Assembly: GCA_016865895.1 (NCBI GenBank)
Contig: VGNY01000005.1
Coordinates: forward strand, 1 to 44,131
Length of the DNA: 44,131 nucleotides
From: Chloroflexota bacterium
Lineage (GTDB): Bacteria; Chloroflexota; Dehalococcoidia; GIF9; UBA5629
Direction of reading: 5' to 3'
Shown: positions 1 to 44,131 of the stretch, in pieces
Layout: the number at the start of each line of letters is the position of its first letter
Numbering within the stretch: position 1 is the stretch's first letter
The notes under the pieces: generated by a model
The model's input: the letters and a program-made list of their open reading frames with translations, nothing else
Told to the model about the DNA's origin: nothing
Database searches by the model: none
Program-made: the position numbers and the translations under genes

Positions 1-32
1 CAAAAGTATGACCTGGGGTCATCCTTTTTTCC

Positions 33-60
33 AAAAAATAATCAGCCTTTTGGCTGATTA
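33..60 (-). terminator. Possible minus-strand hairpin terminator
   Basis: A perfect 9-bp inverted repeat (TAATCAGCC at 39-47, GGCTGATTA at 52-60) closes a TTTT loop. Read on the minus strand the stem is followed by a run of T (A tract at 33-38). No minus-strand gene lies directly upstream, so it may be another dispersed palindrome. It could end a transcript leaving the left edge only if transcription were bidirectional. Confidence 0.3.
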
Positions 61-76
61 GCCCCATACGGGGAAA

Positions 77-445
77 TCTCAAATCCTAAAACCCAAATCC
101 TAAACAATATCAAAATTCCAATTCTCCAAATTCGAGACAACATGCCTGTCTGTCATGGCGAGGAGTCCTTCCACGGAAGGGCGACGTGGCCATCTCAGTC
201 TCTTTCCGCGTCATTCTGAGCGTAGCGCTTGTCCTTGAGCGAAGCGAAGGAAAGAATCTCACGTCTTCCCCACCACCGAGATTGCCACGTCCTTCCAGAA
301 TGGAAGGACTCGCAATGACGAATAGACAGTTTCGGTCATTGGACTTGTCCCGAGTGAAGCGAGGGAACTGGAGCTTTGAATTTGTTTAGAGTTTAGAAAT
401 TGTGATTTAGGATTTACTTTGTGATTTGGTGCTTGAAATTTGAAA
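77..445. repeat. Mosaic of dispersed intergenic repeats
   Basis: No credible gene lies here. At 77-130 and 380-445 are AT-rich stretches built from variants of CAAATCCTAAAC and its complement, the same family seen at 4695-4845, 10868-10935, 13664-13850 and 30470-30520. Between them, 150-345 carries a GTCATTCTGAG / GAAAGAATCTC element with internal inverted repeats, related to 13698-13770, 19960-20035 and 42458-42650. Short ORFs across it have no supporting ribosome site. Confidence 0.75.
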
Positions 446-473
446 TTTACCCCTTTGGGGGGCTTGACAGGCG

Positions 474-482
474 TGGTAAAAT
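474..482 (+). promoter_or_regulatory. Extended -10 promoter (TGGTAAAAT)
   Basis: TG-G-TAAAAT is an extended -10 box. The same context recurs at 40862-40870 and 44047-44055. A TTGACA at 464-469 is only 7 bp away and cannot pair with it as a -35. It would start RNA near 489, giving a leader of about 530 nt ahead of the surface-protein gene at 1020. Confidence 0.5.
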
Positions 483-488
483 AGTATC

Positions 489-1019
489 TAGGCAAGGGGA
501 AATCCTTGCCTATTGGACTATCTATGAAATAAAGGAGGTGATGAGAATGGGAGGAAGCCAAATCCCGATTTTATCGGGACGAGGCAAGACCACACCCGTC
601 CTGACTCCGGGACATAAACTCCAAGACCCAGAGAAATTTCGCTGGGCTGTCTGTGGAGTAGCCTGAACAAGGGCAGGCTTTATAAATACCCAGAAAAAGT
701 GAATACTTTTCCCCGAAAAGGGGTTCCAAAACCGGAGGCGAAACGTGTCGATCCCGATGAAATCGGGACGCCGAAGGTCTCCGAAGAGAGAAGCTGAACT
801 ATTCACTGACCGTTAGCTTTGACCGGTAAAAAATGTAGCCCCGTCCCGCTTTGCGGGATAGCCTCGGGAACTCGACTACAGGGGTGGTAAGGGTCTACAG
901 GGGTGTTTGGGTCGAGGCTACAGGGGTGGTAAAGGTCGGGGCTACAAGTAAGCCGGAGCCAAGGCTAAGTCAGGAAGCCAAGGAAAGCTCTTCGGAGTTT
1001 AAAAAACTTAGGAGGTATA
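489..1019 (+). other. Long leader/intergenic region with hairpins and a short ORF with perfect SD
   Basis: This 530-base stretch begins with a hairpin (AGGCAAGG 490-497 with CCTTGCCT 504-511). An exact AAAGGAGGTGATGAG Shine-Dalgarno follows, ahead of ATG 547, which opens a 39-codon frame ending at 666. The frame runs through an inserted TCCCGATTTTATCGGGA palindrome, so it may not encode a functional peptide. Further palindromes lie at 709-724 and 751-765, and the A-type repeat covers about 833-945. I compared it by eye with common riboswitch and structured-RNA consensus sequences and found no match. Confidence 0.4.
833..945 (+). repeat. A-type palindromic repeat, CCCGCTTTGCGGG tip variant
   Basis: TGTAGCCCCG, then GTCCCGCTTTGCGGGATA, then GCCTCGGG is the exact reverse complement of the element tip at 11026-11062. 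It is followed by degenerate copies of the CTACAGGGGTGG / TCGAGGCTACAG unit. Confidence 0.7.
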
Positions 1020-4000
1020 ATGAAAACCAAATATCCTAGTATCTTCGGTCTCCTGGTTGCGCTCATGCTGGTAGCCAGCTTTGTCGTGCCTACCAACTTT
1101 ATGAGCCCGAAACCAGTCGAGGCCGACCCTGGCATCTGCAAATGGGACGTGCTGCCAACGCCCTTTTACAGACCGCTTGTGTATGATGTTTACCCTGGTC
1201 TTGAGATACAAGACATGGCGGTAGCCGGCGACGGCGCAACCATATACGCGGCTGTCAGAATGGTGCTGAGCGCTACGGGCGCAAGCCTTACACTTCAAGC
1301 TACCGGCTGCACTCTTACTGCAGGAAACTCCTATACCAACCTTTTCGTCACCACCACGGGCGGCATTTTCTGGACGGCATCCAAGAGCATGTCGCTGCTC
1401 AATGCAGTAAAGGCCTACCTTGGAGCTTGCCCTGACGACGGTGATACGAATATCTACCATGTGGCAGTGGCACCGGATAATCCCAAGTATATCGCTGTCA
1501 CCTCGGACGACCCCGACACGCCGGGCGCTGGTCCCCAGGCGGTGTGGGTAAGCCCTGACGGCGGCTCCACCTGGGACTACGCTAGTGGCCTGGGCCTTGG
1601 AGGCACCACTGCGACCATCCGCGCCATTGACATCTCGATGGATTACGGCGGCAAGCGCGATATTGCCGTTGGCACCACCACCTGCACTCCTGGCGGTGAC
1701 CTTCGTGTGGTTCAGTCCACCGGCTTCGGCGGCTGGAAAGCTCAGAATACTACCACGAGTTTAGGAGCTGCTGTTGACATCTTCGCCGTGAAGTTCTCAC
1801 CCACCTACGCGAGCGATGCATCAATAGCTGTGGTCTATGCCGATGCAAGTAATACCTATTACAACATCGGCCTGCGCGACATCGATAAGAACACAACTGA
1901 TACCTGGGCATTCACCCGCACCGAGGTAGAAGTTACCACTCCAGGAAACCCGAGTACTTCACCCAGCACTTCGGAACTGAACAAGGCCGATTTGGAGCTG
2001 CCCAGTGACTTCTCGGGGCAGGCGGCTTCGCTGCGCCGCGCCTACATCAGCACCGATGCCTATATTGATGGAACTACCACAAAAGAAAACCAGCGCGACG
2101 GCATCTTCCGCGTTGACGACAATGTTGTCTACGAGCTGATGGCTACTTATTCCAATGCCAGGAAGTCCATCTACAGCATCGCCTACTTCGGCACCTATGC
2201 CTCGGGCAAGTTGATTGCTGGCGAGCGAATGGGCTATCCGTGCACGGCTACTGTGCCCACCTGGTTCACCGATTCGCCGACCACCTGCCCCATACCCTGC
2301 TGGTATCCGGCGCTTAAGCCAACCACCGGCGCTGCTACCCTGAGCGCGTGTCCATCACCGCTGGGGCTACAGTCTGGTGTCGGCGCTGCTCTCGTCGGCT
2401 GGAGAGCTGACGGACAGCTAGCTTATGCTGCCACCGGTGCCAACGCAATAGATACGACTGATGACTGGTACCTACGGTGGCTCGATGCCTACACCGCGTA
2501 TGACGAGTCAGCCTTCGCCATCAGCCGCAACAACGGCGAGACGTGGAACCAGCTCGCCCTAATCGATACAGGTATCACCAAGTTCACCGACGTGGCACCA
2601 GCGGCGGACTGCAAGACCATCTACCTGGCTTCGCACAACGCGGGCCCGGGTTATAAGTGCAGAGACTTTGACAGCGTGTGGCGCACCAGCTCCAATTCCG
2701 AAGTGGTGTCACCGCTGCCAGCAATGCCTGCCGGCACCTACTGGGAGAGGGTACTTACCCGCCCGCTTGATACCACCTGCAACACGACCCAGTCCACAGT
2801 GGGTCTGCTGAGACTGGTGCCTTACTGCGCTGACCCCTCTGGCCAAATCGTCGCCTGGGCAGCACAGGGCAAAAAGGCACAGGCGTGGTCACCGGACTAC
2901 GGCGATTACTGGGCAACCATCACGCCGAGAGACGAGATTCAGGACTTCTGCTTTGAGTCCAAGACGGTAATGTATAACCTGTCCGCCGGCGGACTAGTGC
3001 AGAAGATGCCCTACACCGGCACTGCCTGGTCAACCACGCTGCCCAGCGTTGACACGGTAGTATACGGCGCTCACAGCATTGCCGCTTATCCTGAAGGCAA
3101 GGTGCTCGTCGGCGCCAGTGTCGACTACCATACAGCCCTGTACGCCGCTTCCTACTCGGGCAACTTCAATACCGACAGCCCATCCTTCACCGTCATGGTG
3201 CTGGCGGGAAAGACAAACCACACAGGCAGTGTCCATCCCGTCTTCCATCCCAACTTCAAAGAAAACAACCTCATCTTCATCAATGATACCGGTTCTACCG
3301 GCGGCTCGGTGTACCGCAACAACCCCGCCGCCCAGCAGAGGTGGGTTGACACCGACATGATGGACGCCATCAACGGCGCTGTGGGCTGCATGGCTCCACA
3401 CCGAGACCCACAGTACGGCCTGGTTGTGTCCTTCACCGGCGAAGCACTGTATTCAGCACACTTTGATTCCAGTGATAATAGCACGGGTGTCTGCCGCACT
3501 CTGGATTTGCTTGAAGGTATGCCCAAGCCGGGCATGGCCTGGGACTGCCTGAATGTCTTCGCCAATCCTCCAGCAGCACCGAACCAAGTGCGCTTCACCC
3601 TCGAGCCGACATCGCTCAAAGCCTGCGGCTGCTGCACGCTGGAAACCGATACCACGCTGTACGCCATTGATGACCAGAACTACAGTGCAACATATAGACG
3701 AGGCCTGGTCTGGGGCTTCACCGACTGCATGGCTAAGAAGGGCCCAGCTCTGATAACCGCGGATAAGTCGCTCATCGGCTGCGACCCGGTTTCCGGCCGA
3801 GCCCAGGAAGTCAACCTGTGCTGGGAGCAGCTCTGCATCGCCGATGCCTATGACATCGAGATTGCCAAGAAGAAGGACTTCAGTCTCGTGATTGTCGACC
3901 TCGCCCCCGAGGGTGAGTGCTACGGCTTCATGCCGGTTGACGTCCTCAAGCCGTGTGCCTACTTCCCGGCTGGCGGACAGGCAGCAGGCTCAACACTCTC

Positions 4001-4622
4001 CATCCTGTACGAGGACGAGGACTTAAAGAAGTCCACCATTAGGACGTTGGGAGAGGGCTCAGCTATAGGTCGCTACGGCAACCTGGAATGCGGTCACACC
4101 TACTACTGGCGCGTCAAGGTTCGCGAGTGTGCTACCGGCCAGTGGATCCGCAGCCCGTGGTCTGAGGTGAGGAGCTTCACCGTCAAGGCAGGGCTCCCCG
4201 TAAGCACTCCGTACTACGGACCGCAACTGCTGGCGCCCAACAACGGCTGTCTTGGCTGTCCGGTAAAGCCGGCATCCTTCTCCTGGTCACCGTTCAAGGA
4301 GACCACGAAGTACAAGTTCCAACTGGCCAAGGATGCGGCTATGACCCAGATAGTCAAAGAGGCTGAAGTGACCACCACCGCCTTCGAGTACGATGGCACG
4401 CTGGATTACAGCTCCAACTACTTCTGGCGGATAATGGCTCTCGAGCCAGCGCCGAGCGACTGGTCAGCTACCTTCAGTTTCCAGACTGAGGCGGCACCAG
4501 CACCACCAGCAGCACCAGAAAAACCGGCTCCAACCCCGTTCTGGGTCTGGGTGGTGATTGCCATCGGTGCTATCCTGGTGATAGTCACTCTGGTCCTCAT
4601 CTTCAAGACTCGCCGGGTGTAA
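1020..4622 (+). CDS. Large secreted Asp-box (BNR) surface protein with C-terminal membrane anchor
   Basis: 1200 aa. An N-terminal signal peptide (hydrophobic about residues 8-25) is followed by a long extracellular region with Asp-box motifs typical of sialidase/BNR beta-propellers (SPDGGSTW near 178, SRNNGETW near 502, SPDYGDYW near 624). Two fibronectin-III-like modules follow (about 919-1056 and 1063-1158), each with a YYWRV/YFWRI core, then a Pro/Ala linker and one transmembrane helix (about 1175-1195) ending in KTRRV. The protein is probably held at the cell surface by the C-terminal helix and may act as S-layer or adhesin. No catalytic residues of sialidases are evident, so no enzyme activity is claimed. 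It has about 29 cysteines, unusually many for an exported protein. GGAGGT at 1011-1016 supports ATG 1020. The C-terminal third is closely related at DNA level to the gene at 9904. Confidence 0.85.
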   Translation: MKTKYPSIFGLLVALMLVASFVVPTNFMSPKPVEADPGICKWDVLPTPFYRPLVYDVYPGLEIQDMAVAGDGATIYAAVRMVLSATGASLTLQATGCTLTAGNSYTNLFVTTTGGIFWTASKSMSLLNAVKAYLGACPDDGDTNIYHVAVAPDNPKYIAVTSDDPDTPGAGPQAVWVSPDGGSTWDYASGLGLGGTTATIRAIDISMDYGGKRDIAVGTTTCTPGGDLRVVQSTGFGGWKAQNTTTSLGAAVDIFAVKFSPTYASDASIAVVYADASNTYYNIGLRDIDKNTTDTWAFTRTEVEVTTPGNPSTSPSTSELNKADLELPSDFSGQAASLRRAYISTDAYIDGTTTKENQRDGIFRVDDNVVYELMATYSNARKSIYSIAYFGTYASGKLIAGERMGYPCTATVPTWFTDSPTTCPIPCWYPALKPTTGAATLSACPSPLGLQSGVGAALVGWRADGQLAYAATGANAIDTTDDWYLRWLDAYTAYDESAFAISRNNGETWNQLALIDTGITKFTDVAPAADCKTIYLASHNAGPGYKCRDFDSVWRTSSNSEVVSPLPAMPAGTYWERVLTRPLDTTCNTTQSTVGLLRLVPYCADPSGQIVAWAAQGKKAQAWSPDYGDYWATITPRDEIQDFCFESKTVMYNLSAGGLVQKMPYTGTAWSTTLPSVDTVVYGAHSIAAYPEGKVLVGASVDYHTALYAASYSGNFNTDSPSFTVMVLAGKTNHTGSVHPVFHPNFKENNLIFINDTGSTGGSVYRNNPAAQQRWVDTDMMDAINGAVGCMAPHRDPQYGLVVSFTGEALYSAHFDSSDNSTGVCRTLDLLEGMPKPGMAWDCLNVFANPPAAPNQVRFTLEPTSLKACGCCTLETDTTLYAIDDQNYSATYRRGLVWGFTDCMAKKGPALITADKSLIGCDPVSGRAQEVNLCWEQLCIADAYDIEIAKKKDFSLVIVDLAPEGECYGFMPVDVLKPCAYFPAGGQAAGSTLSILYEDEDLKKSTIRTLGEGSAIGRYGNLECGHTYYWRVKVRECATGQWIRSPWSEVRSFTVKAGLPVSTPYYGPQLLAPNNGCLGCPVKPASFSWSPFKETTKYKFQLAKDAAMTQIVKEAEVTTTAFEYDGTLDYSSNYFWRIMALEPAPSDWSATFSFQTEAAPAPPAAPEKPAPTPFWVWVVIAIGAILVIVTLVLIFKTRRV

Positions 4623-4649
4623 GCCCAACCGAACCTGCTTGAGATAAGC

Positions 4650-4684
4650 AATCCCGTCCCGAGAAATCGGGACGGGATTTTTTA
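4650..4684 (+). terminator. Rho-independent terminator
   Basis: A perfect 13-bp stem (AATCCCGTCCCGA at 4650-4662, TCGGGACGGGATT at 4667-4679) has a GAAA loop and runs into TTTTTT. It lies 28 bases after the stop of the surface-protein gene and is the clearest terminator in the window. Confidence 0.95.
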
Positions 4685-4694
4685 TTCCACCCCA

Positions 4695-4845
4695 CAGTAT
4701 AAATCCTAAATCCCAAGCACCAAGCTCTAAACAAATTCAAAACACCAAATTCTAATGACCGAAACCGTTACCTGTTTTGAATTTGGAGAATTGGGATTTT
4801 GAGACTGTTTAGGATTTGGAACTTAGGATTTGAGATTTCCCCCGG
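4695..4845. repeat. AT-rich dispersed repeat (AAATCCTAAATCC family)
   Basis: An imperfect large inverted repeat. The left half uses TCCTAAATCCCAAG, TCTAAACAAATTC and CCAAATTCTAATGACC. The right half uses the complementary forms GAATTTGGAGAATTGGG and GTTTAGGATTTGG. It has the same composition as 77-130 and 13664-13850, and no coding potential was seen. Confidence 0.7.
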
Positions 4846-4851
4846 CGGTGT

Positions 4852-4880
4852 TTGACACTACCTGTCACCACCTTTATAAT
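4852..4880 (+). promoter_or_regulatory. Consensus sigma-70-type promoter
   Basis: TTGACA (4852-4857), a 17-bp spacer and TATAAT (4875-4880) match both consensus boxes exactly. Transcription would start near 4887. The -35 box includes a TTG that could be misread as the start codon of the following gene, so it fixes the start at 4900. Confidence 0.93.
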
Positions 4881-4899
4881 GCCCGAAAAGGGGGGCGAC

Positions 4900-6099
4900 A
4901 TGACTAAATTCAACTGGTTTCCGACTTTCATCGCAGTATTGCTGGCTGTGTTAATTCTGCCAATCGCCGGCTGCATCACCATCGTCAGACAGCCGGCAGA
5001 GCAACCACCGCCGCCACCGCCCCCGCCGGTTATCAATTCCTTCACCATCAGCCCGGAGACCATCAGCGCCGGGCAGCGAACGACTTTGAGCTGGAAGGTC
5101 ACCGGCGCTACTGCCGTGACCATAGAACCTGAAATCGGCGAGGTGGGCGCAGGCGGCTCACTGCTGCTATCACCGGCTGCCACTATTACCTATAACCTGA
5201 CAGCCAGCAACGAATCCGGCAGCACCACCGGTTCCGTCACCGTAACAGTTATGGTATCAACAGATAAGCCAGATTTGGTGATTACCGACATCTGGCTCAC
5301 CGGAGCAGTGGTTAACTACAAGATAAAAAATCAGGGCAACGCCGCTGCCAAGCCAACATGGACATATTTTTACGTCAACAACCTTAAGAAAGCCGAGGGC
5401 TATGTGGATATACTGGCTGCGGGCGAGGAAAAAACCGAATCTTTTTCTAATCTTGACTGGAGATTCCCCGGCGCTGGCGGAGACCCGTCAACAACCATGG
5501 CCCGGTTTGACGTCAGGGCCTGCGCCGACGGTGGCAGCAACATCGAGGAAAGTAGCAAAGACAACAACTGCCTGACTAAAATCTGGGGGCACACGTTTAC
5601 CTACGATTTTGTGAAGAACGCACATCTGGCTAAATGGAGGAGCAGCGCCGGCGATTTGAAATGGCCTATGGTTTCCTATGATAACAAGGGAGCAGCCTAC
5701 CTGCTCTATGACACCGTGGTGATGTGCCCGGAACCGGTGAGCAACGGCTGGATACAGGGCAGGTTTGCCGACTTTTATATCAAATACTACGGACAAGAAA
5801 CCACCAGCCGGGAGCTCGTGGTACCAGAAAATGCCAGGTTCACCGCCCGGGTGGGCTTCGAGCCGGGCAAGGTGTCCACCGATGGCGTCAGAGTTGCCCT
5901 GGGCTACCTGGATGCCACTGGCAGCGTGGTGCTGCTGCCCAAGATGGATGTTTATAGCGACGGGACAATGCGGCCTTACGAAGTTGATTTAAGCAGCCTG
6001 GCGGGCAAGAAGACCGAGTTCATCCTCTGGGTTGAAGCCAAGGACTCGCCACAGGGAGACTGCGTCAGGTGGGCGGAGTCGAAGATAGTTCAGGAATAG
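4900..6099 (+). CDS. Secreted lipoprotein with Ig-like and CARDB domains
   Basis: 399 aa. ATG 4900 is chosen because the upstream in-frame TTG at 4852 is the -35 box. The N-terminus is a lipoprotein signal with lipobox PIAGC (lipidated Cys25), followed by a run of eight prolines. An Ig-like domain follows (about 45-125; FTISPETISAGQ start, LTASNESG late strands), then a CARDB cell-adhesion-type domain (about 130-230; DLVITDIW and VNYKIKNQGNA motifs). The C-terminal 160 residues are beta-rich and I do not recognise them. The protein probably sits on the outer face of the membrane and could bind carbohydrate or neighbouring surface proteins; that role is inference. It has its own consensus promoter and lies between two giant surface-protein genes. 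Confidence 0.85.
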   Translation: MTKFNWFPTFIAVLLAVLILPIAGCITIVRQPAEQPPPPPPPPVINSFTISPETISAGQRTTLSWKVTGATAVTIEPEIGEVGAGGSLLLSPAATITYNLTASNESGSTTGSVTVTVMVSTDKPDLVITDIWLTGAVVNYKIKNQGNAAAKPTWTYFYVNNLKKAEGYVDILAAGEEKTESFSNLDWRFPGAGGDPSTTMARFDVRACADGGSNIEESSKDNNCLTKIWGHTFTYDFVKNAHLAKWRSSAGDLKWPMVSYDNKGAAYLLYDTVVMCPEPVSNGWIQGRFADFYIKYYGQETTSRELVVPENARFTARVGFEPGKVSTDGVRVALGYLDATGSVVLLPKMDVYSDGTMRPYEVDLSSLAGKKTEFILWVEAKDSPQGDCVRWAESKIVQE

Positions 6100-6112
6100 C
6101 CAGCCCAGCCAC

Positions 6113-6240
6113 CGATATAGTGTCCCGCTTTGCGGGATAGTGCGACCAATGTAGTGCGACCTTTTAAGGTCGCCCTGGGTGAGGTTAAAGCATTTGGGCG
6201 AGGCTAAAGCCTCGCATTACATCTGTCATTTTGATTTTTA
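6113..6240 (+). repeat. A-type and D-type repeats abutting the next start codon
   Basis: The stretch contains GTCCCGCTTTGCGGGATA, then a TGTAGTGCGACC / AAGGTCGCCC palindrome, then GGCGAGGCTAAAGCCTCGC, and ends in a D-type terminus (CTGTCATTTTGATTTTTA) directly against the ATG at 6241. Confidence 0.75.
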
Positions 6241-9200
6241 ATGAAGCTTTGTATTTTCCTCCTGGTTGTCTTGTTATCGGGCTCATTGCTCATGCCGGCG
6301 GCACCAGTCTCAGCCGACGTCCCAGATGCTACCATCCTGAAATGGGCACTAATTGATACCCCGGACAGTATGTCCGACAGGAACGATATCCGCTCTCCCT
6401 GTGAGGTTAACGCCATAGCACTGGCTTCAGATGGCAAGACCATATATGCCATTGACATACCTAACGCAGCTCCAGCTCCAGTAGCCAATCCGGGGATATG
6501 GAAGAGCAGCGACAGCGGCATCACCTGGAGCCCTAAACCCAGCCAACATCTCGCCCGAACCACGCCCAGCCCGACCTTCCCGGTAATGGATATTGCCCTG
6601 GCTCCCGACGACCCAAACCTGCTAGCCGCCGTCTGCCTTAATAATGCCGGCACACTACGCCATGAAGTTTACCTCTCCGACGATGGCGGTGCTTGCTGGG
6701 CCTATGCCGGTGCTATTCCCTGGGTCTACAGCGGTGACGAGCAAATCGGCGATATAGCCATCTCTCCGGGCTATAACTTAAACGGCAAGCTGGTGCACGA
6801 CATCATCATCGGCAGTCGCCAGCCCGATGATGGCAACGGTCAAGGCGAGATTTACATCTTAAGCTACCCCGGCTTCAGCGGCTGGAAGCCTCAGGGCTTC
6901 ACCTGCGGTGACGTTATCGTCGTACGAGCTTCACCAAACTACACCACCGACTTCACGCTGGTGGTCATGGCCTCCACCACGCAGCGGACATATATCTCGC
7001 TGGGTTATCGGGATATAGCGGCTAATACCTGCGACTGGAATAAAGACAGCGGCTGGCCGGTGGAGATGTGCGAACCGAGCCAGAGCGGCGGCAGCGGCGA
7101 GGACAAAATCATCAGCGGAGACATGGCACTGCCCGGCGATTTCATCGGCACCTCAACAAACGGACGCCTGATTTTCGCCGCCTATGACTCCAACGGAACC
7201 GCCTTCGGCAGCAGCCAAAGGCTGGATGATGTCTACCGCCTGGAGAACACCAGAGTTAGCCGGCTGAAGCTGCCCGGGGCTGGCAGCAATGCCAGGATAA
7301 GCACGGTTGCCTATACAGGAGATAAAGCAGCCGGCAAGCTACTGGCAGGCGAGGTTGCCGCTAACCTTGCCGAGGCTGCCGCCAGTGTCTGGGTATGCCT
7401 TGACCCATTATCGTCCTGCCCCACCTGGAGGCGAGCGCTGAAACAGCCTACTGGCGGTGGCCAGGGTGGTTATGCCAATGCCCAGCTTGTCTGGTCGCCT
7501 GACGGCTCAACCGCCTTCTGCGGCACTGGCTCGGGCAATCGGGATACGCCACAGAAATGGGCAGACCCAACCAATTCCGCCTGGAATAGCCAAAGCCTGG
7601 ACGAATCAGCAGTCTCCATAACTGTGGACGATGGTGAATCCTGGAACCAGGTCGGGCTTATTGACACCAGAATCAGCCGATTTAGAAGCGTGGCTGTGGC
7701 TGGGGATGAATCAACCCTTTACCTGGCGTCGGTCAATGACGACGGCTTCGACAGCCTGTGGCGCAGCCGCAGTCCCATACTGGGAGAAATCTGGCAGCGA
7801 GTGATGTGTTTCAGCGGGGAGTCGCCCATACTGAGGCTGGCTCAAGATGCCAGAAACGGGGCGAATTTGTTCTGGGGCGACCAAGGCACTGATAGAGCCC
7901 GCAGCTCCACAGACTACGGTCAAACCTGGCATGATTGTCTGCCCAACATCATCATACAGGACATGGCGGCACCGGATAGCCAAACGTTGTATATACTCCA
8001 GGGCAACGGGGAGGTGCGCCGCGGCAATCACACTAACGGCTGGATATGGGCAAAGAGGGTGGACACCGGCCTGAACACAGGGCATACCATCGCCGTTCAA
8101 AACGATACCGTACTGGTTGGCGCTGCGGCATACGAGCCATCACCGGTAGCCTATTCGGCTGACGGCAGCCAGACCTGGACAAAGATAACTGAAAAGACGC
8201 CAAGCACCGGCAATCGCCATATAGCCTTTGATGCCTACTTCGAGACAAACGGGATTATCTACGTGGCTGATGACGCCGGCGGTATATACCGCTGGAGTCT
8301 GGGCAAAAGTCAGAGCTGGGATGACCTGTCACCGCCCAATCATAGCTTCTACGGCATAGCTAGCGGCAGCCGAGGCACTCTCTATGGAGCTTATAGCCTG
8401 CCGGAAAGCGGCATTGACCGGGCGCTGTATCCCAGAAGCGGCATTCCCAAGCCAAGTGTCTACTGGGACTCGCTGACAACTGGCCTGTCCAGCAACGTTC
8501 AGTTCAGCATTGAGCCCAATTCAATTACTATTTCCCAGAGTAGCCTGTGGGCAATTGACGCTCGTGACTATGACCCGGCAAACGACGAAGGCTGCCTCTG
8601 GGCATTTGCCGATACGCTGGCCAGGGCCGGGCCAAGGCTGATTGAGCCGAACCATGGGACAGCGCTTGGTTGTGACCCGGTGAGTGGCAGGAACTTGGAT
8701 GTTGACCTGATGTGGGAGCAGCTTTCCCTGGCTGAAGCCTACGAGATTGAGATAGCTAAAGATGCAGCTTTCAGCCTTCGAATCACCGAAGCTGAGCCCG
8801 TGACCAGCCCGTACTATGAGCCGGCTATAATCACCAGCCCGGCCTTTAGAATTGCGCCCGGACTGCTGCCAGAGGCCAACGCCACCTACTACTGGCGGGT
8901 GAGGGTGCGGCAGGCGGCTACAGGTCAGGTAATTCGCAGCCTGTGGTCGGAAGAGGGCAGCTTCAGCATCAAGGCCGGCTTCCGAGTGGTCAGCCCGTAT
9001 ATCGGAGCACAAGCCTTGAAGCCAAGCCACGGTGCCAGCGACACCCCGGTGTCATCAATAGCCTTCTCCTGGACACCGTTCCAGGACGCAACCGAGTACC
9101 AGTTCGTCCTGGCCAGAGATTCAGCTCTGAGGGACATGCTTGTCCAGGAGGCGACGACAACTACAGCCTACAAATATAGTGGCAGGTTGGACTATGACAG

Positions 9201-9417
9201 CAGCTACTTCTGGAAGGTCATAGCTATGAAGCCGGTGGTTAGTGAGGGCAGCCCGGTATTCAGTTTCGCCACCATAGCCGAACCATCACCTCAGGTGCCA
9301 CCACTACCGTACAATCAAATCCTGCGCTGGTTGCAAGCCAGCGTCCTGGTGAATATATTTGGATTCATCATACTGGCAGCTATGGTCATACTGTGGCGCG
9401 GTCAGCGGAGGTTATAA
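6241..9417 (+). CDS. Large secreted Asp-box (BNR) surface protein, paralogue of the 1020 gene
   Basis: 1058 aa. A signal peptide (about residues 1-25, cleavage near VSA) leads into a propeller-like region with at least five Asp-box motifs (SSDSGITW near 88, SDDGGACW near 146, VDDGESW near 462, STDYGQTW near 556, SADGSQTW near 639). The two fibronectin-III-like modules shared with the 1020 and 9904 proteins come next (about 811-915 and 919-1010), then a transmembrane helix (about 1033-1051) and the tail WRGQRRL. It has about 14 cysteines, half as many as its larger paralogue. No Shine-Dalgarno is visible: a dispersed repeat runs up to the start codon. The next ATG (6292) would destroy the signal peptide, so 6241 is kept. 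Confidence 0.85.
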   Translation: MKLCIFLLVVLLSGSLLMPAAPVSADVPDATILKWALIDTPDSMSDRNDIRSPCEVNAIALASDGKTIYAIDIPNAAPAPVANPGIWKSSDSGITWSPKPSQHLARTTPSPTFPVMDIALAPDDPNLLAAVCLNNAGTLRHEVYLSDDGGACWAYAGAIPWVYSGDEQIGDIAISPGYNLNGKLVHDIIIGSRQPDDGNGQGEIYILSYPGFSGWKPQGFTCGDVIVVRASPNYTTDFTLVVMASTTQRTYISLGYRDIAANTCDWNKDSGWPVEMCEPSQSGGSGEDKIISGDMALPGDFIGTSTNGRLIFAAYDSNGTAFGSSQRLDDVYRLENTRVSRLKLPGAGSNARISTVAYTGDKAAGKLLAGEVAANLAEAAASVWVCLDPLSSCPTWRRALKQPTGGGQGGYANAQLVWSPDGSTAFCGTGSGNRDTPQKWADPTNSAWNSQSLDESAVSITVDDGESWNQVGLIDTRISRFRSVAVAGDESTLYLASVNDDGFDSLWRSRSPILGEIWQRVMCFSGESPILRLAQDARNGANLFWGDQGTDRARSSTDYGQTWHDCLPNIIIQDMAAPDSQTLYILQGNGEVRRGNHTNGWIWAKRVDTGLNTGHTIAVQNDTVLVGAAAYEPSPVAYSADGSQTWTKITEKTPSTGNRHIAFDAYFETNGIIYVADDAGGIYRWSLGKSQSWDDLSPPNHSFYGIASGSRGTLYGAYSLPESGIDRALYPRSGIPKPSVYWDSLTTGLSSNVQFSIEPNSITISQSSLWAIDARDYDPANDEGCLWAFADTLARAGPRLIEPNHGTALGCDPVSGRNLDVDLMWEQLSLAEAYEIEIAKDAAFSLRITEAEPVTSPYYEPAIITSPAFRIAPGLLPEANATYYWRVRVRQAATGQVIRSLWSEEGSFSIKAGFRVVSPYIGAQALKPSHGASDTPVSSIAFSWTPFQDATEYQFVLARDSALRDMLVQEATTTTAYKYSGRLDYDSSYFWKVIAMKPVVSEGSPVFSFATIAEPSPQVPPLPYNQILRWLQASVLVNIFGFIILAAMVILWRGQRRL

Positions 9418-9439
9418 GCTTGGGGGCAGGTAAAATGCA

Positions 9440-9646
9440 GCATGTAGGGACAGACCTTCAGGTCTGTCCGCCTCTAATGAAGAGGGTGTGAATTTTTGCA
9501 TTCTTGACAACCCAAAATTCAAAAAATGTTTCCCGATAAATCGGGATTAAGGCGAGGGGGATTCAGCCACCAATGTAGCCTCGACCCTTCAGGGTCGAGC
9601 ACCCGAGGCTGAAGCCTCGGGGCTACACGCTGAAAAATAATATAAT
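9440..9646. repeat. Repeat mosaic downstream of the second surface-protein gene
   Basis: It contains a GGACAGACC-TTCA-GGTCTGTCC hairpin (about 9449-9470), a D-type fragment near 9495-9560 resembling 30560-30610, and a full A-type palindrome (about 9572-9630; CTCGACCCTTCAGGGTCGAG then CGAGGCTGAAGCCTCG). No gene is seen. Confidence 0.7.
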
Positions 9647-9647
9647 T

Positions 9648-9674
9648 CTCATCTTCAAGGTACGCCGGGGATAA
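9648..9674 (+). pseudogene. 3'-end remnant of a duplicated copy of the 9904 gene
   Basis: The 27 bases encode LIFKVRRG and a stop. They match the last codons of the 9904-10860 gene (LIFKVRRR, stop), and the similarity continues past the stop for over 100 bases (9675-9790 against 10861-11000). Everything upstream of the last eight codons is missing and replaced by an A-type repeat. It is the scar of a tandem duplication of about 1.2 kb followed by deletion. Confidence 0.8.
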
Positions 9675-9830
9675 GCAGCTTAAGTAAACTCCAAACCCCA
9701 AGCACCAAATACCAATGAGCAACACAATGTAAAAATAAACATGTAGCCTCGACCCTAAACACCAATGTAGCCTCGACCCTTCAGGGTCGAGCACCCGAGG
9801 CTGAAGCCTCGGGGCTACACGTTTGAATGA
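9675..9830 (+). repeat. Duplicated downstream flank with A-type repeats
   Basis: This is near-identical to 10861-11065. The later copy carries two extra tandem units (an AAATTCAAAGCACC segment and a TGTAGCCTCGACC segment), and the tip of its last palindrome is a CCCGCAAAGCGGG hairpin instead of GAAGCCTC. The stretch also holds the 24-nt tandem unit TGTAGCCTCGACCCTAAAC. Confidence 0.8.
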
Positions 9831-9854
9831 AACCGCTGGGATTTCTTATTTGGC

Positions 9855-9883
9855 TTGACAGCGCCTGTTTGGCCGTTTATACT
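9855..9883 (+). promoter_or_regulatory. Sigma-70-type promoter
   Basis: TTGACA (9855-9860), a 17-bp spacer and TATACT (9878-9883) predict a start near 9890, just ahead of the GGGGGC ribosome site and ATG 9904. Confidence 0.9.
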
Positions 9884-9903
9884 AGCTTAAACACGGGGGC
9901 AAA

Positions 9904-10860
9904 ATGCGTAAACACAAGTGGTTCTGGACGTTTGCTGTAGTGTTGCTAGTGGCATTAATCGGCTTGGCTGGCGGCTGCGCAATTACCGCCTCGCCTGAGC
10001 CATCGGCTGCCCCTGAGGCAGATACCGATACCAGTTCCGCCACAGTCACAGTGACACCTGACGAGACGGTAAGTGCATTTGCTGACGATAATTTGGTAGG
10101 TAGTGACCCGGTATCGGGACGAAGCGAGGAAATAGATTTCAGTTGGGAACAGCTTTGCCTTTCCAGCCAGTATCAGGTGCAGATTGCCAAAGACCCAGGT
10201 TTCACAATGATAGTTATTGACACGGGCGCCTTCGCCCCGGCAGACCCAACGTCACCAGGGGCGTATTATCCGGCAGGCGGCCGAACTGCATCACCATCGG
10301 CGATAGCGCTATGGAGCACACTGGAGGCCGGTCATACTTACTACTGGCGGGCAAGAGTGCGGCAGGCGGCCACAGGCCAGTGGCTCCGCAGCCCGTGGTC
10401 TGAGGTTAAAAGCTTCACCGTCAAGTCTGGCCTGCCAGCAAGCACCCCATCATACGGGCTGCAGCCGCTATACCCCAGCAACACACGCACCGGTTGCCCG
10501 GTGAAACCAGCATCCTTCTCCTGGTCACCGCTCAAGGATACCACGAGGTACAAGTTCATCCTGGCTAAAGATGCGGCTATGACCCTGGTAGTCAAAGAGG
10601 CAGTGGTGACCACCACCGCCTACGAGTACGATGGTACGCTGGATTACAGCTCCAGCTACTTCTGGCGGGTGATGGCTCTAGAGCCGGCGCCGAGCGATTG
10701 GTCAGCTACCTTCAGCTTCCAAACTGAAGCAGCACCGCCACCACCAGCAGAACCAGAAAAACCTGAGCCAACTCCGCCCTGGGTCTGGGTGGTAATCGCC
10801 CTGGGCGCTATCCTGATAATTGTCACCCTAGTCCTCATCTTCAAGGTACGTCGGAGATAA
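9904..10860 (+). CDS. Lipoprotein carrying only the shared surface-anchor modules
   Basis: 318 aa. The N-terminus is a lipoprotein signal (lipobox LAGGC, Cys25) and a Ser/Thr/Pro/Ala-rich linker. The two fibronectin-III-like modules that end the giant proteins follow (about 60-180 and 182-275; signature DPVSGR, YYWRARVR, SYFWRVMAL), then a Pro/Glu linker, a transmembrane helix (about 291-312) and tail KVRRR. It would be tethered at both ends, by lipid and by helix. It looks like a giant surface protein stripped of its propeller and given a lipoprotein leader. DNA identity to the 3' end of the 1020 gene is high, pointing to recent duplication. It could be a scaffold or spacer for the larger proteins; that is inference. 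Confidence 0.85.
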   Translation: MRKHKWFWTFAVVLLVALIGLAGGCAITASPEPSAAPEADTDTSSATVTVTPDETVSAFADDNLVGSDPVSGRSEEIDFSWEQLCLSSQYQVQIAKDPGFTMIVIDTGAFAPADPTSPGAYYPAGGRTASPSAIALWSTLEAGHTYYWRARVRQAATGQWLRSPWSEVKSFTVKSGLPASTPSYGLQPLYPSNTRTGCPVKPASFSWSPLKDTTRYKFILAKDAAMTLVVKEAVVTTTAYEYDGTLDYSSSYFWRVMALEPAPSDWSATFSFQTEAAPPPPAEPEKPEPTPPWVWVVIALGAILIIVTLVLIFKVRRR

Positions 10861-11065
10861 GCAGCTTAAGTAAACTCCAAACCCCAAGCACCAAATACCA
10901 ACCAAATTCAAAGCACCAAATACCAATGGCCAACACAATGTAAAAATAAACATGTAGCCTCGACCCTAAACACCAATGTAGCCTCGACCTTAAACACCAA
11001 TGTAGCCTCGACCCTTTAGGGTCGAGCACCCGAGGCTATCCCGCAAAGCGGGACGGGGCTACAAA
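10861..11065 (+). repeat. Composite C-type and A-type repeats
   Basis: AT-rich C-type units (CAAGCACCAAATACCAA, twice) are followed by three copies of TGTAGCCTCGACC. The last opens a palindrome closed by GGGGCTACA, whose tip is ATCCCGCAAAGCGGGAC. It is the younger partner of 9675-9830. Confidence 0.8.
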
Positions 11066-11080
11066 TCACAAGGGCAAAAC

Positions 11081-11110
11081 TTGACAACCTTAAACAGAGT
11101 TCTCTATAAT
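11081..11110 (+). promoter_or_regulatory. Sigma-70-type promoter upstream of pyrG
   Basis: TTGACA (11081-11086), an 18-bp spacer and TATAAT (11105-11110) predict a start near 11117, about 206 nt before the CTP synthase start codon. Confidence 0.88.
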
Positions 11111-11116
11111 AAAAAG

Positions 11117-11322
11117 AAACCATTCACCTCGCGTTTAAACCCGTTATTTGCTTAAGATTTCTCCACGATGAACTATAATGTATATTCATATACCTGTGAC
11201 TAAGACGTGATTATGGAGATACATATTCACATCGTCTCTAACGGGTCTCGCTTCTCGATAGAATTCACGGCTGTAAATCCAGCAGAGAGCAGGTCCTCAG
11301 TAAGCAAGTACCGATTCCACTC
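11117..11322 (+). other. Structured 5' leader of pyrG
   Basis: Three nested complementary segments are visible: ACCCGTTA (11139-11146) with TAACGGGT (11239-11246), ACGATG (11165-11170) with CATCGT (11230-11235), and ATGTAT (11178-11183) with ATACAT (11219-11224). No T-tract terminator and no Shine-Dalgarno before ATG 11323 were found. It does not resemble the Bacillus pyrG attenuator, which starts with GGGC at +1. Confidence 0.4.
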
Positions 11323-12960
11323 ATGAGCAAATATATCTTCGTCACCGGCGGCGTGGTCAGCTCAGTGGGCAAGGGTATCAGCGTCGCTTCTATCGGCAGA
11401 ATCTTAAAAAGCCGCGATATCTCAGTCTCAGTCCAGAAGCTCGACCCATATCTTAACGTTGACCCAGGCACAATGTCTCCCTATCAACACGGCGAAGTCT
11501 TTGTCACCCAGGACGGCGCCGAGACTGACCTTGACCTGGGGCACTACGAGAGATTTATTGATGTTGATTTGACTTCTGCCTCCAATGTTACCTCCGGGCA
11601 GATTTATTCGGCGGTAATTGCCGGGGAAAGGCGGGGGGACTATCTGGGTGGCACCATCCAGGTAATCCCACATGTCACCAACGAGATAAAGCGGAGAATA
11701 AGGGAGGTAGCCCAGCTATCGCAAGCTTCAGTGGTCATCGTCGAAGTTGGCGGCACAGTCGGTGACATCGAAGGCTTGCCGTTTCTGGAAGCCATTCGTC
11801 AGATGAGAAACGAAGAGGGGAGGGACAATGTGCTCTATATCCACGTTACCTTCCTGCCCCACATCGCCACCACCAACGAGCTTAAGACCAAGCCGACTCA
11901 ACACAGTGTTAACGAGCTAAGACGCATCGGTATCCAGCCGGACATTATTCTATGCCGCTCGGATTATGAAATCCCGCAAGGTTTGAGGGACAAAATATCG
12001 CTATTCTGCGATGTAGATAAAGATGCGGTCATACCCTTAGTCACTGCTGAAACCATCTACGAGGTACCGCTAGTGCTTGAGGAAGCTAACCTGGGTAACA
12101 TAATCATTGACCGCCTTGGGCTCGATGCCAGAAGCACTGATTTGACCGAATGGCGAGAGATGGTGGCCAAGCTAAAAGCTCCAAAAGAACCGGTAACCAT
12201 AGCTCTGGTGGGCAAATATACAGAGCTCAGAGATGCCTACTATTCAGTAAGAGAAGCTTTGTGCCATGCTGGACTGCACCATGACCGGCAGGTGAACATC
12301 TTGTGGGTGCAGTCTGAAGACCTGCAGACAGATAGCAACTTAAATCTACTGAAGACAGCCCAAGGCATTATCATTCCCGGCGGTTTTGGCTATCGCGGCA
12401 TTGAAGGTATGATAATTGCCGCCAGCTATGCCCGCCAGAACAATATCCCCTATTTGGGCCTGTGCCTCGGTATGCAAGTCATGGTCATTGAATTCGGGCG
12501 CTATGCTCTGGGCAGCAGAGAGGTTAACTCTACCGAATTCGACCCCGACACCCCATATCCCGTAATAGACCTGCTTCCAGAGCAACATACCGTCACGGAA
12601 ATGGGCGGCACAATGAGGCTAGGTACTTATCCTTGCCATCTAGTTCCCACGACACATGCAGCTCAGGCCTACAGGGAAGCCGTGGTTTACGAGCGCCACC
12701 GCCACCGATTTGAATTCAACAACCGCTTCCGTGAGCCGCTGGAAGGGAAAGGGCTTATACCCAGCGGACTATCACCAGACAATCGGTTGGTTGAAATCGT
12801 TGAAGTAAAAGACCACCAATGGATGATAGCTTGCCAGTTTCATCCTGAATTCAAATCACGTCCCAACCACCCCCACCCACTTTTTACCAGCTTTGTTGGA
12901 GCTGCCAAGGGGACATTGGTTGAAGGTACGCAAGTGACACTGCCACTAACAAGAGACTAG
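11323..12960 (+). CDS. pyrG: CTP synthase
   Basis: 545 aa, normal full length. It converts UTP to CTP with ATP and glutamine-derived ammonia, the last step of pyrimidine nucleotide synthesis in the cytoplasm. The N-terminal synthetase domain begins with the conserved P-loop-like segment [13 protein letters not shown] and has the family motif [12 protein letters not shown]. The C-terminal class I glutamine amidotransferase domain has the nucleophile Cys in GLCLGMQ and the His/Glu pair in [10 protein letters not shown] long leader with nested inverted repeats precedes it and no clear ribosome site is seen at the ATG. The transaldolase gene follows 28 bases after the stop, so the two are probably co-transcribed. 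Confidence 0.97.
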
Positions 12961-12988
12961 TACGGACTTCACCTTTAGGAGGAATTAA

Positions 12989-13663
12989 ATGCAGCTATTC
13001 CTAGATACAGCTAACATCGAGCATATCCGCCACGGAGTCAGACTGGGAGTAATCACCGGTGTGACCACTAACCCCAGCCTGGTATCCAAAGAAGGCAAGC
13101 TGGATTACCGGCGCCTTGTCCAGGAAATCTGCTCCGTTGTCCCAGGTCCGGTATCTACTGAGGTATTAAGTCAGGATGTTTCAGGGATGGTCGCCGAAGC
13201 CAAAGAAGTCGCCTCCTGGGCGAAAAATGTGGTAGTAAAAATACCAGCCAGCCTTGAAGGAGTTGAGGCTACTTATAGATTAGCCAGGGAAAACGTGAAA
13301 GTGAACTTCACTTTATGCTTCTCTGTAAACCAAGCTCTTCTGGCTGCTGCCGCCGGTGCCGCTTTTGTCAGCCCCTTTGTCGGCAGACTTGACGATATCG
13401 GTGAGGACGGAATGAGGCTGGTAAAAGACATCGTCGAGGTGTTCAAAAATTATCCTGATTCAATCAAGACAGAGGTGATTGCTGCCAGTATCAGACATCC
13501 GCAGCACTGCATTGAAGCAGCTCGAGCTGGTGCCCATATTGCTACCGTACCCTATCAGGTGCTGACGCAGATGATTCAACATCCGTTGACTGACATCGGC
13601 ATCAAGCGATTTCTGGAAGATTGGCAAAAGGTAATGGGAGCTACTGCAAATGTTAAGCACTAA
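12989..13663 (+). CDS. tal: Transaldolase, small (type III/FSA-like)
   Basis: 224 aa, a single TIM barrel. It transfers a dihydroxyacetone unit between sugar phosphates in the non-oxidative pentose phosphate pathway. The family start [11 protein letters not shown], the TTNPSL loop and the Schiff-base lysine in VVVKIPAS are present. The stretch [15 protein letters not shown] with [12 protein letters not shown] resembles bacterial type-III transaldolases more than fructose-6-phosphate aldolases, so transaldolase is preferred, though the two cannot be separated with certainty by eye. The GGAGG before ATG 12989 is well placed. It is likely in an operon with pyrG. Confidence 0.93.
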
Positions 13664-13850
13664 ATTCCAAATTCTAAACAATATCATACTTCCAATTGTC
13701 ATCCTGACCTTCTGCTTCAGGACCTTAGTTAGATTCTTCCCCTTCGCCTTCGGCTCAGGGTCAGAATGACATTTATTTGTGGTGTTTTGGTTATTGGTAT
13801 TTGGAGTATTTGGATTTGTTCGGGATTTAGAGATTAGAATTTATTTCTGA
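13664..13850. repeat. C-type and B-type repeats between tal and rho
   Basis: CTAAATTCCAAATTCTAAAC on the left and GGTATTTGGAGTATTTGG on the right flank a GTCATCCTGACC...GGTCAGAATGAC palindrome (13698-13770). No gene or clear terminator is seen. Confidence 0.7.
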
Positions 13851-13862
13851 GAGGTTACTAAA

Positions 13863-15125
13863 ATGAATGTTGCTGAACTAGAAACTAAAACTCGTGATGA
13901 ATTGGTCGAGATAGCCAAGCAGCAGGGAGTTGAAGGTTACAGTGGGCTGAAGAAACAGGACCTTATTATGCGCCTTGTCCAAGCCTATGCTGAACAGCAA
14001 GGCTTCCTGTTCGTCACTGGTATCCTGGATATTGTGAGCGAAGGGTATGGCTTCCTGCGACAGGATAGCCTGCTTCCCGGACCCAATGATATCTATATCT
14101 CGAACTCCCAGATTCGCCGCTTTGGTTTAAGACTTGGTGATACTGTATCCGGGCAAGGCAGGCCGCCTAAAGAAGGCGAAAAATACTGCAGTCTAATCCG
14201 TGTTGAAGCGATTAATGGGCTTGACCCAGAGCAATCTAAGAGCCGACCGCATTTCAACTCCCTGACACCAACTTTTCCCGATAAAATGTTCAACCTAGAG
14301 ACTGACCCACGCTACTTATCAACACGGCTCATCAACCTGATAGCCCCCATAGGTCGAGGTCAACGCGGGCTTATTGTATCACCACCTAAGGCCGGTAAGA
14401 CCGTACTGCTTAAGCACATAGCCAATGCCATCACCACCAACTACACTGAACCTCACCTCATGGTCTGCCTCATCGGCGAAAGGCCTGAGGAGGTCACTGA
14501 CATGAAACGCTCGGTAAAAGCTGAAGTTGTGGCAGCCACCTTCGACGAGCTAGCAGAGAACCATACGCGGGTAGCTGAATTAGCCCTGGAGCGAGCCAAA
14601 AGGCTGGTTGAAATAGGCAAGGATGTGGTCATCCTGCTTGATGGCATTACCCGATTAACTCGCGCCTATAACCTGGCGATGCCGCCCAGTGGACGCACTC
14701 TATCTGGAGGTATTGATTCAGTGGCTCTTTACCCACCAAAACGTTTCTTCGGTGCAGCTCGCAACACCGAAGAGGGCGGCAGCCTGACCATCATCGCTAC
14801 TTGCCTTGTTGATACTGGCAGTCGCATGGATGAGCTGATTTACGAAGAATTCAAGGGCACAGGCAACATGGAATTACATCTCGACCGCCGACTGGCGGAA
14901 AAAAGGATTTTCCCAGCTATGGATATACTGCACAGCGGCACACGCCGTGAGGAACTCCTTCTCAACGAGACCACACTGAAACAAGTCTGGTTACTCAGGC
15001 GCATAGTTAATATGCTAGCTGAAGACTCACCAAACAGCACCGAGGCCACAGAAAGGCTTCTTGACCGTCTGGCAAAAACTCAAACCAATGCTGAATTTCT
15101 GGCAACCCTGTCCAAAGATATATAA
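13863..15125 (+). CDS. rho: Transcription termination factor Rho
   Basis: 420 aa, the usual length. It is an RNA-dependent hexameric ATPase that ends transcription at rut-containing sites. A Rho_N domain (about 1-45; [16 protein letters not shown]) is followed by the RNA-binding cold-shock-like domain (about 50-125; [18 protein letters not shown]) and the RecA-like motor. Walker A is SPPKAGKT, Walker B is [11 protein letters not shown], and the Q/R-loop region SVKAEVV and GRTLSGG segments are intact. GAGAGG sits 8 bases before ATG 13863. The large distance to tal (200 bases of repeats) suggests its own promoter, which I could not place. Confidence 0.97.
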
Positions 15126-15176
15126 GAAAATGTGCTTCAAAAATTTGCCCGCCCCCTGTATCTTCCATCAATTTCG

Positions 15177-15185
15177 TGCTATGAT
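15177..15185 (+). promoter_or_regulatory. Extended -10 promoter (TGCTATGAT)
   Basis: TG-C-TATGAT is an extended -10 without a good -35, 28 bases before ATG 15213 and consistent with the GGAGG ribosome site at 15203-15207. Confidence 0.6.
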
Positions 15186-15212
15186 AACAGGTAAAAGCGC
15201 TTGGAGGAATCA

Positions 15213-17003
15213 ATGAAGCTAAGAGCTGCGGCTATAGTGTCAACCCTCCTGTGGCTGGGTGTGTGCTTATCGCCAACACCAATCGCTGCTAGCGGTAGCC
15301 TAACCATAAATCTATCGCAAGGAACCGTCGGCACAATAGTATCAATACCCAACGTGTACGCCTATGGTGCCGGTACTTACTATCTCTATTGGGGTGAAGC
15401 TGACCAGCTAATCAGTCAAGGCGAAATCAAGAAGGATTCCGGGGCAATCAGTTTTACCGTTCCTGAGGCCGCCAGGGGCAAGCATAAGGTCACTCTGAAG
15501 GTGGCTGGCGATTACTTCACCACCGAGTTTACCGTCATGCCATCCATCAGTCTCAGCGCTGACACGGGTACCGTGGGCTCCAATCTGACAGTTGCCGGGA
15601 GGGGTTTCAACAGTAATGAGACTGGAATTCGGATAATCTACGATGGCAGCCCGCTGGAAATTGATATCAGTGCCAACAACAAAGGAAGCTGGCAAAGCAC
15701 CTTCAAAGTCCCGGCTAGCAGCAGCGGCCAGCACACCATTGATGCTGAAGGTACTACCCCAGCTACTGATATTGAAAACCGGACTTTCACCGTAGTCCCT
15801 CGAATCGAAATCAGCCCGACCTCAGGCTGGGTAGGCACTGTGATAGGTATAGCCGGCAGCGGTTTTGCCAGCGGCGAAACCAATATCAAAGTAACCTACG
15901 ATGGCCTGACAGTAAAAACCGGCATCGCCGCTGATACCAAGGGGTCATGGCAATCCAGTTTTTCCATACCCACATCCGCCAAAGGGAGCCACGAGGTAAA
16001 CGCTTTTGGAGCAGTCACCCCTGAAGACCGTGTAACTAGGATTAGCTTCAACGTGTCTCCGGGTATAAAACTGCAACCTGCCTCCGGTTACCTCGGCGGC
16101 ACCATTCATGTTGGCGACAATCTTTGGGTAAGCGGAGTTGGCTTTGAAGCTAACGAGGCTGGAATCAAGGTCACTTTTGATGGCACCTTGGTTACCAGTG
16201 GTGTCATAGCCGACGCTAAAGGCTCATGGACCGACAGACTGGAAGTACCGCCAAGTACCAGAGGCGAGCATACTATAGACGCTTCCGGAGAAATAACCAA
16301 AGCTGGCGATATTCCTGACGCCATCATAATCGTCTCTCCGAAAATAGAAATGAATCCCACCTCAGGAGCTATAGGTAGCGAGATAACCGTTCGTGGCACA
16401 GGCTTTGCCGAGAACCAGATTATAACCATCAGCTATGATGGAGCTAAACTAGCCACCGGCACGGCTACTGATACCAAAGGGAACTTCATTGCCAGCTTCA
16501 AAATACCAAAAAGCAAGGCTGGTGAGCACACCGTAACTGTCACCGACCCTACAGCATCTGTGTTCTCAGCAAAACTAACTGTTGAATCAACGCCACCACC
16601 AATTCCCCGACTGCTATCTCCAGAAGCTGGCAGCGAATTCGGTTTCACCGGCAAAGCCACTGTTGCTTTCGACTGGTCTGATGTGGAAGACCCAAGCGGT
16701 GTCTATTACGTACTGGAAATAAGTCCCAGCGCTGATTTCTCCGGTGTAGTGATTCACAAAGGGGAGCTGACTACATCTGAGTACACATTGACCAAAGAAG
16801 AGGCACTGGCCAAAGGTAACTACTACTGGAGAGTTAAAGCCGTAGATAACGCCGAGAACGAGAGCGATTGGACAAACGGGCAACTATTTAAAGTCGGTGG
16901 GCTGGAGTGGTGGCTAATTGCCATCCTCATCCTAGCTTTTATCTTTGCCATTGTTATTATCTGGCGTTTCGTATCTGTAAGCCGTCGAGACGAGTGGAAA
17001 TAA
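15213..17003 (+). CDS. Surface protein with IPT/TIG-like repeats and C-terminal membrane anchor
   Basis: 596 aa from ATG 15213 (GGAGG at 15203-15207; the in-frame TTG at 15201 overlaps that site and is rejected). After a signal peptide (about residues 1-26) come an initial divergent Ig-like unit and four clear repeats of about 85 residues. Each repeat opens with a PTSG/GTVG turn, has a GFxxxE/N strand and closes on KGSW...F/L-x-VP...GxHTI. They resemble IPT/TIG immunoglobulin-like folds. A fibronectin-III-like domain (about 463-560; YYVLEISPSADFSG, YYWRVKAVD) then leads to a transmembrane helix (about 566-584) and a basic tail. It is probably a stalk-like cell-surface protein related by its last domain to the other anchored proteins. 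Ligand unknown. Confidence 0.83.
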   Translation: MKLRAAAIVSTLLWLGVCLSPTPIAASGSLTINLSQGTVGTIVSIPNVYAYGAGTYYLYWGEADQLISQGEIKKDSGAISFTVPEAARGKHKVTLKVAGDYFTTEFTVMPSISLSADTGTVGSNLTVAGRGFNSNETGIRIIYDGSPLEIDISANNKGSWQSTFKVPASSSGQHTIDAEGTTPATDIENRTFTVVPRIEISPTSGWVGTVIGIAGSGFASGETNIKVTYDGLTVKTGIAADTKGSWQSSFSIPTSAKGSHEVNAFGAVTPEDRVTRISFNVSPGIKLQPASGYLGGTIHVGDNLWVSGVGFEANEAGIKVTFDGTLVTSGVIADAKGSWTDRLEVPPSTRGEHTIDASGEITKAGDIPDAIIIVSPKIEMNPTSGAIGSEITVRGTGFAENQIITISYDGAKLATGTATDTKGNFIASFKIPKSKAGEHTVTVTDPTASVFSAKLTVESTPPPIPRLLSPEAGSEFGFTGKATVAFDWSDVEDPSGVYYVLEISPSADFSGVVIHKGELTTSEYTLTKEEALAKGNYYWRVKAVDNAENESDWTNGQLFKVGGLEWWLIAILILAFIFAIVIIWRFVSVSRRDEWK

Positions 17004-17012
17004 AAGCGCGAG

Positions 17013-17070
17013 AATGTTTAGCAACATTGTAGCCTGTCGGGTAGGCGAGAGCGGATGCTCCAATCTACCC
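17013..17070 (+). other. Two hairpins in the 3' flank of the IPT-repeat gene
   Basis: AATGTT-TAGC-AACATT (17013-17028) is followed by GGGTAG (17039-17044) pairing with CTACCC (17065-17070), with GAGC-GGAT-GCTC nested inside. No T tract follows, so these are at most Rho-type or processing signals. Confidence 0.35.
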
Positions 17071-17112
17071 AGTGACACAAGCAGAGTTAATAAACACTCT
17101 CAAGCGTGAAAC

Positions 17113-17166
17113 TTGACAATATGGACTCTATGACTTAATATTGAAAAAGTTAACCAATATGTTAAC
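17113..17166 (+). promoter_or_regulatory. Promoter with operator-like GTTAAC repeat
   Basis: TTGACA (17113-17118), a 17-bp spacer and TAATAT (17136-17141) predict a start near 17148. Immediately after it are two GTTAAC sites (17149-17154 and 17161-17166) separated by 6 bp, placed where a repressor could block initiation. GAGG lies ahead of ATG 17185. Confidence 0.85.
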
Positions 17167-17184
17167 GGAAAGTGAGGAAATGTT

Positions 17185-18366
17185 ATGAGGCTATTGGTTA
17201 TCGGACTGGGGCAATGTGGCTCCCGAGTCGCCGACCAGTTTGTCCGCCTAAATAAGCGGGCACAAGGGCAGTGGGGTGTCGACATAGTCACTGGAACCTT
17301 TGCCGTGAATACAGACCAGACTGACCTCACTGGCTTAACTCACATCGGCTCCGATTATATGCATCGCATTCTTATCGGCGGACGCAAGACCTGGGGACAC
17401 GGCGTCGGCAAGGTAAACGAGCTAGGTGCCGAGCTGGCCAGAGAAGACGGGGACAAGGTAGTCGATGCCGTCAGAACTGCACCCAATTTCTATCAGACTC
17501 ACGCCTTCATACTCATCGCTGGGGCGGCCGGCGGCACTGGCTCAGGCGCTATATCAATAATCGCTCAGATGCTTAAAGAGCGTTACATAGGCAAGCCAGT
17601 TTATGCCCTCGTCGTCCTCCCCTTCGAGCACGAAGAGATGGCCGAGCTGAGAAGCGTCTATAATACAGCGACCTGTCTCAAGTCCATACATTCGGTAGCT
17701 GACGGCGTCTTTCTAGCCGATAATCAGCGCTATGTAAGAAAGGATGCCAGTCTGGCAATGAACTTGGACAGGATAAACTCGGCAATTGCCGAACCTTTCT
17801 ATGACATGATGTGCGCTGGTGAGGTAACCAGATTCAAATACGTGGGTGCTAAGACCCTAGATGCCGGTGACATTATGCAATCTCTAGATGGCTGGACAGC
17901 CATCGGCACTGGCAGGTCGGGCATACCACGCGCTTTCCGCTTCCCCTGGGAATTGGCCAAGGTCAGCTTCAAGGAGAAGGGCGCTGAGACTTTGAGAGCA
18001 ATGCAGGCAATGGACGCTGCGGTAAGCGAGCTTTCTGTTGGCTGCAGCCCCGAGGATGCCGGTAGAGCTTTATACCTGTTATCAGCCCCGGCCAAAGATA
18101 TGTCTATGGATATAGCCAAAGGTCTGGGTGACTACCTCCGAGAGCTGGCAGAAAACGCTGTAATCAGAGCGGGCGATTTCCCCAGAGGTGGGACCACCGT
18201 TGATGTGACTATAATACTTTCCCAGTTAGCTTTCGTACAGAAGATAAGAGACTACTACGACCGGGCTACAGCCTTCGCTCAGACACAGAAAGAACGAATA
18301 AAGGAAACTACAGGCCGACTCCGTGACATGGAGGACGCAGCCAAAGGTCTGCCCAGCCTAATCTAA
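17185..18366 (+). CDS. Tubulin/FtsZ-superfamily GTPase, non-canonical
   Basis: 393 aa. The N-terminus has a tubulin-type nucleotide loop (GLGQCGSR, residues 7-14) and the tubulin/FtsZ signature GGTGSG at about 116-121, so GTP binding is likely. The T7 catalytic loop reads NLDRIN (about 193-198) where FtsZ has NxDxxD, keeping the first Asp and losing the second acidic residue. The body is distinct from FtsZ, the C-terminus is a charged helix without the FtsZ tail peptide, and the closest informal comparison is to CetZ- or FtsZ-like proteins. It may form filaments; the cellular role is unknown. It has its own promoter. A paralogue with a degraded signature is encoded on the other strand at 24069-25148. 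Confidence 0.85.
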   Translation: MRLLVIGLGQCGSRVADQFVRLNKRAQGQWGVDIVTGTFAVNTDQTDLTGLTHIGSDYMHRILIGGRKTWGHGVGKVNELGAELAREDGDKVVDAVRTAPNFYQTHAFILIAGAAGGTGSGAISIIAQMLKERYIGKPVYALVVLPFEHEEMAELRSVYNTATCLKSIHSVADGVFLADNQRYVRKDASLAMNLDRINSAIAEPFYDMMCAGEVTRFKYVGAKTLDAGDIMQSLDGWTAIGTGRSGIPRAFRFPWELAKVSFKEKGAETLRAMQAMDAAVSELSVGCSPEDAGRALYLLSAPAKDMSMDIAKGLGDYLRELAENAVIRAGDFPRGGTTVDVTIILSQLAFVQKIRDYYDRATAFAQTQKERIKETTGRLRDMEDAAKGLPSLI

Positions 18367-18397
18367 CCGCCTCAAATCTTCTACTGGTAAAACACAA

Positions 18398-18480
18398 ATG
18401 TAGGGACAGGCTCCTTTAGACCTGTCCTTTACTTTTGCCAGGGGAAGCGGACAGACCTAAAGGTCTGCTGTCCCTACAAA
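18398..18480. repeat. Dispersed repeat, GGGACAGGTC variant
   Basis: TGTAGGGACAG...CTGTCC and GGACAGACCTAAAGGTCT...CTGTCCCTACA form two hairpins lying convergently between two genes. It is a relative of the hairpin at 9449-9470. Confidence 0.7.
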
Positions 18481-18508
18481 TTCTTATGTCGTTCTTGACA
18501 ATTGATTA

Positions 18509-19873
18509 TCAGCCGGTTAATCGGCCTCTAGCCTTTCTCGGCACACACTTGTTTGCCGCTTGGATAACCAAGGCTAGACTCATCAAGTAGTCGTCGTGAC
18601 CATCGCTAGGGTCAACAAAGAAGTTCAAGGTTTGGTTTGGCCTATAGACTGATTTGGCTTTCTCCAGCTCAAATATAAGCTCCCTGTAATCAGTTGAGCC
18701 ATCATGCTTATACAGCTTTAGCCTGCCTGAGTTAATGGCAGCTAGCAGGTCAAAACCGGCGTCTGACTTTGTTTTCTGGGTGAACTTGAATGGGACCACC
18801 TTGCCGCCCAGGGGCTTGCGCAGGAAGCTGGTGACAGGCTCGCCGATGCCTGTGGCATCAGTAACAATTCGGCTACAATGCCAGACATTCTTGAGTATGT
18901 CCACCATCTGGGGATAGAGTTCAGAGTGGTTCTTGCCCACCCAGGCATACTGCTCTACCACACGTATCAGCGGCTCCTTAGCCGCCTCGGTAGTATCTGG
19001 TATAACTTCGGCGATAGTTATGACAGTGGCATCTCTGCCCGGCCGAGTTAAAACCTCATCTTCAAGCTGCTCCGATTCACCAGCAAAATCAATACCAGCT
19101 ACATAAATCCTATGTTCCTGAGGTTGATGAAACCTGGAATGGTCTCCTCGGAGCTGGGCGATTTGCTGGCTGGTCAGAAAACCACCTCCACCCCGGAGCG
19201 GCAGCAGCGCATACTGAGTACGGAATAATGGATGGGCTTCGCCAAGCCGCTCCAGCTCGGACTCGACAAAAGCCTTATAAGCTGGATTATACCTGGCCAC
19301 ATCCTGCCAGTCATACCTGAAATGGCGCTTGATGCCATCTTTTTTCTCTAATTCCAGGTTGGTCTGCTTAACTTCTTCTAACAGTGTAGTGTCATCCCAG
19401 GTTGTGCCATAGTGGACAGTAGTGGCATTCGATGCCGATGCCATAGGCCTGAATTCCTTGGTGTATTTGTCTTTGTCCACATCCTGAGATTCATCAATCT
19501 CCAAAAGTATGTCAGCGGTGTGGCCAACGACTGAGCTGGATTCATCGGCTGACAGGAACACTTGGCGAGCATTGCCCAGCCTGACCATATAGCCAGCTTC
19601 GGTAAGCCAGATACCGCCAAAGCCGAAATCGTCAAGTCGCTCCTTCAGCCGGCTTATGGAGATAATAGTCTGCGGCTTAAAGGTTGGTGAACATTTGATG
19701 GCATTGCCGCCGGCAGCCATGAACATTGTCAACAACAGCACCTCTAAGTGTGCTGAAAGCTCGTTCTTACCACCCTGTCGGGCTATTTCAACCGAAAATG
19801 TTAAGCCCAGGTCACGCTGGATACTTTCGATTACAGCTTTAGCTACTTCCGCTTGGTATGGACGTAATCTCAT
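18509..19873 (-). CDS. Phage-type terminase large subunit
   Basis: 454 aa from ATG 19873; the longer frame to 19915 reads into a repeat and is rejected. It is a DNA-packaging motor: an N-terminal ATPase with a Walker A-like ARQGGKNE and Walker B LLEIDES, then an RNase H-like nuclease with acidic clusters in AGIDFAGE, IVTDATGIGEP and GHDDYLMSL. All key elements look intact. The start codon follows a D-type repeat with no visible Shine-Dalgarno. Upstream on the same strand are a small terminase-like gene and a short ORF, but no portal, capsid or tail gene is nearby. It could be a domesticated phage fragment or part of an unrecognised packaging or gene-transfer system. Confidence 0.88.
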   Translation of the reverse strand: MRLRPYQAEVAKAVIESIQRDLGLTFSVEIARQGGKNELSAHLEVLLLTMFMAAGGNAIKCSPTFKPQTIISISRLKERLDDFGFGGIWLTEAGYMVRLGNARQVFLSADESSSVVGHTADILLEIDESQDVDKDKYTKEFRPMASASNATTVHYGTTWDDTTLLEEVKQTNLELEKKDGIKRHFRYDWQDVARYNPAYKAFVESELERLGEAHPLFRTQYALLPLRGGGGFLTSQQIAQLRGDHSRFHQPQEHRIYVAGIDFAGESEQLEDEVLTRPGRDATVITIAEVIPDTTEAAKEPLIRVVEQYAWVGKNHSELYPQMVDILKNVWHCSRIVTDATGIGEPVTSFLRKPLGGKVVPFKFTQKTKSDAGFDLLAAINSGRLKLYKHDGSTDYRELIFELEKAKSVYRPNQTLNFFVDPSDGHDDYLMSLALVIQAANKCVPRKARGRLTG

Positions 19874-20040
19874 ATTAAAAATCAAAGGGCAAAATGCGCC
19901 AACTAGTGTAGCCACGACCCTAAAGGGTCGTGGCTACGAGGCTAAAGCCTCGTGGCTAGTGTCATTCTGAGGGAGCCCTTCCGTGGAAGGTCGACCGAAG
20001 AATCTCATAGACCCTTCGCTTCGCTCGGGTGTCATAAAAG
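19874..20040. repeat. D-, A- and B-type repeats inside the terminase cassette
   Basis: A D-type end (AAAAATCAAAGGGCAAAATG) abuts the terminase start codon. It is followed by an A-type palindrome (CACGACCCTAAAGGGTCGTG, CGAGGCTAAAGCCTCG) and a B-type GTCATTCTGAG...GAAGAATCTC unit. Confidence 0.75.
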
Positions 20041-20046
20041 CGTGAT

Positions 20047-20373
20047 TTATCTGACTATCGCCTTTATTCCCAGCGGAATGGCTATCTCGGTGAGCACCCT
20101 GGTGATGGCTTCCTTGAGCGATTTCTTCTGCTCCTTGGTGATGTTGTAGCGAGTCATAACAAGCCGTGAAATAGCATTAGCCATCTTCAGATGAAGGTCA
20201 AACCTCTGGGGCTCTTCCACAATAAGTTCGCGGAGCTTAATACGAAGTATAGCTATTTCCTCATCAATACCGTCTACACCTCTGGCCTCCTCAAGCTTCA
20301 GCTTCTCAGCTTCATCCAGTACCTGGCCGTAGAATCCCGGTTTCTTGCCCTTTGCGGTGCTTTTTCTGGTCAT
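20047..20373 (-). CDS. Probable terminase small subunit-like protein
   Basis: 108 aa from ATG 20373, preceded by GGTGAGAAG. The protein is basic at the N-terminus (RKSTAKGKK) and then helical and charged, with IDEEIAILRIKLRELIVEE and SRLVMTRYNITKEQKKSL. I assign it as a DNA-recognition partner of the terminase by position, size and composition rather than by a diagnostic motif. It lies on the same strand as the large subunit, 173 bases upstream, the gap being filled with repeats. Confidence 0.6.
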   Translation of the reverse strand: MTRKSTAKGKKPGFYGQVLDEAEKLKLEEARGVDGIDEEIAILRIKLRELIVEEPQRFDLHLKMANAISRLVMTRYNITKEQKKSLKEAITRVLTEIAIPLGIKAIVR

Positions 20374-20509
20374 TTTGCTTCTCACCCAAAAGACGTCCTG
20401 CGTTTTCTGGGAACCCGTTTTGCATCGTCTTGATAAGCCCATAAACGAGAACATACGCAGCTAGGTCATACCTTTGCTCGTCTAAAGCCACTTTCAACAA
20501 TTTCCCCAT
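20312..20509 (-). CDS. Small hypothetical protein upstream of the terminase genes
   Basis: About 65 aa from ATG 20509 (MGKLLKVALDEQRYDLAAYV). Its last third overlaps the small terminase gene by 62 bases in another frame. The first 40 residues look like a real helical protein: no repeats and normal composition. No clear Shine-Dalgarno is present. It could be a DNA-binding or adaptor component of the terminase cassette; this is inference from position only. Confidence 0.45.
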   Translation of the reverse strand: MGKLLKVALDEQRYDLAAYVLVYGLIKTMQNGFPENAGRLLGEKQNDQKKHRKGQETGILRPGTG

Positions 20510-20594
20510 AATCAATATGTTAGCACTAATGTTCTATTAAAACAAGTGAATCTTGTCGCTTTTTGGGTTTCGCTGGTGTATGGGCAAGGCGGGC

Positions 20595-20623
20595 TTGGGA
20601 TAAATTAGTGGGTGTGTTATACT
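20595..20623 (+). promoter_or_regulatory. Promoter of the TPR lipoprotein gene
   Basis: TTGGGA (20595-20600), a 17-bp spacer and TATACT (20618-20623) predict a start near 20630. That leaves only about 4 nt before ATG 20634, with no Shine-Dalgarno, so the mRNA is probably leaderless. Confidence 0.7.
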
Positions 20624-20633
20624 TACCGCCACT

Positions 20634-21899
20634 ATGCAAAGCGGATTAACGGTTATTCTACTAATCTGTGTCATGTTCACAATACTGGCATGCTCTAATC
20701 CGGCATCAGAGCATCTTAATCAAGGTGACGCCTATCTTCAGCAGGGACAATGGGAGGAGGCTATTGCTGAGTATGACAAAACCATCGAGCTTGACCCTAA
20801 CCTTGCTCTGGCCTACAGCAAACGTGGTTGGGCTTATGCTGGCAAGGGGAATTGGGAACGAGCTATTAACGACTTGAGTAAGGCGATCGAACTGGACCCC
20901 AAGCTGGTTGAGGCATATACTCACCGGGCTGATATTTACCATAGTCAAGGGCAATGGGACTTAGCCATTGCCGACCTTAACAAGGCTATCGAACTAGACC
21001 CAAAGTTGGCCTTGGCATACAGTAACCGGGGGTGGGCTTATGCCAGTAAGGGACAATTAGACTTAGCTCTCACTGATTTGAACAAGGCAATCGAGCTTGA
21101 CCCGGGGTTAGCTGAGGCCTATTACAATCGGGCGTTGATTCATAATAGTCGAGAGCGATGGGATATGAGTATTGCTGACTTGAGCAAAGCTATTGAGCTC
21201 GACCCCACCAACTTTCTCGCTTACAATGACCGAGGCTCCACCTACACTAACATTGGGAAACTCGACCTGGCTATTGCTGACCTGGACAAAGCCATAGAGC
21301 TTGCCCCTAATTATGCCCTCGCCTATTACAATCGAGGATTAGTCCACAGAGAGGAGAGAAACTGGGACCAGGCTATTGCTGACTTGAACAAATTCATTGA
21401 GTTGGACACCACGGCAAGATTAGCCCTCAAAGAGTTGGCTATGGCATACTATCTCCGTGGAGCCGATTACGGAGCAAAAGGCCAGTGGGATTTTGCTATT
21501 GCTGACTTGAACAAGGCTATCGAGCTTGACCCGAAGTTAGCAAAAGCTTACGCCGTCAGGGGAAATGTTCACAATCAAAAACAACAATGGGATTTAGGTG
21601 TTGCCGACCTGACAAAGGCAATTGAACTGGTATCCGACTTCGCTCCATACTACCAAGTCCGGAGCTATAGCTTCCTCAACCTTGGGGAAATGGACAAGGC
21701 AATCGCCGATTTGAGCAAGGCAATCGAGCTTGAACCCGACTACGCTCTGGCTTATTACAATCGAGGAATCATTCATTTCAACAAAGGACGAGCTGATTTT
21801 GCTATTGCCGACTTCAATAAGGTAATAGGGCTATCCGATGACAACGACCTGATTGAAGCAGCCAAAGCGCGCATATCAGAAATCCAGCGTAGAAAGTAA
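20634..21899 (+). CDS. TPR-repeat lipoprotein
   Basis: 421 aa. A lipoprotein signal (lipobox ILAC, Cys20) is followed by about eleven to twelve 34-residue tetratricopeptide repeats covering nearly all the protein. The repeating core is W/L-D-x-A-I-A-D-L-x-K-A-I-E-L-D-P-x-L-A. TPR arrays build solenoids that hold protein partners, so this is likely a membrane-tethered scaffold on the outer face. The partner is unknown. The repeats are very alike in sequence, pointing to expansion by internal duplication. Confidence 0.88.
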   Translation: MQSGLTVILLICVMFTILACSNPASEHLNQGDAYLQQGQWEEAIAEYDKTIELDPNLALAYSKRGWAYAGKGNWERAINDLSKAIELDPKLVEAYTHRADIYHSQGQWDLAIADLNKAIELDPKLALAYSNRGWAYASKGQLDLALTDLNKAIELDPGLAEAYYNRALIHNSRERWDMSIADLSKAIELDPTNFLAYNDRGSTYTNIGKLDLAIADLDKAIELAPNYALAYYNRGLVHREERNWDQAIADLNKFIELDTTARLALKELAMAYYLRGADYGAKGQWDFAIADLNKAIELDPKLAKAYAVRGNVHNQKQQWDLGVADLTKAIELVSDFAPYYQVRSYSFLNLGEMDKAIADLSKAIELEPDYALAYYNRGIIHFNKGRADFAIADFNKVIGLSDDNDLIEAAKARISEIQRRK

Positions 21900-21904
21900 T
21901 GCCA

Positions 21905-21990
21905 CCTGTGTAGTGCGACCTATGTAGTGCGACCCTTCAGGGTCGCCGTGGTGCGGTGGTTTTGGACGAGGCTAAAACCTCGCATTACTA
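21905..21990. repeat. A-type palindromic repeat
   Basis: TGTAGTGCGACC (twice), GACCCTTCAGGGTC and GACGAGGCTAAAACCTCG form the usual A-type hairpins between convergent genes. Confidence 0.7.
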
Positions 21991-22034
21991 TATTGGAAAA
22001 TCATTTGTTTTTTACGTTTCTTGGTGCTTGGGAT

Positions 22035-22700
22035 TTAGAGTTTCTGCTTAAAAAAGGCAGCTACCTTACCCGCCATCTCCACCTCGTGTCCCCACCAGAA
22101 GTGGTCTGCGCCAGAAATAACTTCGAATTGCCTTGGCTCAGCCGCCTCCTTCTTAATCATCTCCGCCTGACTTGGCGGCACCACAAAATCATCGGTTCCA
22201 CAGATTATAAGCTTAGGTTTGGTGCAACCCTTCAACAAAGGCATCTGCGATGGCTCAAGCGGCGGTGAGATAAGTGCCACCGCTTTGACCCGCTCATCAA
22301 CGCAGGCCACAGGCAAGACCACAGCAGCACCGAAGGAATAGCCAAGCAGTCCCACTCTATCGCCATTCACTTCAGGCTGCGAAATCAGCCAGCTTATGGC
22401 CGCTTTTACATCTTCCTGCTCAGCGACACCACCCCCATAGCTACCATCACTGCGCCCTACACCACGAAAGTTAAACATTAAGGCAATCATGGACTCATTC
22501 AACAAAGCCGAACCTGCTGCCAAGATAACATTATTATCCATTGAGCCGCCATAGAGAGGATGAGGATGACATAGGACTATCGCTGGGAAAACTCCGCTAC
22601 CCTCAGGATAATAGCAGATACCTTCCAGAGTCAGATTGCCGCAAGGGAAAGATACAGCGCTCTGTCTCAGTCTTTCTTCTCCTGCTTGTTTCCCCACCAA
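22035..22700 (-). CDS. Alpha/beta hydrolase, dienelactone-hydrolase-like
   Basis: 221 aa. The alpha/beta-hydrolase fold is indicated by HPHPLYGGSMDNN (oxyanion-side loop), the nucleophile elbow GYSFG (Ser near 120), the acid in ICGTDDFV (Asp near 173) and the His in GADHFWWG (near 201). This is the pattern of the small hydrolase family related to YsgA and PhaZ-like esterases. The substrate is unknown. The frame opens at TTG 22700 or GTG 22697, overlapping the end of rarA by about 34 bases, so it is translationally linked. The exact start is uncertain. Confidence 0.8.
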   Translation of the reverse strand: MVGKQAGEERLRQSAVSFPCGNLTLEGICYYPEGSGVFPAIVLCHPHPLYGGSMDNNVILAAGSALLNESMIALMFNFRGVGRSDGSYGGGVAEQEDVKAAISWLISQPEVNGDRVGLLGYSFGAAVVLPVACVDERVKAVALISPPLEPSQMPLLKGCTKPKLIICGTDDFVVPPSQAEMIKKEAAEPRQFEVISGADHFWWGHEVEMAGKVAAFFKQKL

Positions 22701-24037
22701 GCCTTAAGCCTGGTGCGGACTTCCCTTTCATAGCCCTGGTCGGTTGGTGAATAATAGCGCTTCCCCTTAAGCTGAGCCGGTAGGTTCTGCTGCTCAACAA
22801 AGTGTCCGGAATAGTCGTGAGCATATTTATAGCCCTTCCCATAATCCATTTTGTGCATCAACCCGGTGACCGGATTGCGCAGATGAAGTGGCACCGGCTC
22901 ATTACGACTTCGCTCCACGTCTTCTTGCACTTTAGAATAAGCCTCGTATAAGGAGTTACTTTTCGGTGCTGTAGCCAGATAGGTTACCGCTTCAGCCAGT
23001 GCCAGATTGCATTCGGGCATGCCTACGAAATGGACTGCTTGTTGGGCGGCTACGGCTACCATCAATGCTTGAGGGTCAGCCATTCCCACATCCTCAGAGG
23101 CAAAACGAACCAGTCGCCGGGCAATGTAAAGAGGGTCTTCTCCAGCCTCAAGCATTCGCCCCATCCAGTACAAAGCTGCGTCCGGGTCTGAACCACGCAG
23201 CGACTTATGAAGTGCCGAAATAAGGTCATAATGCTGGTCACCACTCTTATCGTAAAGCAAAGCCCGATGCTGCAATGCCTCCTCAATGGTCTTCAAACTA
23301 AGCCAACGATATCCATCAGCATCGGGTGAATTCGCCTGAGTTGCCATTTCTAAGGCATTGAGCGCTACGCGAGCATCACCATTTGACATCACAACCAGAT
23401 GCTTCAAAGCATCTTCATCCAGTTTTACCTTAAACTTGCCCAGCCCTCTTTCCTCATCCTCAATGGCTCGCTCCACGATAAGACGAACCCTGTCATCAGT
23501 TAATGAATTCAGAGTAAATACACGGCACCTTGAGAGCAGAGCCGAGATAACCTCAAAGGAAGGATTCTCCGTTGTGGCCCCAATGAGAATTACCACACCA
23601 TTCTCCACAAAAGGCAGCACAGCATCCTGCTGGGTCTTGTTGAAGCGATGTATCTCGTCAATAAATAGGATGGTGCGTTGTCCAGAGAGCCTGCGTCTGT
23701 GCCTTGCCTCCTCCACAATGCGGCGCAAGTCGGCTACACCAGCACTAACAGCACTTAGTGGACTGAAATGCGACTTAGTAACACTGGCGATAACATAGGC
23801 TAAAGTGGTCTTGCCGCTACCTGGCGGTCCCCAGAAAATCATGGATGGCAATTGGTCTTTTTCAATGCATTTCCTCAGTACTCGCTCTTCACCTACCAAG
23901 TGCTCCTGCCCTACAAACTCAGCAAAACTGCGGGGACGCATTCTGGTGGCTAAAGGCACATCTTGGGACAACTCTGTGTCCACCCCAAACATCTCCTTCC
24001 CGCTCGTTTCCAGCTTATTCAGGTCAAAAAGAGTCAT
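22667..24037 (-). CDS. rarA: Replication-associated recombination protein A (AAA ATPase)
   Basis: 456 aa, normal for the RarA/MgsA/WRNIP1 family. It is a clamp-loader-like AAA+ ATPase acting at stalled replication forks. Motifs: RPRSFAEFVGQEH at the N-terminus, Walker A GPPGSGKTT, Walker B FIDEIHRFNK, sensor 1 GATTENPSF, and the C-terminal tetramerisation domain with DPDAALYWMGRMLEAGEDPLYI cut by the usual ARR segment. The C-terminus ends in the typical YYSPTDQGYE segment. It lies 31 bases after the tubulin-like gene and overlaps the hydrolase gene. Confidence 0.95.
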   Translation of the reverse strand: MTLFDLNKLETSGKEMFGVDTELSQDVPLATRMRPRSFAEFVGQEHLVGEERVLRKCIEKDQLPSMIFWGPPGSGKTTLAYVIASVTKSHFSPLSAVSAGVADLRRIVEEARHRRRLSGQRTILFIDEIHRFNKTQQDAVLPFVENGVVILIGATTENPSFEVISALLSRCRVFTLNSLTDDRVRLIVERAIEDEERGLGKFKVKLDEDALKHLVVMSNGDARVALNALEMATQANSPDADGYRWLSLKTIEEALQHRALLYDKSGDQHYDLISALHKSLRGSDPDAALYWMGRMLEAGEDPLYIARRLVRFASEDVGMADPQALMVAVAAQQAVHFVGMPECNLALAEAVTYLATAPKSNSLYEAYSKVQEDVERSRNEPVPLHLRNPVTGLMHKMDYGKGYKYAHDYSGHFVEQQNLPAQLKGKRYYSPTDQGYEREVRTRLKAWWGNKQEKKD

Positions 24038-24068
24038 GCTAACTTGGCTTCTTCTCTTTCTCCGCTGC

Positions 24069-25148
24069 TTAAGTCAGCTTTGCTGCCCTATCGTAATAGC
24101 TCTTAATCCTGTCCACGTAAATCAATTCTGAAACTGCCACAGTGACCTGGGTAAAACCTTTGGCTCCGTAGAAACTGCCATCTCTTATTTCAGCATTGGG
24201 CACCAGTTGTCGCAACCGATTCCCCAGAACACTAACCATATCTATGTTAGCCTGTTTCGCCGGAGCTGAGAGGAGATACATGGCTCTACCAGCATCCTCC
24301 AGCTTACAGTCAACAGACAACCGCATCAACGCCAGATTCATCGCTTCCACCGCCTTTCTCGTTTCCGAACTCTTCTCCTCGAATTCCTGCGCTCTCCTCC
24401 AAGGTAATATTGACGAGCCAAATTCCGCCCTGCCCACACCTATCGCCGTCCAACCTAACAAAGTCTGAACGATGTCTCCGGCATCAAGCACCTTGCCGCC
24501 GACATATTTTGAACCAGTCATCTCACCAGCACAGAGAAGGTCGTAGAACAGAAAAGTTATCTCTTTATTCACACCTCTTATGTTACCGGATGGTACCACC
24601 TCTCCCACCACTCCAAATCCCCCGTTATCCACCAGAATTACAGCATCAACCAGCTTATCTAGAGATTTCAAGCACACAGCAGTATTCCTAACCAGACATG
24701 GGTCGTCCAGCTCGGAATCACGGGGAAGTACTATAAGCGCATAGACCGGTTTATCCACACGCCGCTCCTTGAGCAACTGGACTAGTACCGGAACACCGCC
24801 TGAACCAAGGCTTCCGCCAGCACCAGCGACAAACAGAAAGGCATCAGTATCAACAAAGGCACCAAGTCTCATAGCCAGCATCACCCGCTCGCTTTCCTGG
24901 CGCATCAGTCTGGCACCAGCTTCACTCGATTTGGCATCAAGCTCCAGAGAACCACGAATAACCACTGGTTTCAACAGCTCACGCCCGAACTTGGTCACCG
25001 CGTCCAGAATGGCTTGTTCATTACTGACCGCATAGGCGCACGTAATTATATTAACGTGCCGCTCGTTTCTTGCCCTTCTATTTAGATGAGCGAACTCACC
25101 AGCTAGCCTGCAACCGCACTTGCCAACGCCGATAACCATCAATTTCAT
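24069..25148 (-). CDS. Tubulin/FtsZ-like paralogue with degenerate GTP-binding loop
   Basis: 359 aa. It is clearly homologous to the 17185 protein: shared GxGxCGxR start, KPVYALIVLP, YDLLCAGEMT.SKYVG, LDAGDI.Q, GWTAIG.GR and GRAMYLLSAPAK blocks. The tubulin signature GGTGSG is changed: the aligned stretch reads GSLGSG within GGSLGSGG (residues 111-118), and the T7 region GVNKEITF lacks the catalytic Asp. GTP hydrolysis is therefore doubtful. A non-hydrolysing partner or cap of the first protein is a reasonable guess. GGAGA precedes ATG 25148. It sits between the toxin-antitoxin pair and rarA on the same strand. Confidence 0.85.
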   Translation of the reverse strand: MKLMVIGVGKCGCRLAGEFAHLNRRARNERHVNIITCAYAVSNEQAILDAVTKFGRELLKPVVIRGSLELDAKSSEAGARLMRQESERVMLAMRLGAFVDTDAFLFVAGAGGSLGSGGVPVLVQLLKERRVDKPVYALIVLPRDSELDDPCLVRNTAVCLKSLDKLVDAVILVDNGGFGVVGEVVPSGNIRGVNKEITFLFYDLLCAGEMTGSKYVGGKVLDAGDIVQTLLGWTAIGVGRAEFGSSILPWRRAQEFEEKSSETRKAVEAMNLALMRLSVDCKLEDAGRAMYLLSAPAKQANIDMVSVLGNRLRQLVPNAEIRDGSFYGAKGFTQVTVAVSELIYVDRIKSYYDRAAKLT

Positions 25149-25194
25149 ATTTCTTATGTCTCCTTACCAAAAGATACTGCACAGCACCGCAAAT

Positions 25195-25464
25195 TTAAAA
25201 CAGCTCATCAACTTTATCATAAGTAGCCTCAGCACGTCTTGTCACCTTGCCCACAATTACAAGCTGGTCTTTATCAAAAACAGCGCAAATAATACGCCAA
25301 TCGCCACAACGTACTCGGTAAATTGGGCCTCTCAGCTTTCTCGCCCCCACAGGTCTCGGACTCTGTCCAAGCTTCTGAATAGCCCCCACTATACGGTCGA
25401 ACTCCTTACTCCGAAGCTCATCTAGCTCTCTTTGTGCCCTGGGGGTCAACTCAAGCCGATACAT
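25195..25464 (-). CDS. RelE/ParE-family toxin
   Basis: 89 aa, typical for a type II toxin that cuts mRNA on the ribosome (RelE) or poisons gyrase (ParE). The family pattern is clear: YRLELTPRAQRELDEL start, KLRGPIYRVRCGDWRIICAVF core and VTRRAEATYDK end, with the conserved arginines in RVRCGDWR. The start overlaps the antitoxin stop by 14 bases, which is usual for coupled pairs. Confidence 0.88.
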   Translation of the reverse strand: MYRLELTPRAQRELDELRSKEFDRIVGAIQKLGQSPRPVGARKLRGPIYRVRCGDWRIICAVFDKDQLVIVGKVTRRAEATYDKVDELF

Positions 25465-25690
25465 GCGCCTTCCTCCGGCGCAAGTACTCCTCCAATTCCA
25501 CCGATGAGCCTGCCTGAGCTTGATAATGGGCTAACTCCACCTCCATATCTCTAATGTCCTCAATATCTTCACCATAGACTATTTCAACGGCTTTCCTGAC
25601 TAATTCGGCTATGGAGGTGTTGTTTTCAAAAGCTAACTTCCTTAGCCCTTCATGCATTTCTTCACTAAGATAAACCATGGTCTTTTTCAT
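25451..25690 (-). CDS. Ribbon-helix-helix antitoxin
   Basis: 79 aa. The N-terminal half is a CopG/RHH DNA-binding fold (KKTMVYLSEEMHEGLRKLA then NTSIAELVRKAV). The C-terminal acidic and Tyr/Glu-rich tail would wrap the RelE-type toxin. It should repress its own promoter, whose -10 lies in an imperfect palindrome. Confidence 0.87.
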   Translation of the reverse strand: MKKTMVYLSEEMHEGLRKLAFENNTSIAELVRKAVEIVYGEDIEDIRDMEVELAHYQAQAGSSVELEEYLRRRKAHVSA

Positions 25691-25710
25691 CTTTCTTTAC
25701 TCCACCTTTA

Positions 25711-25748
25711 TCTGTGTATAGTATAACAGATATATGCCATTATGTCAA
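25711..25748 (-). promoter_or_regulatory. Toxin-antitoxin promoter with overlapping operator
   Basis: On the minus strand TTGACA (25748-25743), a 17-bp spacer and TATACT (25725-25720). The -10 overlaps an imperfect palindrome (TGTGTATAGTATAACA on plus, about 25713-25728), a plausible binding site for the RHH antitoxin. Confidence 0.85.
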
Positions 25749-25761
25749 ATATGAGCCTAAA

Positions 25762-26277
25762 CTATCGGTATCTCTTCACCTGAAAGCGGTACAGCCTTAT
25801 CGGTTCATCAGCTGCTATGCCTGCCTTTGCCCGGCAGATTTCAATCTGTTCCTCGACGCTGTCCACGCCTTCAAGGTCAGGCAGCAATAAACCTCTTCTA
25901 AACCCGCACTCCACAATCACACCGTATTTCTTCGGGTCGAGCTGAGCAACGCTGTCTACCGGTTCCGGTTCGGTGAGGACATCCACGCTGTATTCCAGCT
26001 CATCCAATTCAGAGGCTTCAACCGGCACAAAGCGCGGGTCCTGTGTAGCCGAACTGATAGCATTGGCAACGATTTCATAGGCTATGTTCGCCCTGGTTGG
26101 CGCAAAGGTGCCAATACACCCCCTCAATTCACCTCGCTTCTTAATAGACACAAAAACTCCTGCCCTCGACCTCGTCTCATCACTTAACTCCTTTGGCCTG
26201 AGCACTTTACCACAGCGGACATAGCTTTCCACTGCCTCTTTAGCTAATTTCACTACCGGATGAAGCTGCTTTGCCAT
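25762..26277 (-). CDS. amrA: AMMECR1-domain protein (AmmeMemoRadiSam system protein A)
   Basis: 171 aa. It has the family hallmark LRGCIG ([12 protein letters not shown]), the [18 protein letters not shown] helix and [19 protein letters not shown]1 proteins are conserved in all domains; their bacterial biochemical role is not established. It is the last gene of the minus-strand radical SAM-MEMO-AMMECR1 set, separated from MEMO by 251 bases of repeats. GGCGGT lies 4 bases before the ATG. Confidence 0.93.
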
Positions 26278-26299
26278 ATTACCGCCTTCTCCATTGGTT

Positions 26300-26518
26300 T
26301 TTCACACCGTCATTGCGATGCGTCCCGGGACTGGGCAAAATGTAAAAGTTAAATATCAAAAGGCAAAATGACAACTCAAAGTCAAAAAATAGATACATAT
26401 CTCCAACCATCCTCGCTTCCAAAGAACAAATAATTTTGCATTTTTATCTGTCATTTTGGTTTTTAACTTTTGCTCTTTGATATGTCCATTACAAAATTAA
26501 TCGCGCACTCAGAATGAC
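26300..26518. repeat. MITE-like D-type element with partial B-type fragments
   Basis: The left end (ATATCAAAAGGCAAAATGACA, from about 26350) is mirrored by a right end (TGTCATTTTGG... CTCTTTGATATG, to about 26484). This gives a small element of roughly 135 bp with imperfect terminal inverted repeats and no ORF. B-type fragments (GTCATTGCGATG, CTCAGAATGACAG) flank it. It lies between two genes of one likely operon. Confidence 0.65.
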
Positions 26519-26528
26519 AGGTATAAAG

Positions 26529-27332
26529 CTATTTTATTATTATCCCGGCATAGCCTACCACAGCGCTATAATCGCCCGATGTATCACCGCTCGTCTGATA
26601 CTTAACCAACTCCGCCTCTTTAGCCCCTAGCCCCTTAGCCGCAGAGATAAGGCTGACCACCGGTGCATAACCACACATAGATATATCTAGTTCGTCAACC
26701 CGCTTCAACAGCTCGTCCTCATCCAAAGCCAGTATAGCTTCAATAGCTTTACTATCCTTCCTCTTAGCAGACTCATGTGGCTCATAATGTGTCATGTCAC
26801 TGCTGGCCAGTATTACCACCCCCCGCCTCGACTCTTTGATAGCCCCAATCATCTCCCTGCCGATTTTCTTATAAACAGCGCCATCGCCATGAGCCAGGAC
26901 TATAGGCACTATTCTGACATTCGACTTAAAAAACTGCAAAAACGGCACCTGAACCTCAATAGAATGTTCATACTGATGCGCCGCAGAATCCTCTTCCAGA
27001 TAGCTGGAGGCAGCTAAAATCCGCCTTCCAAGTTCCGAGTCGATTTCTACATCACCCAAAGGTGTCCTCCACGCTCCTTTCGACATGATACTGAAAGTTT
27101 TCCCTCTACCGGTGTGATTGGGGCCGAGGATGACAAAGGTATCCTTGAATTTGATTCTGGATATTACCGCCCCGGCTACCGAGCCCGAATAGACATACCC
27201 AGCATGCGGTGAAACCAGTCCCACCACTTCAACTTTTTCCGCTTTGGGCTCAACCATACTTTCAATCATTCTCTTAAGCCCTGCCGGTGAGCCCGGGTAA
27301 AACTGGCCGGCAACAATCGGATTTCTAATCAT
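26529..27332 (-). CDS. amrB: MEMO1-family protein (AmmeMemoRadiSam system protein B)
   Basis: 267 aa from ATG 27332 (a GTG one codon upstream is possible), with AGGAGGG 7 bases ahead. MEMO fold markers: RNPIVAGQFYPGSP, VSPHAGYVYSG, ILGPNHTGRG, the EHSIEVQVPFLQ segment, SSDMTHYEP and the end YQTSGDTSGDYSAVVGYAG. These keep the His/Asp/Cys metal-site positions of the extradiol-dioxygenase-like superfamily. Function in bacteria is unproven. It is directly downstream of the radical SAM gene (20 bases). Confidence 0.94.
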   Translation of the reverse strand: MIRNPIVAGQFYPGSPAGLKRMIESMVEPKAEKVEVVGLVSPHAGYVYSGSVAGAVISRIKFKDTFVILGPNHTGRGKTFSIMSKGAWRTPLGDVEIDSELGRRILAASSYLEEDSAAHQYEHSIEVQVPFLQFFKSNVRIVPIVLAHGDGAVYKKIGREMIGAIKESRRGVVILASSDMTHYEPHESAKRKDSKAIEAILALDEDELLKRVDELDISMCGYAPVVSLISAAKGLGAKEAELVKYQTSGDTSGDYSAVVGYAGIIIK

Positions 27333-27352
27333 CACAGCCCTCCTATACAGAA

Positions 27353-28372
27353 CTACGACCTAATATTAAGCTCGGCGCCGCAAAACTTACACTTAGAACC
27401 ATCAACGCCAATTACATGGATATCGTAGCCAAACCTCTGAATTACCACCTTCCCACAAGTATAACAACTGGTATTCTCGGCACTGTGGCCAGGGACATTG
27501 CCCAGATAGACAAAACGCAGTCCGGCTTTCTTGCCGATGTCGTAAGCTCTCTCCAGGCTGGATACCGAAGTCGGCGGCAGGTGCATCAAGTTATGGTGAG
27601 GGTAGAACCGCGTTACATGCCATGGCGTCAGTTCCCCTAGTTCATCCTGCATCCATCTAGCGATGCCGTGTAACTGCTGCTCATCGTCGTTCATCGTCGG
27701 AATCACATTGGTCACCACCTCAACATGCATGCCCCATTTCTGCTGCGCTCTCTGAGCCACATCAAGAATACCCCGCCACCGTGGGATTTTGGCCAAGTCT
27801 CGATATAAGGCATCAGAAAAGCCTTTAATATCAACCCGCCAGGCATCGAGATAAGGCCCAATTGTATCCAAGGCCTCTGGTGTAATATAACCATTTGTCA
27901 CATACCCCGTGTAGAGTCCGTTCTTTTTAGCCAATTTCGCAGAATCCAGGGTATATTCGAACCAGATGCTCGGCTCATTATATGTCCAGGTGATGCCTCC
28001 GCAACCCCGCTGTCTAGCCAGCCTCACTGCATCTTCTGGTATTATCTTGCGTGACTCCTCTGCCATCTCGGATGGTTGCTCAACACAAGAAATCTGCCAG
28101 TTCTGGCAGTGCCTACAATGGAAATTACAACCCCAGGTGCCTAGAGACAGAGCCAGGCTACCCGGGAAAAAGTGAAACAGCGGCTTTTTCTCAATAGGGT
28201 CAACAGCTACTGAAGAAGCCAGGGCATAGTTAAGGACATAAAGGACACCGCCATCATTCCGCCGCACCCGGCAAACTCCGAACTTACCTGGTCCGATAAC
28301 ACAGCGCCACTGGCAGACATTGCAACGCACCCTAGAATCAGGAAGCTTATCGTAAAGCAACGCCTCGTGCAT
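27353..28372 (-). CDS. amrS: AmmeMemoRadiSam system radical SAM enzyme
   Basis: 339 aa from ATG 28372. The upstream GTG at 28387 would lie at or before the predicted transcription start, so it is rejected. The radical SAM cluster is CNFHCRHC (about residues 78-85). An additional N-terminal Cys set (CNVCQWRC ... GVC, residues 17-34) and a C-terminal set (CYTCG ... CKFCG) could bind further metal. The family resembles pyruvate-formate-lyase activases but no glycyl-radical partner is nearby. It always travels with MEMO and AMMECR1 genes, as here, so the three probably act together on an unknown substrate. First gene of the minus-strand set. Confidence 0.94.
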   Translation of the reverse strand: MHEALLYDKLPDSRVRCNVCQWRCVIGPGKFGVCRVRRNDGGVLYVLNYALASSVAVDPIEKKPLFHFFPGSLALSLGTWGCNFHCRHCQNWQISCVEQPSEMAEESRKIIPEDAVRLARQRGCGGITWTYNEPSIWFEYTLDSAKLAKKNGLYTGYVTNGYITPEALDTIGPYLDAWRVDIKGFSDALYRDLAKIPRWRGILDVAQRAQQKWGMHVEVVTNVIPTMNDDEQQLHGIARWMQDELGELTPWHVTRFYPHHNLMHLPPTSVSSLERAYDIGKKAGLRFVYLGNVPGHSAENTSCYTCGKVVIQRFGYDIHVIGVDGSKCKFCGAELNIRS

Positions 28373-28391
28373 CAGCCTGCACCCCACCCTT

Positions 28392-28400
28392 ATTATATCA
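28392..28400 (-). promoter_or_regulatory. Extended -10 promoter of the AmmeMemoRadiSam set
   Basis: On the minus strand TG-A-TATAAT lies about 20 bases before ATG 28372. The -35 is weak. Confidence 0.6.
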
Positions 28401-28427
28401 CTCTAAACACGGGGACGTAATCACAGG

Positions 28428-28490
28428 GATGTAGTACGACCCTTTAGGGTCGCCTGGGTGGGGCGAGGCTAAAGCCTCGCACTACATCTG
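28428..28490. repeat. A-type palindromic repeat between divergent genes
   Basis: TGTAGTACGACCCTTTAGGG, TCGCC and GGCGAGGCTAAAGCCTCGC, closing in ACTACA, sit between two divergent promoters. Confidence 0.75.
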
Positions 28491-28562
28491 TAATTGTCTA
28501 TACGTTGTTTTTTTTCTGCCCACCAATGTACTGCCACCCATGTACGGGAAGCTGCCGAGCGC

Positions 28563-28591
28563 TAGACAATGCTCAAGACTTGGTCTACAAT
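28563..28591 (+). promoter_or_regulatory. Promoter of the acyl-CoA dehydrogenase gene
   Basis: TAGACA (28563-28568), a 17-bp spacer and TACAAT (28586-28591), each one base from consensus. The start near 28598 rules out the longer upstream reading frame and supports ATG 28622. Confidence 0.75.
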
Positions 28592-28621
28592 GACAGGAAA
28601 GTCACTTTTACAGAGGGAGTC

Positions 28622-29788
28622 ATGATTCTAGAACTCAATGAGGAACAGAAAATACTGCAGAAAAACGCCCGGGATTTCATGGAACGAGAGATAATACCCA
28701 TCGCCGATGAATATGACCGCAAGTACCACCCAATGCCCAAAGATATAGCCTTAGGCCTGCTAAAGAAGCTAGTACCTCTGGGCTATGTGGGGTCAACACT
28801 GCCGCCTGAGCATGGCGGCCAGGGGCTTGACCTCATCTCGTATGCCGTCCTGGGCGAGGAATTAGCCAAAGCTTATGTCAGCCTGGGCATGATTGTGCTA
28901 ATACAGGACGGCGGCGTGCTCCCCATACTGGTGGCACATGGCACACCGGAGCAAAAGGCAAAGTATATCCCTCAGATAATGTCGCTGGAAAAAATCTCCT
29001 GCTTCTGCCTGACCGAGCCTGACGTCGGCTCAGGGGCACGGGACTTGACGACCACAGCGGTACTCAATGGAGACCACTACATAGTGAACGGCACAAAGAC
29101 ATGGATAACCAACGGCGGCATCGCTGACCTGGCAGTCGTCTTCGCCTCCACTGACCGAAGCAAGGGAGCTAGAGGCATATCCGCCCTGCTTGTAGATAAG
29201 GATGAGTCGCCATTTACCACCCGGGAATTACCCAAGCTGGGCTGTCGCTCCTGCCCCACATCAGAGTTGAATTTCGAGGACTGCCGTGTGCCCCGGAGCA
29301 ACCTGATTGGCACCGAGGGTAGCGCCTATTTGTTAGCGCTGAGCGAACTGGCTAAGCTTCGAGTCGCCGTGGGTATTGGAGCACTGGGTTTGGCTCAGGC
29401 TTCTATAGAAGCTGCCATCAAATATGCCCGGGAGCGGAAGCAGTTCGGTCGCCCCATCGGCAGCTTCCAGCTCATCCAGGAGATGATTGCCGATATGGCC
29501 ATGATGACCGATGCCGCCCGTTTCCTCTGCTGGCGGGCCCTTTACCTTACAGGCAAGGGAGAGGTCTGCTGGAAGGAAGCCTCTATGGCCAAAGCCTATA
29601 GCACCGAAATGGCCGTTTTGGTGACATCCAAGGCAATACAGGTGCATGGCGCCTACGGCATCTCTGAAGAATACCCTGTGGAGCGATACTTCCGTGACGC
29701 CCGCACTCTTACCTTCCCCGACGGCGCCACACAGATTCAAAAACTAATCATCGGCCGTGAACTGCTCGGCATTTCAGCCTTCGTCTAG
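28622..29788 (+). CDS. Acyl-CoA dehydrogenase
   Basis: 388 aa, the standard length. It is an FAD enzyme that makes the alpha,beta double bond in acyl-CoA and passes electrons to ETF. N-terminal helical domain, middle beta domain (CLTEPDVGSGARDL flavin site, GTKTWITNGG), C-terminal helical domain (RKQFGRPIGSFQLIQEMIADM, GAYGISEEYPVERYFRD). The position of the usual catalytic Glu in YEGT-type motifs reads FPDGAT (Asp367). That is a conservative swap also met in some family branches, so the substrate may be unusual. GAGGGAG precedes the ATG. It neighbours coaE and, across it, a B12 acyl-CoA mutase, so a role in acyl-CoA breakdown fits. Confidence 0.92.
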   Translation: MILELNEEQKILQKNARDFMEREIIPIADEYDRKYHPMPKDIALGLLKKLVPLGYVGSTLPPEHGGQGLDLISYAVLGEELAKAYVSLGMIVLIQDGGVLPILVAHGTPEQKAKYIPQIMSLEKISCFCLTEPDVGSGARDLTTTAVLNGDHYIVNGTKTWITNGGIADLAVVFASTDRSKGARGISALLVDKDESPFTTRELPKLGCRSCPTSELNFEDCRVPRSNLIGTEGSAYLLALSELAKLRVAVGIGALGLAQASIEAAIKYARERKQFGRPIGSFQLIQEMIADMAMMTDAARFLCWRALYLTGKGEVCWKEASMAKAYSTEMAVLVTSKAIQVHGAYGISEEYPVERYFRDARTLTFPDGATQIQKLIIGRELLGISAFV

Positions 29789-29807
29789 AACACTTGAAGT
29801 AAGCCAT

Positions 29808-29847
29808 TTTCCCTCTCCCTTGAAGGGAGAGGGCTAGGGTGAGGGTG
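29808..29847. repeat. E-type repeat overlapping the coaE start region
   Basis: CCCTCTCCCTTGAAGGGAGAGGG followed by CTAGGGTGAGGGTGA (also found degenerate at 30600-30765 and 37009-37030) supplies the purine-rich ribosome-site region of coaE. Confidence 0.7.
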
Positions 29848-30438
29848 ATGCTCGTCATCGGCATAACTGGCAACTTCGGCACCGGCAAGACCACAGTGTC
29901 TCAAATGCTGGCTGAACTCGGCGCTGTTTTAATCAACGCCGATGAACTGGGCCATGAGCTTTATCAGCCAAACAGCCCAGCCTACAGAGAAGTGGTAGCT
30001 GCTTTCGGCAAATCCATCCTGAAACCTGATGGGGAAATAGACCGCCACAAGCTAGGCCAACTGGTCTTCGACGATGCCACAGCCCTGACCCGACTCAACC
30101 AGATAACGCACCCCAGGATATACAAAATAGTCCAGCAAAAAATAGAGGAATATCGCCAGCATGGAGTTAAGGTTGTCGCCCTCGAAGCCGCCCTGCTAAT
30201 CGAAGCTGGCTGGACGCCGCTGGTAAACCAGGTATGGGTTACCACAGCACCAGAAGCCACTATAATCAAACGGCTGAAAAGCTCCAGAGGCCTCACCGAA
30301 GAACAAATCCAAACTCGCCTCCGTTCTCAGATGCCTCAAGAAGAAAAGGCAAAGCAGGCTGATGTAGTCATTAACACCGATTGCCCCATGGACGAACTCA
30401 AGGCAAAAGTAGCCGAGCTGTGGCACAGCCTACCATAG
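29848..30438 (+). CDS. coaE: Dephospho-CoA kinase
   Basis: 196 aa from ATG 29848; GTG codons at 29839 and 29845 are in frame but fall in the repeat. It catalyses the last step of coenzyme A synthesis, phosphorylating the 3'-OH of dephospho-CoA. P-loop GNFGTGKTT (about 6-14), the INADELGHELY substrate segment (usual DAD/D motif), LEAALLIEAGW (usual PLLFE), and the lid RLKSSRGLTEEQIQTRL are present, as is the final VVINTD strand. It lies 59 bases after the acyl-CoA dehydrogenase gene. Confidence 0.93.
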   Translation: MLVIGITGNFGTGKTTVSQMLAELGAVLINADELGHELYQPNSPAYREVVAAFGKSILKPDGEIDRHKLGQLVFDDATALTRLNQITHPRIYKIVQQKIEEYRQHGVKVVALEAALLIEAGWTPLVNQVWVTTAPEATIIKRLKSSRGLTEEQIQTRLRSQMPQEEKAKQADVVINTDCPMDELKAKVAELWHSLP

Positions 30439-30439
30439 T

Positions 30440-30865
30440 CCCCTGCCCTACATCCTCTCACCAAAATCCCGAATCTCAATTTCCAAGCTCAAAACAAATT
30501 CAAAGCACCAAATACCATTCACCCAAAAATGTAAAGAATCAAAACACAAAAGGCAAAATGACAACCCAGAAGTCAAAAAGTGTTCCCCGCTAAATCGGGA
30601 TTGTTAATCCCCCCTCACTCTAACTCTCTCCCTCCAGGGGAGAGAGGACAGCTTTCCTCTCCTTTGATGTGCAGTCCCAGCAATCTTCTCTCCCCTGATG
30701 AGAGGACTATCACCTTAATCCTCTCCCTTGATGGGAGTCCCGATTAATCGGGAAAGGTGAGGGTGAATCCTTGCATTTTTACCTGTCATTTTGATTCTTG
30801 CCCTTTGACCTTTGATTTTCCGATATAGGCATTGTTTAGGGTTTAAGATTTAGTATCTGGGACTT
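30440..30865. repeat. Nested repeat cluster (C, D, E types), no gene
   Basis: C-type AT-rich units (30470-30520), then a D-type end (AAAAGGCAAAATGACAACCC, 30548 on), then E-type CTCTCCC...GGGAGAG hairpins with TCCCGATTAATCGGGA palindromes (30600-30765). A D-type opposite end (CCTGTCATTTTGATTC, CCTTTGACCTTTGATTTTCC) closes it by about 30820. The arrangement suggests E-type units inserted inside a D-type element. Confidence 0.7.
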
Positions 30866-30883
30866 TGCAGACCTTCAGTCCTG

Positions 30884-31327
30884 TTACCACTCCCATGCCA
30901 GCAGTAAGGCAAAGACCACCCCCAGTGCAGCTCCAGCGGCGACCTCAAATTTGGTATGGCCTATAAGCTCCCGTAGGCGTTGCTGGAATGCTGGATTTCC
31001 TTTGAAAAGCTCCTCCAGTATACGGTTGAGCATTGTGGATTGTGTACTTACCGTCTGCCGCACACCGGCGGCGTCATACATCACTAACAGAGCAAAAAAG
31101 GCAGTAACGGCGAAAAGGGCCGAGCCTACGCCGTTAACCAGAGCTACAGTTGTAGCCAGAGCACAGACCAGCGCCGAGTGCGCGCTGGGCATACCGCCCA
31201 TAGTAGTCAGGTAAGATAAATTCAGGCGTCTGTCTCTCGCCGACCCGATAATAACCTTTAGCACCTGAGCCAGACACCAGGCAGCAGCCGGAATGAGCAA
31301 CACCTTATTACTTAATACCGCTTCCAA
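30884..31327 (-). CDS. DUF212 / PAP2-like acid phosphatase-related membrane protein
   Basis: 147 aa from TTG 31327, which has a strong GGGAGGAG 6 bases ahead; a TTG at 31357 lacks one. The family is related to vanadium-dependent haloperoxidase/PAP2 phosphatases. Motifs: LTTMGGMPSAHSALVCAL (usual S-H pair), YDAAGVRQTVSTQ and the terminal GHTKFEVAAGAALG (family GHT.xEV). Four to five hydrophobic helices indicate an integral membrane protein. The substrate is probably a lipid-linked phosphate, by family analogy only. Confidence 0.88.
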   Translation of the reverse strand: MEAVLSNKVLLIPAAAWCLAQVLKVIIGSARDRRLNLSYLTTMGGMPSAHSALVCALATTVALVNGVGSALFAVTAFFALLVMYDAAGVRQTVSTQSTMLNRILEELFKGNPAFQQRLRELIGHTKFEVAAGAALGVVFALLLAWEW

Positions 31328-31454
31328 AATAGACTCCTCCCAGTAGGAACTCCACAATATTCAGGCTTCTCTGAAAGCTATAATTATAGCACATAGCCTA
31401 TAATCTAATTGCCTTATTGATGACGGCTAGTTGCTGTCTATCGACAATCCTTTT

Positions 31455-31552
31455 ACGTAGGTGCGAGCCTTCACGGTCGCCAATCACCAATCCACATGTA
31501 GCCTCGACCCTTTAGGGTCGAGTCCGGCGAGGCTAAAGCCTCGCCGCTAGGA
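31455..31552. repeat. A-type palindromic repeat reaching the end of the mutase small-subunit gene
   Basis: A degenerate unit (TAGGTGCGAGCC...) is followed by a full element: TGTAGCCTCGACCCTTTAGG, GGTCGAG, GGCGAGGCTAAAGCCTCGCC. Its edge overlaps the stop region of the minus-strand gene. Confidence 0.7.
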
Positions 31553-31963
31553 TTTGTGTCTGCTGGCGGCTAATTCTCGAACAGATTTGACTATGTCATC
31601 GGTTGGTGTCCCCGGCCTGAATATCCCGGCTACTCCTTTGCCCTTAAGCTCCTCGAGCTCCTCCTCCGGGAAGATGCCACCAGCAATAACAGGAACACGC
31701 TTAAGCCCCATCTCGTCCCTTACTTTCAATAACTTCGACAGAATAATCCCCGGAGAACCAGAGAGGATGCTCATACCTATTATATCCACGTCCTCCTGCA
31801 TCGCCGACTGAACTATTTCCTTTATGCCGACCTTCGGCGATGCCTCCAGGTATATCACCTCCATACCAGCATCCCGTAATGCTGCAGCCACAACCAGAAT
31901 GCCTCTGCTGTGTAAATCTAGAGGTGGCTTGGCTAAAAGAACCCTTATCTTTTCGTCTTTCAT
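31547..31963 (-). CDS. B12-binding small subunit of acyl-CoA mutase
   Basis: 138 aa from ATG 31963. It is a Rossmann-like cobalamin-binding domain: the signature LDLHSRG supplies the cobalt-ligating His (D-x-H-x-x-G), followed by SILSGSP and VIAGGIFPEEE (usual GG.IP). It is the separate B subunit of a split B12-dependent mutase, 33 bases downstream of the large subunit on the same strand, and would join it into an active heterodimer. Confidence 0.92.
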   Translation of the reverse strand: MKDEKIRVLLAKPPLDLHSRGILVVAAALRDAGMEVIYLEASPKVGIKEIVQSAMQEDVDIIGMSILSGSPGIILSKLLKVRDEMGLKRVPVIAGGIFPEEELEELKGKGVAGIFRPGTPTDDIVKSVRELAASRHKS

Positions 31964-31996
31964 GTGAAGCTCACTTTCGCAGAAATAGTTTGTCAA

Positions 31997-33646
31997 CTAG
32001 GACTCCCGGTAAATCCTGGTGATTTCACCTAAACTCATATAAGCCTTCACCGCCTCTATTGTGGGCGGCAGTATATTTATCCCGTTCTTACAGGCATATC
32101 TGAGGTTATTTGCCGCCTCCTCCCATCTCTTCTTGTCCCGCTCTCTCTTCACCCTGTTCAACCTCTCAAGCTGTTTTCTTATGAAATCCTTGTCTTCCCG
32201 CCATATCGGGAACGGGTATTTTATTTCTTCCACGTATTTGTTTACGCCGATTACCACACGTTCGCCACTCTCCACCTCTTTTTGAAATCTGTATGAAACA
32301 TCGGCTATCTCCCGGCTAACCCATCCGCGGACTTTGGGGTCCCACCAATCCCCCATGGAATTGATTTTGTTAAGGATGTCTCTGGCCTCACTTTCGAGCT
32401 TATTTGTCAGCCACTCTACATAGTAAGAGCCGGCAAGCGGGTCTATTGTATCCGCCACTCCCGACTCTTCCAGAATGACCTGATGAGTCCTCAAAGATAG
32501 CTTCGCTGTCTCCTCTATGGGTATGGCGAAACCCTCATCGGCGGAGTTTATGTGTAACGACTGGCAACCGCCCAGAACCGCTGACAGCCCGTAAAGAGTG
32601 CCCCTGACGATATTCACCAGTGGCTGTTGATATGTCATGGCATCGCCTGAGGTCTGGCAGTGGAACCGCATCTGCCATGACCTGGGGTCTCTAGCACTCA
32701 TCTCCTCTCTCAAAATCCTGGCCCAGAGCCGCCTCATAGCTCGAAACTTGGCTATCTCCTCGAAAAAATCCCTGTGGGAATTAAGGAAAAAGGAAATCCT
32801 GGGGGCTACCTCATCAACGCCGATGCCTCTTTCAGTGCATCCCTTTAGTACCGCAATCGCCGGAGCGATACCGAAGGCTATCTCTTGAACTGCAGAACAG
32901 CCAGCCTCTCTCGTATTTCTTACCGCAATACTAACTGAGTTCCACCGCGGCAGATTCCGCGTACAGTATTCCACGATATCAATGCATATCCTTTTAGAAA
33001 AGAAGGATACACCACCATAAACATCAGAGCAGCTTCCCATGGTGTGCCCAATGATTGGGTAATTCTGAAGAGTGCCGGAAAGATTCTTCAAATCTATGCC
33101 CCTCTCCTGAGCCACAGCAATCACCATGGCGAGTATGGCCGGATGTGCTGCGATTATGTTGATGCCGCCCTTTGTCATATCCACGTCTCTAAGCAGGTCT
33201 CTCATGTCCTGAAGAGTGTCAAGAGCCGTTCCTTCTCTGCCAACGAAGCCTTCAGCAACCTCCTCATCAGAATCCAGGCCCATATTGGTCGGATGGTCAA
33301 AGACAATGCTGAAGCCTGTCTGCCCGTGTTTCTCCATGAATTTCACCCGCTCGCTGCTCTCCATCCCACCACCGTAGCCAATTACCTGCCTCACTGTCCA
33401 CGGCCTCACCCGGTACATTGTGGTATATACGCCTCTGGTATAGGGATATTTACCAGGAAAGCCTATATCACCTTCACAATCGAGTCCCTCAAGGTCTCTC
33501 GGCGTATAAAGAGGATTCACCTTAATCCAGGAGAGGTTCTCAAACCTCTCTTTCCTCTCAGGCCTCTTTTCTATAGACCTCTCATACTCACCTTCCCATT
33601 CCCGGACTGTTTCCATTAACCCATCTTGCTCATTCCTGTCAGCCAT
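31997..33646 (-). CDS. Large subunit of a B12-dependent acyl-CoA mutase, non-methylmalonyl type
   Basis: 549 aa. The barrel domain matches the methylmalonyl-CoA mutase family (RPWTVRQ, SIVFDHPTNMGLDSD, GTLQN, PRISFFLNSHRDFFEEIAK, HCQTSG, GVNKY). Compared with Propionibacterium numbering, Y75, M78, R82, T85, R87 and Q197 are kept. Y89 is Val88, the succinyl-carboxylate arginine R207 is Gly204 and the thioester-binding H244 is Asn244. Loss of R207 is expected in mutases for non-dicarboxylic substrates (isobutyryl-, 2-hydroxyisobutyryl-, pivalyl-CoA). Loss of H244 is unusual even among those, so the substrate is not assignable. Radical carbon-skeleton rearrangement with adenosyl-B12 is the expected chemistry. 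AGGAGG precedes ATG 33646. It is paired with its B12 subunit. Confidence 0.92.
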   Translation of the reverse strand: MADRNEQDGLMETVREWEGEYERSIEKRPERKERFENLSWIKVNPLYTPRDLEGLDCEGDIGFPGKYPYTRGVYTTMYRVRPWTVRQVIGYGGGMESSERVKFMEKHGQTGFSIVFDHPTNMGLDSDEEVAEGFVGREGTALDTLQDMRDLLRDVDMTKGGINIIAAHPAILAMVIAVAQERGIDLKNLSGTLQNYPIIGHTMGSCSDVYGGVSFFSKRICIDIVEYCTRNLPRWNSVSIAVRNTREAGCSAVQEIAFGIAPAIAVLKGCTERGIGVDEVAPRISFFLNSHRDFFEEIAKFRAMRRLWARILREEMSARDPRSWQMRFHCQTSGDAMTYQQPLVNIVRGTLYGLSAVLGGCQSLHINSADEGFAIPIEETAKLSLRTHQVILEESGVADTIDPLAGSYYVEWLTNKLESEARDILNKINSMGDWWDPKVRGWVSREIADVSYRFQKEVESGERVVIGVNKYVEEIKYPFPIWREDKDFIRKQLERLNRVKRERDKKRWEEAANNLRYACKNGINILPPTIEAVKAYMSLGEITRIYRES

Positions 33647-33903
33647 CTCTATGTCCTCCTACCGAATATACAATTTAAGAAATATTAGCTCGTGCTTGAC
33701 CGCTACAATAATAGTGTCACCCGAGCGCCATGTCAATACACCCTGTTCATTTAGTACATCAGAAAACAGATGTTTTGGTCATTTGTAATTTGTTTGAAGC
33801 TTGAGATTTGTGATTTACCGGTTTAACGAGGGGTTGTAACCGCAGTTTTGTCCCTGTGTAAAACCTCTATAAAATCAGAAGTAGCTGCTCAGGAACCAGT
33901 TTG

Positions 33904-34596
33904 TTAAAGCGATTGATAGACATCAATGTTACCAATATCAAGCCATAGCTCAGTGAAGGCATAGGCGTGGACTTCGTCTCTACCTACCAGGTGGGAGATG
34001 AAGCTACCCAGATTGTCCTTCTTGCCTTGAGCAGAATACTTAGACAGGAGGGGGAATATCCGAGGCGGGAGAATATAGCAAGCGGTAGCGATGAGGCTGG
34101 ACTTAGGTTGTGCCGGCTTCTCCTTAAATTCAGCTATCCTGTGCCCATCCAGCCGGACAACGCCAAATTGGCTGGCTTTGCTTTTGTCGCCGATGTCATA
34201 GACAGCCACCAGAGCGTTCTTGCCATTGTAAGCAGCGATGAACTGGCGAAGGTCAAACTCGAAGTAGTTGTCGCCGGCGATAACCAGAAGGTCATCAGCT
34301 ATGTTCTTGGTCTTAATCCAGTAATCCATTGAGCCTACAGCACCGAAAGTCTGCTCCTCGGTGAAAACCGGCTCAACACAAAGGTCCACCTCCCTAGTTA
34401 AGGTGCCTTGCCAGCGGCGAAAGTCGGCTTCAAACTTTTTATTGGTGTTGACCAGAATATCTATATCTTGTGGAATCTTACCCACAATGTGACTTATAAG
34501 TGGTTTGGTTTTGTATTCCAGCAATGCTTTCGCTCTGATGACGGTGAGCGGATAGAGCCTTGTTCCAAAGCCACTGGCAAGTATCAGGCTTTTCAT
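33904..34596 (-). CDS. Sugar-phosphate nucleotidyltransferase
   Basis: 230 aa from ATG 34596. It has the NTP-transferase Rossmann fold: start MKSLILASGFGTRLYPLT (usual GxGTRLxPLT), AKALLEYKTKPLI, VIAGDNYFEFDL (metal Asp) and EFKEKPAQP. It transfers NMP from an NTP to a sugar phosphate, making an activated sugar. It lacks the C-terminal left-handed helix of GlmU, and which sugar it uses is unclear. It is the third gene after plsY and the glycosyltransferase, so it may feed that enzyme. Confidence 0.88.
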   Translation of the reverse strand: MKSLILASGFGTRLYPLTVIRAKALLEYKTKPLISHIVGKIPQDIDILVNTNKKFEADFRRWQGTLTREVDLCVEPVFTEEQTFGAVGSMDYWIKTKNIADDLLVIAGDNYFEFDLRQFIAAYNGKNALVAVYDIGDKSKASQFGVVRLDGHRIAEFKEKPAQPKSSLIATACYILPPRIFPLLSKYSAQGKKDNLGSFISHLVGRDEVHAYAFTELWLDIGNIDVYQSL

Positions 34597-34652
34597 CTCA
34601 CAGCACCGGATTTTTGGGGGCACGACTAAAGGCGGGCTTGGCTATCCCGATT

Positions 34653-35804
34653 TTACTTGACACGTGATGTCTCGCCATATAGTCGCTCTTTCCAGCGGAT
34701 GCCCAACCCCACTGCCTGCCGCCAACAACCAAAAACGCCAGCAGCGAAAAAGAAAGAGAACCCGAGTGGATGCAGCAAAGTCGACAGAAGAGAGTTTCTA
34801 AAGTGACTGTCTACCAGCCAGCGCATGAACAGTATCATAGCTATCTGGAAGACTGCGATGTATCGCCAATCAGTGGGAGCCGCTGCCGAGAAGAAGCCAT
34901 TCAAAACCCAGTAGAACGGAGCCAGATAGAAGAAGAACCCAGCCGCCAACAACCCAACCAGTGCTACCGGCGATAACGCCGCCAATGAGTATATCCACCT
35001 GACTATTCCCTCCCACATCACTCCCAAACTCTGGTAGTTGCGAGTGCAAGTCACCGGCGACAAATCAATAGCGACATGCCGACCGCCATGCCGGACTGTC
35101 TCAACCCCCAGCCAGACATCTTCCAGAATTCTTGAGCTTACTGCCTCGTGCCCACCAATTCGCCAGTATTCTTCCCTGGGAAAGAGCATCAACTGACCGA
35201 TGGCCAGCGATGGCTTTGGCTCTTTGGAGCGTTGCAGCCACCACAGTGGTATCCAACTCATGATTATAAAATAATATGCCAGTGGCATCACTATTTTCTC
35301 AGCAAAAGTTCCAGATATCTGGCGGGGCAATCCGGAGAGCAACGAAGCTTTAGTCTCAATGGCCAGAGCCAGCACGCTGCGTATCATGTGCGGAACATGC
35401 ATGGTGTCAGCATCAACAAACAGCAGCCAGGAGCCATTAGCCCGTTCCGCAAGCTGATAGCAGGCGAAGGGCTTGCCCGCCCATTCCTCAGGAAGGTTGG
35501 CACCCTTTATCAACTGGATACGGTCATCCCTGGCTGCAAACTGGCTGACAACTTCAGCCGTCCTGTCCGTGGAATTATCATCCAGCACCAAAATCTCAAA
35601 GTTGGGGTAGTCCTGTAGCTGCAAAGATTTTAGGCAAGTCTTTATTTTGTTCTCTTCATTTCTTGCCGGGACAAGCACGGAGACGAGGGGCGCTGGCTCA
35701 GGTATTCTGGCATTGCGGTCTGGCCTTTTCAGCGCCCTCAAATTAAGGATTATATTAGTGGTAAAGAAAATCAAACAGACAGCAACTATTATCTGATAAA
35801 GCAT
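34653..35804 (-). CDS. Membrane family 2 glycosyltransferase
   Basis: 383 aa. One N-terminal helix (about 1-20), a GT-A domain with SVLVPARNEE, VLDDNSTDRT, LFVDADT (DxD metal site) and ILEDVWLG (usual ED catalytic segment) and then about four C-terminal membrane helices. The layout is like carotenoid- or lipid-glycosylating enzymes. The acceptor is probably a membrane lipid. It lies 12 bases downstream of plsY, so a glycolipid or polar-lipid role is plausible (inference). Confidence 0.88.
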   Translation of the reverse strand: MLYQIIVAVCLIFFTTNIILNLRALKRPDRNARIPEPAPLVSVLVPARNEENKIKTCLKSLQLQDYPNFEILVLDDNSTDRTAEVVSQFAARDDRIQLIKGANLPEEWAGKPFACYQLAERANGSWLLFVDADTMHVPHMIRSVLALAIETKASLLSGLPRQISGTFAEKIVMPLAYYFIIMSWIPLWWLQRSKEPKPSLAIGQLMLFPREEYWRIGGHEAVSSRILEDVWLGVETVRHGGRHVAIDLSPVTCTRNYQSLGVMWEGIVRWIYSLAALSPVALVGLLAAGFFFYLAPFYWVLNGFFSAAAPTDWRYIAVFQIAMILFMRWLVDSHFRNSLLSTLLHPLGFSFFFAAGVFGCWRQAVGLGIRWKERLYGETSRVK

Positions 35805-35816
35805 TGTCCAATCCTG

Positions 35817-36455
35817 CTAATGTCGACCTAAGTCTGCCGTCCTCCTACTTCGAAACCAACCACCAAGTTTTCCGCCAAGTCTGGGGGTGGTTTTCAACTC
35901 ATCAAAATACTTCACCACCAGTATTGCTATCACACTTATCATAAACAATGGCTCTAGCGAAATTCCCTTGGTAATTGCCAGGTAAATCAAAGAGGCCGTC
36001 ACGCCGAACATAACCCGCCAGGCATCAGGCTCTATGAAGAGAAAAGATAAAAGCATAAAAACAACAACTGAGATTACCATCTCGTGTTGAGGCAGTGCCA
36101 AAAGGACGCCCGCTATGACTGCCAGTGCCTTACCGCCTTGGAACCGAAGTAGAGGAGTGTAAGCATGTCCCAATATGGCACACAAACCTACCACCATCAC
36201 TACCACCATGGGAAGTTCGAAGTAATAATGCGCCAGAGCTACGAAGGGGACACCTTTCCCTATATCCAGAACCAGAGCCAAGACACCTGCTTTCCAACCT
36301 CCGGCCCGGAAGACATTGAACGCTCCGGGGTTGCCATCTCCATAGCGCCTTATGTCCTTGCCCAGCAACCACTTCCCAACCCACACCGAAAAGGGGCAGG
36401 CAGCCAACCAGAAAGCCGCTACAGCCAGTAATGCCGAATAACAAGATATTTCCAC
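35817..36455 (-). CDS. plsY: Glycerol-3-phosphate acyltransferase PlsY
   Basis: 212 aa from GTG 36455. The open frame extends to a TTG at 36503, but that sits at the predicted transcription start. It acylates glycerol 3-phosphate with acyl phosphate, the first step of bacterial phospholipid synthesis. Motifs: VGKWLLGKDIRRYGDGNPG (usual GSGNxGATN), DIGKGVPFVAL and LGHAYTPLLRFQGGKALA (usual GHxFPxxxxFKGGKGVA). Five or more membrane helices. It leads a minus-strand operon with the glycosyltransferase and nucleotidyltransferase. The active loops deviate slightly from the family norm (PGAFN, GGKALA). Confidence 0.88.
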   Translation of the reverse strand: MEISCYSALLAVAAFWLAACPFSVWVGKWLLGKDIRRYGDGNPGAFNVFRAGGWKAGVLALVLDIGKGVPFVALAHYYFELPMVVVMVVGLCAILGHAYTPLLRFQGGKALAVIAGVLLALPQHEMVISVVVFMLLSFLFIEPDAWRVMFGVTASLIYLAITKGISLEPLFMISVIAILVVKYFDELKTTPRLGGKLGGWFRSRRTADLGRH

Positions 36456-36508
36456 TCTACTGATAACCCCCCGGCTACATGTGTGTCTTACCTCGTATTG
36501 CAAGGTAT

Positions 36509-36537
36509 AGCATAAACCATCGCCCCCCTCCTGTCAA
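36509..36537 (-). promoter_or_regulatory. Promoter of the plsY operon
   Basis: On the minus strand TTGACA (36537-36532), a 17-bp spacer and TATGCT (36514-36509); start near 36502. Confidence 0.75.
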
Positions 36538-36554
36538 TAAGCATAGGTCTCCAT

Positions 36555-36992
36555 CTATCTCAATAGCTGTTCAACAATCTCCGCTGCATCCCGGACGAAT
36601 TTGAGGCAACGGGTGTCACGGAGTTTCTTCTCCACAAAAGCCTTCCGCCCTTCCGGGATGCTTATATCACAGCCGAGCAATTCTCTGCAAACAATTGACC
36701 CGTTTTGAGACTTGAACCTGTCCACAAACTCCTTCACCAGTTCATTTGTATTTTCGTGTGACTGTGTATCCTGAACTACTGTTCGACCATGTTTAAGGCC
36801 TATGACCATAAACGCTCCGGTTACTGCTCCGCATGTTTCGCCCATCCGACCCATCCCACCTCCAAAAGCAGCACTGACTTTCAGGGCAGTTTCACGGTCA
36901 AGACCAAACTGCCCACCGTATGTTGAAAGCAGCGCCTGAGAACACATAAAGCCTTCACGAAAGCAGGAGACAGCTTCTTCAACTCTGCTCAT
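36555..36992 (-). CDS. C_GCAxxG_C_C family redox protein
   Basis: 145 aa from ATG 36992. It is named after its cysteine pattern: CFREGFMCSQALL, then GETCGAVTGAFMVIG (GCAxxG position, here CGAVTG), then VCRELLGCDI and a late DTRCLKFVRDAAEI. The first block has the glycine-rich SAAFGGGMGRMG. The family is thought to bind a metal or FeS centre; its role is unknown. The start at 37055 is in frame but passes through an E-type repeat fragment, so the later ATG is preferred. Confidence 0.85.
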   Translation of the reverse strand: MSRVEEAVSCFREGFMCSQALLSTYGGQFGLDRETALKVSAAFGGGMGRMGETCGAVTGAFMVIGLKHGRTVVQDTQSHENTNELVKEFVDRFKSQNGSIVCRELLGCDISIPEGRKAFVEKKLRDTRCLKFVRDAAEIVEQLLR

Positions 36993-37104
36993 ATTGCATC
37001 CAAATTCTTTCCCTCCAAGGGAGAGGCCTCGGTTAGATGGGAGCATCTGCTTCAATCGTGCCTAGAGCAGATATTCTAGGCATATCCCGTTTTTATATCA
37101 ATCG

Positions 37105-38034
37105 TTACTGTCGGTTCTTGCCTTGAGCTTTGGGCGGTATTCTGGATTCACAAGGCACCTTTGTCTGGCATAGCCCACAGGCTGGATAATGGCCTATATA
37201 GACGTCGTCCCTCCTCAGCTTCTTGAGAATCTCTTTTTGCTTAACAAACAGGAACTCTCGACACTTATTCTTATCATGTCCCTGCTCGCTAATAGCATCA
37301 GCAGGGCATCTCTCTATACAACGTCGGCATGAGCCGTCCCAATAGAAAAGACAGTTTGCCCGATAATTCTCGTAGTCTCTAGGGTTGGGTGGCAGCTTCA
37401 CATCAGTTACCACGCTACCGCAGCGCATGGCGATTCCCTTGGGAGTAATCAGGCCATCGCTGAGACTGAAGGTCCCCAAGCCGGCAGCATAGGCAATATG
37501 CCTCTGCGACCAGTTAGATGCCAGACCGCTGGCAAAGTCCTTCCAGCCAAAGAAATCAGCTATCTCCGGGGCTAGTGCCTGGCAGCCCAGGCCTTCCAGC
37601 AGAGATACTATGTGGCGAGATAATTCATTGATGAAGTCCTGACCAAGAAAGCGCGTGTGGTTCCATCTGGGCGAGGCAATGAGGGTTTCACGGCGGTTAC
37701 TGAGACGGGTCTTGTAAGTGGCCGGTAAGACAAAAGATATTACACTCACATTTGCCGGACACTTCTCCTTACCTTTCTTCGGCTTAAGGTGCTTTTCCAG
37801 AGCTTCCCGAGGCGTAAGATGAAAGTCGCCCATTATCGCTTTATAATCCTGAAAGATAGCATCATCGCCATCGGCAAAGCCGACTAATGGCTCACCAAAA
37901 ATGCGGTCGCTCCCGAAAGCCTGATGTCGATTTCTCGGGCTTCGGGCGACATATTTTTTAATCGCCTTCTCAATAAACGCAGCCGAGTTTGCCTCAAATA
38001 GTTCTCGATTCAGGCTGTCCTTAGAAGATGTCAT
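37105..38034 (-). CDS. QueG/reductive-dehalogenase-like iron-sulfur protein
   Basis: 309 aa. The C-terminal domain carries CRRCIERCPADAI with a following KC, and CGLCQTKVPC, enough for two 4Fe-4S clusters. Upstream is the segment HIAYAAGLGTFSLSDGLITP with GIAMRCGSVVTDVKL, typical of the corrinoid-binding core shared by epoxyqueuosine reductase (QueG) and reductive dehalogenases. The N-terminal 90 residues are divergent and no Tat signal is present, so it is cytoplasmic and not a respiratory RdhA. True QueG activity is uncertain. Confidence 0.82.
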   Translation of the reverse strand: MTSSKDSLNRELFEANSAAFIEKAIKKYVARSPRNRHQAFGSDRIFGEPLVGFADGDDAIFQDYKAIMGDFHLTPREALEKHLKPKKGKEKCPANVSVISFVLPATYKTRLSNRRETLIASPRWNHTRFLGQDFINELSRHIVSLLEGLGCQALAPEIADFFGWKDFASGLASNWSQRHIAYAAGLGTFSLSDGLITPKGIAMRCGSVVTDVKLPPNPRDYENYRANCLFYWDGSCRRCIERCPADAISEQGHDKNKCREFLFVKQKEILKKLRRDDVYIGHYPACGLCQTKVPCESRIPPKAQGKNRQ

Positions 38035-38097
38035 ATACCTGACCCCTCACAGAACTCAGAATAGTAAGGCGAGTGTTGTAATGTATCCAGCGAGGTC

Positions 38098-38103
38098 ATT
38101 ATA
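38098..38103 (-). promoter_or_regulatory. Probable -10 box for the QueG-like gene
   Basis: TATAAT on the minus strand, about 64 bases before the start codon. The nearest TTGACA is only 11 bp away, too close, so the -35 is weak (TTTTGA at 17 bp). Confidence 0.45.
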
Positions 38104-38151
38104 CACCTAAGAAATGTCAATCAAAATTCAACAGGCCTCGCTAATAACCCA

Positions 38152-38883
38152 TCAATGCAGTACCTTGCTCAGGAATAGTTTCGTTCGCTCGTTGTTGGGT
38201 GATGCGAACAATTTGTCGGGTGTGCCCTCTTCGATGATTTGTCCCTCATCCATGAAGATGACGCGGTTGGCAGCAGCACGTGCAAACCCCATCTCGTGCG
38301 AGACCACCACCATAGTCATACCCTCATTAGCCAGCGCTAACATTACATCTAAAACTTCTTTAATCATCTCAGGGTCAAGCGCGCTGGTTGGCTCGTCAAA
38401 TAACATTATCCTGGGATTCATCGCTAGAGCCCGAGCAATTGCCACGCGCTGCTGTTGCCCACCAGAAAGTTGTGCGGGATAATTCTTGGCTTTTTCTGGA
38501 ATGCCCACTTTGGTCAAGAGGTCAAGAGCGATTTTACGGCATTCTTCTTTGGAACGTTTACGTACCACACGCTGAGCCAAGCAGATATTTTCCATCACCA
38601 TCAAATGAGCAAATAAGTTAAACGATTGGAATACCATGCCTACTTCACAGCGAACAGCGTTTATGTTCTCTGCACTGTCCAAAGGAATACTATCAACCAC
38701 AATTTTGCCTGCATCATATTCCTCAAGACGATTGATGCAGCGTAGCAGGGTAGATTTTCCTGACCCCGATGGTCCAACGACAACAACAACCTCACCTTTA
38801 TACACATCAAGATTTACTCCACACAATGCATGAACCTTGCCAAAGTGCTTATGAACATTCTCAACGTGGATAATTGGCTCCAT
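38152..38883 (-). CDS. glnQ: Polar amino-acid ABC transporter, ATPase
   Basis: 243 aa. Complete ABC ATPase: Walker [11 protein letters not shown]-loop VFQSFNLF, signature LSGGQQQR, Walker [13 protein letters not shown] and H-loop VSHEMGFA. It is the GlnQ/HisP class by its length and by the [11 protein letters not shown] segment. It lies 6 bases downstream of the permease gene and powers import of an amino acid. Confidence 0.95.
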
Positions 38884-38889
38884 AATTCC

Positions 38890-39717
38890 CTATCTTTCAA
38901 AGCGAGACTTTTTCTCGGCCCAGGCTACCATACGAGCTGAAAATAAAGTCATTACCAGATACAACAAGGCTACCATTGTCCAAACCTCAATAGGATTAAA
39001 ATGTGTGGCCATGAATTCGCGCCCCCGTCGGGTCATATCTGCCACAGCCACCACACTGACAAGGGAAGAATCTTTGAGCAAAGCGATAAACTCATTGCCT
39101 ACTGGCGGTAAAATCACACGGAACGCCTGAGGCAAGACCACATATCGCATGGTCTGTACGTACGACATACCAAGGCTACGAGCAGCTTCTACCTGCCCCT
39201 TGGGAACACTCTGGATGCCAGCACGATAAATCTCACTCATATAAGCTCCGTAGCAAACTACCAGCCCGACGACAGCGATGAAAATTGCATTCACTTGATA
39301 GTTAGCCAAGGTAGAGATATTAAGCCAGCGGCCTATCTGCTGGATTACCACCGGGAAAGCAAAATACCACCAGATTAACTGTACCAGGAGAGGAATGCCC
39401 CTTACCAACTCAACATAGAGCGATGAAATGCCATAAACAATCCGATTTTGTGACAGCCGCCCCAGGCCCCCAAACATGCCTACAATCAAAGTAAATATAA
39501 ACGCCGTTACGGTGACCAAAACGGTTACCACAAGGCCATCGCGCACGAAAAGCAAAATGTTCCAAAAAGGGTCCGATTTTGCCACAATCAACAGTACTGC
39601 CAACCCAACCACCAACACCACCAACCACCACCAAGCGTCAATACGAGCGCTCGGCCCAGCACTAGGGATGTTGACTGGCTCTTTTTCTGTAGGTGTGGAT
39701 TTTGGCCGTAACTCCAT
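38890..39717 (-). CDS. Polar amino-acid ABC transporter, permease
   Basis: 275 aa. HisM/GlnP type: an N-terminal extension with one extra helix (WWWLVVLVVGLAVLLIVA) and about five further helices. The EAA loop reads VEAARSLGMSYVQTMRYVVL, and LVRGIPLLVQL is the family's entry segment. Probably forms a homodimer in the membrane. Confidence 0.95.
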   Translation of the reverse strand: MELRPKSTPTEKEPVNIPSAGPSARIDAWWWLVVLVVGLAVLLIVAKSDPFWNILLFVRDGLVVTVLVTVTAFIFTLIVGMFGGLGRLSQNRIVYGISSLYVELVRGIPLLVQLIWWYFAFPVVIQQIGRWLNISTLANYQVNAIFIAVVGLVVCYGAYMSEIYRAGIQSVPKGQVEAARSLGMSYVQTMRYVVLPQAFRVILPPVGNEFIALLKDSSLVSVVAVADMTRRGREFMATHFNPIEVWTMVALLYLVMTLFSARMVAWAEKKSRFER

Positions 39718-39779
39718 ACGACCTCTCGAAATAGACCACGAGGTCCCTAGAAATATACTAAAATTTAACTTTCAGCTGC

Positions 39780-40526
39780 TTATTGACCTGAAAGCCATTT
39801 CTTGGTTAATTTTTCAATTAACCCTTCATCTTGGACAGCTTTAAGCCCTGCGTTGATTTTCGCCAACAACTCTGGCTTGGTCTTGCAGACAGCAATCCCG
39901 TAATATTCCTCTGTAAAGATATCGCCAACCGCCTTCAGTTTATCAGGGTTTTTGCCAACATATCCCAAAGCGAGGGGATTATCGGCGACAACCGCATCAA
40001 TCTGTCCATTCATTAAATCCTGAAATGCCAAACCAATATCATCATAAGTCTTCAGAGTGACATCTTTCATTTCACCCACTTCTATAGCGCCGGTTGTCCC
40101 AATTTGGGCACCAACACGCTTACCTGTTAGATTCTCTTTACCCTTGATATCTGTATTATCTTTGCGGACTGTGACAATCTGCCCAGCTCCGAAGTAGGGA
40201 TTAGAGAAAAGCATGTCCTTCTTGCGCTCTTCGGTGATTGTAATGGATGAAATAGCAGCATCGTATTGGCATTGCGCAATCCCAGCCAGAAGTGGGTCAA
40301 ATCCCACGTTTACATATTTAATCTCTAAGCCCGCTTTTTCGGCGATTGCGTTTAAAACGTCAATATCAAACCCTTCAATCTTCTTGGTTTTCTCATTCAC
40401 ATACTCGAAGGGTGGCCAGGTGGCATCTGTAGCCACAAGGACCGCTGTTGCCTTCGGGGCACAGCCAGGCAGCACCAGACTCACCGCTAACATCCCCACA
40501 AGGATACACCAAAACAGACGCTTCAT
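39780..40526 (-). CDS. Polar amino-acid ABC transporter, substrate-binding lipoprotein
   Basis: 248 aa. Lipobox LPGC (Cys22), then the SBP family 3 fold: DATWPPFEYVNEKTKKIEGF, FDIDVLNAIAEK, the binding-site region ISSITITEERKKDMLFSNPY and DAVVADNPLAL. The pattern fits glutamine, glutamate, histidine or arginine; the exact amino acid cannot be told from sequence. GGAGGT precedes ATG 40526. First gene of the transporter operon. Confidence 0.95.
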   Translation of the reverse strand: MKRLFWCILVGMLAVSLVLPGCAPKATAVLVATDATWPPFEYVNEKTKKIEGFDIDVLNAIAEKAGLEIKYVNVGFDPLLAGIAQCQYDAAISSITITEERKKDMLFSNPYFGAGQIVTVRKDNTDIKGKENLTGKRVGAQIGTTGAIEVGEMKDVTLKTYDDIGLAFQDLMNGQIDAVVADNPLALGYVGKNPDKLKAVGDIFTEEYYGIAVCKTKPELLAKINAGLKAVQDEGLIEKLTKKWLSGQ

Positions 40527-40861
40527 TTCTTTCTTACCTCCTCTCTTTCTTTATTTTTCTGCTTAATCACTTGGCTTCTAGCCAAAAAGACCGTAGGCCA
40601 GAATTTCCTGCCATTCCCATGCGTTTAAATTTGGATTATGGTTGTCAAAGGCGTTTTTTGATTATCTGTCCTCACCCCCTTTTTACAGTTTTTCATAAGT
40701 CTACAATAATCAAGCGACGATGTCTATGCCTCCACTTCAGGTCGCCACTTCAGGGGGTGTTCTCGTACTGCGCTTTTTATTCAGATGTGGTGGTGAGGAT
40801 AAAGCCTCAGATTAGGTTCTATCAGCGGCTGTTCCGAAAAGCTAGAAAAGAATGCTAAAGG
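40527..40861. other. Divergent intergenic region, ABC operon / sugar kinase
   Basis: 335 bases with no gene. A perfect palindrome TTGGCT-TCT-AGCCAA (40571-40585) lies 45 bases before the ABC operon start and could be an operator. A TTGACA on the minus strand (40648-40643) lacks a good -10. A weak A-type fragment (GTGGTGAGGATAAAGCCTCA) lies near 40787-40810. Confidence 0.4.
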
Positions 40862-40870
40862 TGGTATAAT
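40862..40870 (+). promoter_or_regulatory. Extended -10 promoter (TGGTATAAT) of the kinase/RuBisCO-like operon
   Basis: TG-G-TATAAT is a full-consensus extended -10, with start near 40877 and ATG 40891. No Shine-Dalgarno is obvious in the 14-nt leader. Confidence 0.75.
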
Positions 40871-40890
40871 AAGCTCTGGCGTACAGATAA

Positions 40891-42432
40891 ATGGCCAAGT
40901 ACATAATCGCCCATGATGTGGGCACAAGTGGCAATAAGGCAGTTCTGGTAGATGCCGAGGGGCGCGTCCACGGCAAATGCTTCGAACCTTATCAGACCTA
41001 CTACCCCAACCCCGGTTGGGCGGAGCAGGAGCCTGCAGACTGGTGGAACGCAATCACGCGGACGACAAAGCTTCTTCTTCAGCAGGCTGGGGTGTCACCA
41101 GGCGATGTTTTATGCATCACCTATGCCACACAGATGTTGGGCATCATTCCTATGGATTCGCGGGAAGGATTGCTAAGGCGCGCCATAATCTGGCTTGACA
41201 ACAGGGCTTGCGAGCAGGCGGAGCGGTTGATGAGAAAATTCCTGGGCCCTCGTGTTTTCGCGCTGATTGCCGGGGCTACATTAGGTGGCAAGGATGGCCT
41301 GCCGAAATTGCTCTGGCTAAAGGGGGAGGAACCTGACATTTATAACAAGATGTGCTGCTTTCTTGATGTCGCCGGTTATCTCTTCTGCCGCAGCACTGGC
41401 AACATGGTTATAGAATGGACTGGCGCCTCTGTCTTTGGACTTGACCTCAAAAAGAAGGTATGGCTTAATAGCATATTTCGCTATATTGGACTTGACCCGG
41501 CGAAGTTTCCTCCCCTGGTGCGGCCTATTGATAAAGTCGGAGAGTTAACGCGTGAAGCAGCCGCTGACTGTGGCTTGCTGCAGGGCACGCCGGTTATCGC
41601 CGGTGCCGGGGATGCTCCATGTGCCGCTGTAGGCTCTGGTGCTGTAGGTGAGGGCGAAGGTCATGTCTATCTCGGCATATCCGGATGGGTAGGCGTAGTC
41701 ACAGAACGTATATTGCAGGGCAAATGTGGAGCAGCCACGATTCACTCGGCTGACCCGAGTAAGACATTTCTATTTGCCGAAACGGAAGCTGCCGGTGGTT
41801 GTATCCAGTGGATTGCCAACGAGTTCTACAAAGTTGAAAAGAAGGACCCGAAAATCCCCAATGTCTATGCTCTTATGGATGATGAGGTTGCTAAAATCCC
41901 ACCGGGTTCCAATTACCTGCTCTTTACCCCCTGGATTTACGGAGAGAGAGCCCCTATAGACGACTGCTATGTTCGCGCCACCTTTCTCAACTTGAGTGCC
42001 GAGCATACACGCGAGGACATGCTGCGTGCTGTCTATGAGGGTGTGGCTTATAATATCAGATGGATAGTGGATATTGTGGAGAAGGAATTTAAATTCCCTC
42101 TACCACATCTCAGAGTGATAGGTGGTGGTGCCAAGGGCAAGCCCTGGATGCAGATTTTAGCTGATGTCACGCACAGAAAGGTTGAGACTGTCTGTGACCC
42201 GCAGGAGGCAGGGGCAGTAGGGGCAGCGTTGGTGGCAGCAGTTGGTCTTGGCATTTACCCAGATTTTGAATCGCTGAGGAAGGTGGTTAAGGTTGAGGCA
42301 GTGTTTGAGCCGCATCCGGAGAATGCGGAGATTTATGACTCGCTGTTTCATTCGTATCAAGAGGTTTATAGTAACCTGCGTGGTTTCTATAGGAGACTTA
42401 ATGAAAAGAGATTCACTGAAGCAGGCCCATGA
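40891..42432 (+). CDS. FGGY-family sugar kinase, xylulokinase-like
   Basis: 513 aa. The two actin-like domains of FGGY kinases are intact: phosphate-1 motif DVGTSGNKAVL, the substrate segment NPGWAEQEPADWW, WLDNRACEQAE, the catalytic Asp in AGAGDAPCAAVGSG (about residue 241), and the adenosine motif GGGAKGKPWMQILADV. It phosphorylates a sugar or sugar acid with ATP. It is closest to xylulokinase-like members, but residues of the sugar pocket (WTGAS, TPWIYGERAP) do not allow an exact substrate call. The partner gene is a RuBisCO-like protein, so the product may be its substrate or precursor. Confidence 0.9.
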   Translation: MAKYIIAHDVGTSGNKAVLVDAEGRVHGKCFEPYQTYYPNPGWAEQEPADWWNAITRTTKLLLQQAGVSPGDVLCITYATQMLGIIPMDSREGLLRRAIIWLDNRACEQAERLMRKFLGPRVFALIAGATLGGKDGLPKLLWLKGEEPDIYNKMCCFLDVAGYLFCRSTGNMVIEWTGASVFGLDLKKKVWLNSIFRYIGLDPAKFPPLVRPIDKVGELTREAAADCGLLQGTPVIAGAGDAPCAAVGSGAVGEGEGHVYLGISGWVGVVTERILQGKCGAATIHSADPSKTFLFAETEAAGGCIQWIANEFYKVEKKDPKIPNVYALMDDEVAKIPPGSNYLLFTPWIYGERAPIDDCYVRATFLNLSAEHTREDMLRAVYEGVAYNIRWIVDIVEKEFKFPLPHLRVIGGGAKGKPWMQILADVTHRKVETVCDPQEAGAVGAALVAAVGLGIYPDFESLRKVVKVEAVFEPHPENAEIYDSLFHSYQEVYSNLRGFYRRLNEKRFTEAGP

Positions 42433-42444
42433 AGGAGGTGTCTA

Positions 42445-42679
42445 TCAACTCCCGCCAGTCATTGCGAGCCCCTCGCTTTTTGTCACTCTGAAAGTAGCGA
42501 AGAATCTCCATTTATCTCTCCCTCCGAGATTCTTCGGTCGTCCCGATTCCATCGGGACTCCTTCAGAATGACAGAGAAGGCAACCGGGATTGCTACGGCA
42601 CTCCGTGCCTAGCAATGACAGAATAAAAAGGGCTCCTCACGATGACAAACGAGGTAATTATTGAACAATCTGAATTCTC
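42445..42679. repeat. B-type repeat element inserted between kinase and RuBisCO-like genes
   Basis: Inverted GTCATTGCGAG / GTCACTCTGAAAG / GAGATTCTTCGGTC / CAGAATGACAG / GCAATGACAG units with a TCCCGATTCCATCGGGA palindrome. The block is bounded by a 13-bp direct repeat, AAGGAGGTGTCTA, at 42432-42444 and 42680-42692. Confidence 0.75.
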
Positions 42680-42693
42680 AAGGAGGTGTCTAG

Positions 42694-44004
42694 ATGAATA
42701 GAGACGAGATTTTGAGCCTTCCCATAGCTTTACCAGATGGCGTAGATTATGATGAATATATTATCAGTACGTATCTGGTTTCCTACCCGGCGGCGCTCCC
42801 CGTCCCGCTGATTGCCCCCATGCTGGCTGTGGAGCAGAGCACAGGCACCTGGGTAGCAGTGCCTGGCGAAACCGAGGAGGTGCGCCGTCAGCATATCGCC
42901 AAGGTAATCGGCGTTTATGAGATGCCGGATTACGAAGCCACGGTGCCGCCCAATTTGCAGGACAGGAAATGGTTTGTCCAGGTGGCTTACCCGGAGGTCA
43001 ACATCGGCGAGCAGATACCTATGCTCCTGACTACCGTGGTGGGCAATATCTCCATGGGTGGCGATATCAAATTATTGGATGTACGTTTCCCAGAGAAATA
43101 TGTTGCCGGCTTCAAGGGACCGAAATTCGGCATCGATGGGGTGAGAGAGGTTCTAGGAGTACCAAAACGACCTCTCCTGAACAACATGATAAAGCCATGC
43201 ACTGGCTACACGTGTGAAGTTGGCGCCGAATTGTTCCGAAAAGCAGCGGCTGGCGGCTGCGATATTGTCAAGGATGATGAGCTTATAGCCGATGCCTCGT
43301 TCAATTCAGCGTTAGAGCGTGTCAAAACGTATATGAAGATTGAGAAGCAGGTCTATGAGGAGACGGGTGAACATACCCTGTACACTGTGAACATAACGGA
43401 TTCAATACCCAAGGTCTTCGAAAATGCCAAGCGTGCCGTGGAGTTGGGCTGTAATGCGCTGATGATAAACTACCTCGCTGTCGGTTTTCCAGTGATGCAG
43501 GCGATTGCTGAAGACCTCAGCATCAATGTTCCTATCCTTGGCCATATGGACGTGGCTGGCGCTTTTTACATGTCACCTTATCATGGCATAAGCTCTCACC
43601 TCGTCTTGGGCAAACTGCCACGTCTTGCCGGTGCCGATGTTGTGGTTATTCCTGCACCGTATGGAAAAGCGCCCGTGATTGACTACAAGTTCAAAAATGC
43701 TGCCAGAAATCTATCATTCCCACTGTATAATCTTAAGCCGACATTCCCTATGGCCTCTGGCGGAATTACCCCGTCTATGGTACCGCAGGTGATGATGGCT
43801 CTGGGCAATGACATCGTGATAGGTTCTGGAGGCGGCATTCATGCACATCCTCAAGGCCCAATCGCTGGTGGGAAAGCATTCCGGCAGGCAATCGATGCCA
43901 CCATGCAGGGCATCCCTGTGGCGGAGTATGCCAAAGACCATCAGGAGCTGGCGATTGCACTTAAAGAATGGGTTGACCCATTCAGCAAGGGCATTAGAAT
44001 CTAA
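42694..44004 (+). CDS. RuBisCO-like protein, form IV
   Basis: 436 aa. RuBisCO large-chain fold. Relative to spinach numbering it keeps E60 (E47), N123 (N118), K175 (K167), carbamylated K201 with D203/E204 (KDDE, 193-196), H294 (H284), loop-6 K334 (K325), S379 (S355) and the GGG phosphate loop (379-381). It replaces K177 with Cys (KPCTG), R295 with Met and H327 with Val. The lost residues include those binding the second phosphate, so it should not carboxylate ribulose bisphosphate. Enolisation or decarboxylation of a monophosphate is more likely. A strong AAGGAGGTG precedes ATG 42694. It is the likely second gene of an operon with the FGGY kinase. Confidence 0.92.
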   Translation: MNRDEILSLPIALPDGVDYDEYIISTYLVSYPAALPVPLIAPMLAVEQSTGTWVAVPGETEEVRRQHIAKVIGVYEMPDYEATVPPNLQDRKWFVQVAYPEVNIGEQIPMLLTTVVGNISMGGDIKLLDVRFPEKYVAGFKGPKFGIDGVREVLGVPKRPLLNNMIKPCTGYTCEVGAELFRKAAAGGCDIVKDDELIADASFNSALERVKTYMKIEKQVYEETGEHTLYTVNITDSIPKVFENAKRAVELGCNALMINYLAVGFPVMQAIAEDLSINVPILGHMDVAGAFYMSPYHGISSHLVLGKLPRLAGADVVVIPAPYGKAPVIDYKFKNAARNLSFPLYNLKPTFPMASGGITPSMVPQVMMALGNDIVIGSGGGIHAHPQGPIAGGKAFRQAIDATMQGIPVAEYAKDHQELAIALKEWVDPFSKGIRI

Positions 44005-44040
44005 CCCGCATTTCCCATATCAAACTGATATTTAGGCGGG
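44005..44040 (+). other. Hairpin after the RuBisCO-like gene
   Basis: CCCGC (44005-44009) pairs with GCGGG (44036-44040) and ATATCA (44017-44022) with TGATAT (44026-44031). Only TTGT follows, so it is at best a weak terminator. Confidence 0.4.
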
Positions 44041-44046
44041 TTGTCG

Positions 44047-44055
44047 TGGTAAAAT
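44047..44055 (+). promoter_or_regulatory. Extended -10 promoter (TGGTAAAAT)
   Basis: TG-G-TAAAAT, identical to the box at 474-482, about 57 bases before the ATG of the last gene. Confidence 0.55.
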
Positions 44056-44111
44056 AGCTTCAAAAGCTCGCAGGTTAACCTTCGCGGTAAAGGGCTTATT
44101 GGAGGAACCCA

Positions 44112-44131
44112 ATGGGTGAAAAATTTCAGGA
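44112..44131 (+). CDS. Start of an unknown gene, cut by the window end
   Basis: ATG 44112 with GGAGG at 44101-44105 opens a frame reading MGEKFQ before the window ends. Too little is left for a function. It may be the next gene of the kinase/RuBisCO-like pathway. Confidence 0.7.

Follow-up and report, generated by a model that had tools for sequence, protein, structure and literature searches.

The kinase and RuBisCO-like genes at the contig end

The window analysed here, 44,131 nucleotides long, is one entire contig (C5) of a 2.6-Mb genome in 306 contigs (G000) from an uncultured Dehalococcoidia-type bacterium, so that the end of the window is also the end of the contig. A sequence-only reading of this stretch had claimed a gene for an FGGY sugar kinase followed by one for a RuBisCO-like protein (RLP), and both open reading frames are present on the plus strand and confirmed by Pfam. 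The first (positions 40891..42432) encodes an FGGY-family carbohydrate kinase of 513 amino acids, with both the FGGY_N (E 4e-49, 168 bits) and the FGGY_C domain (E 9e-28, 97.8 bits). Its top NCBIfam match is XylB (TIGR01312), at a score of 321.1 bits that stays below the cut-off of 380.25, and its closest solved structure is the xylulose kinase 2itm. The genome holds no second close copy of the kinase, the next match having 25% identity.

The second gene (42694..44004) encodes an RLP of 436 amino acids, the only RuBisCO-family gene in the genome, which was assigned to an uncharacterised clade by Pfam, NCBIfam, alignment, tree and an AlphaFold2 model. Matches to RuBisCO_large (E 2e-47, 162.3 bits against a cut-off of 30.1) and RuBisCO_large_N (E 5e-10, 40.1 bits against a cut-off of 20.7), together with the residue losses described below, place it in the RuBisCO superfamily as a form IV protein. 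Near relatives of the RLP come from Dehalococcoidia/Chloroflexi metagenome-assembled genomes.

The two genes are separated by 261 bp, mostly taken up by a dispersed repeat, while in most relatives the gap spans from a few to approximately 130 bp. The repeat-like element (42445..42679) has 42 matches in its own genome including itself (41 others), most of them partial. An exact repeat search showed it to be flanked by two copies of a 13-bp direct repeat, AAGGAGGTGTCTA, the first at the kinase stop codon (42432..42444) and the second (42680..42692, plus strand) resembling a ribosome-binding site for the RLP gene (AAGGAGGTGTCTAG-ATG). Since a dispersed repeat sits between two exact 13-bp copies, we infer that the element is an insertion with target-site duplication.

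On the 3' side of the RLP stop codon, folding predicts a hairpin with a CCCGC/GCGGG stem (44005..44040, plus strand, -10.8 kcal/mol), a possible terminator, albeit one lacking a long T run. Behind it, approximately 108 bp past the RLP stop, starts a plus-strand gene that is cut by the contig end (44112..44131; first codons MGEKFQ...). The suggestion that this gene continues the pathway found no support: its DNA gave no good match among the fetched relatives, and it was rejected as a pathway gene, as nothing ties it to the module.

A separate clade with a near-invariant active site

The position of the RLP was assessed in an IQ-TREE tree of 75 proteins, in which 47 clade rows fell on one side of a branch with support of 99/95 against the other named groups and 91/94 for the 47 rows alone; the deep root of this tree is unresolved, several of its rows are long-branched, and its sampling omits the R. 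rubrum RLP and the Photo-type (Chlorobium) RLP. With good support, the RLP clade thus stands apart from MtnW, OiaX, the 3qfw/DeepYkr type and form I. The MtnW proteins, including the solved ones, form a group of their own (support 100/99), and the sister branch of the clade consists of three Chloroflexota proteins (L122-L124). The profile scores gave the same picture, with the RLP missing both MtnW models (TIGR03332, 341.6 against 513.6 bits; NF007095, 378.2 against 409 bits), the OiaX model (NF042437, 191 bits against a cut-off of 700) and the form III RuBisCO model (TIGR03326, 270.7 bits against a cut-off of 497.45). Placement inside a characterised clade, which would have argued against novelty, was accordingly found neither in the tree nor in the scores. 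The AlphaFold2 model (pLDDT 90.7) has MtnW as its top PDB match, at 37% identity and a Foldseek TM-score of 0.86 by query length.

The active site was read from an alignment of form I, MtnW, OiaX-type and 3qfw-type proteins with the 47 clade rows, two of which (L065 and L119) are identical in sequence. In form I numbering, the RLP carries E60, T65, W66, N123, K175, C177, K201, D203, E204, H294, M295, A298, V327, K334, S379, G381, G403 and G404; the earlier reading of a retained K175, carbamylation triad (K201/D203/E204) and K334, with Cys177, Met295 and Val327, was borne out in every position. The signature in the protein's own numbering is E47, T52, W53, N118, K167, C169, K193, D195, E196, H284, M285, V318, K325, S355, G357, G379 and G380, and K167, C169, K193, D195, E196, H284, V318 and K325 are invariant in a 33-sequence alignment. 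In form I numbering again, 45 of the 47 clade rows keep the signature, with variation confined to position 298 (A, T or S) and a single G at 379 (L066); the departures are L108 (L295, G379) and L120 (S177, L295, S298, G379). The signature hardly varies among members from bacteria and archaea, including a protein (L189, genome G577) that we take to be Archaeoglobus fulgidus AF1587, as it sits where that gene is expected.

In RuBisCO, the two phosphates of the substrate are held by the P1 and the P2 ligands, the latter including R295 and H327, while E60, N123 and K334 lie on the CO2 side. Four residues for RuBP carboxylation are lost in the window RLP (K177C, R295M, H298A and H327V), and the same positions are replaced in every clade member. 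The alignment shows a retained P1 phosphate site and a missing P2 site in all members, and the near-invariance of the signature among the clade rows indicates that the P1 ligands and CO2-side residues have remained while the P2 ligands are gone.

The same positions separate the clade from its characterised relatives. MtnW (2,3-diketo-5-methylthiopentyl-1-phosphate enolase, YkrW clade) shares with the RLP the fold, K175, the carbamylation triad, the mono-phosphate site and an apolar P2 end, but has G60, K123, P295, L327 and S334 in place of E60, N123, M295, V327 and K334; Lys123 of the solved MtnW proteins is Asn in all clade members. OiaX (3-oxo-isoapionate-4-phosphate decarboxylase) likewise keeps K175, the triad and K334, but differs in having R295 and F66. 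The Rhodopseudomonas palustris RLP1-type (3qfw) and DeepYkr proteins share N123, E60 and an apolar P2 end, whereas H204 and R334, seen in both 3qfw and L112, are E204 and K334 in the RLP, their residue 295 is Pro, and the T65/W66 positions have no aligned residues; the relative L112 of this type adjoins mtnK and mtnA. Finally, the sister-branch RLPs of the L122 type, whose neighbours include DUF4432 and class II aldolase genes, share C177 and the nearby aldolase, but lack the conserved active-site signature (G60; T, N or V295; R, A or P334) and have other neighbours. An RLP with an epimerase-domain neighbour has been described from a Hakuba actinobacterium (PMC7325909), and this neighbour is perhaps of the same kind as those of the L122 type.

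Linked genes in relatives

The neighbourhood survey covered 80 of the 209 RLP loci found, 69 of the 80 having at least 1.6 kb upstream. In 58 of these 69 testable loci, no more than 2.5 kb lay between the kinase and the RLP, a pairing far beyond chance, which was seen in Chloroflexota, Cryosericota/Caldisericota, Bacillota, Actinomycetota, Acidobacteriota, Myxococcota and some archaea. An absence of linkage in relatives, which would have spoken against the proposed operon, was thus not what the loci showed, although several archaeal members (L094, L095, L097 and L099-L102) have the RLP with no kinase nearby. In the Archaeoglobales, the RLP is paired with a dehydrogenase gene; AF1587, a clade member by sequence, adjoins this same gene, but the A. 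fulgidus kinase homologue (39% identity, at 1183497-1185005) is found elsewhere in the genome. The known kinase-linked loci were described in the earlier reading as using kinases of other families, and the fetched loci agree, as the MtnW locus has mtnK and the OiaX locus a four-carbon acid sugar kinase. MtnW is thus linked to a kinase gene as the RLP is, but of a different family, and OiaX shares an operon with a sugar-type kinase.

The usual third gene encodes either a saccharopine-dehydrogenase-like protein (Pfam Sacchrp_dh_NADP), which follows the RLP in near relatives, or a PLP aminotransferase, the latter being a GSA-aminomutase-like class III enzyme or another class III enzyme, sometimes accompanied by a HisC-like one. 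Across the 80 loci, the partner was the dehydrogenase in 33, the GSA-like aminotransferase in 14 and the other class III aminotransferase in 8, with rarer combinations of class III and HisC-like (2) or class III and dehydrogenase (1), and none seen in 22. A comparison of 35 genomes, with the dehydrogenase counted as present at 48% identity or above, showed that the dehydrogenase and a PLP partner at the locus rarely coexist (both in 2, dehydrogenase only in 17, PLP partner only in 10, neither in 6; Fisher p 0.003), and the two exceptions (G432 and G449) have the dehydrogenase in a dehydrogenase-kinase pair away from the RLP locus. Dehydrogenase-kinase pairs apart from the RLP occur at L143, L144, L146, L147 and L148, and HisC-like-kinase pairs at L202 and L207. 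The dehydrogenase and the aminotransferase thus look like alternatives at the locus, an alternation that would point to amine chemistry. As the dehydrogenase is only distant kin of carboxyspermidine dehydrogenase, its activity on amines is a putative one. The homologue in the genome studied here is on contig C64. A PLP decarboxylase gene adjoins the kinase in Archaeoglobales (L209-L211), an observation made weak by the convergent orientation.

Two further genes recur around the module. A class II aldolase is present at five RLP loci (L060, L082, L083, L093 and L106) and adjoins the kinase at L203, and at a threshold of at least 70% identity it was found in just 6 of the 22 RLP-containing genomes of the family (p 0.16). 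An FLVCR-like transporter, which matches FLVCR1 best (E 6e-28) and, among solved entries, one with the name choline/ethanolamine transporter, is present at L035, L060 and L106, while at L229 the RLP, an aminotransferase and the transporter are contiguous in that order. Within the family, the transporter occurs in 18 of 22 genomes with the RLP (one of the 18, G026, being a fragment) and in none of the 8 without it (p 8e-5), and by genus in 8 of 9 against 0 of 7 (p 0.0014), both values being uncorrected for relatedness. Because the pattern follows genera, this co-occurrence is not independent evidence. In the genome studied here, the aldolase and the transporter lie approximately 4 kb apart on contig C23. 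Glycerol-3-phosphate-oxidase-like genes were seen in a few cases, near the module at L104 and L107 and in the same set at L090.

A possible pathway and its alternatives

The RLP represents an uncharacterised subfamily with a conserved and apparently undescribed gene module that occurs across anaerobic bacteria and archaea, and the kinase-RLP pair would form the core of a conserved pathway. No paper joining a RuBisCO-like protein with an FGGY kinase or a saccharopine dehydrogenase was found, within an incomplete coverage of the literature. To our knowledge, no enzyme from the clade has been assayed. The route probably handles a small amine-bearing or sugar-like compound, and the alternation of third genes and the FLVCR-like transporter point to an amine-bearing substrate or product at least as much as to a sugar or sugar acid.

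A tentative scheme, to which we give somewhat less than even confidence, is that the kinase yields a keto compound with a single phosphate, which the RLP enolises or isomerises, and that the enzyme for amine conversion belongs to the same pathway. The kinase would phosphorylate the terminal hydroxyl of a small keto compound to give a 2-keto-1-phosphate, whose single phosphate the RLP would bind at its conserved P1 site. Using a carbamylated K193 (K201), D195/E196 to hold Mg2+, and K167 (K175) as the catalytic lysine, the RLP may form an enediolate and then tautomerise or isomerise it, with no carboxylation. The far end of the substrate would carry no phosphate and is probably apolar, because the P2 ligands R295 and H327 are now Met and Val. 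The dehydrogenase or aminotransferase would interconvert carbonyl and amine, either before the kinase or after the RLP, and the aldolase may cleave a ketose phosphate. The linked transporter and aldolase tip the balance slightly towards a catabolic or salvage direction.

The direction could be reversed, with the module building an amino alcohol or amino-sugar phosphate and the aminotransferase or dehydrogenase serving as a late aminating step. The variety of amine-type enzymes alternating at the locus would suit such a role, as would the up-regulation of AF1587 that is reported for A. fulgidus on H2/CO2 with thiosulfate (PMC3949148), but we consider it unlikely, as the transporter that follows the RLP and aminotransferase at L229 and the aldolase linkage in several lineages fit breakdown or salvage better. 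Just as unlikely, in our estimation, is an OiaX-like decarboxylase, transcarboxylase or carboxylase acting on a phosphorylated sugar or keto acid, with the FGGY enzyme replacing the four-carbon acid sugar kinase. The retained E60, N123 and K334, invariant in the clade, changed in MtnW and in the case of K334 kept in the OiaX type, suit a (de)carboxylase no less than an isomerase, and the class II aldolase at L106 has 3-oxo-tetronate 4-phosphate decarboxylase as its second-best match, under the cut-off. However, Met295 and W66 of the clade contrast with R295 and F66 of the OiaX type, OiaX stands apart on the tree and its model is far from reached (191 against 700 bits), and no acid-sugar kinase was recognised beside the RLP at the loci examined.

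A variant of methionine or 5-deoxyribose salvage, with 5-methylthioribulose-1-phosphate or a relative as substrate of the RLP in the manner of MtnW or the R. rubrum-type isomerase, is more doubtful still. MtnW is the nearest solved relative (37-38% identity), and the substrates known for that branch, keto-1-phosphates, have an apolar far end; yet the MtnW cut-offs are missed, Lys123 is replaced, and the loci examined showed no other recognisable mtn genes. MtnA above its cut-off is missing from the genome studied here and from the RLP-containing G004, G027 and G028, while it is present in G012, G013, G022, G024 and G029, which have no RLP; several of all these genomes are incomplete. A salvage route dependent on MtnA was rejected, as MtnA does not track the RLP. 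A chance adjacency of the two genes, or an ordinary xylulokinase as the kinase, is very improbable: XylB is the best NCBIfam match of the kinase and the two genes are apart in some archaea, but this has to be set against the linkage over several phyla, the XylB shortfall (321 against 380 bits) and the distance to the next kinase in the genome. Least credible is a true CO2-fixing RuBisCO. The carbamylation triad, K175, K334, N123 and E60 are kept, and a transcriptome paper describes AF1587 as an up-regulated RuBisCO (PMC3949148), but the replacement of K177, R295, H298 and H327 in every member and the low form III score (270.7 against 497) led us to reject an active RuBisCO on residues and scores.

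The kinase-RLP module may, at a boldness that keeps this reading doubtful, represent an unknown pathway of anaerobic bacteria and archaea, in which an enzyme of RuBisCO fold would perform a new reaction on an amine-derived keto-phosphate supplied by the kinase; (de)carboxylation would be possible, as the CO2-handling residues are retained. Few reactions of RuBisCO-like proteins are known, and they bear on the origin of RuBisCO. A study of Dehalococcoidia describes RLP function as incompletely understood (PMC11650866), and for the relatives of an RLP from a Wood-Ljungdahl actinobacterium the function has been given as unknown (PMC7325909). A near-fixed signature over bacteria and archaea, together with few linked genes, means that the reaction should be findable with few assays. 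The clade signature argues against AF1587 as a CO2-fixing RuBisCO, and the clade may likewise bear on the RuBisCO matches in Dehalococcoidia metagenomes.

Surroundings of the kinase gene

The spacer between the FGGY-family kinase gene and the gene for the RuBisCO-like protein (RLP) holds a dispersed repeat (window 42433-42690) with 42 matches in its own genome, counting itself, the longer of which show 75-78% identity. Beside the kinase, and divergent from it, lies a putative ABC transporter of polar amino-acid type (window 38152-40526, - strand), made up, judging by its sequence, of an ATPase, a permease and a binding protein; no recurrence of this transporter as a neighbour was seen at the other RLP loci.

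Redox and dehydrogenase genes at related loci

A Pyr_redox_2-type protein and a DUF1667-type gene were found close to the conserved kinase-RLP gene pair in a Dehalococcoidia MAG and Methanolliviera (loci L090 and L104/L107), the Pfam search behind these assignments having covered only L104 among the three loci. Two further Chloroflexota RLPs, outside the clade of the window RLP (L121 7760-13670 and L126 8250-14214), were both accompanied by FGGY kinases and E1-type dehydrogenase subunits, with Pfam E1_dh run on L121 only; a class II aldolase is also present in L126, farther along.

Other genes in the window

Judged from sequence alone, window 18509-20454 (- strand) probably encodes a phage terminase large subunit-like protein and a small neighbour. 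On the same basis, window 1020-9417 encodes a pair of large proteins, 1200 and 1058 aa long, that look secreted and whose C-terminal parts appear alike.
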